Shown piece by piece: positions 1-64,000 of a stretch of DNA of 64,000 bases. Source of the stretch: Micromonospora halotolerans (GTDB lineage Bacteria > Actinomycetota > Actinomycetes > Mycobacteriales > Micromonosporaceae); assembly GCF_032108445.1 (NCBI RefSeq), contig NZ_CP134876.1, positions 806,001 through 870,000 of the forward strand. The letters run 5' to 3'. The position numbers were made by a program, and so were the translations under genes. Each line of letters starts with the position of its first letter. Within the stretch, counting starts at the first letter, position 1. The notes under the pieces were generated by a model, which worked only from the letters and a program-made list of their open reading frames with translations, did no database searches and was not told where the DNA came from.

Positions 1-1263
1 CTCGGCGGCCATGATCCCGGCGATATGGGCGGTCTCCACCAGGTGCTTGAGCACGTTCTGCCCGTACGACGTCCGGTAGCGCAGCCGGCCGAGCAGGGTG
101 ACCAGCTCCGGGTGGATCTCGGTGATGCCGACCTCGACCAGGGCGTCCTCGGCGGCCCGGTGGCAGAGCTCCTCCACCTCGTGCCGGGCCAGGTCGTAGA
201 CCTCCTCGATCCGGTGCGGGTGGATCCGGCCGTCGAGCACCAGCTTCTCCAGCGTGAGCCGGCCGACCTCCCGGCGCACCGGGTCGAAGCAGGAGAGCAG
301 GACCGCCTCGGGGGTGTCGTCGATGATCAGGTTGACCCCGGTGACCGACTCGAAGGCGCGGATGTTGCGGCCCTCCCGCCCGATGATCCGCCCCTTCATC
401 TCGTCCCCGGGCAGGTGCAGGACGCTGACGACGCTCTCCGCGGTCTGCTCGCTGGCCACCCGCTGGATGGCGTCGACCACGATGTGCCGGGCGCGCTGCT
501 CGGCGGTGCCCCGCGCGTCGGCCTCGATCTCCCGGACCAGCAGCGCGGCTTCCCGCTTGGCCTGCCCCTCGATCGCCTCGACCAGCTCGGCCCGGGCCGC
601 GTCGGCGGTCAGGCCGGCGACCCGCTCCAGCTCGCGGCGGCGCTGCTCCTCGGCCTCGGTGAGCGCCTGCTCCCGCTCCACCAGGGCGGCCTCCCGGGCG
701 GCGAGCGCGGCGCTGGCGGCGGTGAGCTGCCGCTCCCGCTCCGCGAGCCGCTCCACCTCCTCGGTGTGCAGCCGTTCCCGCTCGTCCATCCGGGCGGCCC
801 GCCGCTCGACCTCGGCGGCCTGTTCCCGGGTGGTCGCGGCGAGCACCGCCACCTCCCGCTCGCCGCTGCGCCGGGCGGCGGCGCGGAGCTGATCGGCGTC
901 CGCCTCGGCCTGCTTGTGCGCCCGCTCCAGCACCGTGTCGGCCTCGGCCCGGGCGTCGTCGAGCACCCGCCGGGCCTCGGCCCGGGCCGCCTTCGCCTCG
1001 GCCTTGGCGGCGGCCGCCTCGGTGCGGGCGGCGGCGGCGGCCGACTTGGCCACGTCGATGGTGCTGTTCGCCTCGTCGGCGGCGTTGCGCAGGGCCGCCA
1101 GGGACTGCTCCTGGCGGTCCTTCTCGGCGATGAAGGCCGGATCCTCGGGGGCGGGTGCCAGACTGAGCCGGCGCATGGTGCGCACGCCGAACAGGACGGC
1201 GCCGACCACCACCACGACGAGCAGCAGCACCACCGCCAGGATGACGACGTCGAAGGCGCTCAT
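1..1263 (-). CDS. rny: Ribonuclease Y, 3' end beyond the window
   Basis: This is the N-terminal 421 residues of RNase Y, a membrane-anchored endoribonuclease that starts mRNA decay. The frame reads [20 protein letters not shown] from an ATG at 1263, giving one N-terminal membrane helix. A long charged Ala/Glu/Arg coiled coil follows (about residues 45-220). Next is a KH domain with [10 protein letters not shown] (near residue 300), then the start of the HD domain, where [15 protein letters not shown] is the last readable part. The catalytic HD pair lies outside the window. It follows recX and the BKACE gene in the same direction but has a 684-bp upstream gap, so it probably has its own promoter. 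The family call is secure. Confidence 0.93.
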
Positions 1264-1947
1264 GCGGCCCCTCCGAGCCGGTGGGCGCCCGCTCCGACCC
1301 GGCCCGGGCAGCCGCCCGGCGAGGAGCGGCCCGCCGCGTCTGGAAGACCGCCGGTGAACCTGTGCCGCCCCGCCATGGCCGCCTCCCCTGAACGTCGGCA
1401 CCGCAGGCGGCGTGCGGACGGCACGCACCTGCGGCTCTGGACGCCCGACCGGAGCGGCTGGCTGTGGGTAGCTTTCCGTCGGCGGTGCCCCCTTCGGGGC
1501 ATCGCCGGCGGCCGGTTGCAGTTGTCGGTCGGCTCCGGACCGACCGTCCGGAGCTGCCGTCAAGGGCCGGTGAAGCTGGCCAAAGTGATGCTGTTCTGTT
1601 ACGCGATCTATGTTGTGCGCTTAGCCTGCGCTGGTCGGGCAAAGTGAGCCTGTATGGCGAGGCTAGGTCTCCAGGGGCCGTTCGGTCAAGAACTCATGAT
1701 CAAACCACCCGGACGGAGAGAAGTTGGAGCGTTACCCAGCGCTGTCCAGATGCCGGACACGGCCGGACAAACCTCGCCGGTCGTGACCTCCCCGGTCGCG
1801 TTCCGGACCTGCTCAGGGCCGCCACACGGCCGTTCTGGGGCGCCGCGCCGGGTGACCTGTCGCCGGCTCCGGCGAGATCACCACTTTTCGCGAGAGTGAC
1901 CCACGTTTCACGGCCCGGCCCGGCCCGGCCCGGCGCCGGCGCCCGAC
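1264..1947. other. 684-bp gap upstream of rny, no convincing gene
   Basis: I see no coding frame here with plausible protein composition; the short frames are arginine- and proline-rich shadows. It holds a hairpin at 1533-1553 with perfect 8-bp arms (CTCCGGAC and GTCCGGAG, 5-base loop) and no T tract. Around 1590-1650 the sequence is noticeably less GC-rich than its surroundings, as expected for an rny promoter, but I could not fix a -10/-35 pair. A CGGCC run at 1911-1935 lies at the BKACE side. Confidence 0.5.
1911..1935. repeat. CGGCC simple repeat, five units
   Basis: Four exact CGGCC units and a fifth reading CGGCG lie just past the stop codon of the BKACE gene (stop at 1948-1950). It is a low-complexity run and could be prone to slippage. 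No function is apparent. Confidence 0.6.
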
Positions 1948-2649
1948 TCAGATCGCGCCGAGGGTGCGGGCCGCCGTCACCAGCGCGAGGTTGTCCGGGG
2001 CCACGCCGCCGTCCGGCAGGACCAGGGTGTCCTCCAGACCGATCCGGGTGTGCAGGCCACGGCGGACGGCTTCGGCGAACACGGGCCAGGTCGCCGGGCC
2101 CTCGCCGTGCAGCAGCACGGGCGGGCGGTCGGCGGGCAGCGCGGCCAGGATGGCGGCGGCGTCGGCGAGGGCCACGTCGACCGGCTCGGCCAGGCACTCG
2201 ACGAGGACCCGCCCGGTCGGCGCCGGCCAGCGGCGCCAGGCGTCGACCGCGGCCACCGTCCAGAGGCCGGCCTCGACCATGACACCCCGCTCGTGCAGGG
2301 CGGCCGCGACGGCCGCCGCGCCCGGTTCGTGGGCGTTGACGGAGGCGAAGTCGGGCAGCACCGTCCAGGCGCGTACGGCGGCGACCCGGTCGGCGGGCTC
2401 GGGGGCGATCCAGGCGCCGGTGCTCACCCCGACGGGCAGGCCGGGCCGGGCGGCCCGGATCGCGGTGACCGCCGCGGCGATCACGGCCGGGTCGAGCGAC
2501 TCGGCGCCGTCGGCGCCGCGCGGGTGCACGTGCACGGCCGCCGCGCACCTGACCGCGTCGGCCGCCAGCTCGTCGGGCGTCACCGGCACCGCCGGATGCT
2601 CCGGTCGGCGCCGCCCGCCGTTCAGACACGCCTTCAACACGCCGCACAC
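1948..2649 (-). CDS. BKACE-family beta-keto acid cleavage enzyme
   Basis: The 233-residue product matches the BKACE (DUF849, 3-keto-5-aminohexanoate cleavage) family. These Zn-dependent TIM-barrel enzymes condense a beta-keto acid with acetyl-CoA to give acetoacetate and a CoA ester. Visible hallmarks are the N-terminal LKACLNGGR, the metal-site strand HVHPRG (about residues 40-45), GVSTGAW and a C-terminal RIGLEDTLVLPDG. It is shorter than the usual 270-300 residues, and the segment between LNGGR and HVHPR looks compact. The ATG at 2649 is the only good start. The substrate cannot be read from sequence. It lies 39 bp after recX on the same strand but is not a usual recA-operon member. Confidence 0.75.
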   Translation of the reverse strand: MCGVLKACLNGGRRRPEHPAVPVTPDELAADAVRCAAAVHVHPRGADGAESLDPAVIAAAVTAIRAARPGLPVGVSTGAWIAPEPADRVAAVRAWTVLPDFASVNAHEPGAAAVAAALHERGVMVEAGLWTVAAVDAWRRWPAPTGRVLVECLAEPVDVALADAAAILAALPADRPPVLLHGEGPATWPVFAEAVRRGLHTRIGLEDTLVLPDGGVAPDNLALVTAARTLGAI

Positions 2650-2688
2650 CTTCCTCAGGAGTGGATCCGGACGTCGTCCCGGCCGGGG

Positions 2689-3387
2689 TCAGTCGAGGGG
2701 GCGGGAGGCGGGGTCGAGGTCGTGCTCGGCGTCGGCCAGGGCGTCCGCGTCGATGTGCTCGGCGAACTCGGCCGCCTCGGCGCTCTGCGCGGCCAGCGCG
2801 TCCTTGACCGCCCGGATGGCCACGCCGGCCGGGTAGCCCTTGCGAGCCAGCATGCCGACCAGGCGGCGGAACACCGCGTCGGGCTCACCCCGGGTCGCGC
2901 GCAGCTTCCGGTCCACCAGGGCGCGGGCGGTCTCCGCCTCGGTCTCCTCGTCCAGCTCGTCGAGGGCCTCGCTGGCCACCTCACCGTCGACGCCGCGCTG
3001 GCGCAGCTCGTTGGCGAGCGCCCGGCGGGCCAGCCCGCGGCCGTTGTGCCGGCTGCTCACCCAGGCGCGGGCGAAGGCGGCGTCGTCGACGATGCCGACC
3101 TCGTCGTAGCGGTCGAGGACCTGGTCGGCGACCTCCTCGGAGATGCCCCGCTTCGCCAGGGCGCCGGCCAGCTCGGCACGGGTGCGCGGCCGGACCGCGA
3201 GCTGCCGCAGGCAGATCTCCCGGGCCACTTCGGCCTCGTCGCGGGGCGGCGTGGGGGTCGCCTCGGCATCGGGCTCCTCGGCCCGGCCCCGGCGGCCGCG
3301 GCGCGGCCGGGGTGGAGTGGTGGCGTCACCCGTGCGGGGCGGGCTGGCATCCCAGCCCCGCCCCGTACGGGCGCGTCGTCCTGCCAC
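2689..3387 (-). CDS. recX: RecX, regulator of RecA
   Basis: The 232-residue protein is RecX, which binds in the groove of RecA filaments and limits their extension. An Arg/Pro-rich N-terminal tail of about 50 residues precedes the three-helix RecX repeats. These begin at about residue 55 with AREICLRQLAVRPRTRAELAGAL and include YDEVGIVDDAAFARAWVSSR and LARKGYPAGVAIRAVKDAL. It starts 14 bp after the recA stop and is almost certainly co-transcribed with recA, the standard arrangement in actinobacteria. The C-terminal 25 residues are acidic. The long N-terminal tail is typical of high-GC relatives, although a later start cannot be excluded. Confidence 0.93.
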   Translation of the reverse strand: MAGRRARTGRGWDASPPRTGDATTPPRPRRGRRGRAEEPDAEATPTPPRDEAEVAREICLRQLAVRPRTRAELAGALAKRGISEEVADQVLDRYDEVGIVDDAAFARAWVSSRHNGRGLARRALANELRQRGVDGEVASEALDELDEETEAETARALVDRKLRATRGEPDAVFRRLVGMLARKGYPAGVAIRAVKDALAAQSAEAAEFAEHIDADALADAEHDLDPASRPLD

Positions 3388-3401
3388 GGGTCAGCCGGGG
3401 A

Positions 3402-4448
3402 TCAGAAGTCGACCGGCGGCAGCTCCGGGCCGCCGGCGGCATCGCCCGCGCCGGTGCCGACGCCGAGCTTCTCCAGGATCTTCTTCTCGATCTCGGCCGC
3501 CACGTCCGGGTTCTCCCGGAGGAACTCGCGGGCCTTCTCCTTGCCCTGGCCGAGCTGGTCGCCGTCGTACGTGTACCAGGCGCCGGACTTGCGGATGATC
3601 GCCTGCTCCACGCCGACGTCGATCAGCGAGCCCTCGCGGGAGATGCCCTTGCCGTACATGATGTCGAACTCGGCCTGCTTGAACGGCGCGGCGACCTTGT
3701 TCTTCACGACCTTGACGCGGGTGCGGTTGCCGACCACGTCGGTGCCGTCCTTGAGGCTCTCGATGCGGCGCACGTCGAGCCGGACCGAGGCGTAGAACTT
3801 CAGCGCGCGACCACCGGTCGTGGTCTCCGGGCTGCCGAACATCACGCCGATCTTCTCGCGGAGCTGGTTGATGAAGATCGCCGTGGTGCCGGTGTTGTTG
3901 AGCACACCGGTGATCTTCCGCAGCGCCTGGCTCATCAGCCGGGCCTGCAGACCCACGTGGCTGTCGCCCATCTCGCCCTCGATCTCGGCGCGCGGCACCA
4001 GGGCCGCGACCGAGTCGATCACGATGATGTCGATCGCGCCGGAGCGGACCAGCATGTCGGCGATCTCCAGCGCCTGCTCGCCGGTGTCCGGCTGGGAGAC
4101 CAGCAGGGCGTCGGTGTCGACGCCGAGGGCCTTCGCGTATTCCGGGTCGAGCGCGTGCTCGGCGTCGATGAAGGCGGCGATGCCGCCGGCCCGCTGCGCG
4201 TTGGCCACCGCGTGCAGGGCCACCGTGGTCTTACCGCTGGACTCGGGACCGTAGATCTCGACGACCCGGCCGCGGGGCAGACCGCCCACGCCGAGCGCCA
4301 CGTCGAGCGCGATGGAGCTGGTCGGAATGACCGCCGTCTGGACGACAGGCCGCTCCCCCAGGCGCATCACCGAACCCTTGCCGAACTGCTTGTCGATCTG
4401 AGCGAGAGCAAGGTCGAGTGCCTTCTCCCGGTCGGGCCCTGCCGCCAT
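3402..4448 (-). CDS. recA: Recombinase RecA
   Basis: RecA forms ATP-dependent filaments on single-stranded DNA, performs strand exchange and triggers LexA autocleavage. From the ATG at 4448 ([20 protein letters not shown]) the protein has 348 residues, the usual actinobacterial length. An upstream in-frame ATG at 4496 would add 16 atypical residues. The Walker A motif GPESSGKT is at residues 67-74. The MAW signature region ([14 protein letters not shown]) and the GVxTGGRALK-type DNA-binding loop are intact, with no intein. The leader holds a RecA-NDp-like promoter at 4503-4525 and a LexA-type box at 4580-4595. recX follows after 14 bp. Confidence 0.98.
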
Positions 4449-4502
4449 CGTTGCCACCCCTGCCTTCGCCGGCGTCTTTCCTGAGCTTCGCGTCACGCGG
4501 AC

Positions 4503-4525
4503 ACGCTAGGCGCTGGGTCCGACAG
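4503..4525 (-). promoter_or_regulatory. Candidate RecA-NDp (PafBC-type) promoter of recA
   Basis: On the minus strand the sequence reads CTGTCGGAC, eight bases, then TAGCGT, ending 54 bp before the recA ATG. The published actinobacterial LexA-independent damage promoter is TTGTCRGTG-N8-TANNNT. Spacing and the TGTCG core match exactly; the GTG part reads GAC here. PafBC is the known activator of such promoters in mycobacteria. Its use here is inferred. Confidence 0.6.
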
Positions 4526-4579
4526 AAAACCAGCCGACGGGCCGCGAGCTGTGGACGAGCACCCCGCTGTGGACAATAG

Positions 4580-4595
4580 CCGAACAGGTGTACGA
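4580..4595. promoter_or_regulatory. LexA-type SOS box upstream of recA
   Basis: CCGAACAGGTGTACGA matches 12 of the 14 fixed positions of the actinobacterial SOS box TCGAACANNTGTTCGA. It lies about 55 bp upstream of the candidate -35 region of recA and just after the DUF3046 stop. LexA repression of recA is the expected role. Confidence 0.7.
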
Positions 4596-4632
4596 CTCGA
4601 CAAGCGACACGCGGAACCGGCGAAAAGGCTGC

Positions 4633-4833
4633 TCAGCGTAGTCGCGCGGGTACCCGGTCGGGATACGCGGCGACGACCGCGCGCCACACCACGTGCGTCT
4701 CCATCCCCGCCGCCAGGGCCTGCTCGATGGTCCGCCCGCCGAGCTGGGACAGCACCTGGTCGCTGGCGATGCTGGCCGCGTAGCCCGGCCCGAACGCCTC
4801 CGCCAGTCGCGTCCAGAAGTCGGTCAGCCGCAC
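4633..4833 (-). CDS. DUF3046 small protein
   Basis: This 66-residue protein (MRLTDFWTRLAEAFGPGYAASIASDQVLSQLGGRT...) belongs to DUF3046, a small actinobacterial family commonly found just upstream of recA. Its function is unknown. The start is a GTG at 4833 behind a strong GGAGG. It begins 3 bp after the MFS stop codon, so the two are probably co-transcribed. No membrane segment or catalytic motif is visible. Confidence 0.85.
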   Translation of the reverse strand: MRLTDFWTRLAEAFGPGYAASIASDQVLSQLGGRTIEQALAAGMETHVVWRAVVAAYPDRVPARLR

Positions 4834-4836
4834 GTG

Positions 4837-6180
4837 TCACTCCTCCTTGTCGGGCAGGTCGTCCGAAGGGCGCCGGAGCTCGTCCGGCGCCTCGACCGGC
4901 GCCGGACGCAACGCTAGCGCCACCAGCGGCACCACCGCGATCGCCGCCAGCAGGGTCAGCGTCGGATAACCCACGGCCCGCATGACAAACCCGCTCGCCG
5001 CCGCCGCGCCCGCCCCGGCCAGCCCCATGACCAGGTCGGACAGGCCCTGCACGCCGGGCCGGTCGGCGGTGGGCACCGACTCCGACAGCAGGGTCGAGCC
5101 GGCCACCATGGTGCCCGACCAGCCCAGCCCGAGCAGGGCCAGACCCACCGAGAGCAGCGGGGTGTGGTGCCCGGCGGTGCCGGCGACCGCGCAGGCGGCC
5201 AGCAGCAGGGCCACCCCGCCGAGGATCACCGGGCGCCGGCCCAGCCGGTCGGTGAGCCAGCCGACCAGCGGGGAGAGCGCGTACATGCCGGCGATGTGCA
5301 GGCTGAGCACGATGCCGACCACCCGGAGCACGTCGGCGTCGGAGTGCGACTCGCCGAGGCGTACCGGGGTCATCGACATCACGGCGACCATCACGAGGTG
5401 GCCCACGGCCACGGCGGCGATGCCGAGGCGGGCGGCGGGCCGGCCGCGTACCGTGCGCCACGCCCCGACCATGCCCGCGCGGCGCCGGGCGGTCCCACCC
5501 GGCGCCGGGACCGGGTCGGCCGGGGTCTCGGCCGCCGCCAGCCGGCGGGCGGTGAGCAGCGGGTCCGGCCGGAGCAGGACGGCCAGTACGACGGCGGCCA
5601 GCACGAACGCGGCGGCGCTGAAGGCGAACGGGCCGGCCAGCGCCGGCAGGCCCCAGCCGCGGGTGGTGGCGTCGGCGAGCGCGGCGAAGTTCGGCGCGGC
5701 CACCGCACCGATGGTGGTGGCCCAGACGACCAGCGAGAGCTGGCGCCCCCGGCGGGCCGGCTCGGCCAGGTCCACGGCCGTGTAGCGGGCCTGGAGGTTG
5801 GCCGCGGTCCCGCCGCCGAAGAGCAGCATGCCGAGGAAGAGCAGCGGCACCACGTGCACCACGGTGGAGACCACCACGAGCACGCCCCCGACCGCCCCGA
5901 CCAGGTACGCGGTGACCAGCCCCGGCCGGCGCCCCCGGGCCGCCATGATCCGGGTGACCGGCACGGCGAGCAGCGCGGCGCCGACCACCCCGGCGCTCTG
6001 CGCCACCCCGGCCAGGGCGGTGCCGGCGACCCGGGCGGCGAGCAGCGCGCCGACCGAGATGCCGATGGTGACGCCGATGCCGCCGATGATCTGGGTGAGG
6101 AAGAGCAGCCGGACGGTGCGCCGCTGGATCGGGGCGACGTCGAGCCGGCTCGGTGCCGGCGCGGTCAGGTCGGTGGCCAT
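4837..6180 (-). CDS. MFS transporter, drug-efflux type
   Basis: This 447-residue major facilitator protein has about 12 hydrophobic segments, starting with TVRLLFLTQIIGGIGVTIGI (residues 21-40). A loop near residues 190-230 (LTARRLAAAETPADPVPAPGG) separates the two six-helix halves. WLTDRLGRRPVILGG is the MFS signature loop of the second half. The ATG at 6180 has AGGAG upstream; an ATG at 6222 would add 14 residues with no good ribosome site. The DUF3046 gene follows directly. The substrate cannot be assigned. Membrane-embedded exporters of this shape usually move drugs or metabolites by proton antiport. Confidence 0.85.
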   Translation of the reverse strand: MATDLTAPAPSRLDVAPIQRRTVRLLFLTQIIGGIGVTIGISVGALLAARVAGTALAGVAQSAGVVGAALLAVPVTRIMAARGRRPGLVTAYLVGAVGGVLVVVSTVVHVVPLLFLGMLLFGGGTAANLQARYTAVDLAEPARRGRQLSLVVWATTIGAVAAPNFAALADATTRGWGLPALAGPFAFSAAAFVLAAVVLAVLLRPDPLLTARRLAAAETPADPVPAPGGTARRRAGMVGAWRTVRGRPAARLGIAAVAVGHLVMVAVMSMTPVRLGESHSDADVLRVVGIVLSLHIAGMYALSPLVGWLTDRLGRRPVILGGVALLLAACAVAGTAGHHTPLLSVGLALLGLGWSGTMVAGSTLLSESVPTADRPGVQGLSDLVMGLAGAGAAAASGFVMRAVGYPTLTLLAAIAVVPLVALALRPAPVEAPDELRRPSDDLPDKEE

Positions 6181-6250
6181 GGCGGATGCTCCTGGGGGTA
6201 AGGGGTGACCATCCTCCCGCACCCGACCCGGTCGGGGGCACCCGGTTTCG

Positions 6251-7393
6251 CTACAGGCCGAGCCCCCGGCCGATGATCTCCTTCATGATCTCGGTGGTGC
6301 CGCCGTAGATGGTCTGCACCCGGCTGTCCAGCCAGGCCTTCGCCACCGGGTACTCCAGCATGAAGCCGTAGCCGCCGTGCAGCTGCACGCAGCGGTCGGC
6401 CACCCGGTTCTGCAGCTCGGTGGTCCACCACTTGGCCTTCGCCGCGTCGGTCACCGAGAGCCGGCCGGCGTTGTACTCGGCCACGCAGTGGTTGACGAAC
6501 GTCCGCGCGATGGTGACCTCGGTGTCCAGCTCGGCCAGGAGGAACCGGTTGTGCTGGAACCGCCCGATCGGCCGGCCGAACGCCTCCCGGGAGCGGGCGT
6601 AGTCGAGGGTGAGCGCGAGCAGCTTCTCCGCGGCGGCCACCGCGGCGACCGCGATGCTGAGCCGCTCCCGGGGCAGGTTGGCCATCAGGTGGTAGAAGCC
6701 GTGGTTCTCGGTGCCGACCAGGTTCTCCGCCGGCACCCGGCAGTCGTCGAAGAACAGCTCGGCCGTGTCGTTGGCCTTCAGGCCGACCTTGGCCAGCCGC
6801 CGGCCCCGGGTGAAGCCGGGCGTGCCGGTCTCCACCACGATCAGGCTCACCCCGTGCGCGCCCTGGTCGGGGGCGGTCTTGGCGACCACCACCACGAGGT
6901 CGGCCAGCTCGCCGTTGGTGATGAACGTCTTCTGCCCGTTGAGCACCCAGCTGTCGCCGTCGCGGACCGCGCTCGTGCGGATGCCGGCCAGGTCGCTGCC
7001 CGCACCCGGCTCGCTCATCGCGATGGCGGTGACCAGGTCGCCGGAGCAGAAGCCCGGGAGCCAGCGCTTGCGCTGGTCGTCGGTGGTCAGCTCGGTCAGG
7101 TACGGGGCCACCACGTCGTTGTGCAGCCCGAAGCCCAGGCCGCTGCAGCCGGCCGCGACGATCTCCTCGTCGAGCACCGCGTTGAACCGGAAGTCGCGCT
7201 GCCCGCCGCCGCCGTGCTCGGGGTCCACGTCCATGCCGAGCAGCCCGGCCGCGCCCGCCCGGCGCCACACCTCCCGGTCGACGATCCCGTCGGCCTCCCA
7301 GCGCTCGTGGTGCGGGACGGCCTCGCGGGCGAGGAACTGCCGGCACAGGTCCCGGAACTCCTGGTGGACGGGCTCGTAGAGATGCTGCTCCAT
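6251..7393 (-). CDS. Acyl-CoA dehydrogenase, long-chain (LCAD) type
   Basis: The 380-residue flavoenzyme performs alpha,beta-dehydrogenation of acyl-CoA in fatty-acid or branched-acid degradation. All three domains are present: a helical N-terminus, the beta domain with FAD-contacting AIAMSEPGAGSD (residues 124-135), and the C-terminal helical domain ending QTIYGGTTEIMKEIIGR. The usual short-chain base (Glu in YEGT) is Gly here, but Glu243 in LPRERLSIA occupies the base position used by LCAD and isovaleryl-CoA dehydrogenase, so it should be active. The ATG at 7393 has CAGACT seven bases upstream, placed as a leaderless -10. No partner flavoprotein or thioesterase gene is adjacent. Confidence 0.88.
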   Translation of the reverse strand: MEQHLYEPVHQEFRDLCRQFLAREAVPHHERWEADGIVDREVWRRAGAAGLLGMDVDPEHGGGGQRDFRFNAVLDEEIVAAGCSGLGFGLHNDVVAPYLTELTTDDQRKRWLPGFCSGDLVTAIAMSEPGAGSDLAGIRTSAVRDGDSWVLNGQKTFITNGELADLVVVVAKTAPDQGAHGVSLIVVETGTPGFTRGRRLAKVGLKANDTAELFFDDCRVPAENLVGTENHGFYHLMANLPRERLSIAVAAVAAAEKLLALTLDYARSREAFGRPIGRFQHNRFLLAELDTEVTIARTFVNHCVAEYNAGRLSVTDAAKAKWWTTELQNRVADRCVQLHGGYGFMLEYPVAKAWLDSRVQTIYGGTTEIMKEIIGRGLGL

Positions 7394-7443
7394 GGCGGCC
7401 AGTCTGGCACCGCCCGCCCCCGCTGCCCAGAGGTGATCCGCGG

Positions 7444-8166
7444 TCAACCCCACCAGGTGGCGTCGGTGACCGGGACGAAGCCGAGCGAGGCGTAGAGCGG
7501 GCGGCCGGCGCGGGCCGCGGTGAGCGTCATCGGCACGTCGCCGAGCCGGCCGAGGACGCCGCGCAGCAGGGCCCGCCCCACGCCCCGGGAGCGGTGCTCC
7601 GGCAGGCTGGTCATCCAGTAGAGGCCGACACCCTCCTCCCGGACGGTCAGGCAGGCGCCGGCGGGCGCGCCGTCCCGGTGGACCAGGAAGAACCGCACCT
7701 CGGGGCGGGCCAGGAGGGCGGCCGGGAACGCCTCGCCGGGGCGGCGCGGCCGGAAGTGGTCCAGGGGGAAGCCGCGCACCACCACGTCCTCGGCGGTGTC
7801 GAGCTGGTCGGGGCGCTCGACCGGGGTCACCGGCAGGGACGGGTCGGGCAGCGCCGCCGGGCGGCGGACCATCACCGGCATGCTGCGCGGGCTGAGGCCG
7901 AGGTCGGTGAGGTCCACCGAGGCGTACTGGTCCTCGACGGTGACCGGGCCGGTGCGCCGGCGGACCAGGTCGGCCAGCGCGGCCCGGTCGTCCGGGGCCG
8001 GGTCCGGGTCGCGCAGCAGGATCCGCAGCCCGGCGCGGTGGTCGCCGATCACCGCGAGGAAGCCGGGCCGGTGCAGCAACGTGTGGCCCCGCGCGTCGGC
8101 CAGCGCCGTCCAGAGGGCGGCGGCGTTGCGCACGGACAGGTCGAGGTCGGCGGTGGTGGCGGTCAT
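7444..8166 (-). CDS. GNAT-family N-acetyltransferase
   Basis: The 240-residue protein carries a GNAT fold in its C-terminal half. The acetyl-CoA loop is EHRSRGVGRALLRGVL (about residues 195-210), preceded by the strand AGACLTVREEGVGLYWMTSLP. The N-terminal 110 residues do not resemble a catalytic domain and may be a degenerate second GNAT-like half. The ATG at 8166 follows the -10-like TAGCGT at 8174-8179 on the minus strand by seven bases, so the mRNA may be leaderless. It is divergent from the dehydratase/VOC gene. The substrate is unknown. Confidence 0.75.
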   Translation of the reverse strand: MTATTADLDLSVRNAAALWTALADARGHTLLHRPGFLAVIGDHRAGLRILLRDPDPAPDDRAALADLVRRRTGPVTVEDQYASVDLTDLGLSPRSMPVMVRRPAALPDPSLPVTPVERPDQLDTAEDVVVRGFPLDHFRPRRPGEAFPAALLARPEVRFFLVHRDGAPAGACLTVREEGVGLYWMTSLPEHRSRGVGRALLRGVLGRLGDVPMTLTAARAGRPLYASLGFVPVTDATWWG

Positions 8167-8260
8167 GCCGCCGACGCTACGGCCCGGGCCGCCCGCCGCG
8201 CAGGTCCATTCCCCCGCCGTGGCACTGGTCCAAAACCCCGGGGTACGCCAGCATGGCGGG

Positions 8261-8914
8261 ATGAGCACCCTGACCGGAGCGCAGATCGCCGACGCCGCCC
8301 TGGACGGGTGGACCTACCTGCTCGGCGCGCTGCACACCCGCATCCGCACGCCGGACTTCGCCGCCGGGCTGTCGCTCGTGGACGCCATCGGCGCGGAGGC
8401 CGAGCGGCGGGACCACCATCCCGACCTGGACCTGCGTTACACCCATGTGGACGTGCGGCTCTGGTCGCACGATGTGGGCGGGGTCACCGACCGCGACATC
8501 CGGCTCGCCCGGGCCATCTCCGCGCTCGCCGCCGAGGCCGGCCTGTCGCCGGCGCACACCGGCGTGGCCCGGCTCGAACTCGCCCTGGACAGCCCGGATT
8601 CCGCCGCCGTGCTGCCGTTCTGGCAGGCGGTGCTGGCGGTGCCGCACCGGGCCGGGCCGGGGGCGGGTGACGAGGTACGCGATCCGGCCGGCGCGCTGCC
8701 CACGGTGTGGTTCCAGGAGTCGGGACGCGAGGAGCCCCGCCAGCGCTGGCACCCCGACGTGTGGGTGGACCCGGCGGAGGTGCGGCCGCGCATCGAGGCC
8801 GCGCTCGCCGCCGGGGGGACGCTGGTGAGCGACGAGGCGGCACCGCACTTCTGGGTGCTCGCCGACCCGGACGGCAACCGCGTCTGCCTCTGCACGTCAC
8901 AGGGCCGCGACTGA
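8261..8914 (+). CDS. Pterin-4a-carbinolamine dehydratase-like / VOC fusion
   Basis: The 217-residue protein joins two small folds. Residues 1-95 (ADAALDGWTYLLGALHTRIRTPDF... RRDHHPDLDLRYTHVDVRLWSHDVGGVTDRDIRLA) match 4a-hydroxytetrahydrobiopterin dehydratase, including the HHPD and HDVGGVTxRD signature region with its active-site His residues. Residues 105-217 are a glyoxalase/VOC-like domain ending FWVLADPDGNRVCLCTS. PCD enzymes dehydrate the pterin carbinolamine formed by aromatic amino-acid hydroxylases, but no such hydroxylase is nearby. The VOC half keeps few metal-ligand candidates. The ATG at 8261 follows CAGCAT by six bases, consistent with a leaderless transcript. Confidence 0.8.
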   Translation: MSTLTGAQIADAALDGWTYLLGALHTRIRTPDFAAGLSLVDAIGAEAERRDHHPDLDLRYTHVDVRLWSHDVGGVTDRDIRLARAISALAAEAGLSPAHTGVARLELALDSPDSAAVLPFWQAVLAVPHRAGPGAGDEVRDPAGALPTVWFQESGREEPRQRWHPDVWVDPAEVRPRIEAALAAGGTLVSDEAAPHFWVLADPDGNRVCLCTSQGRD

Positions 8915-8953
8915 GCCGCCGCCCGAGGTGTATGACGGGAGCCCGGACCCGTC

Positions 8954-8974
8954 AGGAGGGCCCCCTCCGTCACC
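8954..8974. repeat. GGGCCCCC palindromic element, variant copy
   Basis: AGGAGGGCCCCCTCCGTCAC resembles the longer elements at 13180 and 60940. It lies between the convergent PCD-VOC and UdgX genes and overlaps the UdgX stop codon. Its palindromic core (GGAGGGCCCCCTCC) could form a terminator stem for both genes. Confidence 0.5.
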
Positions 8975-9668
8975 GCAGCGCGCGGGCGGCGACCTTGAGG
9001 TCCGCGACGAGCCCGTCGTACGCGACGTCGTGGTTGTCGGCGCGCAGCACCGCGGAGGGGTGGATGGTGGCCAGCAGCCGGGTCTCCGGTGCGTCGGCGA
9101 CGGCGCCGGCGCTGTCCACCGGGACCCGGGTGAAGTCCTCGGGGTGCTGGGCGGCGGCCGGCCAGGGCAGCAGCTCGCCGCGTTGCTTCGTGACCCGGAA
9201 GGTCGGGCCGAGGAGGGCCTTGGCGGCGGTGGCGCCGAGCACCACCACGATCTCCGGGTGCAGCCGGGCGAACTCGGCGACCAGCCACGGCCGGCAGGCG
9301 GTGATGTGCACCCGGTCGGGTGTCTGGTGGATGCGCCGCTTGCCGCGCAGTTCGAAGCGGAAGTGCTTGACGGCGTTGGTGAGGTAGATGTGGCCGGGGT
9401 CGATGCCGGCGTCGTCCACGGCCTTGCGCAGCAGCCGGCCGGCCGGACCGACGAACGGCAGGCCCTTCTGGTCCTCCATGTCGCCGGGCTGCTCGCCGAC
9501 GAGCACCACCCGGGCGCTCTCGTCGCCGCGGCCGAACACGGTCTGCGAGGCGTTCCGGTAGAGCTCGCAGCCCCGGCAGCCGGTCGCGGCGGCCCGCAGC
9601 TCGTCGATGGTGTCCGCCTGCGGCGGGATGAACTCCTGCGCTCCGGGGGCGTTCTCGGTCTCGGCCAT
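8970..9668 (-). CDS. udgX: UdgX-type uracil-DNA glycosylase (covalent, Fe-S)
   Basis: The 232-residue protein is a UDG-superfamily enzyme of the UdgX group. It has GEQPG at residues 58-62, the group-specific loop KRRIH at 110-114, and HPSAVLR at 203-209. In M. smegmatis UdgX the His of KRRIH forms a covalent bond to the deoxyribose after uracil excision; the equivalent here is His114. Fe-S ligand candidates include CRGC (residues 31-34) and Cys125. The VTNAVKHF-like stretch seen in characterised UdgX is kept as LTNAVKHF. I chose the ATG at 9668 because the A+T-rich TATATAAA at 9675-9682 (minus strand) sits directly upstream; an ATG at 9695 would add nine residues. Confidence 0.88.
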   Translation of the reverse strand: MAETENAPGAQEFIPPQADTIDELRAAATGCRGCELYRNASQTVFGRGDESARVVLVGEQPGDMEDQKGLPFVGPAGRLLRKAVDDAGIDPGHIYLTNAVKHFRFELRGKRRIHQTPDRVHITACRPWLVAEFARLHPEIVVVLGATAAKALLGPTFRVTKQRGELLPWPAAAQHPEDFTRVPVDSAGAVADAPETRLLATIHPSAVLRADNHDVAYDGLVADLKVAARALR

Positions 9669-9715
9669 GCCAGCTTTATATACCGGTTTCGGCATCGACG
9701 CCGGGTGCGCCCGCG

Positions 9716-9835
9716 TCAGTATCCGGAGCCGCCGCCACCGCCGCGCGAGGCCAGCGCGATCGCGATGATCACCAGAATGATCACCACCACCGCCACGCCG
9801 ATCCAGAGTCCGGTCCGGGACCTGTTCGAAGCCAT
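9716..9835 (-). CDS. 39-aa single-pass membrane peptide
   Basis: The reading frame encodes MASNRSRTGLWIGVAVVVII and continues through a hydrophobic stretch (about residues 10-29) to a Gly-rich tail ending GGGGGSGY. It is a classic short single-pass peptide with a basic N-terminus, which predicts the tail outside the cell. The ATG at 9835 is preceded by GGGAGGTGGGTGTC, a good ribosome site. No homologue with a known function comes to mind. It lies between the UdgX and MocR genes in the same direction. Confidence 0.65.
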   Translation of the reverse strand: MASNRSRTGLWIGVAVVVIILVIIAIALASRGGGGGSGY

Positions 9836-9888
9836 GACACCCACCTCCCGGCCGCGGTTACCCACGGGACGCCGGGCCATGCCGCGGC

Positions 9889-11226
9889 TCAGGTGGTGAA
9901 GCCGGTGGCCGCCGGCCGGACGGCGCGGGCCACCGCGTCGGCGAGCGGGCCGAGGTCGGCCTCGTCGAGCCGGCTGACGGTGATCCGCACGCCGGGTGCG
10001 GCGGCGATCCGGTTCAGCGCGCCGGGGGCCACCGACCAGCCGGCGTCCCGCAGGGCGGTGACCGCGACGGTCTCGTCCGGCACCGGCACCCAGACGTTGA
10101 TGCCGGTCCGGCCGTGGGCGGCCAGCCCCCGCGCCGCGAGGGCGTCGACCAGGCCGTCGCGCCGCCGGTCGTAGCTCTCCGCCGCGCGGCCCACCAGGTC
10201 GGCGGTGGCCGGGTCCCGCCACAGCGCCAGGACCAGGCGTTGCAGCACGGTAGAGACCCAGCCGGCGCCGACCCGGGCCCGGCCGGCCACCCGCGCCACG
10301 GTGGCGTCGTCGCCGGCGAGCACCGCGAGCCGCAGGTCGGGGCCGTAGGGCTTGCTCACCGACCGGACGAAGGCCCACGCCGGGGTCGCCCCGGCGAGCG
10401 GGTGCAGGGGTACGCGGGCCAGCTCGGCGGCGTGGTCGTCCTCGATGAGCAGCAGGTCGGTGCGGCCGGCGAGGAGCGTCCGCAGCTCGGCGGCCCGGCC
10501 GGCGGAGACGGCGGCGCCGGTGGGGTTCTGGGCGCGGCTGGTGACGATCAGCGCGCGGGCGCCGGCGGCCAGCGCGGCGCCGACCCCCGGCGCGGTGGGG
10601 CCGTCGTCGTCCACCGGCACCCCGATGGCGCGCAGCCCGAGCGCGGCGAGCAGGTCGAGCAGGTTGGCCCAGCCGGGGTCCTCGACGGCGACCGCGTCGC
10701 CGGGGCGCAGGTGGGCGGCGAGCAGACGTTCGATGCCGTCGAGCGCGCCGCCGGTGACGGTGAGATGGTCGGCCGGCACCCCGTCGGCGGCGAGCCGGTC
10801 CCGGGCGGCGGCGGCCAGCTCGGGCAGGACGGCGGTTGCCGCGTACCCGCCGGGGGACCCGAGCTCGGCGGCGAGCGCGGCCAGGTGCGGGCCGAGCGGC
10901 GGCAGCAACCGGCTGTCGGGATTGCCGGCGGAGAGGTTGCGGCTGCCGGGCAGCGGCGGGGGCATCAGCGCGGAGCGGCGGCTCGCCACCGGCGGGCGGG
11001 GGCGGACCCGGGTGCCGTGCCGGCCGGCGGTGACGACCAGGCCGCGCTGCCGCAGCTCCTGGTACGCCTTCGCCACGGTGGCCGGGCTGACGCCCAGCTC
11101 GACGGCGAGGGCGCGGACGGCGGGCAGGGCGTCGCCCGGGGCGAGGTCACCGGCCCGGATGCCGGTTTCCACGCTCGCCGAAATCGCCGCCGAGGACGAG
11201 CCGCTGATCTGATAACGTGCTGCCAC
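9889..11226 (-). CDS. MocR-type regulator (GntR HTH plus aminotransferase domain)
   Basis: The 445-residue protein has a GntR winged helix at residues 10-78 (LPAVRALAVELGVSPATVAKAYQELRQRGLV) fused to a fold-type I aminotransferase domain. The PLP-binding motifs are present: SRAQNPTG, IEDDHAAEL and the Schiff-base lysine in VRSVSKPYGPDLRLA. MocR proteins sense PLP or amino-acid ligands and often control vitamin B6 or amino-acid genes. The start is a GTG at 11226 with TACAAT nine bases upstream (11236-11241). It is divergent from a PPOX-GNAT fusion whose first domain resembles PNP oxidases, the expected target. An inverted repeat at 11216-11249 spans the shared region. Confidence 0.88.
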   Translation of the reverse strand: MAARYQISGSSSAAISASVETGIRAGDLAPGDALPAVRALAVELGVSPATVAKAYQELRQRGLVVTAGRHGTRVRPRPPVASRRSALMPPPLPGSRNLSAGNPDSRLLPPLGPHLAALAAELGSPGGYAATAVLPELAAAARDRLAADGVPADHLTVTGGALDGIERLLAAHLRPGDAVAVEDPGWANLLDLLAALGLRAIGVPVDDDGPTAPGVGAALAAGARALIVTSRAQNPTGAAVSAGRAAELRTLLAGRTDLLLIEDDHAAELARVPLHPLAGATPAWAFVRSVSKPYGPDLRLAVLAGDDATVARVAGRARVGAGWVSTVLQRLVLALWRDPATADLVGRAAESYDRRRDGLVDALAARGLAAHGRTGINVWVPVPDETVAVTALRDAGWSVAPGALNRIAAAPGVRITVSRLDEADLGPLADAVARAVRPAATGFTT

Positions 11227-11249
11227 AGTTCCGAGATTGTACTAGCACG
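11216..11249. promoter_or_regulatory. Candidate MocR operator and promoter
   Basis: The inverted repeat CGTGCT (11216-11221) and AGCACG (11244-11249) has perfect 6-bp arms separated by 22 bp, about two helical turns. It encloses the -10 element TACAAT of the MocR gene (minus strand, 11241-11236) and ends 15 bp before the divergent ATG. Autoregulation and control of the divergent gene are inferred. Confidence 0.5.
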
Positions 11250-11264
11250 AAGGTGGGATGTCGC

Positions 11265-12512
11265 ATGTACCCCCCGACCGGACGCACCACGGCCAGCCGC
11301 TACCGGGACCGGATGCACTACGACCGGGAGACCGTCCACGCCCTGATCGACGAGGCGTACCACTGCGCGCTCGGGTTCACCGTGGACGGCGAGCCGCGCG
11401 TCCTGCCCACCCTTGTCGTGCGGGTCGACGACACGCTCTACGTGCACGGCTCCACCGGCAGCCGGCCGCTGCTCGCCGCCCGCGACGGGGCCGGGCTTCC
11501 GGTCTGCGTCGCGGTCACCCACCTCGACGGGCTGGTCTTCGGCCGCTCCCAGTTCCACCACAGCGCCAACTACCGGTCCGTGGTGGCGCACGGCACCGCC
11601 CGGCTGGTCACCGACGAGCAGGAGAAGGCCCGGGTGCTCACCGCGCTGGTGGAGAAGCTGGGCGCGGGGCGCAGCGCCGACAGCCGGCCGCCGACCCGCC
11701 GGGAGCTGGCCGAGACGGCCGTGCTGGCGCTTCCGCTGCGTGAGGTGTCGGTCCGGATCCGGGCCGCCGGGGTGAGCGACGAGCCCGCCGACTACGACCT
11801 GCCGTACTGGGCCGGCGTGGTGCCGCTGCGGGTCACCCGGGGCCTGCCCGAGCCGGACGCCGGGGTGACCGCGCCGGTGCCTGCGTACCTGCGGCCGGCA
11901 CCGTCGCCCTGGCTGGAGCCGGTGGTGCTGCGCGGCGAGCACGTGGTACTGGAGCCGCTCGACGAGTCCCACGCCGAGGAGCTGTACGCCGCCCTCGACG
12001 ACGAGGAGGTCTGGCGGTACGTCGGCAGCCCGCGCCCGGGCGGCGTCGACGAGATGGCGGCGAACATCCGGTCCGCGCTGGACGCCCACCGGCGCGGGGT
12101 GCGCATGCCCTGGGTGCAGCGCTGCGCGGTGACCGGCGCGATGGTCGGCACCACCTCCTACTACCAGCCCGACGAGGAGCTGCGGACCGTGGAGATCGGC
12201 TACACCCAGCTCGGCCGGCCCTGGTGGCGCACCGGGATCAACACCGAGGCCAAGCTGCTGCTGCTCACCCGGGCCTTCGAGGAGCTGGACGCCGTCCGGG
12301 TGACCTGGCAGACCAGCTCGCTCAACGAACGCTCGCAGCGGGCCATCGCACGGCTCGGCGCCGTCCGGGAGGGGACCCTGCGGTCCAACCGGCGGCGCGC
12401 CGACGGCACCTGGCGGGAGTCCGCGCTCTACTCGATGCTCGACTCGGAGTGGCCGAACGCACAGGCCACGCTGCGGGAACGGCTTCGCCGGGCGGCACCC
12501 GTGGCGTCATGA
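11265..12512 (+). CDS. PPOX flavin-binding / GNAT acetyltransferase fusion
   Basis: The 415-residue protein has two enzymatic folds. Residues 15-210 form a split-barrel pyridoxamine-phosphate-oxidase-like (NimA-type) domain: RDRMHYDRETVHALIDEAYHCALGF, LYVHGSTGSRPL and FHHSANYRSVVAHGTARLV. Residues 225-400 form a GNAT domain (HVVLEPLDESHAEELYAALDD, IGYTQLGRPWWRTGINTEAKLLLLTRAFEEL, NERSQRAIARLGAVREGTLR) of the ribosomal-protein-acetylase subtype. The ATG at 11265 has AAGGTGGG upstream. It is divergent from the MocR gene and overlaps leuE by ATGA. The substrates are unknown; the fusion suggests a detoxification or modification role. Confidence 0.85.
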   Translation: MYPPTGRTTASRYRDRMHYDRETVHALIDEAYHCALGFTVDGEPRVLPTLVVRVDDTLYVHGSTGSRPLLAARDGAGLPVCVAVTHLDGLVFGRSQFHHSANYRSVVAHGTARLVTDEQEKARVLTALVEKLGAGRSADSRPPTRRELAETAVLALPLREVSVRIRAAGVSDEPADYDLPYWAGVVPLRVTRGLPEPDAGVTAPVPAYLRPAPSPWLEPVVLRGEHVVLEPLDESHAEELYAALDDEEVWRYVGSPRPGGVDEMAANIRSALDAHRRGVRMPWVQRCAVTGAMVGTTSYYQPDEELRTVEIGYTQLGRPWWRTGINTEAKLLLLTRAFEELDAVRVTWQTSSLNERSQRAIARLGAVREGTLRSNRRRADGTWRESALYSMLDSEWPNAQATLRERLRRAAPVAS

Positions 12513-13177
12513 TGACCGGCGTGCTGGGGATCACCGACATCGGGACGTACGTGCTGGGCACCGTGGCGATCGTGCTGCTGCCCGGGCCGAACTCGCTCTT
12601 CGTGCTGTCCACGGCGGCGCGGCGCGGGGTGGCGGCCGGCTACCGGGCCGCCGGGGGCGTGTTCGTCGGCGACTCGGTGCTGATGATCCTCTCCGCCGCC
12701 GGGGTGGCGTCGCTGCTCCGGGCGTACCCGGCCCTCTTCCTCGTGATCAAGTACGCCGGCGCCGCGTACCTCGGGTGGTTGGGGTTGACCATGCTGCGCG
12801 GCGCCTGGCGGCGATGGCGCGACCGCAACGACCCCACCACGCCGCGGCTCATCGACGCGGCGGAGCCGGCGGCGGTGCGTGACCCCTTCCGGCGGGCGCT
12901 GGTGATCAGCCTGCTCAACCCGAAGGCGATCCTCTTCTTCATCTCGTTCTTCATCCAGTTCGTCGACCCGGGCTACGCCTGGCCGGCGCTGTCGTTCCTG
13001 CTGCTCGGGCTGATCGCGCAGGTGACCAGCGCGCTCTACCTGACCGCGCTGATCCTCACCGGCACCTTCCTGGCCGCCCAGTTCCACCGCCGGCGGCGGC
13101 TCGCCGCGACCGGCACCACGGCCATCGCCGTGCTCTTCCTCGGCTTCAGCCTGAAGCTCGCCACCGCCTCGGTGTAA
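12509..13177 (+). CDS. leuE: LeuE-like amino-acid exporter (LysE/RhtB family)
   Basis: The 222-residue protein is an RhtB/LysE-family exporter with about six membrane segments. It resembles E. coli LeuE: GTVAIVLLPGPNSLFVLSTAARRGVAAGYRAAGGVFVGDSVLM, then LVISLLNPKAILFFISFFIQFVD and the C-terminal GFSLKLATASV. LeuE exports leucine and related amino acids. Its ATG overlaps the stop of the PPOX-GNAT gene (ATGA), so translation is probably coupled and both fall under the MocR-controlled promoter. A MocR regulator with an amino-acid exporter fits an amino-acid or analogue response, which is inference. Confidence 0.83.
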   Translation: MMTGVLGITDIGTYVLGTVAIVLLPGPNSLFVLSTAARRGVAAGYRAAGGVFVGDSVLMILSAAGVASLLRAYPALFLVIKYAGAAYLGWLGLTMLRGAWRRWRDRNDPTTPRLIDAAEPAAVRDPFRRALVISLLNPKAILFFISFFIQFVDPGYAWPALSFLLLGLIAQVTSALYLTALILTGTFLAAQFHRRRRLAATGTTAIAVLFLGFSLKLATASV

Positions 13178-13179
13178 GG

Positions 13180-13230
13180 AGGGGCCCCCTGTTAACGCCT
13201 GAGGTATAGCAGGGGCCCCCTGCTAACACC
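13180..13230. repeat. Tandem GGGGCCCC elements between convergent genes
   Basis: Two direct copies, AGGGGCCCCCTGTTAACGCC at 13180-13199 and AGGGGCCCCCTGCTAACACC at 13211-13230, differ at two positions. Each contains the palindrome AGGGGCCCCCT, and the second has GCAGGGGCCCCCTGC. They lie between the stops of leuE and spo0M, so they could end both transcripts. Related copies lie at 8954 and 60940. Confidence 0.75.
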
Positions 13231-13274
13231 GTGACCCGGCGCGGGCCCGGCCCCGAACCGGTCGCGGCCGCCGG

Positions 13275-14201
13275 TCAGGTGCCGTCGCTGCCTCCGCCGC
13301 CGCCCACGCCCGCGCCGCCGGCGGTGCCGCCGAGGCCGTAGCCGGGGGCGACCGGCTCGTCCGGCGGGCGGCTCACGTGCGCGGACTCGCGGACCGTGGC
13401 GGACCAGTCGGCGTTCGCGGCGGCCGCGGCGTGCCGGTCGATGGCGTGCCGCAGCCAGCCGTCGACGGTGGCCACCCAGTCCCGCCGGTCGGCGCCCGCG
13501 TGCCAGACCCGGAACCGGCTGATGCTCTGGTGGGTCACCCCGGCCAGGGACAGCCGGCGGTCCATCCAGAGCAGCACTTCCAGCCCCGCCGCGTTGGTCA
13601 CGAAGATCACCTCCAGTTCGGTGATCGGGCCGGCGTAGAGCGGGGCCACCCAGAACCCCAGCCGCTCGTGGAGCGGGAGCGCCTGGTCCACCCCGGGCAG
13701 CCGCCCGTGCTGGAGGCCGGCCTGGCGCATGACGAAGCCGAGGGTGTCCAGCGCGGCGAGGATGTGCTGCTGGGTGGGAAGCGGATGCACGAGGACCGGC
13801 ACCATGGCCCCCTGGTCCAGGTCCGGGTCGACGGACACCTCGGTACGCAGCCCGGTGCGCAGGCTCATCAGCGGCACCCCGCCGAACATGGTCACCGGGG
13901 TCTCCCAGGGCAGCGGCATCGCGAAGTCGACCGCCCGCCGCCGCCCGGCCGGCACCACGAACCGGCCGGCGATCGGCACCTGGTGGTACTGGAGCAGCCG
14001 GTGGGGCGACTCCGGGTCCTCCGGCTCGACCTGGGCGACCAGCCCCAGCCGGATGTGCCGGACGGCGACGTCGGCGCCGCCGGCGGTCAGCATGACCCGG
14101 CCGGGCAGGCGCAGGCCGGGGCGGGTGCTCGGGTTTTGCAGCGTGGTGCTCACCGACAGCCCGGTCCACACGGACTCCGACGACACCCCGGTCAGCCGCA
14201 T
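13275..14201 (-). CDS. Spo0M-like sporulation-control protein
   Basis: This 308-residue cytosolic protein belongs to the Spo0M (SpoOM) family, which has an arrestin-like beta-sandwich fold and influences sporulation in Bacillus. The conserved part spans residues 1-240, starting MRLTGVSSESVWTGLSVSTTLQNPSTRPG and including FVVPAGRRRAVDFAMPLPWETPVT. The C-terminal 40 residues are Gly-rich and low complexity. The role in actinomycetes is not established; Micromonospora forms spores, so a developmental role is plausible. The ATG at 14201 is chosen because the conserved domain begins there. Confidence 0.8.
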   Translation of the reverse strand: MRLTGVSSESVWTGLSVSTTLQNPSTRPGLRLPGRVMLTAGGADVAVRHIRLGLVAQVEPEDPESPHRLLQYHQVPIAGRFVVPAGRRRAVDFAMPLPWETPVTMFGGVPLMSLRTGLRTEVSVDPDLDQGAMVPVLVHPLPTQQHILAALDTLGFVMRQAGLQHGRLPGVDQALPLHERLGFWVAPLYAGPITELEVIFVTNAAGLEVLLWMDRRLSLAGVTHQSISRFRVWHAGADRRDWVATVDGWLRHAIDRHAAAAANADWSATVRESAHVSRPPDEPVAPGYGLGGTAGGAGVGGGGGSDGT

Positions 14202-14298
14202 GCCGCCGGTTTCCCGCTGCCCGCTCCCCCATGCGCCCGCCGCGCCGATCCGGGTGCGCCCGCCGTCGGGAGAACGACGGCGGGCGCATCCGGAAAAG

Positions 14299-15363
14299 TC
14301 AGCGCATCCGGCGGCCGCGCGGCACCGGGTCGGTCTCGTCGTCGAACTCGCCGATGACCTCCTCGAGAAGGTCCTCCAGCGCGACGAAGCCGATCGGCCG
14401 GGTCGGGCCGCCGCCGTTGCGGACCAGCGCCAGCTGGGCCTGCCGGCCCCGCATGGCCGCCACCGCCTCGGTGACCGACGCCTCGCCGGGCAGGGTGAAC
14501 GCCGGGGTCATGAGCTCCTCGGCGGTCGCCGGCCGGCCGGTGGTGACCGCCCGGACCGCCTCGCGCACGTGAACCAGGCCGCAGACCTCGCCGCCGGTGT
14601 CGACCACGGCGAGCCGGGACCGGCCGCTGTCGCGGGAGACCTGCTCGATCCGCTCGGCGGCGTCGTCCCGGCGGACCGTGACGATCCGGTCGAACGGCTC
14701 CATCACCTGCGCCACGGTGGTGCCCTGCAACTCCAGCATGCTGGTCAGCATCTGGTGCTGCTCGGCGCCGAGCAGCCCGTGCTCGCGGGACTGCTCCAGC
14801 AGGATGCGCAGCTCGTCCGGGCCGTGCACCTGGGCGAGCTGGTCCTGCTGCTGGACGCCGACCAGCCGCAGCACGGCGTTGGCCAGCGCGTTGAGCGCGG
14901 ACAGCACCGGGCGGGCGACCCGGGCGAAGGCCCGGAACGGCAGCGCCAGCAGCATGGCCGAGCGCTCCGCGTCGGTGATCGCCCAGGACTTCGGGGCCAT
15001 CTCGCCCACCACGAGGTGCAGGAACGTCACCAGGGCCAGGGCGAACAGCAGCCCGACCAGGTGGCTGACCGCGTCCGGCAGCCCGACCGCGTGCAGCAGC
15101 GGGCTGAGCAGGTGCTCGATGGCCGGCTCGGCCAGCGCGCCGAGACCCAGGGTGCACAGGGTGATGCCGAGCTGGGCGCCGGCCAGCATGAGGCTCAGCT
15201 CGCGGACGCCGTCCAGCGCCGCGCGGGCCGCCCGGCCGCCGCCGGCCGCCGACTGCTCCAGGCGGTACCGCTTGGCCGCGACCAGCGCGAACTCGGCCGC
15301 CACGAAGAAGCCGTTGAGCGCCAGCAGCACCACCGAGAAGAAGAGCGCGAACCCGGGGCTCAT
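14299..15363 (-). CDS. CNNM/CBS-domain membrane protein (HlyC/CorC family), 2nd copy
   Basis: The 354-residue protein has an N-terminal CNNM (DUF21) membrane domain of three to four helices (residues 1-140, with LNGFFVAAEFALVAAKRYRLE and LAGAQLGITLCTLGLGALAEP) and a CBS pair (about 200-330). It ends shortly after the CBS pair and lacks a full CorC C-terminal domain. CNNM proteins act in Mg2+ or Co2+ efflux and homeostasis. Its ATG overlaps the stop of the preceding paralogue (ATGA), so the two are translationally coupled and may form a heteromer. Confidence 0.85.
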   Translation of the reverse strand: MSPGFALFFSVVLLALNGFFVAAEFALVAAKRYRLEQSAAGGGRAARAALDGVRELSLMLAGAQLGITLCTLGLGALAEPAIEHLLSPLLHAVGLPDAVSHLVGLLFALALVTFLHLVVGEMAPKSWAITDAERSAMLLALPFRAFARVARPVLSALNALANAVLRLVGVQQQDQLAQVHGPDELRILLEQSREHGLLGAEQHQMLTSMLELQGTTVAQVMEPFDRIVTVRRDDAAERIEQVSRDSGRSRLAVVDTGGEVCGLVHVREAVRAVTTGRPATAEELMTPAFTLPGEASVTEAVAAMRGRQAQLALVRNGGGPTRPIGFVALEDLLEEVIGEFDDETDPVPRGRRMR

Positions 15364-16715
15364 GCGGCCTCCTCCCCGTGCGCGGCGGCGGTGGTCCGCA
15401 GCCGGACGGAGTCGGCCACGTGCCGGTCCACGGCGAGCACCTCGACCAGGGCGCGGGGCTCGGTGTCCGGCTCGTCGCCGTCGACGGCGAGCGCGATCTC
15501 CAGCCGGTCGCCGACCTCGGGCACCCGCCCCAGCTCGCGCATGACCAGGCCGGAGAGCGTGTCGTACTCGGGGGCCTCGGGCAGCGCGATGCCGGTGCTG
15601 TCGGCCACCTCGTCGATCCGCCAGCGAGCCGGCACCACCCAGGAGCCGTCCTCCTGCCGGGCGGGGGCCCGCTCCGGCGGGTCGTCCTCGTCGCGGATCG
15701 GCCCGACCAGCTCCTCGGCGATGTCCTCCAGCGTGATCACACCGGCGAAGCCGCCGTACTCGTCGACCACGCAGGCGAGCTGGCGGTGCCCGACCCGGAG
15801 CCGGTCCAGCACGGTCGGCAGCGGCAGCGTCTCCGGCACCAGCAGCGGGGGTACGGCCACCGCGGCCACCCGGGTGCTGGCCCGCTCGGCCGGCGGCACG
15901 CCGAGCACGTCGGCGATCCCGATCACGCCGATCAGGTCGTCGACGCCCTCGGCGCCGCGCACCGGGAACCGGGAGTGGCCGGTGTCGAGCATCTCGACGA
16001 CCCGGCTGACCGGCTCGTCGGCCCGTACGGTGTGCACGTCGACCCGGGGGACCATGGCCTCCCCGGCGGTGAGCTCCCGGAAGTCGAGACCCCGGTCGAG
16101 CAGGTCGGACATCTCGGCGTCGAGGTGCCCCTCCTCCCGGGACTCGGCGATGATCTGCTCCAGGTCCTCCGGGGTGGCGCCGCTGGGCAGCTCCTCGATC
16201 GGCTCGATGCCGACCCGGCGGAGCAGCCGCACGGCGGCGCGGTCGAAGAGGGTGATCACCGGTCCGGCGATCCGCAGGTACATGAGGGTGGACCGGGCGA
16301 GTGCCCGGGCGAGCGGCACGGCACGGGCGATGGCCAGGTTCTTGGGGGCCAGCTCACCGAGGACCATCTGCACGACGGTGGCGATGAGCAGGGCGAGCGC
16401 CACCGACAGCGGCAGCGCCACGGCGTCGGAGACGCCGGCCAGGCCGAGCAGGTCGGCCAGCCCGGCGCCCAGGTACGGCTGGGCGGCGTAACCGACCAGC
16501 AGGGCGGTCACGGTGATGCCGAGCTGGGCGCCGGAGAGCATGAACGAGAGCCGGCCGGTCACCTCCAGGGCCCGGGCGGCGGCGGCGTCGCCGCCGTCGG
16601 CGAGCTGCTTGAGCTTGCCCCGGTCCACGGCGACGTAACCGAACTCCTGGGCCACGAAATAACCGGTGGCGGCGGTGAGCACGATGATGAGGACGAGTCC
16701 GACGAGGATCAGCAC
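15360..16715 (-). CDS. CNNM/CBS-domain membrane protein with CorC domain, 1st copy
   Basis: The 451-residue protein has a CNNM membrane domain (residues 1-150, LTAATGYFVAQEFGYVAVDR and LSGAQLGITVTALLVGYAAQP), a CBS pair (about 215-335, with VPRVDVHTVRADEPVSRVVEML and CVVDEYGGFAGVITLEDIAEELVG) and a CorC/HlyC C-terminal domain (350-440). The start is a GTG at 16715. The leader carries two strong adjacent hairpins at 16756-16797, possibly regulatory. It is the first gene of a two-gene operon with the shorter paralogue. A role in divalent-cation transport is known for the family; the ion here is not determined. Confidence 0.87.
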   Translation of the reverse strand: MLILVGLVLIIVLTAATGYFVAQEFGYVAVDRGKLKQLADGGDAAAARALEVTGRLSFMLSGAQLGITVTALLVGYAAQPYLGAGLADLLGLAGVSDAVALPLSVALALLIATVVQMVLGELAPKNLAIARAVPLARALARSTLMYLRIAGPVITLFDRAAVRLLRRVGIEPIEELPSGATPEDLEQIIAESREEGHLDAEMSDLLDRGLDFRELTAGEAMVPRVDVHTVRADEPVSRVVEMLDTGHSRFPVRGAEGVDDLIGVIGIADVLGVPPAERASTRVAAVAVPPLLVPETLPLPTVLDRLRVGHRQLACVVDEYGGFAGVITLEDIAEELVGPIRDEDDPPERAPARQEDGSWVVPARWRIDEVADSTGIALPEAPEYDTLSGLVMRELGRVPEVGDRLEIALAVDGDEPDTEPRALVEVLAVDRHVADSVRLRTTAAAHGEEAA

Positions 16716-16755
16716 GGGAGGGTCAGGGCTCCCGGGGCCGTCGGGTCCAGAGGTT

Positions 16756-16797
16756 GCCGGGCACGACCCGGCTGGCTACTGCTGCCCTCCTGGGCAG
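16756..16797 (-). promoter_or_regulatory. Structured 5' leader of the CNNM operon
   Basis: Two perfect hairpins lie 40-82 bp before the GTG at 16715. One has arms GCCGGG/CCCGGC (16756-16761 and 16767-16772) with a 5-base loop. The other has arms CTGCCC/GGGCAG (16782-16787 and 16792-16797) with a 4-base loop. I do not recognise a described riboswitch class; a metal-responsive leader is only a possibility. Confidence 0.35.
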
Positions 16798-16876
16798 AGG
16801 AGTCGATCATGCCGCCATTTTATCGGCGCCGGCTGGGCGTTCGCTGAGGGTGCCGGAAGCCTCCCCGCTGTCCGGT

Positions 16877-17206
16877 TCACCGGCCGGACAGCTCGTCGAC
16901 GTCCAGCAGTTCCCGGTCGATCCGCCCCGAACGGTAGGCCGCCCGCCCGATCATCTGCGCGGCGACCGGCGCGGTGGCCAGCTGGAACACCGCCACCAGG
17001 GCGATCATGCCGAGGTCCGACAGCGTACGCAGGCGCAGCGCGAGGCCGACGAGGAGCAGCAGCACGCCGAGCACCTGCGGCTTGGTGGCGGCGTGCATCC
17101 GGGCCAGCGTGTCCGGGAAGCGCAGCACGCCGATCCCGGCGACCAGGCTGAGCAGCGCCCCGGCCAGCAGGCAGAGGCCGCCGAGCCAGTCGGCGATCAG
17201 GATCAC
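16877..17206 (-). CDS. mnhG: Na+/H+ antiporter subunit G (MnhG/MrpG)
   Basis: The 109-residue protein has three membrane segments and the MrpG core GVLRFPDTLARMHAATKPQVLGVLLLLVGLALR. MrpG is a small accessory subunit of the seven-part Mrp complex, which exchanges Na+ (or Li+/K+) for protons across the plasma membrane. The start is a GTG at 17206. It is the last gene of the operon, separated from mnhF by 58 bp. Confidence 0.93.
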   Translation of the reverse strand: MILIADWLGGLCLLAGALLSLVAGIGVLRFPDTLARMHAATKPQVLGVLLLLVGLALRLRTLSDLGMIALVAVFQLATAPVAAQMIGRAAYRSGRIDRELLDVDELSGR

Positions 17207-17264
17207 ACCGCACCGCCCGTCGTCCGCGACCGCGCGGCTCGCCGGCCCGGCTCACTCCTCGCGC

Positions 17265-17528
17265 TCACACTTCCTCCCGGACCGCGAACCGCACCAGGGA
17301 CACCGACCCGACGAAGCCGAGCAGGGAGAGCACCACGAGCACGGGCAGCGTGGTGGCGTGCCCGTTCACCGCCGCCTCCGCGCCGACCGCGCCGAGCATG
17401 GTGGAGAGCAGCAGGTCGGCGGCGACCACCCGGTCGAGCAGGGACGGGCCCCGGTAGATCCGGGCCAGGGCGAGCAGCGCGGTGACCGAGAGCAGCACGG
17501 TCAGCGCGAGGGCGAGGAGCGCGGTCAC
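17265..17528 (-). CDS. mnhF: Na+/H+ antiporter subunit F (MnhF/MrpF)
   Basis: The 87-residue protein has three membrane segments and the MrpF motif ALARIYRGPSLLDRVVAADLL. A conserved Asp (DRVVAADLL) is thought to take part in cation movement in this family. The start is a GTG at 17528 that overlaps the mnhE stop codon, giving translational coupling. It is part of the A/B-C-D-E-F-G Mrp operon. Confidence 0.92.
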   Translation of the reverse strand: MTALLALALTVLLSVTALLALARIYRGPSLLDRVVAADLLLSTMLGAVGAEAAVNGHATTLPVLVVLSLLGFVGSVSLVRFAVREEV

Positions 17529-18181
17529 GGGTGGTCCCTCCGATCGGCGGGTTCGAAATCGAGCTGGCGTACCTCGGCGGGGGAGCCCACGGCGCGGACG
17601 ATGCGACGTTCGACGGCGAGGGTGCGCTCCCGGCCGGCGGTCAGGTCCTCCGGGCCGCGGACGTCGAGCACGTGCACGTAGAGCACCCCGCGGTCGCGGT
17701 CCACCTCGAGGATCAGGGTCCCCGGCACCAGCGAGATCACCTCGGCGGTGAGCGCCAGGTTGAGATCGGTGCGGACCCGCAGCGGCACCGCGATGACCGC
17801 TCCGCGCGGGCGGTAGCCGGGACGCACCGCCACGGCGGCGACGTGGAGGCTCGCGGTGACCAGTTCGCCGGCGAAGGTCACCGCGAGGACCAGCAGGGCG
17901 CCGGGGCGCAGCCGCCCGCCGAAGGTGACCGGCGGGAGCGGGAAGAAGAGCAGCACGGCCACGCCGAGCACCAGGCCGGCGAGCACGTTGCCCCAGGACA
18001 GGTCGCCCCAGAGCAGCACCCAGATGGCGACCAGCCAGCCGAGCGCGATGGCCTGGTCGCGCCGCCGCCCGCCCCGGCCCACAGCGGGCGCGGGGGCGTC
18101 GGGCGCCGATCCGGTCGGTGGCAGCCCGCCCGGCGGTTCCCCGCCGTCGGCCGGCCGGCCCGCGGGCAGGCTGTCGGTCAC
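17525..18181 (-). CDS. mnhE: Na+/H+ antiporter subunit E (MnhE/MrpE)
   Basis: The 218-residue protein starts at a GTG (18181) that overlaps the mnhD stop (GTGA). After a Pro/Gly-rich tail of about 40 residues come two to three membrane segments (AIALGWLVAIWVLLWGDLSW, LVLGVAVLLFFPLPPV) and the MrpE signature LTAEVISLVPGTLILEVDRDRGVLYVHVLD (about 140-170). The extended N-terminal tail is longer than in firmicute homologues, which are near 160 residues. It sits in the membrane as part of the Mrp complex. Confidence 0.92.
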   Translation of the reverse strand: MTDSLPAGRPADGGEPPGGLPPTGSAPDAPAPAVGRGGRRRDQAIALGWLVAIWVLLWGDLSWGNVLAGLVLGVAVLLFFPLPPVTFGGRLRPGALLVLAVTFAGELVTASLHVAAVAVRPGYRPRGAVIAVPLRVRTDLNLALTAEVISLVPGTLILEVDRDRGVLYVHVLDVRGPEDLTAGRERTLAVERRIVRAVGSPAEVRQLDFEPADRRDHP

Positions 18182-19683
18182 GGCAGGTCCGCCGGCAGGA
18201 CGGCCCGGACGTACGGGGTGCGCTGGCGCAGGTCGGTGGCCGCGTCCGAGGTGACCCGGAACAGCGGCCCGGCGGCCGCGGTGAGCACCAGCCCGAGCAC
18301 CACGAGGGCCGCGGTGGCCCCGACCATCAGCCCGGGCAGCCGGACGGGCGGGCCGGCGGTGGCCAGCCGGGGCGCCCGCCAGAACGCGATGTTCCACACC
18401 CGGGAGGCGGCGTAGAGGGTGAGCAGGCTGGTCAGGGTGCCGGCCCCGACGAGCACGGCGGGCAGCGTCCCGCCGGCCGCCACGCCGGCCTGGAGCAGGC
18501 CGAGCTTGCCGAGGAAGCCGGAGAACGGCGGGATGCCGGCCAGGTTCATGGCCGGGACGAAGAAGAGCACGGCGAGCAGCGGGGCGAGGCGGGCCAGCCC
18601 GCCGAGCCGGCGCAGGTCGGTGCTGCCGGCGCGCTCCTCGACCAGGCCGGCGACCAGGAAGAGGGTGGTCTGGATGGTGATGTGGTGCACCACGTAGAAG
18701 ATCGCCCCGGCCAGGCCCGCGACGCTGCTCAACGCCACCCCGAAGATCATGTAGCCGATGTGGCTGACCAGCGTGAAGGAGAAGATCCGCTTCAGGTCGG
18801 ACTGGGCCGCCGCGCCCAGGATGCCGACCACCATGGTCAGCCCGGCCACCACCATGAGCAGGCCGGAGACCTGCCCGCCGGGGAAGAGCAGGGTCTCGGT
18901 GCGGATGATCGCGTAGACGCCGACCTTGGTGAGCAGGCCGGCGAAGACCGCGGTGACCGGGGCGGGCGCGGTCGGGTAGCTGTCCGGCAGCCAGGCCGAG
19001 ACCGGGAAGACCGCCGCCTTGATGGCGAAGGCGAGCAGCAGGGTGAGCTGCAACGCCAGGCGTACGCCGGACGGCAGGGCGTCCAACCGGCCGGCGAGCT
19101 GCGCCATGTTGAGGGTGCCGGTGGCCGCGTACACGAGCCCCACCGCGGCCAGGAAGATCATCGACGACAGGACGCTGACCACCACGTACGTCGAACCGGT
19201 GCGGATCCGCACCTCCGTGCCGCCGAGGGTGATCAGCACGAAGCTCGCGGCCAGCAGGATCTCGAAGCCGACGAACAGGTTGAACAGGTCTCCGGCGAGG
19301 AAGGCGTTCGTCACGCCGGCGATCAGCACGAGGTAGGTGGGGTGGTAGATGCTCACCGGCGCGGACTCGCTGGTCTCCCCCCGCCCCTGACCGATCGAGT
19401 AGAGCAGCACGCACAGGGTGACCGCCGAGGAGACCACCAGCATGAGCGCGGCCAACTGGTCGGCGACCAGCACGATGCCGACCGGAGGCGGCCAGCCGCC
19501 CACCCGGACCACCAGCGGACCGTGCCGGTACGCCTCGACCAGCAGCACCATCGCCACCACCAGGGTCGTGGTCAGCCCGATCACGCTGACCGACCGCTGC
19601 AACCGGGGCCGGTTGGTGAGGATCAGGGTGAGCGCCGCGCCGAGCAACGGCACCACCACCGGCAGCGGCACGAGAGCGGTCAT
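18178..19683 (-). CDS. mnhD: Na+/H+ antiporter subunit D (MnhD/MrpD)
   Basis: The 501-residue protein is a proton-pumping-type subunit homologous to complex I NuoM/N, with about 14 membrane helices. Key motifs are NAFLAGDLFNLFVGFEILLAASFVLI (the conserved membrane Glu in FEI), LAFAIKAAVFPVSAWLPDSYPTAPAPVTAVFAGLLTKVGVYAI (lysines of the proton path) and FSFTLVSHIGYMIFG. It overlaps mnhC (ATGA at 19680-19683) and mnhE (GTGA), so the operon is tightly coupled. Confidence 0.94.
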   Translation of the reverse strand: MTALVPLPVVVPLLGAALTLILTNRPRLQRSVSVIGLTTTLVVAMVLLVEAYRHGPLVVRVGGWPPPVGIVLVADQLAALMLVVSSAVTLCVLLYSIGQGRGETSESAPVSIYHPTYLVLIAGVTNAFLAGDLFNLFVGFEILLAASFVLITLGGTEVRIRTGSTYVVVSVLSSMIFLAAVGLVYAATGTLNMAQLAGRLDALPSGVRLALQLTLLLAFAIKAAVFPVSAWLPDSYPTAPAPVTAVFAGLLTKVGVYAIIRTETLLFPGGQVSGLLMVVAGLTMVVGILGAAAQSDLKRIFSFTLVSHIGYMIFGVALSSVAGLAGAIFYVVHHITIQTTLFLVAGLVEERAGSTDLRRLGGLARLAPLLAVLFFVPAMNLAGIPPFSGFLGKLGLLQAGVAAGGTLPAVLVGAGTLTSLLTLYAASRVWNIAFWRAPRLATAGPPVRLPGLMVGATAALVVLGLVLTAAAGPLFRVTSDAATDLRQRTPYVRAVLPADLP

Positions 19684-20162
19684 CCCTCCTCCCTCCGCTG
19701 GCGCAGGCGGCGCAGCGCCGGCTCCGGGTCCACCTGCTCCGGGTCGTTGTCCGGCCCCTCGCCGCCGAGGTCCGCGGTGGGCACCTCGTTGCTCCTGGCG
19801 AGCCGGACGACCTGCCGGTCCTCCAGGTCGTCCTGCACCTCGTCGTCGCCGGTCAGGTACCAGCTCCGGTAGGCGACGGCGAGCAGGAACGCGGTCAGCC
19901 CGAAGGTGATCACCACGGCGGTGAGCACCATGGCCTGCGGCAGCGCGTCGCTCATGGCCGACGCCGGCGCGGTGCCCGCCAGCGGCGCGGCCCCGGACCG
20001 GCCGCCGAGCAGGATCAGCAGGTTCACCCCGTTGCCGAGCAGGATGACGCCGAGCAGGATCCGGGTCAGGCTCCGCTCCAGCAGCAGCGTGACCCCGGTG
20101 GCCACGAGCACGCCGACGGCGATCACCAGCACCAGGGTCGGCCCGGCCGCGCCCCGGGTCAC
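19680..20162 (-). CDS. mnhC: Na+/H+ antiporter subunit C (MnhC/MrpC)
   Basis: The 160-residue protein resembles NuoK, with three membrane segments and the core LERSLTRILLGVILLGNGVNLLILLGG followed by DALPQAMVLTAVVITFGLTAFLLAVAYR. A cytosolic acidic tail of about 45 residues follows. The start is a GTG at 20162, 43 bp after the mnhA stop. It acts in the Mrp complex next to subunit D. Confidence 0.93.
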   Translation of the reverse strand: MTRGAAGPTLVLVIAVGVLVATGVTLLLERSLTRILLGVILLGNGVNLLILLGGRSGAAPLAGTAPASAMSDALPQAMVLTAVVITFGLTAFLLAVAYRSWYLTGDDEVQDDLEDRQVVRLARSNEVPTADLGGEGPDNDPEQVDPEPALRRLRQRREEG

Positions 20163-20205
20163 CGGGGCACCCCCGGACGGGACCGGGACCCTCGCGGCGG
20201 CGCGC

Positions 20206-23040
20206 TCACGGCGCCTCCCCCTCGTGCTGCACGGCGAGCCCGCGGGCCGGTTCGCCGGCCGCCTCGACGTGCCGGTCCACCTCGGCGCCGAGGCTGCGCA
20301 GGATGTCCAGCACGAGCCCGACCACGACCAGGTAGACGCCGATGTCGAAGAAGAGCGACGTGACCAGGTAGAAGTCGCCGACCAGCGGCAGCCAGAGGTT
20401 GACCTTCACGCTCTCCAGCACCTGGTCGGCGAGGAGCAGCCCGACCGCGCCGCCGCCCACCGAGAGGGCCAGGCCCGCGCCGAGCACGGTGCCGGCGCCG
20501 ACCGGCGCCGCCTCGGCCAGCTCGTACCGGCCGCCGGCCAGGTAGCGGACGGTCAGCGCGAGGCCGGCGACCAGGCCGCCGGAGAAGCCGCCGCCCGGAG
20601 AGTTGTGCCCGGAGAAGAGCAGGAACAGCGAGAAGAGCAGCACCGTGTGGAAGATCAGCCGGGTGACCACCTCGAAGACGATCGAGCGGCGGCGCGCGTG
20701 CAGGGTCGCCCCGCCGCGCAGCCAGACCGTCCCCCGGTCCGGGCCGGACCGGACCGGGGCGGGTCGGCGCGGCCGGGGCCCGGTGCGGGACCGCTCGAAG
20801 ATCAGGCTGGCCACCCCGGTCGCGGTCACCACCAGCACGGCCATCTCCCCCATGGTGTCCCAGGCCCGGATGTCGACCAGGGTCACGTTGACCACGTTGC
20901 GGCCGTAGCCCTCCGCCACGGCCAGGTCGGGGAACGCGGCCGAGATCGACGGGGTCCGCCGCGCACCCGCCGCGGCCAGCGCCAGGCCGGCCGTCACCAG
21001 ACCGGCGGCCAGCCCGATGCCCCGGCGGACCCAGCGGCTGCGGCGCAGCGGGCGGGCCGAGAAGCGGTCCGGGAGCCGGCGCAGCACCAGCACGAAGACG
21101 GCGATGGTGGCGGTCTCCACGAGGAACTGGGTGAGCGCCACGTCGGGCGCGCCGTAGAGGACGAACATCATCGCGGTGCCGTAGCCGGTGACGCCCACCA
21201 GCAGCATCGCGGTGAGCCGGCGCCGGGCGCCCACCGCGAGCAGCGCGGCCACCGCGATCACCACGCAGACCACGAGCTGGGTCGGGTTGTCCCAGACCGC
21301 GATCTCCGTGCGCCAGGGCCGGGTGGCCAGCATGGCGCCGCCCGGCACCAGCACCAGGGAGACCAGCACGGTGCCCAGGTACTGCGGCAGGGCGCCGCGC
21401 TGGGTCGCGCCGGTGACCTCGATGGCGAACCGGTCGAACCAGTGGGTGATCCACTCGTACCCCTGGTTGCCGCCGACCGGCGCCCGCAGCCGGGTCAGCG
21501 CCGGGGTGAGCGGGCCGCGGACCAGGTGCAGCACGAAGCCGCCGGCCAGCACGACGGCGGAGAGGCCGAGCGCCGCGGTCGGTCCGTGCCAGAGCGCCAG
21601 CTTCTCCTCGACCGGGCCGAACAGCTCGGCGTACGGGCGGAGGAGGCCGCCCAGCCAGCCGGCGGCCGGGCCGGCGGCGAACCCGGCGACGGCGAGCAGG
21701 GCCGGGGGTACGAGCATCGCGGCGGGCGGCCGCGCCACGTCGGTGACCGGCACGCCCGGCCGCGACGCGAAGGCACCCCAGAGGAACCGGATGCTGTACG
21801 CGACGGTCAGCGCGCTTCCGACCACCAGCCCGGCGAGCACCACGGGCCGCCCGGTGAACGCCCCGAGCACCGCCTCCTTCGCCACGAACCCGAGCAGCGG
21901 CGGCACGCCGGCCATCGAGGCGGCGGCCAGCGTGGCGACCGTGGCGAGCACCGGGGCGCCGCGTCCCACGCCGGACAGGTCGCGCAGGTCCCGGCTGCCG
22001 GCGCTGTGGTCGAGGATGCCGACGACGAGGAAGAGCGCCGCCTTGAACAGCGCGTGCGCCAGCAGCATGGCGACGCCGGCGAGGGCCGCCTTCGGGGTGC
22101 CCGCCCCGAGCACCACGGTGAGCAGGCCGAGCTGGCTGACCGTCCCGTACGCCAGCAGCAGCTTGAGGTCGGTCTGCCGCAGCGCCGCCCAGCCCCCGGC
22201 GACCAGCGTGACCAGCCCGGCGACCACGGTGACCGGACGCCACGGCCCGGCCGGCGCGAGCGCCGGGCCGAGCAGCCCGATGAGGAACACCCCGGCCTTC
22301 ACCATGGCCGCCGCGTGCAGGTAGGCGCTGACCGGGGTGGGCGCCGCCATCGCCACCGGCAGCCACGAGGTGAACGGGAACACCGCGGACTTCGCGAGCG
22401 CGCCGGCGAGGACGAGCACCACGGCGACCACCAGGTAACCGCCGCCGGGCAGCGGCGCGGCCGTGACGACGGACCAGCGGTAGCTGCCGACGTGGTGGCC
22501 GAGCAGCAGGAAGCCGACCAGCATGGCCAGCCCGCCCAGGGTGGTGACGGTCAGCGCCTGGGCCGCGGCCCAGCGGCTGGACCGCCGCTCGGTGCTGTGC
22601 CCGATGAGCAGGTAGGAGAAGACCGTGGTCAGCTCCCAGAAGACGTAGAGCAGCAGCAGGTCGTCGGAGACGACCAGGCCGAGCATCGCCCCCGCGAAGG
22701 CGACCATGACGGCCGCGAACCGGGCCAGGCCCGCCGAGCCGGCGTGGAAGTAGCGGGCGGAGTAGACCAGCACCAGCGCGCCGACGCCGCCGACCAGCAA
22801 CAGCATCAGCCAGGACAGGGTGGTGACCCGCAGCGCCACGTCGAGCTGGAGCTCCGCGACCCACGGGTACGTCTCGACCACCGCTTCGCCCGCGTGGACC
22901 GCCCCGGTGTGCGCCACCGCCCACCCGAAGGTGGCGGCCGGGGCGAGCGCGAGCAGCAGGCAGGCGCGGGGGCCCCACCGGCGGACCAGCAGCGGGGCGG
23001 ACAGGGCCGCCACCAGGTGCAGGATCAGCAGGACGAGCAC
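20206..23040 (-). CDS. mnhA: Na+/H+ antiporter subunit A fused to B (MnhA/MrpAB)
   Basis: The 944-residue protein is MrpA, homologous to NuoL, with a C-terminal MrpB domain. Residues 1-500 hold the antiporter core (LLLLYVFWELTTVFSYLLIGH, LAKSAVFPFTSWLPVAMAAPTPVSAYLHAAAMVKAGVFLI). Next come a NuoJ-like DUF4040 region (TAMLLVGVTGYGTAMMFVLYGAPDVALTQFLVET) and the MrpB part (TRLIFHTVLLFSLFLLFSGHNSPGGGFSGGLVAG). No separate mnhB gene exists, so the fusion supplies it. I prefer the GTG at 23040, which has GGGAG five bases upstream; a GTG at 23088 would add 16 residues. It is the first gene of the operon. Confidence 0.93.
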   Translation of the reverse strand: MLVLLILHLVAALSAPLLVRRWGPRACLLLALAPAATFGWAVAHTGAVHAGEAVVETYPWVAELQLDVALRVTTLSWLMLLLVGGVGALVLVYSARYFHAGSAGLARFAAVMVAFAGAMLGLVVSDDLLLLYVFWELTTVFSYLLIGHSTERRSSRWAAAQALTVTTLGGLAMLVGFLLLGHHVGSYRWSVVTAAPLPGGGYLVVAVVLVLAGALAKSAVFPFTSWLPVAMAAPTPVSAYLHAAAMVKAGVFLIGLLGPALAPAGPWRPVTVVAGLVTLVAGGWAALRQTDLKLLLAYGTVSQLGLLTVVLGAGTPKAALAGVAMLLAHALFKAALFLVVGILDHSAGSRDLRDLSGVGRGAPVLATVATLAAASMAGVPPLLGFVAKEAVLGAFTGRPVVLAGLVVGSALTVAYSIRFLWGAFASRPGVPVTDVARPPAAMLVPPALLAVAGFAAGPAAGWLGGLLRPYAELFGPVEEKLALWHGPTAALGLSAVVLAGGFVLHLVRGPLTPALTRLRAPVGGNQGYEWITHWFDRFAIEVTGATQRGALPQYLGTVLVSLVLVPGGAMLATRPWRTEIAVWDNPTQLVVCVVIAVAALLAVGARRRLTAMLLVGVTGYGTAMMFVLYGAPDVALTQFLVETATIAVFVLVLRRLPDRFSARPLRRSRWVRRGIGLAAGLVTAGLALAAAGARRTPSISAAFPDLAVAEGYGRNVVNVTLVDIRAWDTMGEMAVLVVTATGVASLIFERSRTGPRPRRPAPVRSGPDRGTVWLRGGATLHARRRSIVFEVVTRLIFHTVLLFSLFLLFSGHNSPGGGFSGGLVAGLALTVRYLAGGRYELAEAAPVGAGTVLGAGLALSVGGGAVGLLLADQVLESVKVNLWLPLVGDFYLVTSLFFDIGVYLVVVGLVLDILRSLGAEVDRHVEAAGEPARGLAVQHEGEAP

Positions 23041-23161
23041 GCGCACTCCCGGTCGAGGTGACAGCGCGCCCAGGCACGCTGCGGCCACGACCGATCAGAC
23101 GCTACATTCCCGCCCGACCGGGCGGTTTTCGGGAAACCGGCCCGGCGCCCGGCGCCCCCGC

Positions 23162-23530
23162 TCAGCGCAGGGCGGGGTCGGGGGCGGAGCGGTCCCGGCG
23201 GGGCGCCTCGACGAGCAGGTCGGTGCGGCCGAGCTGGCGGACCGCCTTGTTGACGACCCGCTGCGCGGCGGCCAGGGAGCGCACCGGCAGCAGCTTGCCG
23301 CGGCTCTCCCGGCGCAGCACGAAGTAGTGCACGGCGGCGCGGACGAGCCCCCGGTCGGCGGCGCTGGAGTGGGCGGTGGCGACGACCAGCTCGCGCAGGC
23401 AGCGGGCCAGTTCCTCGGCCAGCTCCAGCTCGGGGCCGTGCAGGCCGGTGCGCAGTGTGGCGAGGTGACTGTCGACCTTGCGGATGAGCACGTCGGTGCC
23501 GGACCCGGACCCTCGCCCCTGCACGGTCAT
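23162..23530 (-). CDS. Uncharacterised 122-aa protein
   Basis: I do not recognise this family. The 122-residue product (MTVQGRGSGSGTDVLIRKVDSHLATLRTGL...) is predicted all-helical, soluble and basic toward the end. It has amphipathic helices such as LELAEELARCLRELVVATAHS and RSLAAAQRVVNKAVRQLGRTDLLVEAP, and no Cys pair or catalytic motif. The composition is normal coding sequence, and the ATG at 23530 follows GGGTGGAGGGG. It lies upstream of the mnhA start in the same direction but is separated from it by 121 bp, and is divergent from lhr. The AT-rich upstream region has several inverted repeats, so regulated expression is likely. Confidence 0.65.
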   Translation of the reverse strand: MTVQGRGSGSGTDVLIRKVDSHLATLRTGLHGPELELAEELARCLRELVVATAHSSAADRGLVRAAVHYFVLRRESRGKLLPVRSLAAAQRVVNKAVRQLGRTDLLVEAPRRDRSAPDPALR

Positions 23531-23567
23531 CCAAGCCCCTCCACCCCACGCTGCGTTGCGAGTGAAG

Positions 23568-23614
23568 TTACTTTATGTTGCGCAGTGCAAGCAAGCAGTT
23601 AAGTAAGACTTAAC
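23568..23614. promoter_or_regulatory. AT-rich palindromic region between unknown gene and lhr
   Basis: GTTAAGT (23598-23604) and ACTTAAC (23608-23614) form a perfect 7-bp inverted repeat with a 3-base centre. TTACTT at 23568-23573 and AAGTAA at 23601-23606 form a wider pair. The stretch is strikingly less GC-rich than everything around it. It lies 38 bp or more upstream of the 122-aa gene, in the right place for an operator or A+T-rich promoter. Confidence 0.45.
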
Positions 23615-23680
23615 GCGTCCAAGGCCGCATCCGTCGCTTAAAGCACCGTCCCGGACAGATCAGCGTCTCGCGAGGACCGG

Positions 23681-23703
23681 TTGTCACACGGTCGAGGCAG
23701 GAT
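23681..23703 (+). promoter_or_regulatory. Candidate RecA-NDp-like promoter of lhr
   Basis: TTGTCACAC at 23681-23689 is followed by exactly eight bases and then CAGGAT (23698-23703). This matches the damage-inducible pattern TTGTCRGTG-N8-TANNNT in the TTGTCR core, spacing and the key A and T of the -10. Transcription would begin near 23710, making the GTG at 23711 a leaderless start. Confidence 0.45.
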
Positions 23704-26700
23704 GGAGGGCGTGGCGGACGAGGTGACCCGGGGCGCGGCGGTCCTGGCGGGGTTCGGCGCGGCGACCCGGGAGTGGTTCGCCGCGGCCTTCGCGGCGCCC
23801 ACCCCCGCCCAGGAAGGCGCCTGGCGGTCGGTCGCCGCCGGCCGCAACGCGCTGGTCGTCGCCCCGACCGGCTCCGGCAAGACCCTTGCGGCGTTCCTCT
23901 GGTCGCTCGACCGGCTGGCCAAGGAGCCACCGCCCGCCGAGGCGCGGCAGCGCTGCCGGGTCCTCTACGTCAGCCCGCTCAAGGCGCTCGCCGTCGACGT
24001 CGAACGGAACCTGCGCGCCCCGCTCACCGGCATCCGGCAGGCCGCCACCCGGCTCGGCCTCACCCCGCCCGACATCACCGTGGGCATGCGCACCGGTGAC
24101 ACCCCCTCCGACGAGCGGCGGGCCTTCGCCCGCACCCCGCCGGACATCCTCATCACCACGCCCGAGTCGCTGTTCCTGCTGCTCACCTCCGCCGCCCGCG
24201 ACTCGCTGCGCGGGGTGCGCACGGTGATCGTCGACGAGGTGCACGCGGTCGCCGGGACGAAGCGCGGCGCCCACCTGGCGCTCTCCCTGGAACGCCTCGA
24301 CGCGCTGCTGGAGACCCCGGCGCAGCGCATCGGGCTCTCCGCCACCGTCCGGCCGATCGACGTCTGCGCCCGCTTCCTCGGCGGCGCCCGCCCGGTCGAC
24401 GTGGTGCAGCCGCCCACCAGCAAGACCATCGAGGTCAGCGTCCAGGTCCCGGTCGAGGACATGACCCGCCTCGACGAGCAGGAGCCGCCGGAGGACGCGC
24501 TGGGTGGCGTCGGGCCGCGCCGGGCGTCGATCTGGCCCGCCGTCGAGGAACGGGTCTTCGCGTTGATCCGGTCGCACCGGTCGACCATCGTGTTCACCAA
24601 CTCGCGGCGCAGCGCCGAGCGGCTCTGCGCCCGGCTCAACGAGCTGGCCGCCGAGGAGCTGGAGGCCGCGGCCGCCCCGGACGGCGGTCGCGTGGCCCGG
24701 GGCGGGGAGCCGGTGCGCGTATCCGAGCTGCTGCCCGGGGGCGGCGGCCCGCCGGACGACGGTCCTGGACAAGGCCCCGGCCTGGCGGCCGGCGACGTCG
24801 GTCCGGAGGGTGGCGTCGGCCCGGCGCGGCGGCGCGGCGCCGACGCGTTCGGCGGGCCGGTCGGGCCGCTGCGCGCGCCCCGGCAGCCGGCCGAGGTGAT
24901 GGCACAGTCCGGGGCGGCGGCCGGGGCGCCACCGGTGATCGCCCGCGCCCACCACGGCAGCGTCTCCCGGGAGGAGCGCAAGCACATCGAGGAGGCGCTC
25001 AAGTCCGGGCAGCTCCCGGCCGTGGTCGCCACCTCCAGCCTGGAGCTGGGCATCGACATGGGCGCGGTCGACCTGGTCGTGCAGATCGAGGCCCCGCCGA
25101 GCGTCGCCGCCGGCCTGCAGCGCGTCGGCCGGGCCGGGCACCAGGTCGGCGCGGTCTCCCGGGGCGTGGTCTTCCCGAAGCACCGCGGCGACCTGCTCTC
25201 CTGCACCGTGGTCGCCGAGCGGATGGGCGAGGGCGCGATCGAGGAGCTGCACTACCCGCGCAACCCGCTCGACGTGCTGGCCCAGCAGATCGTGGCGATG
25301 GTGGCCCTGGAGCCGTGGCGGCTGGGCGACCTGGCCGTGCTGGTCCGCCGGGCCGCGCCCTTCGCCGAGCTGCCCGACTCGGCGCTGCACGCGGTGCTCG
25401 ACATGCTGTCCGGGCGCTACCCGTCGACCGCCTTCGCCGAGCTGCGCCCCCGACTGGTCTGGGACCGGGCCGCCGACGTGCTCACCGGCCGGCCCGGCGC
25501 GCAGCGGCTCGCCGTCACCAGCGGCGGCACCATCCCCGACCGGGGGCTGTTCGGGGTCTTCCTGGCCGGCGCCGAGCGGGCCGCCCGCGTGGGCGAGCTG
25601 GACGAGGAGATGGTCTACGAGTCCCGGGTCGGCGACGTGTTCCTGCTCGGCTCGTCGTCCTGGCGGATCGAGGAGATCACGCCCGACCGGGTGCTGGTCT
25701 CCCCCGCGCCCGGGCAGGCCGCCCGGATGCCGTTCTGGAAGGGCGACCAGCTCGGCCGGCCGGTCGAGCTGGGCCGGGCCATCGGCGCGCGGGTCCGGGC
25801 GCTGCTGCGGCAGTCCGACACCGACGCGGTGGCCGCGCTGCGCGCCGGCGGGCTGGACGACTGGGCCGCCGGCAACCTGATGGCCTACCTGCGCGAGCAG
25901 AAGGAGGCCACCCGGTCGTTGCCCGACGACCGCACGGTCGTGGTCGAGCGGTTCCGCGACGAGCTGGGCGACTGGCGGCTCGCCGTGCACTCGGTGCTCG
26001 GCGCCCGGGTCAACGGCCCGTGGGCGCTGGCCATCGGCCGGCGGCTGGCCGAGCGCTACGGGGTGGACGCCCAGGTGATGCCCTCCGACGACGGGATCGT
26101 CGTCCGGCTGCCGGACACCGCCGAGGAGCCGCCCGGCGCCGACGTGGTGGTCTTCGACCCCGAGGAGATCGCCCAGCTGGTCGAGGAGTCCGTCGGCACC
26201 TCGGCGCTGTTCGCCTCCCGGTTCCGCGAGTGCGCGGCCCGGTCGCTGCTGCTGCCCCGCCGCGACCCGCGCCGCCGGCAGCCGCTCTGGCAACAGCGCC
26301 AGCGCGCCGCCCAGCTCCTCGACGTGGCCCGCGAGTACGCCGACTTCCCGGTCACTCTGGAGGCCGCCCGGGAGTGCCTCCAGGACGTCTTCGACCAGCC
26401 GGCGCTTGCCGAGCTGATGCGCGACCTGGGCGCCCGCAAGGTCCGCCTGGTCGAGGTGGAGTCCGAGCGCCCGTCGCCGTTCGCCCGCTCCCTGCTCTTC
26501 GGCTACGTGGGCGCGTTCCTCTACGAGGGCGACGCGCCGCTGGCCGAACGGCGGGCCGCCGCCCTGGCCCTCGACTCCGCGCTCCTCGGCGAGCTGCTCG
26601 GCCGGGTCGACCTGCGGGAGCTGCTCGACCCCGCGGTGCTGGCCGAGACCGAGCGGCAACTGCGCTGGCGCACCGAGCAGCGCCGCGCCCGCGACGCCGA

Positions 26701-28465
26701 GGACGTGGTCGAGCTGCTCCGGGTGGTCGGCGACCTGAGCGAGGCCGAGCTGGCCGAGCGGGGCGTACCGGCGGGGTGGCTGGGCGAGCTGGAGGCGGCC
26801 CGCCGGGCGTTGCGCGTGCGGATCGCCGGCGAGGACCGCTGGGTGGTGGTCGAGGACGCCGCCCGGCTGCGCGACGCGCTCGGCGTGGCGCTGCCCGTCG
26901 GGGTGGCCGAGGCCTACCTGGAGCCGGTGGCCGACCCGCTCGGTGACCTGGTCGCCCGCTACGCCCGCACCCACGGCCCGTTCGCGGCGGCCACCTGCGC
27001 CGCCCGCTTCGGGCTCGGGGTGTTCGTCGTCGAGCAGGCGCTGCGCCGGCTCGCCGCCACCGGGCGGGTGGTCTCCGGCGAGTTCGCCCCGGACAGCGTC
27101 GGCACCCAGTGGTGCGACGCCGAGGTGCTGCGGCTGCTGCGCCGCCGGTCCCTCGCCGCGCTGCGCCGGGAGATCGAGCCGGTGCCGCCCCGGGCGCTCG
27201 CCGCGTTCCTGCCCCGCTGGCAGCAGGTCGGCTCCTCGGCCCGTGGCGTGGAGGCGGTCGCCGCCACCGTCGAGCAGTTGCAGGGTGCGGCCGTGCCGGC
27301 GTCCGCGCTGGAACGTCTCGTGCTGCCCGCCCGCATCGCCGACTACTCCCCCGCCCAGCTCGACGAGCTCTGTGCCAGCGGGGAGGTGGTCTGGGCCGGG
27401 TCCGGGGCGATCTCCGGCGGCGACGGCTGGGTCACCCTCGCGTACGCGGACGTCGCGCCGCTGCTGCTCCCCCCGCCGGACGAGGCGCTGGCCGTCACCC
27501 CGCTGCACGAGGCCGTGCTCGACGCGCTGGCCGACGGGCAGGCGCTGTTCTTCCGCTCCCTGTCCGACCGGATCGGCGCCACCGACGACACGGCCCTGGC
27601 GGCCGCGGTGTGGGACCTGGTCTGGGCCGGGCACCTCACCAACGACACCCTGGCCCCGCTCCGGGCGGCGCTCGGCGGCGGCGGGGCGCACCGCAGCCGG
27701 CCGACCGCCCCGCGCACCCGCTACCGCCGCCCGGGCCGGGTGGCCCTGCCCAGCCGCGGTGGCCCGCCCACCGTGGCCGGCCGCTGGTCCCGGCTGCCCG
27801 AGCGCGACCTCGACCCCACCCGGCGGGCCGCCGCCCTGGCCGACCTCCTGCTCGAACGGCACGGGGTGGTCACCCGGGGCGCGGTCATGGCCGAGCAGGT
27901 GACCGGCGGTTTCGCGGCGGTCTACCCGGTGCTGTCCGCGCTGGAGGAACGCGGGGCGGCCCGGCGCGGCTACTTCGTCGAGGGGCTGGGCGCGGCCCAG
28001 TTCGCCGTGCCCGGTGCGGTCGACCGGATCCGCGCCCTCGCCGACCCCGCCGACGACCGTCGGGGCCGGGGCGGGCCCACCGTGGTGCTCGCCGCCACCG
28101 ACCCGGCCAACCCCTACGGCGCGGCCCTGCCCTGGCCCGACCGGGTGGTCGACTCCGGTGACGGGGCGGCCCCGGCCACCGGGCACCGGGCCGGGCGCAA
28201 GGCCGGGGCGCTGGTCGTGCTGGTCGGCGGCGACCTGGTGCTCTACGTCGAGCGGGGCGGGCGGACCATCCTCTCCTTCACTGACGACACCGACGCGCTG
28301 GCCGCGGCCGGCAAGGCACTCGCCGACGCGGTGCACTCCGGCGCGCTGGGCGCCATCTCGGTGGAACGCGCCGACGGCGAGGCCGTGCACTCCTCGCCGC
28401 TGCGCGACGCGCTCACCGCGGCGGGCTTCCGCGCCACCCCCCGCGGCCTCCGCCTCCGAGGCTGA
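23702..28465 (+). CDS. lhr: Large DNA helicase Lhr
   Basis: The 1587-residue protein is Lhr, a superfamily-2 3'-to-5' DNA translocase/helicase involved in DNA repair. Walker A APTGSGKT is at residues 54-61 and the DEVH box near 178-181. SATVRP and SLELGIDMGAVDLVVQIEAP with QRVGRAGH complete the motor domains. A winged helix and the Lhr core and C-terminal domains fill the rest. A Gly/Pro-rich insertion of about 85 residues (24670-24940) interrupts the second RecA fold. The ATG at 23702 is the conventional start, but the promoter geometry would favour the GTG at 23711, three codons later. An Nei2-type glycosylase lies downstream; a helicase-glycosylase link is known in mycobacteria and relatives. 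Confidence 0.95.
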   Translation: MEGVADEVTRGAAVLAGFGAATREWFAAAFAAPTPAQEGAWRSVAAGRNALVVAPTGSGKTLAAFLWSLDRLAKEPPPAEARQRCRVLYVSPLKALAVDVERNLRAPLTGIRQAATRLGLTPPDITVGMRTGDTPSDERRAFARTPPDILITTPESLFLLLTSAARDSLRGVRTVIVDEVHAVAGTKRGAHLALSLERLDALLETPAQRIGLSATVRPIDVCARFLGGARPVDVVQPPTSKTIEVSVQVPVEDMTRLDEQEPPEDALGGVGPRRASIWPAVEERVFALIRSHRSTIVFTNSRRSAERLCARLNELAAEELEAAAAPDGGRVARGGEPVRVSELLPGGGGPPDDGPGQGPGLAAGDVGPEGGVGPARRRGADAFGGPVGPLRAPRQPAEVMAQSGAAAGAPPVIARAHHGSVSREERKHIEEALKSGQLPAVVATSSLELGIDMGAVDLVVQIEAPPSVAAGLQRVGRAGHQVGAVSRGVVFPKHRGDLLSCTVVAERMGEGAIEELHYPRNPLDVLAQQIVAMVALEPWRLGDLAVLVRRAAPFAELPDSALHAVLDMLSGRYPSTAFAELRPRLVWDRAADVLTGRPGAQRLAVTSGGTIPDRGLFGVFLAGAERAARVGELDEEMVYESRVGDVFLLGSSSWRIEEITPDRVLVSPAPGQAARMPFWKGDQLGRPVELGRAIGARVRALLRQSDTDAVAALRAGGLDDWAAGNLMAYLREQKEATRSLPDDRTVVVERFRDELGDWRLAVHSVLGARVNGPWALAIGRRLAERYGVDAQVMPSDDGIVVRLPDTAEEPPGADVVVFDPEEIAQLVEESVGTSALFASRFRECAARSLLLPRRDPRRRQPLWQQRQRAAQLLDVAREYADFPVTLEAARECLQDVFDQPALAELMRDLGARKVRLVEVESERPSPFARSLLFGYVGAFLYEGDAPLAERRAAALALDSALLGELLGRVDLRELLDPAVLAETERQLRWRTEQRRARDAEDVVELLRVVGDLSEAELAERGVPAGWLGELEAARRALRVRIAGEDRWVVVEDAARLRDALGVALPVGVAEAYLEPVADPLGDLVARYARTHGPFAAATCAARFGLGVFVVEQALRRLAATGRVVSGEFAPDSVGTQWCDAEVLRLLRRRSLAALRREIEPVPPRALAAFLPRWQQVGSSARGVEAVAATVEQLQGAAVPASALERLVLPARIADYSPAQLDELCASGEVVWAGSGAISGGDGWVTLAYADVAPLLLPPPDEALAVTPLHEAVLDALADGQALFFRSLSDRIGATDDTALAAAVWDLVWAGHLTNDTLAPLRAALGGGGAHRSRPTAPRTRYRRPGRVALPSRGGPPTVAGRWSRLPERDLDPTRRAAALADLLLERHGVVTRGAVMAEQVTGGFAAVYPVLSALEERGAARRGYFVEGLGAAQFAVPGAVDRIRALADPADDRRGRGGPTVVLAATDPANPYGAALPWPDRVVDSGDGAAPATGHRAGRKAGALVVLVGGDLVLYVERGGRTILSFTDDTDALAAAGKALADAVHSGALGAISVERADGEAVHSSPLRDALTAAGFRATPRGLRLRG

Positions 28466-28492
28466 CCTCCCGCAGCGGCAGCGGGCCACGTG

Positions 28493-28542
28493 AGATCTTG
28501 GACGGAAATGGCCCCTATAGGGGCCGTTTGCTACCAAGATCT
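28493..28542. repeat. 50-bp palindromic intergenic element
   Basis: Perfect outer arms AGATCTTGG (28493-28501) and CCAAGATCT (28534-28542) share one centre of symmetry (28517/28518) with the perfect inner palindrome GGCCCCTATAGGGGCC (28510-28525). Only a few positions between them break the symmetry. It lies between lhr and the GNAT gene. It may terminate lhr, but the construction looks like a dispersed repeat. Confidence 0.7.
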
Positions 28543-28602
28543 TGTCGGCGTTCCAGCGGCCCGCTCGCTACGTTTTGCTCCGCACACGACGAGGGGGACG
28601 AC

Positions 28603-29109
28603 ATGACCTCGATCCAGGTACGACCCGCCGGGCCGGGCGACCACGCCGACCTCGCGGCCCTGCACGAGCGGGAGTGGGGCGGCCCGCACGTGGTGGTCCA
28701 CGACACCCGCTACGACCTGCGGGAACTACCCGCCCTGGTGGCCGTGGACGGCGCGGGCGGGTTCGCCGGGGCGCTGGTGCACCGGCTCGCCGACGGCGGG
28801 CTGGAGGTGGTCAGCCTGGCCGCGACGACCCCGGGCAATGGCGCCGGCAGCGCCCTCCTGGCCGCCGCCGAGGCGGTTGCCACGGCCGCCGGTGCCGACC
28901 GGCTCTGGCTGGTCACCACCAACGACAACCTCCGGGCGCTCCGCTTCTACCAGCGCCGGGGGCTGCGGATCGTGGCGGTGGACGCGGGCGCGGTGGACCG
29001 GGCCCGGACCGTCAAGCCGACCATCCCGTACCTCGGCGAGGACGACATCCCGCTCCACGACGAGCTGCGGCTGGAGCGGCGGTTCCCGGCGCCGGCGGCC
29101 GGGTCGTGA
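28603..29109 (+). CDS. GNAT-family N-acetyltransferase
   Basis: The 168-residue protein is a single GNAT domain: MTSIQVRPAGPGDHADLAALHEREWGG, the acetyl-CoA loop ATTPGNGAGSALLAAAEAVATAAG (about residues 75-98) and NDNLRALRFYQRRGLRIV (about 108-125). The ATG at 28603 follows GAGGGGGACGAC. Its stop overlaps the GTG of the SAM hydrolase-like gene (GTGA), so the two are co-translated. The substrate is unknown. RQR-type Q/R residues of the canonical loop are replaced (PGNGAGSA), which is common among distant members. Confidence 0.78.
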   Translation: MTSIQVRPAGPGDHADLAALHEREWGGPHVVVHDTRYDLRELPALVAVDGAGGFAGALVHRLADGGLEVVSLAATTPGNGAGSALLAAAEAVATAAGADRLWLVTTNDNLRALRFYQRRGLRIVAVDAGAVDRARTVKPTIPYLGEDDIPLHDELRLERRFPAPAAGS

Positions 29110-29912
29110 CGGGCCGCGACGGAGGGCCGGCCGGCGGCCCCTGGATCTCGCTGACCACCGACTACGGGTTGGCCGACGGCTTCGTGGCGGCCTGCCACGG
29201 GGTGCTCGCCCGGCTCGCCCCGGCCGCCCGGGTGATCGACGTGACCCACCTGGTGCCGCCGGCCGACGTACGCCGGGGCGCGGCCGTTCTCGCCCAGACG
29301 GTGCCGTACCTGCCGGTGGGGGTGCACGTGGCGGTGGTCGACCCGGGTGTGGGCACGGCGCGGCGCGGTGTCGCCCTGGCCGCTCCGGGCGGGCTGCTGG
29401 TCGGCCCGGACAACGGGCTGCTGCTGGACGCCGCCGAGGCCCTGGGCGGGATCACCGGGGCGGTCGAGCTGACCAATCCGGCCTGGCTCGCCCCGACGGT
29501 CTCCCGCACCTTCCACGGGCGGGACGTGTTCGCGCCGGTCGCCGCGCGGCTGGCGCTCGGCACGCCGCTGGCCGAGGCGGGCCCGGCCGTGGACCCGGCG
29601 ACGCTGGTCCGGCTGCCGGCGCCGGTGGTCCGCGCCGACGACGCGGGCTTCACCGCCGAGGTGCTGACCGTCGACCACTTCGGCAACGTCCAGCTCGCCG
29701 CCCCCGGCGCCCTGCTGGCCGCGCTGCCGGAGCGGGTGCGGGTGGCCGGGCGGGCGGCGGTGCGCGGGCGGACCTTCGGCGACGCCCCGGCCGGCGGGCT
29801 GGTCACGTACGTGGACTCGGCCGGGCTGGTGGCGCTGGCGGTCAACACCGGCCGCGCGGTCGACCTGCTCGGCGTGCGCCCCGGCGACGTGGTGACGGTC
29901 ACCGGCGACTGA
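29106..29912 (+). CDS. SAM hydrolase / hydroxide adenosyltransferase (DUF62)
   Basis: The 268-residue protein belongs to the DUF62 family, whose members hydrolyse S-adenosylmethionine to adenosine and methionine using water rather than halide. The start SLTTDYGLADGFVAACHGVLARL holds the conserved Asp, and DVTHLVPPADVRRGAAVLAQTVPYLPVGVHVAVVDPGVGT and TFHGRDVFAPVAARLA supply the Arg and His regions of the family triad. The fluorinase-specific loop of FlA is not evident. The start is a GTG at 29106 overlapping the GNAT stop. Why a SAM hydrolase sits with a GNAT between lhr and the Nei2 gene is not known. Confidence 0.85.
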   Translation: MTGRDGGPAGGPWISLTTDYGLADGFVAACHGVLARLAPAARVIDVTHLVPPADVRRGAAVLAQTVPYLPVGVHVAVVDPGVGTARRGVALAAPGGLLVGPDNGLLLDAAEALGGITGAVELTNPAWLAPTVSRTFHGRDVFAPVAARLALGTPLAEAGPAVDPATLVRLPAPVVRADDAGFTAEVLTVDHFGNVQLAAPGALLAALPERVRVAGRAAVRGRTFGDAPAGGLVTYVDSAGLVALAVNTGRAVDLLGVRPGDVVTVTGD

Positions 29913-29957
29913 CCCGGCCCACCCTGCAGATCCGGCCGGGCGAGGGAGGATGGAGGG

Positions 29958-30872
29958 GTGCCCGAAGGCGACACCGTCTGGAACACCGCCCGCGTCCTCC
30001 AGCGCGCCCTGGCCGGCGCCCGGCTCACCGGCTCGGACTTCCGCGTGCCGCAGCTCGCCGCGACCGACCTGACCGGCTGGACCGTGCGCGAGTCGGCCAG
30101 CCGGGGCAAGCACCTGCTGCTCCGCCTCACCGCGCCGCCCGACGCCGCCGCACGAGCTACCGCCGCGCCGCCCGACGCCGCCGCGCGAGCCACCGCCGCG
30201 CTGCCCGGGGCCGGCACCCCCGCGCCGCCCGACGCCGCCGGCGACGGGGGCGGGGGCGAAGGCGGGCGGGACTGGACCCTGCACTCGCACCTGCGGATGG
30301 ACGGCGCCTGGCGGGCGTACGCGCCGGGCGAGCGGTGGGCGGCCCGGCCGGCGCACCTGATCCGGGTGGTGCTCCGCTCCCCCGGGGCGGTCGCCGTCGG
30401 CTACCACCTGCACGAGCTGGCCCTGATCCCGACCGCCGAGGAGGAGTCGCTGGTCGGCCACCTCGGCCCGGACCTGCTCGGCCCCGACTGGGACCCGGAG
30501 GAGGCGGTGCGTCGGCTGTCCGCCCACCCGGACGAGACGATCGGCGAGGCGCTGCTGGACCAGCGCAACCTGGCCGGGGTGGGCAACCTCTACAAGTGCG
30601 AGGTGCTGTTCCTGCGTGGGGTCAACCCGTGGACTCCGGTCCGCGCGGTGCCCGACCTGCCGGGCACGGTCACGCTCGCGCAGCGGCTGCTCGCCGCCAA
30701 CCGGGGCCGCTGGGCGCAGAGCACCACCGGGTCGCTGCACCGCGGTCAGACCAGCTACGTCTACGGCCGGCGGGCCCAGCCGTGCCGGCGCTGCGGCACC
30801 GCCATCCGTAAGGAGGAGCTGGGCGAGCGGGTCACGTACTGGTGCCCGGCCTGCCAACCGGCCCGCCCCTGA
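29958..30872 (+). CDS. Nei2-type endonuclease VIII DNA glycosylase
   Basis: The 304-residue protein is an Fpg/Nei-family bifunctional glycosylase/AP lyase that removes oxidised bases. The N-terminal catalytic PEGDT (Pro2, Glu3), the H2TH region (LDQRNLAGVGNLYKCEVLFLRGVNP) and the zinc finger CRRCGTAIRKEELGERVTYWCPAC are intact. A low-complexity insertion at about residues 57-97 contains repeats of APPDAAARATA and is unusual. The start is a GTG at 29958 with GGAGG upstream. In actinobacteria Nei2 genes are often next to lhr, as here, though two genes intervene. Confidence 0.9.
   Translation: MPEGDTVWNTARVLQRALAGARLTGSDFRVPQLAATDLTGWTVRESASRGKHLLLRLTAPPDAAARATAAPPDAAARATAALPGAGTPAPPDAAGDGGGGEGGRDWTLHSHLRMDGAWRAYAPGERWAARPAHLIRVVLRSPGAVAVGYHLHELALIPTAEEESLVGHLGPDLLGPDWDPEEAVRRLSAHPDETIGEALLDQRNLAGVGNLYKCEVLFLRGVNPWTPVRAVPDLPGTVTLAQRLLAANRGRWAQSTTGSLHRGQTSYVYGRRAQPCRRCGTAIRKEELGERVTYWCPACQPARP
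30132..30197 (+). repeat. 33-bp tandem duplication inside the nei2-type gene
   Basis: Two 33-bp units (30132-30164 and 30165-30197), each encoding APPDAAARATA, differ at two bases. A diverged partial third unit follows (ALPGAGTPAPPDAAG). The repeat keeps the frame and lies in a surface loop, suggesting recent slippage expansion. Confidence 0.8.
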
Positions 30873-30919
30873 CGCGTCCACTTTGTAGGCTGGTGGCCGT
30901 CGATCATGGGGAGGGTCTC

Positions 30920-31498
30920 GTGCGGACCATCAGGACGAGCCGGTTCGGCGCGGTCGCGCTGGCCACGGCGATGACGGTGACGGGGTGCGGCGTCTTCCGC
31001 GCCTCGGACGCCTCGGACGACGGGAAGGCCACGGCGAGCGCGGGGGTCGCGGACCTCGGCGCGGTCGTCGCCACCCGGGACGTCCAGATCAGCAAGGGCG
31101 GCCTGTTCCCGGTACGGGTCGAGCTGTACCAGCTCCGCCGCCGGGACGGCTTCGTCACGGTCAACGTGAAGCTGACCCGCACCGACGCCGGCGGAACGGA
31201 CAGCTGGCAGGTGGGCGACACCTTCCAGGGCGACACCATCTCGCTCACGTTCGCCGGGGTGACCATGGTGGACCGGAAGAACCGCAAGCGCCACCTGGTC
31301 GCCCGGGTGGATCCGAGCGCCGCACCGGACGGGCGGGACGCCCGGTACCTCGCGTCGTCGGGCCTCTCCTCGGTGTTCGTGAAGCCGGGCCAGTCGATCT
31401 GGCTGTACGCCACCTTCGGCGCTCCGCCGGCCGACGTCAGCGCCGTCGACGTGGTCGTACCCCGGGTGCCGGTGTTCGAGAATGTCCCGCTCGGCTGA
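30920..31498 (+). CDS. Putative lipoprotein, unknown function
   Basis: The 192-residue protein has a lipoprotein signal: a basic start, a hydrophobic stretch (RFGAVALATAMTV) and a lipobox ending in Cys23 (TVTGCG). It is therefore predicted to be anchored on the outer face of the membrane. The mature part begins with a Ser/Asp-rich linker and then a beta-rich domain (QISKGGLFPVRVELYQLRRRDGFVTVNVKLTRTD... VFVKPGQSIWLYATFGAPP) like DUF4352/immunoglobulin-type extracellular modules; I cannot name the family firmly. The start is a GTG at 30920 after GGGGAGGG. It overlaps the OmpA-family gene by 17 bp, so the pair is one operon. Confidence 0.78.
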   Translation: MRTIRTSRFGAVALATAMTVTGCGVFRASDASDDGKATASAGVADLGAVVATRDVQISKGGLFPVRVELYQLRRRDGFVTVNVKLTRTDAGGTDSWQVGDTFQGDTISLTFAGVTMVDRKNRKRHLVARVDPSAAPDGRDARYLASSGLSSVFVKPGQSIWLYATFGAPPADVSAVDVVVPRVPVFENVPLG

Positions 31499-32087
31499 GC
31501 GGGCGGCGGCGCTGGCCGCCGTCGTCGCCCTCGTCGTGCCGGCCGGACCGGCGCTGGCGGCCGCACCGGCGTCGCCGCCGCCGGAGCCGGTCGTGGTGCC
31601 CGGGCCGAGCCTCCCCGCGGGCGCGGTGGTGCGGGCTCCGGTGCTCGACCTCGACGCCCCGGCGCAGGACATCCTCGTCCCGGTCGAGGACCTGACCGAC
31701 GGCAGCATCACGGCCGAGTCCCGTTCCCGGGTGGAGCTGACCCTCGCCGCCGACGTGCTCTTCGCCTTCGGGCGGGCCGAGCTGTCACCGGCCGCGCGCA
31801 CCCGGCTGGCCGGGATCGCGGAGCAGGTGCGCGCCCAGGCCCGGGGCACCGTCCGCATCGACGGGCACACCGACTCGGTCGGCGACGAGCGGAGCAACCT
31901 CACGCTGTCGCGGCGGCGGGCGGAGGCGGTGCGGGCCGAGCTGACGCGGCTGCTCGGGCCGGGGGTCGCCGTCGCGGTCGCGGGTCACGGCGAGGCCCGG
32001 CCGGTGGCGCCCAACCAGGTGGACGGTGCGGACAACCCGGCGGGCCGGGCGCGCAACCGGCGGGTGGAGATCCGCTTCGACCGCTAG
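31482..32087 (+). CDS. OmpA-family protein, secreted
   Basis: The 201-residue protein has a signal peptide (residues 1-27, AAALAAVVALVVPAGPALAA) and a C-terminal OmpA-like domain (about 85-200). The peptidoglycan-binding signature is clear: FAFGRAELSPAARTRLAGIAEQVR, then RIDGHTDSVGDERSNLTLSRRRAEAVRAEL and the closing NRRVEIRFDR. It should attach non-covalently to the cell wall. Its start lies inside the end of the lipoprotein gene, so translation is coupled. In Gram-positive bacteria such proteins are envelope or ESX-like accessory factors; the partner here is the lipoprotein. Confidence 0.87.
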   Translation: MSRSAERAAALAAVVALVVPAGPALAAAPASPPPEPVVVPGPSLPAGAVVRAPVLDLDAPAQDILVPVEDLTDGSITAESRSRVELTLAADVLFAFGRAELSPAARTRLAGIAEQVRAQARGTVRIDGHTDSVGDERSNLTLSRRRAEAVRAELTRLLGPGVAVAVAGHGEARPVAPNQVDGADNPAGRARNRRVEIRFDR

Positions 32088-32103
32088 CCGGGGACCGGCG
32101 CGT

Positions 32104-32158
32104 GGAACTTCCACGAACCATCCAAGATCGCCCGAGATACGGACGATTGGGTAGTTCC
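32104..32158. repeat. Imperfect inverted repeat downstream of the OmpA-family gene
   Basis: GGAACT (32104-32109) and AGTTCC (32153-32158) enclose a degenerate palindromic core containing TCCAAGATCG and CGATTGGG. The CCAAGATC core recalls the arms of the element at 28493-28542. It may be a decayed copy or a terminator for the lipoprotein-OmpA operon. Confidence 0.4.
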
Positions 32159-32270
32159 CTCCCGCACCTTCGGCGTCGCATGCTGCGGTGGAGTGCTCAC
32201 CGATCGTCAGCAGCGCGTACGCCCGCCACGTCGGGGTGACGGCAGGCGCGCCCCGACCCCGGGGAGAGCC

Positions 32271-35200
32271 ATGGTGCTGTTCCGCAGACTCCGGCCGGGA
32301 TGGGCGGACCGCTTCGCCCGGACCGCCGAGGACCACGCGCCGACGGTGCCCGCCGCCCGCGCCACCGACGAGGAAACCGGCCCCACGCCGGCCAGTCTCG
32401 ACCCGGCCGCCGTGCCGCGCCTGTTCGGCCCGGTGCCGAACTTCGCCGCCAGCCCGCTGCCCGTGCTCGACCGGGCCGGCCGGCCGCTGCCCGGCACCGG
32501 CATCCGCAAGTTCGTCGACCCGCTGCCGGTGCCCGGCCCGCTCGCCACCGCCGGCCTCGGCGCCCGCCTGCCCGTCGCGGTCCCCGACACGATCACGTGG
32601 CCGGGCTGCGACTACTACGAGATCGGCCTCCAGGAGTACGCGCAACGCCTGCACCGCGACCTGCCGGCCACCCGGCTGCGCGGCTACCGCCAGCTCAACC
32701 TGGGCACCGACGCGGCCGGCCACAACACGGTGGTCCCGCCCGACCGGCCGTGGCACCTCGGCCCGATGATCGTCGCCCGGCGCGGCCGGCCGGTGCGGAT
32801 CAAGTTCATCAACCAACTGCCCACCGGCCGGGCCGGCGAACTGTTCCTGCCGGTCGACGAGACGGTCGACGGGGCCGGGACCGGGCCGCTGGACGGGCCC
32901 GCGCCGTACCCGCAGAACCGGGCGGTGCCGCACCTGGCCGGAGCGCAGACGGCCTGGATCAGCGCCGGCAACCCGTGGCAGTGGGTCACCCCGGCCGGCG
33001 AGATCACCCCGTACCCGACCGGGGTGGGGGTGACCCCGGTGCCGGACATGCCGCCGCCCGGCGCGGGCGCCACCACGCTCTACTTCCCCAACGAGCAGAG
33101 CGGCCGGCTCATGTGGCTGCACGACAACATCCTCGGCCTGTCCCGGCTCACCGTCTACTCCGGGCAGCTCGCGCTCTACCTGCTGACCGACCCGGCCGAG
33201 GAGCGGCTGGTCGACGACGGGGTGCTTCCCGCCGACCAGCTGCCCCTGGTGATCGAGGACAAGACCTTCGTGCCGGACGACGCCCAGCTCGCCGCCCAGG
33301 ATCCCACCTGGGACCGGGACCGCTGGGGCGCGAAGGGCAGCCTCTGGCACCCGCACGTCTACCAGCCCCGGCAGAATCCGTACCGCAGCAGCGGCGGGAA
33401 CCCGACCGGCCGCTGGGACTACGGCCCGTGGACGCACGACCCGGACGGCGGGGCCAGCCCCTGGGTCGCCCCGGTGCCGAACCCGCACCACGATCCCGTC
33501 GCCGAGCCGGACGAGCCGCCCCTCGCGCCGGGCGTGCCGCACCCGTCGGCGGTGCCCGAGGCGTACGGGGACACCCCGCTGGTCAACGGGGTGGCGTACC
33601 CCTACCTGGAGGTCGCGCCGCGGGCGTACCGGTTCCGGATCCTCAACGCCTGCCCGGACCGCACGCTCAACCTCCAGCTCTACCGGGCCCGCTCCGACCA
33701 GCCGATGTGGACCGGGACCGGCGCGCCGGGCGACCCGCGCGCCGGCGAGGTGCCGATGGTCGACGCGGTCCGGGCGGCCGCGCGGCCGGCGCACTGGCCG
33801 GTCGACGGGCGCGAGGGCGGGGTGCCCGATCCGGCCGCCGCCGGCCCGGAGCTGATCCAGATCGGCAACGAGGGTGGTCTGCTGCCCGCCCCCGTGGTGC
33901 TGGCCCACCGCCCGATCGGCTACCGGTACGACCGCCAGGACCCCACCGCGCTCAACGTGGACGGGCACACCCTGCTGCTCGCCCCCGGCGAGCGGGCCGA
34001 CGTGGTGGTCGACTTCGCGACCGTCCCGCCGGGCAGCACCCTGATCCTCTACAACGACTGCCCGGCGCCGCTGCCCCGGTTCGACCCCCGCTACGACCAC
34101 CACACCGACGCGCCGGACCGCACCGCCACGGGCGGCCTGCCCGCCACCCGCCCCGGCTACGGCCCGAACACCCGGACCCTCCTCCAGATCCGGGTGACCG
34201 GCACCCCGGCCGAGCCGTACGACCGGGACCGGCTCGCCGCCCGGCTTCCCGGCGCGTACGCGGAGAGCCAGCGACCGCCGATCGTGCCGCAGCCGGCCTA
34301 CGACGCGGCCTTCGGCATCCGCACGGCCGGCGCCACGCTGGTGCCGGTGCGTGCCACCTCGGTGACCTTCACCCCGGCCGGCGCGGCCGCCCCGGTCACG
34401 CTGCCGCTGGCCGTGAAGTCGGTCGGGCAGGTCTTCGAGTCCCGGCACGGCCGGGCCGTGGGGCGGCTCGGGGTCGCCCACCCGAACGCCGGGCACCGGA
34501 CCCCGGCCGCCCTGCCGCTCGGCCCGGCCGACCCGGCCACCGAGGTGCTGTACGCGACCGACCCGACCGTGCCGGTGGGCGGCCCGGCCGACGGCACCCA
34601 GCTGTGGCGGATCGTCGGCGACGCACCCCGCACCCACCCGGTGCACGTCGAGGGCTGCGACGTGCAACTGGTCAACCGGGTCGGCTGGGACGGCACGGTC
34701 CGCCCGCCGGACGCCAACGAGCTGGGCTGGAAGGACACCGTCCGGGTCAACCCGCGGGAGGACGTGATCGTGGCCCTGCGCCCGGTCCCGCCCACCCTCC
34801 CCTTCAAGATCGGCGACAGCGTACGGCTGCTCGACCCGACCCGGCCGGCCGGCGCCCGGCTGGACGCCAGCCCGGTCAGCCCGGTCGACGGCCGGCCCGC
34901 CACGGTGGTCAACCAGCTGGTCAACCTCGGGTGGGAGTACCGCTGGCAGACCCGCTCGGCGGGGCTGCGCGACCAGGGCATGAGCCGGCCGCTCGTGCTG
35001 CGGATGGCGCCCAAGGCGCCGACCGGGCTGACCGCCACCCCGGCGCCCGGCTCGGCCACCGCGCTGCCCGCCATCGCGCTGACCTGGACCGGCAACGGCA
35101 GCCGCCCGCCGGCCAGCAGCCACCGGCTGCAACGTGCCACCGACGCGGCCTTCACGGCCGGGCTCACCGAGCTCACCGTGGCCGCCGCGGCCACCCGGTA

Positions 35201-35882
35201 CACCGACGCGACCGTCACCCCCGGGGTCACCTACCACTACCGGATCCGGGCCGAGAACGCGGTGAGCTGCTCGGCCTGGTCGAACAGCATCCCCGCCGCG
35301 GTGCAGCTCACCGCGCCGGCCAGGCTGGCCGCCGTGATCCCGCCGGCCGCGCCGCTGCGGATCGCGCTGCGCTGGGCGAACCGTTCCTTCGCGACCGGCG
35401 TGGACGTGCAGCGGGCCACCAACCCGACGTTCACGAGCGGGCCGGGGACCACGGCCATCGCCGTGGGCGAGGCCCACCTCGACCCGGCGGTCGCCCCGGA
35501 CACCACCTACTACTACCGGGTTCGCACCACCTACCTGGGCGCCGCGTCACCGTGGTCGACGGTGGCCACGGTGACGACGCCACCCCGGCCCGGAGTGCCG
35601 ACCGGGGTGCTTGCCACCGCCACCGCGCCCGCCCCGGACACCGCCACGGTGATCCTCAGCTGGTCGGCCAGCACGCCCACCGGGACGGGCGCGGGGTTCG
35701 TGGTGCAGCGCGCCACCGACGCGGCCTTCACCCACGACCTGGCCACGTTCAGCGTGACCGGCCGCGGCTTCACGAACACCGGCCTGACCCGGGGCGCGAC
35801 GTACCACTACCGCATCCGCTCGGTCAACGTCGTCGGCACCTCGGCCTGGACCGCCCCCACCCGGGTCACCACCCCCGACTGA
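32271..35882 (+). CDS. Multicopper-oxidase-like protein lacking most copper ligands, with three FnIII domains
   Basis: This 1203-residue protein aligns along residues 1-905 with large bacterial multicopper oxidases. It has VPDMPPPGAGATTLYFPNEQSGRLM, IEDKTFVPDDAQLAAQDPTWD and NELGWKDTVRVNPREDVIVALRP. Three fibronectin III domains follow (about 911-1203). The copper sites are degenerate. HLHGG reads HLAGA (His221 kept, Ala223), HQW reads WQW (Trp236), HDH reads HDN (284-286), HPxHxH reads HPVHVE (789-794), and HCHxxxH reads QTRSAGL (893-899). Four of eleven ligands remain, so oxidase activity is unlikely. No signal peptide is visible. The ATG at 32271 follows GGGGAG. A binding or structural role is inferred. 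Confidence 0.88.
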   Translation: MVLFRRLRPGWADRFARTAEDHAPTVPAARATDEETGPTPASLDPAAVPRLFGPVPNFAASPLPVLDRAGRPLPGTGIRKFVDPLPVPGPLATAGLGARLPVAVPDTITWPGCDYYEIGLQEYAQRLHRDLPATRLRGYRQLNLGTDAAGHNTVVPPDRPWHLGPMIVARRGRPVRIKFINQLPTGRAGELFLPVDETVDGAGTGPLDGPAPYPQNRAVPHLAGAQTAWISAGNPWQWVTPAGEITPYPTGVGVTPVPDMPPPGAGATTLYFPNEQSGRLMWLHDNILGLSRLTVYSGQLALYLLTDPAEERLVDDGVLPADQLPLVIEDKTFVPDDAQLAAQDPTWDRDRWGAKGSLWHPHVYQPRQNPYRSSGGNPTGRWDYGPWTHDPDGGASPWVAPVPNPHHDPVAEPDEPPLAPGVPHPSAVPEAYGDTPLVNGVAYPYLEVAPRAYRFRILNACPDRTLNLQLYRARSDQPMWTGTGAPGDPRAGEVPMVDAVRAAARPAHWPVDGREGGVPDPAAAGPELIQIGNEGGLLPAPVVLAHRPIGYRYDRQDPTALNVDGHTLLLAPGERADVVVDFATVPPGSTLILYNDCPAPLPRFDPRYDHHTDAPDRTATGGLPATRPGYGPNTRTLLQIRVTGTPAEPYDRDRLAARLPGAYAESQRPPIVPQPAYDAAFGIRTAGATLVPVRATSVTFTPAGAAAPVTLPLAVKSVGQVFESRHGRAVGRLGVAHPNAGHRTPAALPLGPADPATEVLYATDPTVPVGGPADGTQLWRIVGDAPRTHPVHVEGCDVQLVNRVGWDGTVRPPDANELGWKDTVRVNPREDVIVALRPVPPTLPFKIGDSVRLLDPTRPAGARLDASPVSPVDGRPATVVNQLVNLGWEYRWQTRSAGLRDQGMSRPLVLRMAPKAPTGLTATPAPGSATALPAIALTWTGNGSRPPASSHRLQRATDAAFTAGLTELTVAAAATRYTDATVTPGVTYHYRIRAENAVSCSAWSNSIPAAVQLTAPARLAAVIPPAAPLRIALRWANRSFATGVDVQRATNPTFTSGPGTTAIAVGEAHLDPAVAPDTTYYYRVRTTYLGAASPWSTVATVTTPPRPGVPTGVLATATAPAPDTATVILSWSASTPTGTGAGFVVQRATDAAFTHDLATFSVTGRGFTNTGLTRGATYHYRIRSVNVVGTSAWTAPTRVTTPD

Positions 35883-35899
35883 CGCGGGGAGGCGGTGGG

Positions 35900-36679
35900 T
35901 CAGGGGGTGCGGAGGGGCGCGTGCGCGGTGCGGAGTTCGGCCAGGGCGGACGCGACGCCGTGCAGCAGGTCGGTGGCCTCGGTGAGGCGGGCCGCCGAAG
36001 GATCGTGGGTGCCGGGGTGGGCGTCCTCGGCCACGTAGCCGGCGGCGGCCACCACCAGCCGCTCGTACGCGGCCACTCCACTCTCCAACTGGTCGACCAG
36101 GGTGGCGTGCGCCTCGGCGAGCGACCCGCGCGCCTCGGCGGGGGCGAGCTTCAGGGCGCGTTCCACGCCGGCCACCCGGTTGGCCAGGTCACGCAGGGAG
36201 CGGTCGGCCTCGGCCGCCTCGCGGACCGCCGGCTCGGCCAGCCCGGTGAGCCGCCCGGCCAGCCCGGCCAGGGTCAGCGCGGCCCGGTCCAGCCGGGCCC
36301 ACGCCTCGGCGGCGGTGGTGCCGCGCAGCGCGAGGCGGGAGCGGACGCGGCGTACCTCGGCGAGGACGCCGGGGCCCACGGGCAGCCGCTCGACGGCGGC
36401 GACCAGCCGGGCGCGGGAGCGGGCGGCGGCCTCGGCCGGGTCGAGGGCCGGCGGGGCCGGCGCGGCGGCGAGGACCCTCAGGTCGGCCCAGCGCCAGACC
36501 GCGACGGCGATGGCGCTGCCGGCGGCTCCGGCCCAGGCCGCGTCGGGCAGGCCCAGCCCGGCGTACGGGGTCAGCACGGCGGCGGCGCCGCCCAGCCCAC
36601 CGGCCAGGACGCTCCAGCGCCGCGCGGACCGGCGCAACCTGCGCAGCCGGCGGAAGTGCCGTGCCCGCTCGTCGACCAT
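35900..36679 (-). CDS. pspM: PspM-like phage-shock membrane protein
   Basis: The 259-residue protein has a basic N-terminus (ARHFRRLRRLRRSARRW), two membrane segments (about 23-45 and 48-65) and a long helical cytosolic part (80-245). It follows pspA by 16 bp. In mycobacteria the order clgR-pspA-pspM (Rv2745c-Rv2744c-Rv2743c) is conserved, and PspM is the membrane partner of PspA. The call rests on this synteny plus the two-helix plus coiled-coil layout. The ATG at 36679 is the natural start. No PspN follows. Confidence 0.8.
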   Translation of the reverse strand: MVDERARHFRRLRRLRRSARRWSVLAGGLGGAAAVLTPYAGLGLPDAAWAGAAGSAIAVAVWRWADLRVLAAAPAPPALDPAEAAARSRARLVAAVERLPVGPGVLAEVRRVRSRLALRGTTAAEAWARLDRAALTLAGLAGRLTGLAEPAVREAAEADRSLRDLANRVAGVERALKLAPAEARGSLAEAHATLVDQLESGVAAYERLVVAAAGYVAEDAHPGTHDPSAARLTEATDLLHGVASALAELRTAHAPLRTP

Positions 36680-36695
36680 CGGTCTCCCCCGTCCC

Positions 36696-37547
36696 CTAGC
36701 TCGTGGTGCTCTCCCCGGTGCCGCGCTCCCGGCTCATGTTGGCCCGGATCTCGTCGAGCCGGGCGGCGGCCGCCGGGTCGGCGGGCTGCCCCACCGCGGG
36801 GCGTTCCTGCCGGCTGCCGAGCTGCTCGCCGGCCATGCTCGACCGGATCTGCTCCAGTCTCGCCGACCCGGCCGAGTCGAGGCTCGCCTTCTGGATCTCC
36901 AGCATCCGGCCCTCGACGGAGTTGCCGGCCAGCTCGGCCCGGCCCATCGCGTCGGCGTAGCGGCGCTCGATCCGGTCGCGGACCTCGTTGAGCGACGGGG
37001 TGGTGCCGGGGGCGGTGAGCGCGGACATCGACTCCAGCGAGCGGGCCACGGTCTCCTGCATCTTGGCCTGCTCGAGCTGGCTGAGCAGCTTGCTGCGCTC
37101 GGCCAGCTTCTGCTGGAGGATCATCGAGTTGTTCTCGACCGCCTTGCGGGCCTGCGCGGCCGCGCCGAGCGCCTGGTCGTGCAGGGTCTTGAGGTCCTCC
37201 ATCGCCTGCTCGGCGGAGACCAGCTGGCTGGCGAGCAGCTGCGCGGACTGCTCGTAGCGCCCGGCCTCGGTCTCGTCGCCGCGGCCCCGGGACTGGTCGG
37301 CCAGGACCAGGGCCTGCCGGGCGTTGGCCTGGAGCTGCTCGACCTCGGTCATCTGCCGGGACAGCTTCATCTCCAGCTGGCGCTGGTTGCCGATCACGGC
37401 GGCCGCCTGCTGAACCAGCGCCTGGTGCTGCCGCTGGGCCTCCTCGATGGCCTGCTGGATCTGCACCTTCGGATCGGCGTGCTCGTCGATCTTCGCGCCG
37501 AAGAGCGCCATCAGGTATTTCCAACCCTTGACGAACGGGTTCGCCAT
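36696..37547 (-). CDS. pspA: Phage shock protein A (PspA/IM30 family)
   Basis: The 283-residue protein is a PspA/IM30 homologue, a peripheral membrane coiled-coil protein that protects membrane integrity and proton motive force under envelope stress. Residues 1-220 form the long helices ([45 protein letters not shown]... [47 protein letters not shown]). The C-terminal 60 residues are disordered and acidic. The amphipathic N-terminal helix is intact. clgR lies 166 bp upstream and pspM 16 bp downstream. ClgR probably activates it, as in mycobacteria. Confidence 0.93.
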
Positions 37548-37713
37548 CTCCGCCTTGTCCCCTCAGTAGCGTCGCGTCGCCCGACCGGGGTCGACCGGCG
37601 AGCCGCGCGGTGTGCCTTCATGGTCCCAGTCGGACGCCAACCCGGCACCCCGTACGACCCTGATCAACACTACGACGCGGTCGCCACCGGCGGCCACGGC
37701 GCGACGGGCGGGA

Positions 37714-38151
37714 TCAGGCGGCGCAGACCACGTCCCGGTCCGCGGGGCGGACCCGGGTGGTGCGCAGCGTCGCCTTGAGCGGCGAGTCCTGGCGGACCTG
37801 CACGGCCACCGAGCCGTCGGAGGTGACCTGGCGGACCCCCCGGTTGGTGGCCTTGCGCACGGCCGGCGTCGGCTCGATCGACTCGTCGGTCACCGGCACC
37901 AGCACACCGGGCATCTGCTCGGCCAGCGCGACGGTGTCGCTGACCTCGCGGAGCAGCTCGGAGAGGCGGGCGCCGAGCGCGTCGCAGATCGCGGCCAGCA
38001 GCTCGCTGGACGGCTCCTTCTGGCCGCGCTCGATCTCGGAGAGGTAGCCGAGGCTCACGTTGGCGGCGGAGGAGACCTCGCGGAGGGTGCGGTGCTGCCC
38101 CTGCCGGCGCGCCCGCAGTGCGTCACCGATCACCCGGCGTAGCAGAACCAT
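37714..38151 (-). CDS. clgR: XRE-family regulator ClgR
   Basis: The 145-residue protein has an XRE helix-turn-helix at residues 5-65 ([53 protein letters not shown]), the hallmark of ClgR. ClgR activates clp protease genes and, in mycobacteria, pspA. The C-terminal region ends [13 protein letters not shown]; the terminal Ala-Ala resembles the ssrA-like degron through which Clp degrades ClgR in relatives. The ATG at 38151 has GGGGGAGG upstream; longer frames extending upstream are not supported. The gene lies between cinA and pspA, in conserved order. Confidence 0.9.
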
Positions 38152-38195
38152 CGCACCTCCCCCTGAACGGGAACCACCATCTCCGGCCGGGCGTG

Positions 38196-38210
38196 CCGCG
38201 CCAGGCGCGG
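38196..38210. promoter_or_regulatory. Candidate ClgR-type operator upstream of clgR
   Basis: CCGCGCCAGGCGCGG is a perfect palindrome with 7-bp arms and on both strands contains a CGC-N5-GCG pattern, the core of described ClgR sites. It lies 45-59 bp before the clgR start, suitable for autoregulation. Short GC palindromes are common at this base composition, so the evidence is moderate. Confidence 0.3.
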
Positions 38211-38378
38211 CGGACCGCCCCGGCGCCGGCGTCGTCCGCCGGAGCCTTCCCGCAACCGTACCCGTTGGTCGCCCCGACGACATCCCACCCCGCCTCTCCA
38301 ATCCTGCCGGACCGATCTCGCGGGCCGGTCGGCGGCCCCGGGCCGGCGCGGCCGCGGTCGGGCGTGTCGCGGACCGGG

Positions 38379-38954
38379 TCACCGCTGGCCGGCTCCGGCC
38401 CGGTCGGCGCCCTCCGCCTCGTCGGCGGACTGCGCCTCGTCGGCTTGGGCGGCGGCGTGGATCTGCTCGGCGAGCAGCCGCAACGCCTCGATCACCGCGG
38501 CCGATCGGACGTGGTCCCGGCCACCGTCGAGTTGCAGCTCACGCACCTCGCCGCGGCCGCCGGGCCCGGCCGCGGCCACGTAGACCAGGCCGACCGGCTT
38601 GCCGTCCTGCGGCTCCGGCCCCGCCACGCCGGTGGTGGCCAGGCCCCAGTCGGCGCCGCACCGCCGCCGCCCGCCCTCGGCGAGGGCGGCGGCCACGTCC
38701 GGATCGACCGGCCCGCGCTCGGCCAGCAGGTCCTCCGGTACGCCGGCCAGCTCCGACTTCAACTCGGTGGCGTAGACCACCAGGCCGCCCCGGAAGACCC
38801 CGCTGACCCCGGCGATCTCCACGATCGACGCGGAGAGCAGCCCGCCGGTCAGCGACTCGACGGTGGCCAGCGTCTCCTTGCGCTCGTGCAGGCTGTGCAC
38901 TACCGAGGCCGCCGGACTACCGGCGGGCCGCTCGTAGTTCGCATCCGTCCCCAT
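38379..38954 (-). CDS. cinA: CinA C-terminal family amidohydrolase (PncC-type)
   Basis: The 191-residue protein is the CinA C-terminal domain alone, which in PncC deamidates nicotinamide mononucleotide. The hallmark residues are [42 protein letters not shown] (about 28-70) and [27 protein letters not shown]. The last 25 residues are an Ala/Glu/Asp-rich tail. It lacks the N-terminal molybdopterin-binding-like half of full CinA. It follows pgsA by 93 bp and precedes clgR, the usual actinobacterial order. Confidence 0.9.
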
Positions 38955-39047
38955 GCCGGCCCTCTCTTCCCGTCCCGCGGCGACCTACTCATCCTGCGCA
39001 CCGATTCGCCGATCATGACGTTGTGGGCGGCGACGCGCCGGCCGGGA

Positions 39048-39680
39048 TCAGCGGGTGGGACGGCGCAGGCGCAGCGCCTGGGCGATGTAGTCGAAGCCGG
39101 TTACCACGGTGACCACCACGGCCGCGCCCATGATCCAGGGACCGACCGGGGCCAGCGCCTCGGGCATCGGCCAGAGGTACCAGGTGATCGCCAGGATCTG
39201 CAGCGCGGTCTTGACCTTCCCACCCCGGCTCGCCGCGATGACGCCGTGCCGGATCACCCAGAACCGCAGCGCGGTGATGCCCAACTCGCGGGCGAGGATG
39301 ACCGCGGTCACCCACCAGGGCAGCCGGTCGTACCAGGAGAGCAGCACCAGGGCGGCGCCGGTGAGTGCCTTGTCGGCGATCGGGTCGGCCACCTTGCCCA
39401 GCGAGGTGACCAGCCCGAACCGGCGGGCGATCCAGCCGTCCACCAGGTCGGTCGCCGAGGCCACCACGAAGATCACGCAGGCCGCCATCCGCCAGCCGGC
39501 GTGGCTCATGGCGGAGGCGACCACGGTGACCGCGAAGACCGGGACCAGCACCAGCCGCACCGCGGTCAGCACGTTCGCCGCGTTGAGCAGGGGCACCGGG
39601 GCCGCCACCGTCGACTCCGCTCCGGTCATGTCCGGCACCGCCCCACGTGGCTTCCCCGTTCCGTCCGGGCCCGCCGTCAC
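39048..39680 (-). CDS. pgsA: CDP-diacylglycerol-glycerol-3-phosphate 3-phosphatidyltransferase
   Basis: The 210-residue integral membrane enzyme makes phosphatidylglycerophosphate from CDP-diacylglycerol and glycerol-3-phosphate, the committed step to phosphatidylglycerol and cardiolipin. The CDP-alcohol phosphatidyltransferase signature D-G-x2-A-R-x8-G-x3-D-x3-D is complete in [26 protein letters not shown] (about 78-103). About six membrane segments are present. The GTG at 39680 overlaps the rimO stop (GTGA), implying translational coupling; an internal ATG at 39629 is an alternative 17 residues later. Confidence 0.92.
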
Positions 39681-41176
39681 CGTGCCGCGCCGGGCGCCGC
39701 CGAGATCATCTCATCCGGTACGGCGATCAGGTCCACTCCCTCGGTCGCGGTGACCGTGGCCCGGACCAGGTCGCCGGGGCGCAGCGCGGCCAGGTCCACC
39801 CCGCCGCCCCGCGGGGCGACCAGCGTGGTCGAGCCGTCGACCTCGGGAGCCTGGTGGGCGGCCCGCCCCTCGACCACGCCGTCGGCGACCGAGTCGACAA
39901 GCACCTCCACGGTCGAGCCGAGCCGCTCCTCGGCCCGCTGGGAGCAGAGCTCGTCGGCGAGCGCGGCGAGCCGGTCGTAGCGCCGCTTGATCGTCGCGGC
40001 GGAGACCTTGCCGGGCAGGCCGGCGGCCTCGGTGCCGTCCTCGTCGCTGTAGTCGAACACCCCGATGGCGTCGAGGCGCGCCTCGGTCAGGAACCGGACC
40101 AGCTCGGCCACGTCCTGCCGGGTCTCGCCCGGGAAGCCGACGATGAAGTTGCTGCGCGCGCCGGCCGCCGGGGCCAGCTCGCGGGCGGACGCGAGCAGCT
40201 CCAGGAACCGGTCGGTGGAGCCGAAACGGCGCATCCGGCGCAGCACCGGCTCGCTGGAGTGCTGGAACGACAGGTCGAAGTACGCGGCCACGCCCGGCGT
40301 GGTGGCGATCACCTCGACCAGGCCGGGGCGGGTCTCGGCGGGCTGGAGGTAGCTGGCCCGCACCCGCACGATGCCGTCGATCGCGGCGAGCTGCGGCAGC
40401 AGCTTCTCCAGCGCCCGGGGGTCGCCCAGGTCCTTGCCGTACGAGGTGGAGTTCTCGCTGACCAGCACCAGCTCGCGGACGCCGGTCTTGGCCAGCCACT
40501 CCGCCTCGGCGAGCAGCTCGTCCGGGGTACGCGAGACGAACGCCCCGCGGAACGCCGGGATGGCGCAGAACGCGCAGCGCCGGTCGCAGCCGCTGGCCAG
40601 CTTGAGCGACGCCACCGGCCCGCTGTCGAGCCGGTGCCGCAGCACCTGCCGCAGGTGCGCCGGGGTGTGCTCGTCGGCCTCGGTGGCCACCCGGGTCGGG
40701 GTGCCGTGACCGGGCAGCGACACGGCCGCCTCGCGGCGCTTCACCGGGGTGAGGGGCAGCAGCTCCCGCCGGTCGCGCGGGGTGTGCGCGCCCAGCGTCT
40801 CGCCGGCCACCACGGCGTCCAGCCGGGCGGCGATGTCCGGGTAGTCGTCGAAGCTGAGCACCGCCTGCGCCTCGGGGAGGCTGTCGGCCAGCTCGCGGCC
40901 GTAGCGCTCGGCCATGCAGCCGGCGGCGACCACCTTGGCGCCGGTGTCGGCGGCGGCCAGCAGCGTCTGGATCGAGTCCTGCTTGGCCTTCTCCACGAAA
41001 CCGCAGGTGTTCACCACCACCACGTCGGCGCCCTCGCCGTCGGTGGTCACCTGCCAGCCGTCGGCGTGCAGCCGGGCGGCCAACTCCTCCGAGTCGACCT
41101 CGTTACGGGCGCAGCCCAGGGTCAGCAGGGCGACGCGACGGCCGGCAGCAGGAGAGGGGGAGGTGGCAGACACCAT
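39677..41176 (-). CDS. rimO: Ribosomal protein S12 methylthiotransferase RimO
   Basis: The 499-residue radical-SAM enzyme adds a methylthio group to an Asp of ribosomal protein S12. The N-terminal MTTase domain ([24 protein letters not shown]... [27 protein letters not shown]) carries the three auxiliary-cluster cysteines. The radical-SAM motif is [10 protein letters not shown]-terminal TRAM domain is present ([23 protein letters not shown]). The [12 protein letters not shown] signature favours RimO over MiaB. The start is the ATG at 41176 or the adjacent GTG at 41173; TACCCT on the minus strand (41185-41180) would make the GTG leaderless. pgsA is coupled downstream. Confidence 0.92.
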
Positions 41177-41252
41177 CCGAGGGTACCGGGCCGGGCCGGG
41201 AACCCCACGACGGCCGGCCGGGGGCATCGGCCGGCTCACACCGGGCCGCGGA

Positions 41253-42185
41253 TCAGCGGGCCGCCGCCCCGACCCGCGCCAGCCGGTCGAGCAGGAAGAC
41301 CTCCGTGCCGGCCAGGCCCGTGGAGCAGAAGACCGAGATCTGGTCCGCGCCGGTCCGCCCCGGGTCCGCCCCGGCCAGGACCGCGCCCAGGTCGCGCAGC
41401 CGGTCCCCGTACGGCTCGACGGCGGCGAGCATCGGCGGGGCGTACGCGGCCGCCTGGGCCGGCGAGTCGGTGACCAGCAGGTCGGCGGCGGCCAGCAGGT
41501 CCGGCCCGAACTCGTGCCGGTCGACCTGTTTGAAGCCGACCGCGTTGACGTGGGTGCCGGGGGCCAGGTCGGCGGCGGCCAGCACGGGGCAGGTGCTGGT
41601 GGTGGCGAGCACCACGAGGTCCCGGTCGCGCACCGCCGCGGCGGCCGAGCCGACCGCGCGGGCCGGCACGCCCAGCTCGGCGCGGACCCGGGCGGCGAAC
41701 GCCTCCCGGCGGGCCGCCGAGCGGCTGTGCACGGTCACCTCGCGCAGCGGGCGGACCGCGGCGGCGGCCCAGACCTGGGTCCACGCCTGGCGGCCCGAGC
41801 CGACCACGCCGAGGGTGGCCGCGTCGGGGCGGGCCAGCGCGTCCACGGCCACCCCGCCCAGTCCCCCGGTGCGCCGCGAGCCCAGCTCCTCGCCGACTGC
41901 GATGGCGCGTACCGCGCCGGTGGTGGCGTCGTGCAGCACCACGAGCTGCCCGCTCTCCGGGTGCCCGAACGTGTCGTACGAGCGGAAGCCGTACCACTCG
42001 CCGGTGAGGTGCCCGGCCGTGAGCACCATCCGGCCGCCGCCGAGCGGGGCGGAGGCCCGGGGCGGGGCGATCAGCCGTCCCTCGTACGCGGCCAGCAGCG
42101 CGTCCCGCATGGCGGCGACGGTGAGCGGGGCGTCCAGGGCGGCGGCGACGTCCTCGTCGGAGAAGAGCACGGTCATGCGGACCAT
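41253..42185 (-). CDS. Ornithine cyclodeaminase / mu-crystallin family protein
   Basis: The 310-residue NAD(P)-dependent protein belongs to the ornithine cyclodeaminase/mu-crystallin family, which also includes ketimine reductases and alanine dehydrogenases. The Rossmann motif is [32 protein letters not shown] (about 122-155). [14 protein letters not shown] and the C-terminal [18 protein letters not shown] match the family. The exact substrate is not determined. The ATG at 42185 has CAGGTT upstream at leaderless spacing; an ATG at 42176 is possible. It is divergent from the Gdx-type gene. Confidence 0.85.
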
Positions 42186-42390
42186 CGTGCAACCTGAAGT
42201 TCGCGTGAACTCCAGCGATGGTGGGGTTCGTCACCGTGCCGGACCGCCGACCCCGGCGGTGCTAGCGTCGGATCCGGCGGCCCCCGTGCCGCCCCGGACG
42301 AGTGGTGGGCGTACCCGGTCAGGCCAAGACGCCCCGCGTGACCGCCCGTCCCGGCCCCGGTGGCCGGGCCCGTCCCGTCAGAGGTGACCC

Positions 42391-42705
42391 ATGGCCTGGC
42401 TCGTGCTGGTGCTCTCCGGACTGCTGGAGACCGCCTGGGCGATCGCGCTGGACCGCAGCGCCGGCTTCACCCGCCCGCTCCCCTCCCTGGTCTTCGCCGT
42501 GTCGCTGGTGGCCAGCATGGCCGGCCTGGCGTACGCGCTGCGCGACATCCCGGTGGGCACCGGTTACGCGGTGTGGGTCGGCATCGGCGCGGTCGGCACC
42601 GCGCTGGTCGGCATGGTGGCGCTGGGCGAGTCGGCCAGCCTGCCCCGGATCGCCTGCCTGCTGCTGGTCGTCGCCGGCGTGGTCGGCCTCAAGCTCTTCC
42701 ACTGA
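42391..42705 (+). CDS. SMR-family guanidinium exporter (Gdx/SugE type)
   Basis: The 104-residue protein has four membrane helices and the SMR active-site Glu in LSGLLETAWAIALDRSAGFTRPLPS (Glu13). The pattern PVGTGYAVWVGIGAVGTALVGMVALGES is that of the Gdx (SugE) subgroup, which exports guanidinium by proton antiport, rather than of EmrE-type drug exporters. GAGGTGACC precedes the ATG at 42391. The 205-bp leader (42186-42390) contains GGGCGT/ACGCCC arms (42307-42312 and 42329-42334); I could not match it to a guanidine riboswitch. Confidence 0.87.
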   Translation: MAWLVLVLSGLLETAWAIALDRSAGFTRPLPSLVFAVSLVASMAGLAYALRDIPVGTGYAVWVGIGAVGTALVGMVALGESASLPRIACLLLVVAGVVGLKLFH

Positions 42706-42799
42706 GCGCCGACCCGCCGGCGTCCCGTTTGGACGTGCTGCCGTCCGGGGTATCCCCTCCTCGCTTCACCCGAGAGGGAACCCACCGACGGAGGACATC

Positions 42800-43036
42800 A
42801 TGGCCGACATGCCCGCCAGCACCCGCCCGCGCAGCAACGCCGCCCGGATCTGCACGATCATCGGTTTCGTCTTCGCCGTCATCGCCATCTTCGTGCCGTT
42901 CCTCGGCCTGGTCGGGCTGATCCTCGGCATCGTGGGCGCGGTGCTCGGCGACAAGCCGCTCGGCTGGTACGCCGCCGCCGCGAACGTCGTGGGCGCCATC
43001 CTCGGCATGGTGCTCGCCGCCGCGCTGACTTCCTGA
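42800..43036 (+). CDS. Small two-helix membrane protein (DUF4190-like)
   Basis: The 78-residue protein has a short polar N-terminus and two membrane segments (about 17-48 and 55-76: ICTIIGFVFAVIAIFVPFLGLVGLILGIVGAVLGD and WYAAAANVVGAILGMVLAAALTS). The layout resembles DUF4190-type small membrane proteins of unknown function. The ATG at 42800 follows a strong GGAGG. A perfect 17-bp terminator stem begins 15 bp after the stop. It is downstream of the Gdx-type gene but separated by 94 bp. Confidence 0.8.
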   Translation: MADMPASTRPRSNAARICTIIGFVFAVIAIFVPFLGLVGLILGIVGAVLGDKPLGWYAAAANVVGAILGMVLAAALTS

Positions 43037-43050
43037 CCCCGTCAGCAGCA

Positions 43051-43087
43051 CGACGAGGGCCCGCCGGATCCCGGCGGGCCCTCGTCG
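43051..43087. terminator. Bidirectional terminator stem before the ftsK 3' end
   Basis: A 17-bp perfect inverted repeat, CGACGAGGGCCCGCCGG (43051-43067) and its complement (43071-43087), has a 3-base loop. It lies between the convergent 78-aa membrane-protein gene and ftsK. There is no long T run, which is usual for high-GC actinobacteria. Confidence 0.85.
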
Positions 43088-43102
43088 CGTGACACGTCCG
43101 GG

Positions 43103-45550
43103 CTACTCCTCGCCGCCGCGCAGGCCGGCCAGGACCTCCTCCAGCTCGTCGGGCTTGACCAGCACGTCGCGGGCCTTGGACCCCTCGGACGGGCCGACCA
43201 CGCCCCGGGTCTCCATGAGGTCCATGAGCCGGCCCGCCTTGGCGAAGCCGACCCGCAGCTTGCGCTGCAGCATCGAGGTCGAGCCGAACTGCGAGGTGAC
43301 CACCAGCTCCACCGCCTGCACCAGCAGGTCCAGGTCGTCGCCGATGTCCTCGTCGACCTTCTTCTTGCTGTCCTGCGCGGGGGCCAGCACGTCCGGGCGG
43401 AAGTCCGGCTCACGCTGGTCCTTGCAGAACTTCACCACGTCGTGGATCTCGCGCTCGGTCACCCAGGCGCCCTGGATGCGGATCGGCTTCGACGCGCCCA
43501 TGGGCAGGAACAGCCCGTCGCCACGGCCGAGCAGCTTCTCCGCGCCGGGCTGGTCGAGGATGACCCGGGAGTCGGCCAGCGAGGAGGTGGCGAAGGCGAG
43601 CCGGGACGGCACGTTCGCCTTGATCAGGCCGGTGACCACGTCGACCGAGGGGCGCTGGGTGGCCAGCACCAGGTGGATGCCGGCGGCCCGGGCCAGCTGG
43701 GTGATCCGGACGATGGAGTCCTCCACGTCGCGCGGCGCGACCATCATGAGGTCGGCCAGCTCGTCCACGATCACCAGCAGGTACGGGTAGGGCCGCATCT
43801 CCCGCTCGCTGCCCGGCGGCGCCTTGATCTCGCCGTTGCGCACCTTGCGGTTGAAGTCGTCGATGTGCCGGACCCCGTTGGCGGCGAGGTCGTCGTAACG
43901 CATGTCCATCTCGCGGACGACCCACTCCAGCGAGTCGGCCGCCTTCTTCGGGTTGGTCACGATCGGGGTGACCAGGTGCGGGATGCCCTCGTAGCCGGTC
44001 ATCTCGACCCGCTTCGGGTCGATCAGCAGCAGCCGCACCTCGTCCGGGGTGGCCCGGGTGAGGACGGACACCAGCAGCGAGTTCAGGCAGGACGACTTGC
44101 CCGCGCCGGTGGCGCCGGCGATCAGGATGTGCGGCATCTTGGCCAGGTTGGCCACCACGTAGCCGCCCTCGATGTCCTTGCCGAGCGCGACCACCATCGG
44201 GTGGTGGTCGCTGGTGGCCGCCCGCGAGCGCAGCACGTCGCCGAGCGCCACGTTCTCCGGGTCGGTGTTCGGGATCTCCACGCCGACCGCGCTCTTGCCC
44301 GGGATGGGGCTGAGGATCCGCACGTCCGGGGACTTCACGGCGTAGGCGATGTTGCGGGAGAGCTGGGTGATCCGCTCGACCTTGACGCCCGGCCCCAGCT
44401 CGACCTCGTAGCGGGTGACCGTCGGGCCGCGGGTGAAGCCGGTGACCGCGGCGTCCACGTCGAACTGTTCGAAGACGCCGGTCAGCGCGGCGATGACCTC
44501 GTCGTTGGCCTTGCTCCGGGTCTTCGGCGCGGCCCCGCTGCCCAGCATGTTGGCCGGCGGCAGGGTGTAGTCGCCGGCCAGCCCGGTGAGCGCGAGCTGC
44601 TCGGCGCGGGTGGGCAGCGGGGAGTGCTCCGGCGGCTCGACCGGTTTGCGGCTGGCCGGCACCCTCTTGCGCGGCAGCACCAGGGTGTCCTGGAGGTCGA
44701 CGCCGTCGAGGTCGTCGTCCGGGTCCAGCGGGTCCAGCGGCGGCGGGAGGCGCTTGGCCGCCCGCTTGCGGGCCGGCTTCGCCGCCGCCTCGGGCTCCTC
44801 GGCCTCCTCGGCCTCGGGCGGCGGCACGGGACCGCCGCGCAGGCCGAGCCGCTCCGGGATCTTGTTGATCGGGGTCGCGGTGATGACCAGCAGCCCGAAG
44901 ACCAGCAGCAGGAGCAGCAGCGGCATGGCCACCCAGGCGGTGACCGCCGACTTGAGCAGGTCACCCACACCGGCGCCCAGCAGGCCGCCCGCGTAGTCAC
45001 GCTGGACCTCGTCGACCGGGTCCTGTCCGATGTGCAGCATGGCCGCCGTGGCGAGCAGCATCGAGCCCCAGCCGACCAGGCCGCGCCCCCGGTGCGCGGG
45101 ATCGGCCGGCGTGCGCATGAGCCGCCAGGCGCCCACCATGAGCAGCACCGGCACCACGATGGCGATCGCGCCGATGAAGAGGCGGGCGGTGTCCGCGAGG
45201 TGCCGGCCAACCGGCCCCGCCCCGCCGGACCAGATGCCCACCGCGCTGAGGATGGCCAGGCCGAACAGGAGCAGCCCGGCCCCGTCGCGGCGGTGCTCCG
45301 GGTCCAGCTCGCGGGTGGTGGCGGCCTGCCGGCCGGCGGCCCGGAACGCCCAACCCACGCTGTGCGCCAGACCCATCCACAGCGCACCCAGCGCGCGGCC
45401 CGCGAACGCGGCCGGGCTCGGCCCGCGCGCCGGGCGCCGCCGGGCGGTCGCCCTCGTGGCCTTCTTGGCCGGCTGGCGGGCACGACTGTTCGTGGTTCCG
45501 CGCGGCGACGCGCCGCGCCGCCGGCTCGCCTGAGAGGTACGGCCCGCCAT
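43103..45550 (-). CDS. ftsK: DNA translocase FtsK
   Basis: The 815-residue protein couples chromosome dimer resolution to division by pumping DNA at the septum. A basic N-terminal tail precedes four membrane helices (about 90-240) and an acidic/Pro linker (255-345). The RecA-like motor follows, with Walker A in ILIAGATGAGKSSCLNSLL and Walker B in PYLLVIVDELADLMM. The C-terminal gamma winged helix is LRVGFAKAGRLMDLMETRGVVGPSEGSKARDVLV, which reads KOPS-type sites. The ATG at 45550 has TACGGT (minus strand, 45562-45557) six bases upstream, so its mRNA may be leaderless. Confidence 0.96.
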   Translation of the reverse strand: MAGRTSQASRRRGASPRGTTNSRARQPAKKATRATARRRPARGPSPAAFAGRALGALWMGLAHSVGWAFRAAGRQAATTRELDPEHRRDGAGLLLFGLAILSAVGIWSGGAGPVGRHLADTARLFIGAIAIVVPVLLMVGAWRLMRTPADPAHRGRGLVGWGSMLLATAAMLHIGQDPVDEVQRDYAGGLLGAGVGDLLKSAVTAWVAMPLLLLLLVFGLLVITATPINKIPERLGLRGGPVPPPEAEEAEEPEAAAKPARKRAAKRLPPPLDPLDPDDDLDGVDLQDTLVLPRKRVPASRKPVEPPEHSPLPTRAEQLALTGLAGDYTLPPANMLGSGAAPKTRSKANDEVIAALTGVFEQFDVDAAVTGFTRGPTVTRYEVELGPGVKVERITQLSRNIAYAVKSPDVRILSPIPGKSAVGVEIPNTDPENVALGDVLRSRAATSDHHPMVVALGKDIEGGYVVANLAKMPHILIAGATGAGKSSCLNSLLVSVLTRATPDEVRLLLIDPKRVEMTGYEGIPHLVTPIVTNPKKAADSLEWVVREMDMRYDDLAANGVRHIDDFNRKVRNGEIKAPPGSEREMRPYPYLLVIVDELADLMMVAPRDVEDSIVRITQLARAAGIHLVLATQRPSVDVVTGLIKANVPSRLAFATSSLADSRVILDQPGAEKLLGRGDGLFLPMGASKPIRIQGAWVTEREIHDVVKFCKDQREPDFRPDVLAPAQDSKKKVDEDIGDDLDLLVQAVELVVTSQFGSTSMLQRKLRVGFAKAGRLMDLMETRGVVGPSEGSKARDVLVKPDELEEVLAGLRGGEE

Positions 45551-45663
45551 ACAGTCACCGTAACGGCGGGACCCGGCAGATCGCCGCTTTTCCGGGTCGT
45601 GTCCGCGCGTCGCGGCAGGGATCCGCCGCGCTTTGTGTTATTCGCCTCAGAAGGGATGCCCTC

Positions 45664-46143
45664 ATGGCGTCGCCCGAGATCGAGGACGGTCCGGACGGCC
45701 CCCTGGCCGGACACCCGCAGACGTTACGGCCGCTGACCGGCGAGCTGATCGCCGCCGTGCTGGCCAACCGGGGGTACGCGGTGACCGAGGACGCCGACGG
45801 CGACCTGGTGGGCCGCTGGGGCGACAGCCTCATCTGGTTCTTCCGGCGCGGCACCGCCGGGGAGCTGCTCCAGGTGCGCACCGTCACGGCGCACCGGTTC
45901 GGCATCGAGACGGTGCCCGACCTGCACGCCTTCTGCAACGCCTGGAACCACGACCGGCTCTGGCCCAAGGCGTTCGTGCACGTCGCCGACGACGGGCTGG
46001 CCCAGGTGTGCGGCGAGGTGACGACCGACCTGGAACGCGGGGTCACCCCGCACCAGCTCGACCAGCTCGTCGACTGCGGCGTCACCACCGGCTGCCAGCT
46101 CGCCGCCGCCGTGGCGGACCTGCCCGGCGGGACACTGCGATGA
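45664..46143 (+). CDS. YbjN-domain protein
   Basis: The 159-residue protein is a single YbjN domain: LIAAVLANRGYAVTEDADGDLVGRWGDSLIWFFRRG, LLQVRTVTAHRFGIETVPDLHAFCNAWNHDRLWPKAFVHV and VCGEVTTDLERGVTPHQLDQLVD. YbjN folds resemble type III secretion chaperones and are linked to stress responses, but the biochemical role is unknown. The ATG at 45664 follows AAGGGATGCCCTC. Its stop overlaps the next gene's start (ATGA), and the next gene ends with a second YbjN domain. Confidence 0.85.
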   Translation: MASPEIEDGPDGPLAGHPQTLRPLTGELIAAVLANRGYAVTEDADGDLVGRWGDSLIWFFRRGTAGELLQVRTVTAHRFGIETVPDLHAFCNAWNHDRLWPKAFVHVADDGLAQVCGEVTTDLERGVTPHQLDQLVDCGVTTGCQLAAAVADLPGGTLR

Positions 46144-47714
46144 CCACCTTCCGGGACCGGGGGCTCGCCGACGCGCTCGCCGACGCCCGGGACCTGCCCG
46201 ACGGCGAGGCCCGCTGCGCCGAGCTGGAACGCATCGCCGCCCGCGCGGACGCCACCGGCGACCCGCGCACCGCGCTGGCGGCACGGTTCGCGCTGGTCGA
46301 GGCGTACCTGCACCTGGGCGAGCGGTGGCGGACCGTGGAGCCGGTACGCCGCTGCCTGGCCACCGTGGACCGGCAGCCGGAGCTGCTCGACGGCCCCGGC
46401 GGGGCCGAGCGGCTGCGCCGGCACCAGCGGCAGGCCGTCGAGGCCCTCTTCGGCACCCCCCGGGTGGCCCTGGACCAGGCCCGCTCCCTGTTGGACGACC
46501 TCGCCGACCGGCTGGGCCCCGGCGCCGGGCCGGTGGCCGAGCTGCGCTGCCGGCTCGCCGACCACCTCGGGGACGAGCCGACCGCCCGCCGCGAGTACGA
46601 CCGCTGGTCCGCCGGCGACGCCGCCGACCCGGTGGCCGGCTGCGCGGGCTGCGCCCCGGCCCGCCGGGCCGAGCTGCTGGCCGGCTGGGGCGAGCCGGCG
46701 GCCGCGCTGGCCGCGCTGGAGCCGGTGCTCGACGGCGAGCCGGGCTGCACCGACCAGCCGGAGCGGGCCCTCGCCGCGGGGCTGCTGCCCTGGCTGCGCA
46801 CCGGCGAGGCGGAGCGCGCCGCCCGGGCACACGTGCGGGCGTACCGGCGGCACCGCCGCGAGCGGGCGGCCTTCCCGCAGCTCGCCGCGCACCTGCGGTT
46901 CTGCGCGCTGGGCGGGCACCTGGCGCACGGGCTGGACGTCCTGGCCGAGCAGCTGCCCCACCTCGACCACCCGGCCGACGACCTGTCCGCCATGGAGTTC
47001 GCGGCGGCGGGCGCGCTGCTCTGCGGGCTGGCCACCGAGGCCGGTCTGGGCGGGCGGCGGATCCACCGGCCCGGGCACGGGCCCCGGCCAGCCGCCGAGG
47101 TGGACGTGTCCACGCTCGCCGGTCAGCTCCAGGCCCTCGCCACCACGCTTGCCGGCAGCTTCGACGCCCGCAACGGCACCGGCCACCAGTCCGGCCGGAT
47201 CGCGTCCTGGCTGGCCGAGCGGCCGCTCGCCGAGCCGGTGCCGCTGCCGGCCGAGGACGACATCCCCGACGACGACCCGGCCGAGCCGGGCCCGCCCGGC
47301 GCGGAGGAACCCGCCCCGCTGAGCCTCCGGATGCTCACCGCCGCCCTCGACGCGCGCGGCGACGCGTACACGGTGGAGCCCGACGGCACTGTGGTGGGGC
47401 GCTGGGGCGAGGCCGTGGTCCAGTTCCGGCGGCTCGGGCCGCAGGGCGAGGTGCTGCACGCCCGGGCCGTGGCGCTGCGCCGGCTGCCGGCCGCCCGCCG
47501 CGCCGAGGCGTACGCGTTCTGCAACGCCTGGAACCACGACCGGCTGCTGCCGGCGGCGTACGTGCACGACCCGGGCGACGGGACGCTGCTGCTGGCCGCC
47601 GACGTCACCACCGACCTGGCGTACGGGGTGGCCCGTTCACAGCTCGTCGTGCTGATCACGGCGGCGGTCAGCACCGGGGCCGCGTACGCCGAGGCGGTCG
47701 CCGCGCTGCCCTGA
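46140..47714 (+). CDS. TPR-like helical protein with C-terminal YbjN domain
   Basis: The 524-residue protein has a helical, TPR-like N-terminal part (about 1-340, repeating units such as LAARFALVEAYLHLGERWRTVEPVRRCL and RRAELLAGWGEPAAALAALEPVLDGEPG), an acidic linker (365-395) and a C-terminal YbjN domain (395-520). The YbjN part repeats the motif of its upstream partner almost exactly: AFCNAWNHDRLLPAAYVH against AFCNAWNHDRLWPKAFVH. It is translationally coupled to that gene. The two YbjN modules may pair, which is inference. No catalytic motif is seen. Confidence 0.83.
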   Translation: MTTFRDRGLADALADARDLPDGEARCAELERIAARADATGDPRTALAARFALVEAYLHLGERWRTVEPVRRCLATVDRQPELLDGPGGAERLRRHQRQAVEALFGTPRVALDQARSLLDDLADRLGPGAGPVAELRCRLADHLGDEPTARREYDRWSAGDAADPVAGCAGCAPARRAELLAGWGEPAAALAALEPVLDGEPGCTDQPERALAAGLLPWLRTGEAERAARAHVRAYRRHRRERAAFPQLAAHLRFCALGGHLAHGLDVLAEQLPHLDHPADDLSAMEFAAAGALLCGLATEAGLGGRRIHRPGHGPRPAAEVDVSTLAGQLQALATTLAGSFDARNGTGHQSGRIASWLAERPLAEPVPLPAEDDIPDDDPAEPGPPGAEEPAPLSLRMLTAALDARGDAYTVEPDGTVVGRWGEAVVQFRRLGPQGEVLHARAVALRRLPAARRAEAYAFCNAWNHDRLLPAAYVHDPGDGTLLLAADVTTDLAYGVARSQLVVLITAAVSTGAAYAEAVAALP

Positions 47715-47815
47715 GCCCGGCACCCGCGGGCCCGGACGCGGCGCGACCCCCGGCCACCGGGCGGTGGTGGACGGGGGCCGCGGTCCGGTGCCGCCGGGGT
47801 CGACCCGGCGGCGGC

Positions 47816-49369
47816 TCAGCGGGCGGAGAACGCCAGGGTGTACTCGCCGGCGCCGGCCAGCCCGACCACCCGGTAGCGGTAGGCGCCGGCGGGGGTCTCG
47901 GCGGTCAGCCGGGCGAGCCCGTCGGCGCTGCCGGCGCGGGCCACGGTGCGGAACGTGGTGCCGGTGAAGCGTTGCAGCTCCAGCACCACGCGGGCGCCTG
48001 CCGGGGCGGACACGCACCCCTCCTGGGCGCCGCCGGACACCCGGAAGAAGCGGCCGTCGGGCTGGACCTGCGCCCGGCCGGCGGCGATCCGGCCGGTCCG
48101 GCTCACCTGCCCGGTGCAGTCCGTGGCGTCGCCGGCCGGCGGGGTGACCGGCGCGGTGCTCTCCGGCGGCGCGGTGGCCCCGCCCCCGGCGGGCGGCGCG
48201 GAGGGCTGGGCGCCCGCCGTGACCAGGGTCAGGTTGTTGCGCTGGAGGATCTCGTTGACCGGCTGGAAGAAGGTCACGCCGCCCCGCGTGCAGTCGCCGG
48301 AGCCACCGGAGGTGACCCCCTGCGCCTGGTCGCCGGAGAGCCACGCGCCACCCGAGTCGCCCGGCTCGGCGCAGACGTTCGTCCGGGTCAGCCCGGTGAC
48401 CGTCCCCTCCGGATAGTTCACCGTGGCGTTCTTGGCCTGGATGACCCCGCACCGGGTGCCGGTGGTCGAGCCGGAGCGGCACACCGAGGCGCCGACCGGA
48501 GCCTCGGTGGAGCCGTTCACCGGCACCGTGCCACCGTTGAAGTCGTTCACCACGCCCTGCGGCGTCCACTGGCCGTTGACCTCGACGACGGCCCAGTCGT
48601 CGCCCGGGAACGAGGAGGCCGCGAAGGTGCCCTGGGCCACCCGGTTCGCGCCGGCGGTCCGGTCCCCGGGACGGCCGCAGTGCCCGGCCGTGACGAAGCC
48701 GCCGACCACCGAGAAGCCGACCGAGCAGCGACCGGCGTTGTTGATGAAGTACGCGTCGCCGCCCCGCACGTCGAACAGCGGGCGGGGCGCCTCGTCGGCG
48801 GTCCTCACCCGCACCGCGCCGGCCGGCACCCCGCTGGCCTCGGCGAACCGGCGGCCGGCCGCCTCCGCGCCAGGCTGGGCGACCACCACGACCGAGTTGG
48901 TGGCCACGTCGACGTACCAGCCGGCGACGTCCGGGGTGGCCTCCCCGCCGGCCGCGTCGAGCCGTGTCTTCACCGCGTCCAGCTCGGCGACCCCGCGGTC
49001 GACCCGCTTCGGCACCGCGCCCGCGGCGGTCACCCGGGCCGCCTGCGCGGGATCGGCCACCGCCACGTTCAGCGTCGTCCCGTCCGCCCCCAGCCAACTG
49101 CCGCCGTAGTCAGCGCCCAGTTCGCCACGGAGTTTCGTGACCGTGCCGGACGCCCACCGCTCGGTCTTGAGCCGCCGGGCCGCCTGGTCCCGGGTGAGCG
49201 ACAGGTCGCGGCTCAGCGCGTCCAGCACCTCGGGCGCGACACCGTCGGACGCCACCGGTGCGGTCCGCCGGGTCGGGTTCTCGCCGGCGAACGACGGCAG
49301 GGTCACCGCCGCCGCCGTGCCCGCCGCCGCCACCAGTACACCGATGGCTGTCATCCGTCTGCGGTCCAT
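47816..49369 (-). CDS. Secreted S1-family serine protease (streptogrisin/alpha-lytic type)
   Basis: The 517-residue extracellular protease has a signal peptide (1-29) and a pro-region (about 40-195). The catalytic domain (196-385) holds the triad His230 (TAGHCG), Asp258 (DDWAVV) and Ser339 (PGDSGGAW). Paired cysteines 215/231 and 297/307 match the streptogrisin disulfides. A Pro/Thr/Ala-rich linker (387-415) leads to a beta-rich domain (416-517, CTGQVSRTGRIAAGRAQVQP... YRYRVVGLAGAGEYTLAFSAR) like bacterial pre-peptidase C-terminal modules, perhaps for binding. It should self-cleave its pro-region, as the family does. The ATG at 49369 is the start. Confidence 0.92.
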   Translation of the reverse strand: MDRRRMTAIGVLVAAAGTAAAVTLPSFAGENPTRRTAPVASDGVAPEVLDALSRDLSLTRDQAARRLKTERWASGTVTKLRGELGADYGGSWLGADGTTLNVAVADPAQAARVTAAGAVPKRVDRGVAELDAVKTRLDAAGGEATPDVAGWYVDVATNSVVVVAQPGAEAAGRRFAEASGVPAGAVRVRTADEAPRPLFDVRGGDAYFINNAGRCSVGFSVVGGFVTAGHCGRPGDRTAGANRVAQGTFAASSFPGDDWAVVEVNGQWTPQGVVNDFNGGTVPVNGSTEAPVGASVCRSGSTTGTRCGVIQAKNATVNYPEGTVTGLTRTNVCAEPGDSGGAWLSGDQAQGVTSGGSGDCTRGGVTFFQPVNEILQRNNLTLVTAGAQPSAPPAGGGATAPPESTAPVTPPAGDATDCTGQVSRTGRIAAGRAQVQPDGRFFRVSGGAQEGCVSAPAGARVVLELQRFTGTTFRTVARAGSADGLARLTAETPAGAYRYRVVGLAGAGEYTLAFSAR

Positions 49370-49505
49370 CCGCCACGCTCCTCCCGGCCGGCGCGGGTAC
49401 GCCTGCCGGAGCGGAGTACGGAGACGGGCGCCGATCGGTTGAACGCGACGGCCGGGATTCGACCCAGCGTGTCCGGACGGCTCCGGGGCGTACCCGGAGA
49501 CGGCG

Positions 49506-49537
49506 ACGCCGGCCCACCGCGGACGGTGGGCCGGCGT
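49506..49537. terminator. Terminator stem downstream of rnj
   Basis: ACGCCGGCCCACCG (49506-49519) and CGGTGGGCCGGCGT (49524-49537) form a perfect 14-bp stem with a 4-base loop. It starts 17 bp beyond the rnj stop codon in the direction of rnj transcription and precedes the protease promoter region. Confidence 0.8.
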
Positions 49538-49553
49538 GCGGAACGTGCGGCGG

Positions 49554-51242
49554 TCAGACCTCGACGACCGTCGGCACGATCATCGGCCGGCGGCGGTACG
49601 CGTCGTTGACCCAGCGCCCGACGGTGCGCCGGACGATCTGCTGGAGCTGGTGCGGGTCGGTGATGCCGTCCGCGGCGGCCCGGTTCAGCGCCTCGGTGAC
49701 CAGCGGGATCACCGGGCTGAACGCCTCCGGGTCCTCGGAGAAGCCCTTCGCCGAGAGGGTCGGCCCGCCGACCACCTTGCCGGTGACCGAGTCGACCACC
49801 ACGGTGGTGGCGATGAAACCGCCGTCGCCGAGGATCCGGCGCTCGGTGAGCAGCGACTCGCTGACGTCGCCCACGGCGAGACCGTCGACGTAGACGTATC
49901 GGCTCTTCACGTGGCCGACCAGGCTGGCCCGCCCGTCGACCAGGTCCACCACGTCGCCGTCCTCGCAGAGCACCACCCGGTCCGGCTCGACGCCGGACTC
50001 GATGCCGAGGCGGGCGTGCGCCCGCAGGTGCCGCCACTCGCCGTGCACCGGCAGGAGGTTGCTCGGCCGGGTGACGTTGAGCAGGTAGAGCAGCTCGCCG
50101 GCGGGGGCGTGACCGGAGACGTGCACCTTGGCCACGTCCTTGTGGATCACCGTCGCGCCGGCCCGGGCCAGCCGGTTGATCACCCGGTAGACCGAGGTCT
50201 CGTTGCCCGGCACCAGCGAGGAGGCGAGCACCACGGTGTCGCCGGGCGCGATGGTGATGTGCCGGTGGTCGCCGCTGGCCATCCGGCCCAGCGCGCTCAT
50301 CGGCTCGCCCTGCGAGCCGGTGGACATGAGCACGATCTGCTCGGGCGGCAGCGCGGTGGCCTCCTCCAGCCCGACCACCAGGCCCGGCGGGATGTTGAGC
50401 AGGCCCAGGTCGCGGGCGATGCCCATGTTGCGCACCATCGACCGGCCGATCAGCGCCACCTTGCGGCCGTGCTCGACGGCCGAGTCGAAGACCTGCTGCA
50501 CCCGGTGCACGTGGGAGGCGAACGAGGCCACGATGATGCGGCCGCGCGCCTTGGCGAAGATCGAGTCGAGCACCGGCCCGATCTCCCGCTCCGGGGTGAC
50601 GAAGCCGGGGATCTCCGCGTTGGTGGAGTCGGAGAGCAGCAGGTCCACGCCCTCGGCGCCGAGCCGGGCGAAGCCGGCCAGGTCGGTGATCCGGCCGTCC
50701 AGCGGGAGCTGGTCCATCTTGAAGTCGCCGGTGTGCAGCACCAGGCCGGCGCCGGTGCGGATGGCCACGGCGAGCGCGTCGGGGATCGAGTGGTTCACCG
50801 CGAAGAACTCGCACTCGAACGGGCCGAGCCGCTCGCGCCGCCCCTCCGCGACGGTGAGCGTGTAGGGCTGGATCCGCCGCTCGGCCAGCTTCGCCTCGAC
50901 CAGGGCCAGGGTGAACTGCGAGCCGACCAGCGGAATGTCCGGCTTGTGGGCGAGCAGGTACGGCACCGCGCCGATGTGGTCCTCGTGGCCGTGGGTGAGC
51001 ACGATCGCCTGCACGTCGCCGAGCCGGTCCAGGATCGGACCGAAGTCGGGCAGGATCAAGTCCACGCCCGGCTGCTCGACGTCGGGGAAGAGCACCCCGC
51101 AGTCGACGATCAGCAGCTTGCCGTCGTACTCGAAGACCGTCATGTTCCGGCCGATGGCGCCGAGTCCGCCGAGCGGGATGATCCGCAGGCCGCCCTCCGG
51201 CAGCGGCGGGGGCAGCTCACCCTCGATGTGCGCCTCGGTCAC
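49554..51242 (-). CDS. rnj: Ribonuclease J
   Basis: The 562-residue metallo-beta-lactamase-fold RNase has 5'-exo- and endonuclease activity in mRNA decay and rRNA processing. The metal site LTHGHEDHIGAVP (His84, His86, Asp88, His89), LHTGDFKMD and ASFASHVHRVQQV, plus PVHGEWRHLRAHARLG, are present in the expected order; a beta-CASP insertion and the C-terminal domain complete it. The start is a GTG at 51242 after GAGGTGA. It follows dapA by 51 bp and ends at a clear stem-loop. The thyX-dapA-rnj order is conserved in actinobacteria. Confidence 0.95.
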   Translation of the reverse strand: MTEAHIEGELPPPLPEGGLRIIPLGGLGAIGRNMTVFEYDGKLLIVDCGVLFPDVEQPGVDLILPDFGPILDRLGDVQAIVLTHGHEDHIGAVPYLLAHKPDIPLVGSQFTLALVEAKLAERRIQPYTLTVAEGRRERLGPFECEFFAVNHSIPDALAVAIRTGAGLVLHTGDFKMDQLPLDGRITDLAGFARLGAEGVDLLLSDSTNAEIPGFVTPEREIGPVLDSIFAKARGRIIVASFASHVHRVQQVFDSAVEHGRKVALIGRSMVRNMGIARDLGLLNIPPGLVVGLEEATALPPEQIVLMSTGSQGEPMSALGRMASGDHRHITIAPGDTVVLASSLVPGNETSVYRVINRLARAGATVIHKDVAKVHVSGHAPAGELLYLLNVTRPSNLLPVHGEWRHLRAHARLGIESGVEPDRVVLCEDGDVVDLVDGRASLVGHVKSRYVYVDGLAVGDVSESLLTERRILGDGGFIATTVVVDSVTGKVVGGPTLSAKGFSEDPEAFSPVIPLVTEALNRAAADGITDPHQLQQIVRRTVGRWVNDAYRRRPMIVPTVVEV

Positions 51243-51293
51243 GCGTCACCTCATTCTGCGACGCCGTCGCGCGGCGTCCGTCGTGTCGTTCGA

Positions 51294-52220
51294 TCATTCG
51301 GGTAGGGGAAGGCCCGCCGCGGCGCAGTCCGCGCGCAGCTGGGCCAGTTCGTCGCCGGTGGCGTCCACCAGCGGCGGGCGCACCGGGCCGGCCGGCAGGC
51401 CCTTGGCCGCCAGACCCGCCTTCACCAGGATCACGCCCTGGCTCCGGAAGATGCCGGTGAACAGCGGCAGCAGCCGCCGGTGCAGGGTGAGCGCGGTGGC
51501 CATGTCGCCCGCCTCGAACGCCTCGATCAGCTGCTTGGTCTGCACCCCGGTGAAGTGCGTGGAGGTGCCGACCACGCCGACCGAGCCGACCGCCAGGGCG
51601 GGCAGGGTCAGCGCGTCCTCGCCGCTGTAGAAGGCCAGATCGCTGCGGGCCAGCACCCAGGAGGTGGCGGTGAGGTCGCCCTTGGCGTCCTTGACCGCCA
51701 CGATCCGGCCGTGCTCGGCCATCGTGACCAGCGTGTCCGTGGCGATCGCCGTGCCGGTGCGGTGCGGGATGTCGTACACCATGATCGGCAGTCCGCTGGC
51801 GTCGGCGACCGCGGTGAAGTGGCGCAGCAGCCCGGCCTGCGGCGGCTTGTTGTAGTACGGCGTCACCACCAGCAGGCCGTGCGCGCCGGCCTTCTCCGCC
51901 TGCGCGGCCAGCTCGATGGTGTGCCGCGTGTCGTTGGTGCCCACACCGGCCACGATCCGGGCCCGGTCACCGACCGCCTCCACGACGGCGCGGATCAGGG
52001 TCTCCTTCTCCGCGTCGGTGGTGGTCGGGGACTCGCCGGTGGTGCCGTTGAGCACCAGCGCGTCGTTGCCCTGCTCGTCGACGAGGTGGCTGGCGAGCCG
52101 TACGGCGCCGTCGAGGTCGAGCGACCCGTCGGCGGTGAACGGCGTCACCATGGCCGTGATCAGTCGCCCGAACGGGCGCGACGCGCCCCGGTTCGGGACG
52201 GCAGGGAGGTCGTGCGTCAT
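51294..52220 (-). CDS. dapA: 4-hydroxy-tetrahydrodipicolinate synthase
   Basis: The 308-residue TIM-barrel enzyme condenses pyruvate with aspartate semialdehyde, the first step to diaminopimelate and lysine. The TTGES motif (NGTTGESPTTT), the catalytic Tyr region (VYDIPHRTGTAI) and the Schiff-base Lys (VAVKDAKGDL) are intact. The ATG at 52220 has TAGGTT (minus strand, 52232-52227) six bases upstream, consistent with a leaderless mRNA; a GTG at 52226 would fall in that spacer. It lies between thyX and rnj. Confidence 0.95.
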   Translation of the reverse strand: MTHDLPAVPNRGASRPFGRLITAMVTPFTADGSLDLDGAVRLASHLVDEQGNDALVLNGTTGESPTTTDAEKETLIRAVVEAVGDRARIVAGVGTNDTRHTIELAAQAEKAGAHGLLVVTPYYNKPPQAGLLRHFTAVADASGLPIMVYDIPHRTGTAIATDTLVTMAEHGRIVAVKDAKGDLTATSWVLARSDLAFYSGEDALTLPALAVGSVGVVGTSTHFTGVQTKQLIEAFEAGDMATALTLHRRLLPLFTGIFRSQGVILVKAGLAAKGLPAGPVRPPLVDATGDELAQLRADCAAAGLPLPE

Positions 52221-52272
52221 GTTCACAACCTAGCGGACGACCACCGGGCCCCCGGCGGCGAAGGGCGAGGAC

Positions 52273-53019
52273 TCACTCGGCGTGCGGAGACGCCGCCACC
52301 TCGGTGCCGTCCGGCAGCGTGGAGATCACGAAGTCGGCGAAGACGTTCGGCGCGACCCCCTGGAGCTGCCGCAGGCACTCGACGGCCAGCTCGCGGATCT
52401 CCACGTCGGCGTGCTCGGTGGCGCGCATCTTGATGAAATGCCGCCACGCCCGGTAGTTGCCGGTGACCACGATCCGGGTCTCGGTGGCGTTGGGCAGCAC
52501 CGCCCGGGCCGCCTGCCGGGCCTGCTTGCGGCGCAGCGTCGGGTTGGGCTCGTCGGTGAAGCGGGCCTCCAGGCCCTCCAGCAGCTCGGTGTACGCCCGG
52601 ACGGCCGCCTCGCTCGCCTCGACGAACTTCTTGTGCAGCTCCGGGTCCTCGGCGATCACCGCGGGCTCGACCATGGCGGCGTCCCGCTCCGGGACGTAGC
52701 GCTGGGAGAGCTGCGAGTAGGAGAAGTGCCGGTGCCGGATCAGCTCGTGGGTGAACGACCGGGACACCCCGCTGAAGTAGAAGCTCACCGAGCCGTGCTC
52801 CAGCACGGACAGGTGCCCCACGTCCAGGATGTGCGCCAGGTAGCCGGCGTTGGTCGCGGTGGCCGGGTTCGGCTTCTTCCAGCTCTGGTAGCAGGCCCGC
52901 CCGGCGAACTCGGCGAGCGCCTGACCACCCTCCGCGTCGGTCGACCACGGCACGTCGTCCGGGGCCTGGAACTGGGTCCACGCGATCAGCTTGACCTGGG
53001 GCTGCACCATCTCCGGCAT
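52273..53019 (-). CDS. thyX: Flavin-dependent thymidylate synthase ThyX
   Basis: The 248-residue FAD enzyme makes dTMP from dUMP using methylene-tetrahydrofolate and NADPH. The ThyX motif RHR-x7-S is at residues 95-105 ([17 protein letters not shown]). I chose the ATG at 53019 because TACAGT (minus strand, 53032-53027) lies seven bases upstream as a leaderless -10; a frame extending to 53127 has no family-like residues. It is the first gene of the thyX-dapA-rnj run. The fold is complete, ending [14 protein letters not shown]. Confidence 0.95.
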
Positions 53020-53146
53020 TCCTGCGACTGTAGTGGCCGGTGCGGCTCGCGCGAAAGTTGGGCGCGCGGACGTGAACCAGCGCACCAGCGGCGAATCCCG
53101 GACACTTCCGTTCGCACCTGACGGCACGTGTCCAAGATCTCGGCGG

Positions 53147-53707
53147 TCAGACGTAGAGCGAGGTGAACGGGGCCCAGGGCAGGTTGCGCGCCACCGAGAA
53201 GGCGAACCAGAGGGCCAGGAAGCCGCCGATCACCTTGGGGCTGATCCGCAGCTCCGGCAGCCGCCAGCCGAACGCCCGGTTTCCCGCCCAGCTCGCGAAG
53301 AGCCAGGCCAGGAACGGCAGCGAGAAGACGAAGAGGAAGTGGTGCCGGGCGGCGGCGGGGAGGTCGGCGTGCAGCACGTACCAGAGGGCGCGGGTGCCGC
53401 CGCAGCCCGGGCAGTCCAGCCCCGTGGTGAGCTTGAGCAGGCAGGTCGGGCGCGCGTCCGGGTCGCTGTGGGTGGGGTCGCTGAGCAGCGCGTAGCCCAT
53501 GCCCAGGCCGACGCAGCCGAGGGCCGCGAGGGGGACCGCCCAGCGCGGGGCGCGGGCGTGCAGCCGCAGCACCAGGCGGGTGAACCGGTCCGGCTCGACC
53601 GGCGGGTAGCCCACCCCGGCGGGCCAGGCCACGGGCCCGGCAGCGTGCTCCGCGGGCGGGACCGGGTGCGGGTCGGGCGCGGCGGCCGGCCGGTCAACGC
53701 TCGTCAC
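53147..53707 (-). CDS. DUF2752 membrane protein
   Basis: The 186-residue protein has three to four membrane segments. It carries the DUF2752 signature: [35 protein letters not shown], in which the CPxCGGTRA block is near residue 85. The function is unknown. The GTG at 53707 has GGTGAG upstream; a GTG at 53722 is possible but overlaps the YcaQ-like stop. The N-terminal 45 residues are Pro/Ala-rich. It follows the YcaQ-like gene in the same direction and is likely co-transcribed. Confidence 0.85.
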
Positions 53708-53711
53708 GCGC

Positions 53712-54941
53712 TCACCGTACACCGGCCACGCCCACCAGGGCGGCGGCCAGTGGGGCGGCCAGGTCGCCGGCGGCGGGCGGGGCGACCGCGTCGAGGCCGA
53801 GCCAGCCGGCGAGCCGGTAGAGCTCCGCGGCGAGCGCCACGGCGGTCTCCCCCGGGTCGGCGCCGGGCTCGACCCAGGCGGCCGGCACCAGCAGGACCCC
53901 GGCCTTCCGGTCGGCCTTGAGGTCGACCCGGGCGGTGAACCGCTCGCCCTGCAGGAAGGGGAGCACGTAGTAGCCGTAGACCCGCTGCGGCGCGGGCACG
54001 TAGATCTCGATCCGGTAGGTGAAGTCGAACAGCCGCTCGGTGCGCGCCCGCTCCCAGACCAGCGGGTCGAACGGGCTGACCAGCGTGTTGCCGCGCACCC
54101 AGCGGGGCAGCCGCGCCTGCGCGTGCAGGTAGCCCGGCTGCCGCCAGCCCGCCACGGTGACCGGGGTCAGCTCGCCCGCCTCTACCAGCTCGGCGATCGC
54201 CTGCCGGGCGCCGGCCACCGGCAGCCGGAAGTAGTCCCGCAGCTCCGGCTCGGCGGCCACGCCCAGCGACCGGGCGGCGATCGCCACGAGGGTGCGGTGG
54301 GCGTCGGCGTCCTTCGGGGTGGGCGCGTCGAGCACGGCGGCCGGCAGCACCCGCTCGGGCAGGTCGTAGCGGCGGGCGAACGAGGTGGTGCGCTCGGCCG
54401 CGGTGACCTCGCCGGCCCAGAACAGGAACTCCAGCGCCCGCTTGACGGTGGACCAGTTCCACCCCCAGTTGCCGGTCTCCCGGGGCGCGTCGTGCTCGAT
54501 CTCGGCGGCCGTGAGCGGGCCCCGGGCGGCCACCTCGTCGCGCACCCAGGCGACCAGCTCGGGCTGCTCCTGGGCGATCCGGCGCATCCCGCCCCACGCC
54601 TCGTCGTGGGCCTTGGCCATCCGCCAGCGCAGCGCCGGGTGCAGCCCCACCGGGACCAGCGACGCCTCGTGCGCCCAGTATTCGAACAGGTCCCGGGGGC
54701 GCCGGTAGGCGGCCGTGTCGAGCAGGCTGGTCGGGTAGGGGCCGAGCCGGCTGTAGAGCGGCAGGTAGTGTGCCCGTTGCAGGACGTTGACCGAGTCCAT
54801 CTGAATCAGCCCGACCCGGTCGAGCACCCGGCGCAGGTGCCGGCGGGTGGGCACGCCGGCGGGCGCCGGGTCGGCGAAGCCCTGGGCGGCCAGGGCGATC
54901 CGGCGGGCCTGGGCGAGCGAGAGCGATTCCGGTACGGCCAT
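53712..54941 (-). CDS. YcaQ/AlkX-like winged-helix DNA glycosylase (HTH_42)
   Basis: The 409-residue protein belongs to the HTH_42 family, whose members AlkZ and YcaQ unhook interstrand DNA crosslinks or excise alkylated bases. The catalytic triplet reads Gln47-Met-Asp49 ([24 protein letters not shown]), the Q-x-D form seen in YcaQ-type rather than the Q-x-Q form of AlkZ. Tandem winged helices and the beta-barrel segment ([41 protein letters not shown]) are complete. The ATG at 54941 follows TAAGGT at leaderless spacing, within a damage-type promoter at 54950-54971. It is divergent from a GNAT gene. Confidence 0.88.
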
Positions 54942-54949
54942 CGTCGGCG

Positions 54950-54971
54950 ACCTTATTCCACCGGTACGACA
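54950..54971 (-). promoter_or_regulatory. Candidate RecA-NDp-like promoter of the YcaQ-like gene
   Basis: On the minus strand TGTCGTAC is followed by eight bases and then TAAGGT, which ends eight bases before the ATG at 54941. The TGTCR core and spacing match those of recA (TGTCGGAC) and lhr (TGTCACAC). DNA-damage induction is inferred. Confidence 0.5.
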
Positions 54972-55019
54972 CAGGTGCGGCGGCTGGACCGATCGCCCTG
55001 CGCGGCATAGAACGGACGG

Positions 55020-55571
55020 GTGCGCACCATCCGCCGGGAGGAACCGGACGACGCCGAGGCGATAGCCCGGGTGCACATCCGCGGCTGGCAGGCCGGGTAC
55101 GCCGGGATCATGCCGGCCGAGGTGCTCGACCGGCTGAACCCGGCCGCCTGGGCGCAGCGCCGCCGGGATCTCGGCACGGCCGACCCGGAGCACCCGTTCA
55201 CCACGCTGGTCGCCGAGGTCGACGGCACGATCGAGGGGTTCACCACCTTCGGGCCGTACCGGAACAACCAGGACCGCGGCGACCTCGACCCGGCGTACGG
55301 GGAGATCCTGGCGATCTACCTGGACCCGTCCCGGTGGGGCGGCGGGAGCGCCCAGGCGCTGCTCGCGGCAGCCCGGGCCGGCCTCGCGGAGCGGGGCCTC
55401 GCGGAGTACCGGCTCTGGGTGCTCGCCGACAACGCCCGGGCCCGCCGCTTCTACGAGCGGGCCGGGCTGTCACCGGACGGGGAGGAGTCCACCTACGCGG
55501 TGCCGCTGCACGGCGGGCGGGACCCGGTCCGGCTCCTCGAGCTGCGCTACACCGCCCGGCTCGACGGCTGA
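55020..55571 (+). CDS. GNAT-family N-acetyltransferase
   Basis: The 183-residue protein is a GNAT domain: [71 protein letters not shown] (acetyl-CoA loop) and [22 protein letters not shown]. It resembles the ElaA/RimI-like group often annotated as generic acetyltransferases. The start is a GTG at 55020, with TAGAAC at 55008-55013 and TGGACC at 54985-54990 (17-bp spacer) giving a leaderless promoter. Its 3' end overlaps the convergent GT87 gene by 102 bp. Confidence 0.82.
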
Positions 55572-56780
55572 CCCGGCCGGCCCGCCCGGTTCGACCGGAC
55601 CGCCGCCGGTCGGCGTGGCCCAGCGCCGGATCGGCAGGGCCAGCAGCAGCGCGAGGCTGATCCAGACGTACGTGTTGCTGCCCAGGAACCCGCCCACCCC
55701 GGTGAAGTCCTTCTCCCAGGCCCAGACGATGCGGCTGATGAGGAAGGCGTACCCGACGAGGGCGCCGGCCAGCAGCAGGCGGCGGCGGAGGCTGCGGGCG
55801 GGCGCGGCCATGCCGTTGTCGACCAGCAGGATCAGCCCCGGCAGCAGCCAGACCAGGTGGTGCACCCAGGTCACCGGGCTGACCAGGCACATGGTGGCGC
55901 CGGTCAGCGCCAGGCCGGTGGCCTCGTCGCCGGCGGCCACCGCGGCCCGGGAGCGCCAGCCCCAGACGACCAGGGTGGCGAGGACCAGCGCCAGCCAGGC
56001 GACGGTGCTCGGGTGTTCCGGATGGAGCCGGGCCACCACCCCGCGCAGCGACTGGTTGGAGACGAAGGCCAGCTCGCCCACCCGGTCGGTGTTCCACAGC
56101 GCCTCGGTCCAGAACTCCCGGGAGGCGTCCGGGAAGAGCGCGGCGGCGACCAGGGTGGCCGCCGCGGCCGCGCCGATGGCGGTGAACGCGGCCCGCCAGC
56201 GGCCGGTCACCAGCAGGTAGACGATGAAGATGCCCGGGGTCAGCTTGATCGCGGTGGCCAGCCCGATGCCCACCCCGGCCCACCGGCTGCGCGCCGGCAG
56301 CAGCCGGAGCAGGTCCACCGCCACGAGGAACAGCAGCAGCATGTTGACCTGGCCGAAGTTGACCGTCTCGCGCATCGGCTCGTACGCGGCGGCCAGGCAG
56401 AGCGCCACCGCCAGGGCGAACCAGCGGGTCCAGCCGGCGCGCCGGGCGACCGGGTCGAGCAGCCACCAGATCACCACGGCGCTGACCACCACGGTGGCCG
56501 CCACGCTCACGGTGATCGCCGCCCACCAGGGCAGGTACGCCATCGGCAGCATGACCAGTGCCGCGAACGGCGGGTAGGTGAAGCCGTACTGGGTGCCGCC
56601 CTTGAGGAAGTCGTAGATCTCTCCGCCGTCGTGCACCCAGAAGGTCAGCGCGCCGTAGTAGACCTTGAGGTCGAAGAAGCCGTGCCGCACGGCGGCCACG
56701 GACAGGAAGGCGGTCACCGCTCCGGCGAGCGCCACCACGGCGACGACCTGCGCGATCGTCCGCCTGGCACCCTGCGCCAC
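55470..56780 (-). CDS. GT87-family alpha-1,2-mannosyltransferase-like membrane protein
   Basis: The 436-residue polytopic protein (about 10 helices) matches GT87 (DUF2029), polyprenyl-phosphate-mannose-dependent alpha-(1,2)-mannosyltransferases that build lipomannan/lipoarabinomannan-type glycans. The periplasmic acidic loop FFDLKVYYGALTFWVHDGGEIYDFL holds the catalytic Asp region, and NFGQVNMLLLFLVAVDLL and SPVTWVHHLVWLLPGLILLVDN are typical. The GTG at 56780 has GAGGAGGG upstream. The C-terminal tail after about residue 398 is encoded antisense to the GNAT gene and looks non-conserved. Confidence 0.85.
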   Translation of the reverse strand: MAQGARRTIAQVVAVVALAGAVTAFLSVAAVRHGFFDLKVYYGALTFWVHDGGEIYDFLKGGTQYGFTYPPFAALVMLPMAYLPWWAAITVSVAATVVVSAVVIWWLLDPVARRAGWTRWFALAVALCLAAAYEPMRETVNFGQVNMLLLFLVAVDLLRLLPARSRWAGVGIGLATAIKLTPGIFIVYLLVTGRWRAAFTAIGAAAAATLVAAALFPDASREFWTEALWNTDRVGELAFVSNQSLRGVVARLHPEHPSTVAWLALVLATLVVWGWRSRAAVAAGDEATGLALTGATMCLVSPVTWVHHLVWLLPGLILLVDNGMAAPARSLRRRLLLAGALVGYAFLISRIVWAWEKDFTGVGGFLGSNTYVWISLALLLALPIRRWATPTGGGPVEPGGPAGSAVEPGGVAQLEEPDRVPPAVQRHRVGGLLPVR

Positions 56781-56815
56781 CGTCGCCCTCCTCGCCCTGC
56801 GTAGGCTCACGTGCC

Positions 56816-57394
56816 ATGGCTCTCGGGTACGTCCGCCCCGCGCGTCCGGAGGACGCCGGCGAGATCGCACGCCTCCAGCTCGCCACGTGGCGGGTCGCGT
56901 ACCGCCGGATCCTGCCCCGGCACGTGCTCGACAACCTGGACGAGGCGTATCTCGCCCGGCGGTGGAGCGCCGCGGTGCAGGAGCCGCCCTCGGGCGCGCA
57001 CCGCGTGCTGGTCGCCGTCGAACAGGCCGAGCAATCGTATCTGGTGGGGTTCGCCGCCTCCGGTCCGGCCGATGCCGAGGCGCTCGCGCCGGGCGAGCCG
57101 GCCGACGCGCTCGCCGACGGCGTGGTGGCGGTGACCGACCTGCTGGTCGAGCCGCGCTGGGGCCGGCGCGGGCACGGCAGCCGGCTGCTCGCCGCCATGG
57201 TCGACCACTGGCGGGAGGACGGCTTCACCCGGGCGGTGGCCTGGGCGTTCGACGCCGACGAGGCGACCCGCGGGTTCCTCACCTCGACCGGTTGGGAGCC
57301 GGACGGCGCGGGCCGCGCGCTGGACGTGGACGACATGCTGGTCCCCCAGGTCCGCCTGCACGTCGGCGTCCCCGCCGAGCCGGCCGCTTCCTGA
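56816..57394 (+). CDS. GNAT-family N-acetyltransferase
   Basis: The 192-residue GNAT protein reads MALGYVRPARPEDAGEIARLQLATWRVAYRRILPRHVLDNL, with the acetyl-CoA loop VVAVTDLLVEPRWGRRGHGSRLLAAMVDHWREDG (about residues 100-133) and FLTSTGWEPDGAGR. The ATG at 56816 has TAGGCT (56802-56807) eight bases upstream, so the mRNA may be leaderless. It is divergent from the GT87 gene. Similar proteins in relatives are uncharacterised; the substrate is unknown. Confidence 0.82.
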   Translation: MALGYVRPARPEDAGEIARLQLATWRVAYRRILPRHVLDNLDEAYLARRWSAAVQEPPSGAHRVLVAVEQAEQSYLVGFAASGPADAEALAPGEPADALADGVVAVTDLLVEPRWGRRGHGSRLLAAMVDHWREDGFTRAVAWAFDADEATRGFLTSTGWEPDGAGRALDVDDMLVPQVRLHVGVPAEPAAS

Positions 57395-57431
57395 GTACGG
57401 GCTGTCGGGGGCACCGCCTACCGTGGGCGGT

Positions 57432-58463
57432 ATGACGACCGCACCGGCGCCCGCTCCCCCCGACCTGGAGCCGTTCCGGGTCGAGCTGACCGGCTACGCG
57501 TACCGGATGCTCGGCTCGGTGTTCGACGCCGAGGACGCGGTGCAGGAGACCCTGCTGCGGGCCTGGCGCGGCCGCGACGGCTTCGACGGCCGGTCCAGCC
57601 TGCGCACCTGGCTCTACCGGATCGCCACCAACGTCTGCCTGGACCTGCTGCGCGGGCGCAGCCGGCGGGCCCTGCCGGTCAATCTGGACGGGCCGGCCGC
57701 GCCGGTGGCCGGGTCGCTCGGCACGCCGGCCGGCGACTGGGTCGAGCCGGTGCCGGACTCGGCGGTCCTTCCGGCCGACCCGGCGGAGCTGGCGGTGGCC
57801 CGGGAGTCGGTGCGGCTGGCGTTCGTGGCCGCGCTCCAGCACCTGCCTCCCCGGCAGCGCGCCGTGCTGATCCTGCGGGACGTGCTGCGCTGGCGCGCCG
57901 ACGAGGTCGCCGACCTGCTCGACGCCACCGTGCCGGCGGTCAACAGCGCGCTGCAGCGGGCCCGGGCGACCCTGGCCGGGGTGCGCGCCGAGCGGCGCGC
58001 CGGGCCGGATCTCGACCCGGTCGACCGCGACCTGCTCGACCGCTACGTGGACGCCTTCGCCCGCTACGACGTCGACGCCCTGGTGGCGCTGCTGCGCGCG
58101 GACGCCGTGCAGAGCATGCCGCCCTACCGGATGTGGCTGCGCGGCGCCGCGGACATCGGCCGCTGGCTGCGCGGGCCGGGGGCCGGCTGCCGGGGCTCCC
58201 GGCTGGTGCGGGTGGCCGCGAACGGCGGCCCGGCCGTGGCCCAGTACCGGGTCGACCCGGCCGGCGGTCACCGGGCCTTCTCGATCACGGTGCTGGAGGC
58301 CGCCGGGGGGCGGATCGCCCGGCTCAACCACTTCCTGGAGCCCCGGCTCTTCCCGCGTTTCGGACTGCCGACCCGGCTCGATCCCCGACGCGCCGATGAG
58401 TTCGGGCCCCCTGGACCGTCCACCCCTGGTAGGCACGACGGAGGCGACGCGCCGGCGGAGTGA
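57432..58463 (+). CDS. SigG-like ECF sigma factor with SnoaL-type C-terminal domain
   Basis: The 343-residue protein has sigma region 2 ([49 protein letters not shown], about 24-72), the family linker WVEPVPDS, and region 4 ([48 protein letters not shown], about 135-182). A SnoaL/NTF2-like domain follows (195-320). This matches the TIGR02960 (SigG, ECF56-like) sigma factors, which lack an anti-sigma gene and are thought to be controlled by the C-terminal domain. The ATG at 57432 follows TACCGT by seven bases. The VOC gene lies 10 bp downstream and is probably a co-transcribed partner. Confidence 0.88.
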
Positions 58464-58473
58464 GGAGCGGGTC

Positions 58474-58854
58474 ATGTTCAGGGACACGAAGGCGTTCAGC
58501 GGGTTCTCGGTGGACGACCCGGACCGCGCGGAGCGGTTCTACACCGACGTCCTGGGGTTGCGGGTGTCCCGGGACGACGCCATGGGGGGCCTGCTGACCC
58601 TGCACCTGGCCGGGGACCGGCCGGTGCTGGTCTACCCGAAGGCCGACCACCGGCCGGCCACCTACACGGTGCTCAACTTCCCGGTGCCCGACATCGACCG
58701 GGCGGTGGACGAGCTGACCTCGCGCGGGGTGCGGTTCGCGCGCTACGAGGGCATGCCGCAGGACGAGAAGGGGGTCATGCGGGGCAACGGCCCGTCGATC
58801 GCCTGGTTCACCGACCCGGCCGGCAACGTGTTCTCGGTGCTCCAGGAGGGCTGA
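58474..58854 (+). CDS. VOC-family (glyoxalase-like) protein
   Basis: The 126-residue protein is a single VOC module pair: [50 protein letters not shown] and [20 protein letters not shown]. The last Glu and possibly His52 are the best metal-ligand candidates, but the full ligand set is not obvious. GAGGAGCGG precedes the ATG at 58474. It follows the SigG-like gene by 10 bp; VOC genes often accompany such sigma factors. The role may be sensing or detoxification, which is inference. Confidence 0.83.
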
Positions 58855-58863
58855 ACCGGGGGC

Positions 58864-58891
58864 GGCGGTCCCGGCACGGGGCGGGACCGCC
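58864..58891. terminator. Terminator stem between VOC and ABC permease genes
   Basis: GGCGGTCCCG (58864-58873) and CGGGACCGCC (58882-58891) form a perfect 10-bp stem with an 8-base loop between two convergent genes. It is well placed to stop both transcripts. Confidence 0.7.
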
Positions 58892-58900
58892 GGCCACCGG

Positions 58901-59788
58901 TCAGCCCTTGTCGGCGCCCTCGTTGGCGCCGCGCACGAAGTAGCGCTGGAAGACCATGAAGAGCACCGCCACCGGGATGGTGGCGAGCAGCGCCGCGCCC
59001 AGCTTGAGCGGATACTGGGTGCCCTTGCCCAGCGACCCGCTGACCAGGTCGGCCAAGCCCCGGGGCAGGGTGAACAGGTGCGGGTCCTGCACCGAGACGA
59101 GGCTGTGCGGGAACTCGTTCCAGGAGCCCTGGAACGACAGGATGGTCAGCGTGATCAGCGCCGGCCGCGCCATCGGCAGCACCACCGACCAGAAGGTGCG
59201 GAACACGCCCGCGCCGTCGATCCGGGCCGCCTCCTCGACGCTGACCGGCACCGACTCGAAGAACTGCTTCATGATGAAGACGCCGGCCGCGTCGGCGAGC
59301 AGGGGCACCACGAGGCCCGCGTAGCTGTCGTAGAGGCCGAGCTGCTTGAGCACCAGGAACTTCGGGATGAGCAGCACCACGCCGGGCACCGCCATGACCG
59401 CGATGACCGCGGCGAACAGCCCGGCCCGGCCCCGGAAGCGCAGCCGTGCCAGCGCGTAGCCGGCGAGCGAGTCGAAGAAGACCCGGCCGAGGGTGACCAG
59501 CACGGTGACCAGCAGCGAGTTGCCGAGCCAGAGCGGGAAGTTGGTGCCGGCGAAGATCCGCTCGAAGCCGGCCAGGGTCAGCGCGTCGGGGATCGGCGAG
59601 AGCGGGTTCGCCGCCGCGTCGGGCTCGGTCTTGAGCGAGTTGCCGAGCTGGATGACGAACGGGTAGAGGAAGACCAGCCCGAAGGCGATCAGGACCGCGT
59701 ACCCGAGGATGCGGTTGACCCGGGCGCGGGGCCCGCGGTCGGCGCGGCGCGTGACGGGGGCCGCCGGCCGGTCGGTGAGCACGGCCAT
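58901..59788 (-). CDS. Sugar ABC transporter permease, MalG type
   Basis: The 295-residue permease has six membrane helices and the EAA loop VEEAARIDGAGVFRTFWSVVLPMARPAL (about 195-222), which contacts the ATPase. FSWNE-like GSWNEFPHSLVSV follows, as in the CUT1 (carbohydrate uptake) family. The ATG at 59788 lies 1 bp from the MalF-type stop, so the two permeases are translationally linked. It is the last gene of the run; no ATPase gene is present in the window, so a shared MsiK-like ATPase encoded elsewhere is likely. Confidence 0.9.
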   Translation of the reverse strand: MAVLTDRPAAPVTRRADRGPRARVNRILGYAVLIAFGLVFLYPFVIQLGNSLKTEPDAAANPLSPIPDALTLAGFERIFAGTNFPLWLGNSLLVTVLVTLGRVFFDSLAGYALARLRFRGRAGLFAAVIAVMAVPGVVLLIPKFLVLKQLGLYDSYAGLVVPLLADAAGVFIMKQFFESVPVSVEEAARIDGAGVFRTFWSVVLPMARPALITLTILSFQGSWNEFPHSLVSVQDPHLFTLPRGLADLVSGSLGKGTQYPLKLGAALLATIPVAVLFMVFQRYFVRGANEGADKG

Positions 59789-59789
59789 G

Positions 59790-60908
59790 TCAGGACCCCT
59801 CCGGTACGCGTCGCCGCCACCACCGGGCCCGCCGGGGCTCGTCCCGGTCGGCCATCACCCGGCGCTGGAGCAGGGTCAACAGGATGATGATCAGGAACAG
59901 CACGAAGGAGATGGCCGCGCCGGAGCCGTAGTCGAAGTCCCGGAAGGCGGTCCGGTACGACAGGTACGCCGGGGTGAGCGTGGTCTTGGCGGGGTCGCCC
60001 TGGCTCATGACGTACACCTGGTCGAAGACCTGCCAGGAGCCGATCAGGCCGAGGGTGAGCACCAGGAACATGGTCGGCTTGATCAGCGGCAGGGTGACGT
60101 GCCGGAAGCGCTGCCACCGGGTCGCCCCGTCGAGGGTGCTGGCCTCGTCGAGCGCCACCGGCACGTTCTGCAACGCGGCCAGGAACATCAGCATGAAGGT
60201 GCCCGAGGTGGTCCAGATGACCAGGCTGATGATCGACACCATGGCCACGCTCGGACCGGCGAGCCAGTCCCACCAGGTCAGGCCGAACGGGCCGCCGGAG
60301 GTGAGCGCGCCGGGCGGGGTGTCCACCCCGACGGCGCCGAGCAGCAGGTGCAGCACGCCCCGGGAGTCGGCGAACCACTCCGGCCCGTTGATGCCGAGGA
60401 GGCCGAGCAGCCTGTTGACCGCGCCGGAGTTGGCGAACAGGAACAGGAACACCACGCTGATCGCCACCGAGCTGGTGACCGAGGGGAAGTAGAAGGCGCT
60501 GCGGAAGAAGCCCTTCCCCTTGAGCATGCGGTTGTTGACCACGAGGGCGAGGCCGAGGGCGAGCGCGGTCTGCACCGGCACGACGATGCCCACGTAGTAC
60601 ATGTTGTTGCGGATGCTGGTCATGAAGTCCCGGCGGTCGAGGCCGTCGTCGGCGAACAGCCGGGTGTAGTTGTCGCCGCCCACGAACGGCACGTCGCCGG
60701 TGAACGGGCTGCCCTGGCCGTTCCAGTCGGTGAGGCTCACCCACAGCGCCATGAGGATCGGCAGCAGCAGGAAGAGCCCGAGGATCACGATCACCGGCGC
60801 GACGAAGAGCCAGCCGGCGATGTTCTCGTTGCCGCGGATGCCGCCGCCGCGACGGCGAGGCGGCTTCGCCGGCGTGGTCGCCGGGGCGCGCAACGCTTCG
60901 GTTGCCAT
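59790..60908 (-). CDS. Sugar ABC transporter permease, MalF type
   Basis: The 372-residue permease has a cytosolic Pro-rich N-terminus, six or more membrane helices and the EAA loop ALDEASTLDGATRWQRFRHVTLPLIKPTM. A substantial extracellular insertion (NGPEWFADSRGVLHLLLGAVGVDTPPGALTSGGPFG) lies between helices, as in some CUT1 permeases. The start is the ATG at 60908 after GGAGGGACGAG. It follows the binding-protein gene, separated by 82 bp that contain a GGGGCCCC palindrome pair. Confidence 0.9.
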   Translation of the reverse strand: MATEALRAPATTPAKPPRRRGGGIRGNENIAGWLFVAPVIVILGLFLLLPILMALWVSLTDWNGQGSPFTGDVPFVGGDNYTRLFADDGLDRRDFMTSIRNNMYYVGIVVPVQTALALGLALVVNNRMLKGKGFFRSAFYFPSVTSSVAISVVFLFLFANSGAVNRLLGLLGINGPEWFADSRGVLHLLLGAVGVDTPPGALTSGGPFGLTWWDWLAGPSVAMVSIISLVIWTTSGTFMLMFLAALQNVPVALDEASTLDGATRWQRFRHVTLPLIKPTMFLVLTLGLIGSWQVFDQVYVMSQGDPAKTTLTPAYLSYRTAFRDFDYGSGAAISFVLFLIIILLTLLQRRVMADRDEPRRARWWRRRVPEGS

Positions 60909-60939
60909 CTCGTCCCTCCCTCCTGTCGGGGGGTGAAGG

Positions 60940-60987
60940 AGGGGCCCCCTCTTATCACCCGTCTGTTAACAAGGGGCCCCTCCTTGC
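60940..60987. repeat. Inverted pair of GGGGCCCC elements within the sugar ABC operon
   Basis: One copy, AGGGGCCCCCTCTTATCACC, occupies 60940-60959. A second, in reverse orientation, occupies 60966-60987 (reverse complement AAGGAGGGGCCCCTTGTTAA at 60968-60987). They lie between the binding-protein and MalF-type genes. The paired palindromes could form a strong stem that ends or processes the transcript after the binding-protein gene. Confidence 0.65.
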
Positions 60988-60990
60988 ACC

Positions 60991-62238
60991 TCAGCCGCCG
61001 AGCGCCGCCTTGGCGTTCTTGTCGAAGTTGCTCAGGACCGTCTTCGGGTCACCGGTGGCCAGCCCCTGGAGGCCGGCCTCCAGGTCCCGCAGGACGCTGT
61101 CCATCTTCGGGGCGTTCACCGGGCCCTGCGCGTACGCGGCGGCGTCGATGAACGGCTTGTCCGCCGGGAAGGCGCTGGCGTACTGGTCGCGGACGGACTG
61201 CCGCGACGGCATCACGCCGAACGCCTTGGCGAAGCTCACCTGCTGGTCGCCCGCGGTCATCGCCTCGACGAACTTGATCGCCTGGTCCTTGTACTTCGAC
61301 TTGGCCGCGATGCCCCAGCACTGGGTGAAGGAGAGGGTGCCCTGCCCCTTCGGGCCGGTCGGCAGCGGCACGACCTTGTACTTCACGTTCGGGAAGTCGT
61401 TCTGCAGGGCGCCCTTGATCCAGTTGCCCTCGATGGTCATGACGGCCTTGCCCCTGCCGAACGCCTCCCCGGACCAGCCGGCGTCGAGCTGCTTCGGGAA
61501 CTTCGCGTAGCCGTTGGTGAGCAGGGACTTCACGTACTGGAGGGCCTGGAGGTTCTCCGGGGTGTCGGCGGTGGGCTGCTTGCCGTCCTTGCTCATGAGC
61601 CAGCCGCCGTTCTGCACCATGAACGCGCCGATCCGGTCGCGGGTGTCGCCGAGGGCGAGCGCCACCATCTTCTTCGCCTTGATCTTCTGGCTGACGGCGG
61701 TGAGCTGGTCCCAGGTGGTCGGCACGTCGGCGTCGGTCAGGCCGGCCTTCGCCCAGAGGTCGGTGTTGATCTCCAGGGCGAGGGTGGAGAAGTCCTTCGG
61801 CGCGCAGTAGAGCTTGCCGTCGTAGGTGAACGTGGTGCGCAGGCTCTCGTAGAAGTCGTCCTTGTTGCTGACCTTGTCGCCGTACGGCTCCAGGGCGCCG
61901 ACACTGGCGTAGTCGGCGAAGCGGGTCGCGTCGACGTAGAAGACGTCGGGCGGGGTGCCGCCGGCGAGGGCCTGGCCGAGCTGCTGGGTGAGGTCCTGGG
62001 CCGGGGTGACGGTGGCCGTGTTGCCACTGGCGGACGCCCACTTGGCGGCGGCCTCCTGCACCGCCTTGGTCTCGGCCTCGCCGGACGAGCCGATCATGAT
62101 CTGCAGGCTCGCCGGGCCGCTGGACTGCTTGGTGTCGTTCGCGGAGTCGTCGAAGCCGCTGCCGCACGCGGCGGAGCCGAACAGGGCGACGGCGGCGAAG
62201 CCGGCCACCGCCGCCCGGGTGAGGGTGCGAGGTGTCAT
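60991..62238 (-). CDS. Sugar ABC transporter substrate-binding lipoprotein
   Basis: The 415-residue CUT1 binding protein has a lipoprotein signal (ALFGSAACGS, Cys25). The mature part resembles maltose/trehalose-type binding proteins: QIMIGSSGEAETKAVQEAAAKWASASGN, GGTPPDVFYVDATRFADYASVGALEPY, LALEINTDLWAKAGL and GKAVMTIEGNWIKGALQ. The ATG at 62238 follows GGAGAG. It lies directly after lacI (26 bp) and before the two permeases. The sugar is unknown; the divergent glycogen-debranching-type gene suggests an alpha-glucan or oligosaccharide. Confidence 0.92.
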   Translation of the reverse strand: MTPRTLTRAAVAGFAAVALFGSAACGSGFDDSANDTKQSSGPASLQIMIGSSGEAETKAVQEAAAKWASASGNTATVTPAQDLTQQLGQALAGGTPPDVFYVDATRFADYASVGALEPYGDKVSNKDDFYESLRTTFTYDGKLYCAPKDFSTLALEINTDLWAKAGLTDADVPTTWDQLTAVSQKIKAKKMVALALGDTRDRIGAFMVQNGGWLMSKDGKQPTADTPENLQALQYVKSLLTNGYAKFPKQLDAGWSGEAFGRGKAVMTIEGNWIKGALQNDFPNVKYKVVPLPTGPKGQGTLSFTQCWGIAAKSKYKDQAIKFVEAMTAGDQQVSFAKAFGVMPSRQSVRDQYASAFPADKPFIDAAAYAQGPVNAPKMDSVLRDLEAGLQGLATGDPKTVLSNFDKNAKAALGG

Positions 62239-62264
62239 CTGACTCTCCTGGATGGGGGATGGGG

Positions 62265-63254
62265 TCACGCCGTCTGCCGGAGCACGAGCGTGGGAGTGAG
62301 CAGCACATGGTGATCGGTGGGCTGGCCGTCGAGCAGGTCGGTGAGCAGGTCGACGCAGCGGGCGGCGGCCGCGGCGAGCGGCTGGCTGACGCTGCTCAGG
62401 CCGACCGCGGCGGCCACCGGGGTGTCGTCGAAGCCGACGACGGCGACCGGCGCGGCGGCGTGGCGCGCGGCCTGGAGCGCGCCGAGGGCGAGCGAGTCGC
62501 TGGCGCAGACCACCGCGGTCGGCGGCACGTCGCGGGCGAGCAGGTCCCGCAGTTCCCGCTCGCCCTCGGCGATGCCGTCCTCGCTCTCCCGGCGCAGGCC
62601 GGCCACGTCGTGGCCGGCCGCCGCCATGGTGGTACGCCAGCCGGCGCACCGGTCGTCGCCGACGCCGGAGCCGGCCGGCCAGCCGAGGAAGGCGATCCGG
62701 TGGTGGCCGGCGTCGAGCAGGTGCCGGGTGACCTGGGCGGTGCCGGCGGCGCCGTCCACGTCGACCCACGGGTGCGCGTCGAGGGCGTCCCACGGCCGGC
62801 CGAAGGTCACGAACGGCACCTCGCGCGCGGCCAGCCACGCGGTGCGCGGGTCGCCGTGCTTGGTGCCGGTGAGCACGAACGCGTCCAGGTCGTACGCGCC
62901 GAGCAGGTCGTCGTAGGTGGCGATCTCCTGGTCGTCGTCGCGGGCCGTGTAGAGCATGACCCGGTAGCCGGCGGCGTCGGCGGTCTCGGTGAGCCCGTGC
63001 AGGAAGCGGTCGAGCACCGAGCCGTTGATCCCGTCGCGGGTGGGCTCGATGCGGACGGCGATGAGGCGGGAGCGGCCGGTCCGCATCTGCCGGGCGGCCT
63101 GGTTGGCCCGGTAGCCGAGCGCGCTGATCGCCTCCTGCACCCGCCGCCGGGTCTCCTCGCGGACGATGTGCGGCGCGTTGAGCACGTTGGAGACCGTCTG
63201 CCGGCTCACCTGGGCATGCCGGGCCACCGTCGCGATGGTCACCTTTTCAGCCAC
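62265..63254 (-). CDS. LacI-family transcriptional regulator
   Basis: The 329-residue repressor has an N-terminal LacI helix-turn-helix (VTIATVARHAQVSRQTVSNVLNAPHIVREETRRRVQEAISALGYRAN) and a periplasmic-binding-protein-like ligand domain (about 60-325). The hinge SRLIAVRIEP follows. The GTG at 63254 has GAGAGGG upstream; a longer frame to 63356 would run across the operators. Two operator-like palindromes at 63273-63314 overlap its promoter region, so autorepression is expected. It probably controls the ABC genes and the divergent gene. Confidence 0.93.
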   Translation of the reverse strand: MAEKVTIATVARHAQVSRQTVSNVLNAPHIVREETRRRVQEAISALGYRANQAARQMRTGRSRLIAVRIEPTRDGINGSVLDRFLHGLTETADAAGYRVMLYTARDDDQEIATYDDLLGAYDLDAFVLTGTKHGDPRTAWLAAREVPFVTFGRPWDALDAHPWVDVDGAAGTAQVTRHLLDAGHHRIAFLGWPAGSGVGDDRCAGWRTTMAAAGHDVAGLRRESEDGIAEGERELRDLLARDVPPTAVVCASDSLALGALQAARHAAAPVAVVGFDDTPVAAAVGLSSVSQPLAAAAARCVDLLTDLLDGQPTDHHVLLTPTLVLRQTA

Positions 63255-63272
63255 TTGATCCCTCTCGCCGCC

Positions 63273-63314
63273 TTGAACGATCCAACTCCGATGAGGCAGG
63301 ATTAGATCGTTCAA
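63273..63314. promoter_or_regulatory. Paired LacI-type operators and divergent promoter
   Basis: TTGAACGATCCAA (63273-63285) and TTAGATCGTTCAA (63302-63314) are two near-palindromic operators in mirror orientation. TTGAACGATC and GATCGTTCAA are perfect 10-bp arms separated by 22 bp. On the plus strand, TTGAAC at 63273 with CAGGAT at 63297-63302 (18-bp spacer) forms a promoter for the gene at 63402. Both operators would block it. Confidence 0.75.
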
Positions 63315-63401
63315 AGTTTCTGGAATGTTTCGCACTGTGGCACCGGCCGGAGCCATCTGTCAAGACGTCGCCGGCCCACCGATCAGCACCGGGAGTTCCC
63401 C

Positions 63402-64000
63402 TTGTCCGAACGCCACCTGCAACCGCTGCTGCACGACCTGGTCGGCGTGGTGCACGCCCCCACGAGCGCGCTGGGCGACGCGGCGGGTCAGATCCGGCCG
63501 CACGGCGTCCAGGGCGTCTTCCACGCCGACGCCCGGGTGCTCTCCCGCGCCGAGCTGCGCCTCGACGACCGGGAGCCGGAGGCGCTGACCCGCGGGCCGG
63601 CGGGGCCGCACGGCGCCCGCTTCGTCGCCCTGGCCCGCTGGCTCGGCGACCCCACCCCCGACCCGACCGTCCGGGTCGAGCGCACCCGGCAGGCCGGCCC
63701 GCACGGCGTCACCGAGGAACTCGTCGTCTCGTCCACCGCCGCCGACCCGGTCCACACCACGGTCAGCGTCGACCTCGGCTGCGACCTCGCGCCCATCGAG
63801 CTGGTCAAGTCCGGCGGGAGCGGCGCGCCGCTGGAGGCGAAGGCCGGCGAGCCGGGCCGGGTCCAGTGGGCCGCCGAGGGGCTCACCGTGACCGTCACCG
63901 GCGAGGCGGCCACCGTGGACGCCGCCGGTGACCGGGCCACCGCACCCCGGCTGAGCTGGCCCGTCACGCTCGCCCCCGGCGAGTCCGCGACGCTGCGCTG
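63402..64000 (+). CDS. Glycogen-debranching-type (GDE_N) protein, C-terminus beyond window
   Basis: The 199 visible residues (LSERHLQPLLHDLVGVVHAPTSALGDAAGQIRPHGVQGVFHADARVLSRAELRLDDREPE...) match the N-terminal beta-sandwich domain of amylo-alpha-1,6-glucosidase/glycogen-debranching-type proteins (GDE_N_bis). The full protein usually adds an (alpha/alpha)6 barrel. I chose the TTG at 63402 because GGGAG lies six bases upstream and the family alignment begins there. It is divergent from lacI and shares its operators, linking it to the sugar importer. The frame is open to the window edge. Confidence 0.85.
   Translation, partial: MSERHLQPLLHDLVGVVHAPTSALGDAAGQIRPHGVQGVFHADARVLSRAELRLDDREPEALTRGPAGPHGARFVALARWLGDPTPDPTVRVERTRQAGPHGVTEELVVSSTAADPVHTTVSVDLGCDLAPIELVKSGGSGAPLEAKAGEPGRVQWAAEGLTVTVTGEAATVDAAGDRATAPRLSWPVTLAPGESATLR

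Follow-up and report, generated by a model that had tools for sequence, protein, structure and literature searches.

A multicopper-oxidase homologue that has lost most of its copper ligands is maintained beside nei and pspA in Micromonospora

Homologues of multicopper oxidases (MCOs) that lack copper ligands are a known kind of protein, represented by bacterial SufI/FtsP, insect MCORP and plant SKU5. In the excerpts of the sources that we draw on, SufI/FtsP of E. coli has the MCO fold, keeps 2 of 12 copper ligands, crystallized free of metal and has been proposed to act as a scaffold (PMC2661564); MCORP lacks many copper ligands, had no detected oxidase activity and is essential (PMC4203857); and SKU5 lacks the type 1 and type 3 copper ligands (PMC10315306). 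Here we describe a protein encoded in a window of 64,000 nucleotides of Micromonospora halotolerans (NZ_CP134876.1, positions 806,001 to 870,000), which represents a separate bacterial lineage of this kind, with graded intermediates. Like SufI/FtsP, it is homologous to MCOs without having their copper ligands, and it has been retained under selection. Unlike SufI/FtsP, which is Tat-exported, periplasmic and 451–478 residues long, it has about 1200 residues, three FnIII units and no hydrophobic export signal in a hydropathy scan (the best 19-residue value in its N-terminal 60 residues is 0.51). NCBIfam model NF008135 did not identify it as FtsP, scoring 42.5 bits where 581 are required. MCORP, of an animal lineage, and the SKU5/SKS proteins of the plant cell wall are likened to it by description, not by sequence. 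Its nearest solved relative is the Bacillus spore coat laccase CotA, which, unlike the window protein, is an active copper enzyme of 513 residues. CotA has no FnIII units and, although a spore coat protein, no signal peptide. An open-licence literature search yielded, in the excerpts it returned, no paper recognised as dealing with the present protein.

Table 1. Features of the locus, in window coordinates
Feature	Position	Strand	Basis
nei-type DNA glycosylase gene, conserved upstream neighbour	29958..30872	+	locus comparison
Inverted repeat CGTGGAA-C-TTCCACG, in part of the relatives	32101..32115	+	upstream alignment
Conserved upstream block, limits approximate; core GGACGATTGGGTAGTTCC at 32141-32158	32135..32220	+	orthologue alignment
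Ribosome-binding-site-like GGGGAGAG, 2 nt 5' of ATG	32261..32268	+	upstream alignment
Copper-less MCO-fold protein, 1203 aa, intact frame	32271..35882	+	translation, Pfam, phmmer against PDB, MAFFT
N-terminal motif M-x-[LMVI]-F-[RK]-[RK]-[LF]-R...R, residues 1-14	32271..32312	+	row counts at the locus
Poorly conserved linker, residues 15-47	32313..32411	+	high per-site entropy
MCO (cupredoxin-type) body, residues 48-905	32412..34985	+	phmmer, alignment, profile search; dN/dS
Ala223 for a type 3 His	32937..32939	+	both MAFFT alignments
Asn286 for a type 3 His; Asn in 79/80 rows	33126..33128	+	alignment, row counts
Glu794 for a type 3 His	34650..34652	+	both MAFFT alignments
Gln893-Thr894-Arg895 for His-Cys-His (T1 Cys and two T3 His)	34947..34955	+	both MAFFT alignments
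Leu899 for the T1 His	34965..34967	+	both MAFFT alignments
Three FnIII repeats (residues 909-1009, 1010-1103, 1104-1203)	34995..35879	+	Pfam fn3 (two stretches), self-similarity (all three)
Rv2743c-family (PspM-like) gene, conserved convergent neighbour	35900..36679	-	locus comparison
pspA, conserved neighbour	36696..37547	-	locus comparison

The original prediction described an intact frame with three FnIII domains. Translation indeed revealed no internal stop, Pfam passed two FnIII stretches, and self-similarity recovered all three C-terminal units, each of about 100 residues and 33–41% identical to one another. Homology to MCOs was evident from the Pfam Cu-oxidase_2 model (25.3 bits, cut-off 20.4) and from PDB searches, in which CotA was the top match both of the window protein with phmmer (E 6.4e-35) and of a profile built from 51 orthologue rows (E 1.1e-44). 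Identity with PhsA or CueO was rejected by the curated models (68.9 against a cut-off of 950 and 54.6 against 525, respectively). Two AF2 models were poor (mean pLDDT 50.2, with most of domain 1 below 50, and 42.7); in a Foldseek search with the first of these the top match was again CotA, at low TM-scores of 0.25/0.42.

Ligand states were tabulated for the window protein, 92 relatives and five outgroup rows, and two plasmid records supplied outgroup rows. For the ligand positions we assume the site numbers and T1/T2/T3 labels of CotA. At the eleven His/Cys ligand positions and the axial Met, the window protein reads H A H N H H E Q T R L M in two MAFFT alignments; the 12 copper-complete rows of the second alignment read HHHHHHHHCHHM. 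Seven of the eleven ligands are replaced (A223, N286, E794, Q893, T894, R895 and L899), exactly the seven that had been predicted, the T1 Cys among them, and four are retained (H221, H284, H789 and H792), as is M904. The set of ten His and one Cys that marks an active MCO is absent. Without the T1 site, and with the trinuclear site largely gone, four-copper oxidase activity would be impossible, and the protein is almost certainly not a four-copper oxidase. A change of HQW to WQW, also pointed out in the original prediction, is real but carries little weight, as the position varies among copper-complete relatives too.

Next, we compared the orthologues, comprising 80 fetched Micromonospora/Salinispora-type loci and the window. 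Of the 78 rows readable at the T1 Cys position, none has Cys there, and the 77 complete rows retain between one and six of the eleven ligands. Mean entropy at the former ligand sites was 1.22 bits, against 0.28 bits at the 231 other sites that are invariant in seven copper-complete relatives; 178 of these 231 keep their residue in at least 90% of the orthologue rows, and no random draw of 12 such sites reached the ligand-site mean (0/100000). Judged by this variability, the former ligand sites are freed from constraint. The place of the gene is conserved: nei adjoins it at 78 of the 80 loci, pspM at 70, both at 68 and at least one at all 80, always in the same orientation, with short contigs explaining at least some of the missing neighbours. 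One search found a match in all same-genus genomes (37/37), although in G005 the match is limited to the FnIII end, lying at the edge of a contig, and a few others are split or partial. In eight chosen genomes of the family without the gene, tblastn (E 1e-3) detected no MCO relic in the nei-psp gap.

In four other genera, twelve copies sit at this locus (pspM in 12/12, nei in 11/12) and retain 2 to 10 of the 11 ligands. All copies found elsewhere (13/13; L145–L150, L152 and L202–L207) retain every ligand, and the stretches fetched around them contain no nei/psp flanks; 10 proteins neighbouring copper-complete copies at four loci revealed no common function. Two trees were computed, the first without L115 and the second from 18 of the 80 loci plus the window, all 12 locus copies of the other genera and 14 rows with complete copper sites; copper-less orthologues grouped as a clade in both. 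With the ligand columns removed, IQ-TREE placed the locus copies in a clade of 31 rows (support 99/98), sister to four copper-complete copies (L145, L202, L203 and L204). These sisters are similar in length to the locus copies and 58–60% identical over the body; they differ in having all ligands and other chromosomal places, and in lacking an MxxF[RK][RK] start. The branch joining the genus labelled g32 with the Micromonospora side has support of only 91/86, 13 rows have a letter composition unlike the rest, and L151, which roots the parsimony analysis, is a long branch.

Parsimony on this tree gave two losses of the T1 Cys. For H493, a loss in the ancestor of the locus copies plus a regain in a single genus needs no more steps than two losses. 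For H155, parsimony favours a loss in that ancestor followed by regains (four changes, against ten losses if loss is irreversible); because the residues that took its place vary (Gln, Asn, Ala), we read these as separate losses. H491 switches back and forth between His and other residues. Given the histories of H493, H155 and H491, part of the ligand set may already have been lost when the locus clade began to diverge. The graded copies at the locus, set against the complete copies elsewhere, argue that copper loss is stepwise, partly parallel and mostly confined to the clade bound to the nei-psp locus.

Purifying selection on a clade of copper-less versions was the check proposed in the original prediction. 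Over the body (residues 61–905), dN/dS was 0.088–0.270 in 19 locus pairs; whole-gene values were 0.121–0.274 in 11 pairs, and the adjoining nei had 0.088–0.342. In same-genome comparisons (n = 6), the locus copy had a higher dN/dS (0.40–0.44) than the copper-complete copy (0.24–0.32) in four, about the same in one and a lower one in another. Copper-complete deep pairs gave 0.054, where dS is saturated, and 0.217. By these comparisons, constraint on the locus copies is somewhat relaxed. With dN/dS well below 1, a clade of their own, a conserved place and upstream block, and a copper-complete sister group, the view of a maintained pseudoenzyme is well supported.

In residues 1–60, dN/dS ranged from 0.28 to 2.39 across 18 locus pairs, with one further pair giving no defined value. 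The motif at the start of the protein is conserved among locus rows, counted without L115 (Phe4 in 84/85, Arg5 in 81 and Arg14 in 80), and recurs in all of seven further locus copies (L208–L214). An amphipathic helix was considered for it and rejected, its hydrophobic moment being no better than that of shuffles (84 rows, median rank 0.31). Export signals were read in six deep copper-complete relatives only, with 19-residue hydropathy of 2.0–2.9 ahead of the MCO body; L206 reached only 0.81, and L205 and L207 were unscored. By the same measure, none of the starts of the four sister copies was read as a likely export signal.

Upstream, 84 regions were reduced by thinning to 51, which include five from other genera; the alignment view covered 26 rows, and a consensus letter is one common to at least 70% of the 51. 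The exact core occurs once in the M. halotolerans genome, at its own site, the next best site having two mismatches. A regulon defined by this core was considered and dropped: beyond its own site, ten sites have 2–3 mismatches, against five for a reversed-pattern control. A scan for sigma-70-type promoters, the only type covered, found no match in the upstream stretch. There was no inverted repeat at the 3' end of the gene, and no Rfam RNA match.

How are these observations best explained? That the replacements reflect misalignment or sequencing error has a negligible chance of being true and is already refuted, since orthologues from 80 loci carry the same or further replacements and the flanking motifs align in both MAFFT runs. 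A decaying, functionless gene would account for the progressive loss of functional residues, the somewhat raised dN/dS in some comparisons and the split or partial copies in some draft genomes; the long intact frame, dN/dS of about 0.2, the match in every same-genus genome and the conserved upstream block and motif make it very unlikely. We favour, with fair confidence, a non-catalytic binding scaffold, in which the MCO body and three FnIII units have been retained under selection. Such a scaffold would probably be cytosolic. The protein would stay in the cell, or be packaged into the spore like CotA; its N-terminal motif would dock or sort it, the variable linker would tether it, and the body and FnIII units would hold a protein or polymer partner. 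Copper could have become dispensable once export to a copper-containing compartment ceased.

Purifying selection is no proof of a scaffold, and a repurposed catalytic site is possible. Three pocket residues are nearly fixed (H221 in 77/80, H284 in 75/80 and N286 in 79/80 rows) and may mean a residual site; together with, in some rows, H792 and D/E794, this His/Asn pocket could hold a single metal or cofactor for a changed chemistry. The plant MCO LPR1, which lacks the T1 centre, is reported to retain ferroxidase activity (excerpt of PMC10315306). However, position 792 is His in just 42/79 rows, position 794 is D/E in 49/79 and Gly in 20, and Gln replaces both H221 and H284 in two rows, so that no metal set is common to all rows; moreover, most of the sites that once held ligands rank with the more variable ones. 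We consider an enzyme of this sort improbable. Somewhat less improbable, yet still doubtful, is a structural protein of the spore coat or cell surface, CotA-like in place, that arrives by non-classical export or mother-cell packaging. The kinship with CotA, itself without a signal peptide, fits such a role, and secreted proteins often carry FnIII units. For the carbohydrate- or spore-surface-binding scaffold conjectured in the original prediction, the missing export signal speaks against a normally secreted surface protein, although CotA lacks one too. Nothing tying the gene specifically to spores emerged: the upstream scan matched no promoter of the type covered, and the exact upstream core is nowhere else in the genome.

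For the scaffold, we tentatively suggest a repeated parallel conversion at the nei-psp place of Micromonosporaceae. The copies there grade from a nearly complete four-copper oxidase lacking one ligand down to proteins with 1–6 of 11; the ligands to go first would have differed between genera, in a lineage that had already shed its export signal and acquired an N-terminal docking motif, the outcome being a genus-wide gene for a cytosolic scaffold. Searches beyond chromosomes gave 51 plasmid records with MCO matches, all below 60% identity and none over 80% of the query, and no match to the window protein in a phage collection. Where Micromonospora and Salinispora proteins encoded here are annotated 'multicopper oxidase', they should not be taken for laccases. 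The locus preserves successive natural stages on the way from enzyme to non-enzyme, while copper-complete sisters persist in four of the same-genus genomes searched (G034, G217, G231 and G277), and the question of which step came first, export loss, docking motif or copper loss, becomes testable.

Translation of the multicopper oxidase (MCO) gene gave an unbroken frame of 1203 aa, as originally predicted; a ribosome-binding-site-like stretch, GGGGAGAG, ends 2 nt 5′ of its ATG. CotA laccases were the top solved relatives of the window protein (single sequence, E 6.4e-35), and a 51-row orthologue profile run against solved structures matched CotA at E 1.1e-44. The protein scored far under the cut-off of each of the NCBIfam PhsA, CueO and FtsP models. 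A Foldseek comparison of the predicted structure with CotA gave E 1e-16 but low TM-scores; the models are too weak to show the copper pocket, and this match adds little. The three FnIII domains of the original prediction were recovered, as two fn3 stretches by Pfam and as three mutually similar units filling the C-terminal 295 residues by self-comparison.

At the ligand and axial Met positions, where copper-complete relatives carry HHHHHHHHCHHM, the window protein reads HAHNHHEQTRLM. We apply CotA site numbers and T1/T2/T3 labels to these positions. Two alignments with copper-complete relatives returned the same seven replacements among eleven ligands that had been claimed. Judged from its sequence, the window protein is not a four-copper oxidase.

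The gene is present once in its own 6.96-Mb single-contig genome, and a genome search found a match in 37/37 same-genus genomes, its own included. The match in genome G005 covers the FnIII end only, at a contig edge, and a few drafts (e.g. G014, G016, G028) hold a split or partial copy. Of 103 loci that were confirmed, we sampled the best 80, whose record titles name Micromonospora, Salinispora, Verrucosispora and one Micromonosporaceae bacterium; Micromonospora records are the nearest named relatives among these 80, and L112 and L115 are two pieces from one strain. Ligands were counted over 81 rows (the window plus the 80 loci). The T1 Cys position, readable in 78, holds Ser (58), Thr (18), Gly (1) or Val (1), and never Cys. 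In the 77 rows complete at all eleven positions, the number of ligands retained was one (2 rows), two (3), three (14), four (40), five (12) or six (6).

The upstream neighbour is nei; downstream lie a convergent Rv2743c-like gene (pspM), pspA, and genes putatively labelled clgR, cinA, pgsA and rimO. Pfam confirmed nei, Rv2743c, PspA and one HTH gene. Across the 80 fetched loci nei was found in 78, pspM in 70, both in 68 and at least one in all 80, with identical orientation wherever they were seen. In several family genomes without the MCO gene, nei and pspA are also near each other, and no MCO relics were found in the nei–psp gap of eight chosen MCO-less family genomes. In one MCO-less family genome (locus L169), a 1984-aa frame, overlapped by a longer antisense frame, adjoins pspM at the same place.

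Wider searches gave an MCO match in 31/150 genomes of the family and in 6/80 of the phylum, the own genome included. Locus copies are defined by their flanks, and in the small other-genus sample, 12 copies from four genera sit at the same place, with pspM in 12/12 and nei in 11/12; the copy without nei, L213, sits at a contig end. L213 retains 10/11 ligands, one type 3 His being replaced by Gln. Two copies retain nine (L140, L208), six retain eight (L141, L143, L209, L210, L211, L212), two retain six (L142, L214) and one retains two (L144); the T1 Cys persists in 6/12. All 13 copies sited elsewhere retain every ligand: four second copies in same-genus genomes (L145, L202, L203, L204), copies from three further genera within the family (L205–L207) and copies from other families (L146–L150, L152). 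All ligands are also present in L151, a more distant 773-aa relative.

In an IQ-TREE phylogeny of 45 rows, built with ligand columns left out, the 31 locus rows formed one clade (support 99/98), whose sister was the clade of the four second copies (100/100). Parsimony placed two losses of the T1 Cys, on the stem of 24 rows and in L214. Genus g54 has H493 changed in 7/7 copies but keeps Cys in six, whereas genus g32 has lost Cys and H491 and retains H493; some of the losses thus ran in parallel. A history in which the locus ancestor lost H493 or H155 and descendants regained it needs as few changes as the alternatives, or fewer. On the sequence evidence, the copper ligands were lost stepwise inside the clade bound to the nei–psp place.

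Mean entropy was 1.22 bits for the ligands and axial Met together (12 sites), 0.64 over all sites of residues 61–905, and 0.28 at 231 other sites invariant across seven copper-complete relatives. None of 100000 random draws of 12 from the 231 reached 1.22; the residue was kept in at least 90% of rows at 178 of them and in <10% at 21. Constraint has thus been lifted much more at the copper sites than on the fold. Some ligand sites are not free: H221 and H284 hardly vary, and neither does N286, the new residue.

By NG86, whose absolute values are rough because it ignores codon bias, dN/dS of residues 61–905 was 0.088–0.270 across 19 locus pairs, with residues 1–60 much freer; two copper-complete pairs gave 0.054 (dS 1.1, saturated) and 0.217. 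That of the whole gene was 0.121–0.274 in 11 pairs, and the neighbours gave 0.088–0.342 (nei), 0.046–0.295 (pspM), 0.045–0.232 (pspA) and 0.018–0.176 (rimO, 8 pairs). In four genomes with both copies, values were 0.179–0.443 for the locus copy and 0.238–0.323 for the copper-complete copy; over six same-genome comparisons the locus copy was higher in four, about equal in one and lower in one. By these measures the locus gene is kept and under constraint, with some relaxation.

In six of the deep relatives with all copper ligands, the MCO body is preceded by a strongly hydrophobic stretch (hydropathy 2.0–2.9), which we read as a signal peptide. L206 scored 0.81, and L205 and L207 lie outside the scored set. 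No strong hydrophobic stretch was found in the first 60 residues of the window protein (0.51) or in three further locus copies (0.49–0.52), and none in second copies L145 and L202 (0.14 and 0.41); L203 and L204 reach 1.6 and 1.0 solely upstream of the start judged likely. Export was probably lost earlier than copper, because the second copies seem signal-less yet hold all ligands. Locus copies begin with M-x-[LMVI]-F-[RK]-[RK] and a variable linker, with Phe at position 4 in 84/85 rows; the motif recurs in 7/7 further locus copies (L208–L214) and is absent from the four second copies. Its reading as an amphipathic helix was rejected by a hydrophobic-moment test.

The locus protein probably now serves as a binding scaffold, a role like that proposed for SufI/FtsP (PMC2661564). 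Copper-less MCO homologues are known from bacteria, and also from insects (PMC4203857) and plants (PMC10315306), so the kind is already known; in search listings we recognised no paper on this Micromonosporaceae lineage.

Coordinates of the MCO gene and associated features (window positions unless stated)
Feature	Position	Place	Evidence or description
Lipoprotein-like gene	30842–31498	between nei and MCO gene	no Pfam match
OmpA-family gene	31482–32087	between nei and MCO gene	
Inverted repeat	32101–32115	upstream of MCO gene	CGTGGAA-C-TTCCACG, 7-bp arms
MCO gene	32271–35882 (+)		
Cu-oxidase_2	residues 766–838	window protein	Pfam, 25.3 bits (cut-off 20.4)
1984-aa frame	1996–7947 of L169	beside pspM	

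A conserved block of ~85 bp precedes the MCO start, as seen in an alignment of 51 out of 84 upstream regions taken, with 26 rows displayed. The own genome has a single exact occurrence of the block's core. The upstream inverted repeat, also seen in part of the relatives, is possibly an operator. Neither the lipoprotein-like nor the OmpA-family gene had a convincing match among the loci fetched (best E 1.5e-4); close relatives L037, L038, L039 and L088 have a nei–MCO gap of ~185 bp, and in L045 and L051 a short piece from the end of the OmpA-family gene seems to survive, judging by the upstream alignment. The gap measures 1.6–1.9 kb in L089, L093, L105 (Salinispora), L142 and L144, compared with ~0.2–0.3 kb in most loci; the larger gaps point to different insertions in this one place, which may be a small hot spot. 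No inverted repeat was found at the gene's 3′ end in the window. In several loci (L037, L048, L063, L065, L088, L091, L111, L112), the draft contig ends inside the MCO gene or within ~130 bases of its 3′ end.
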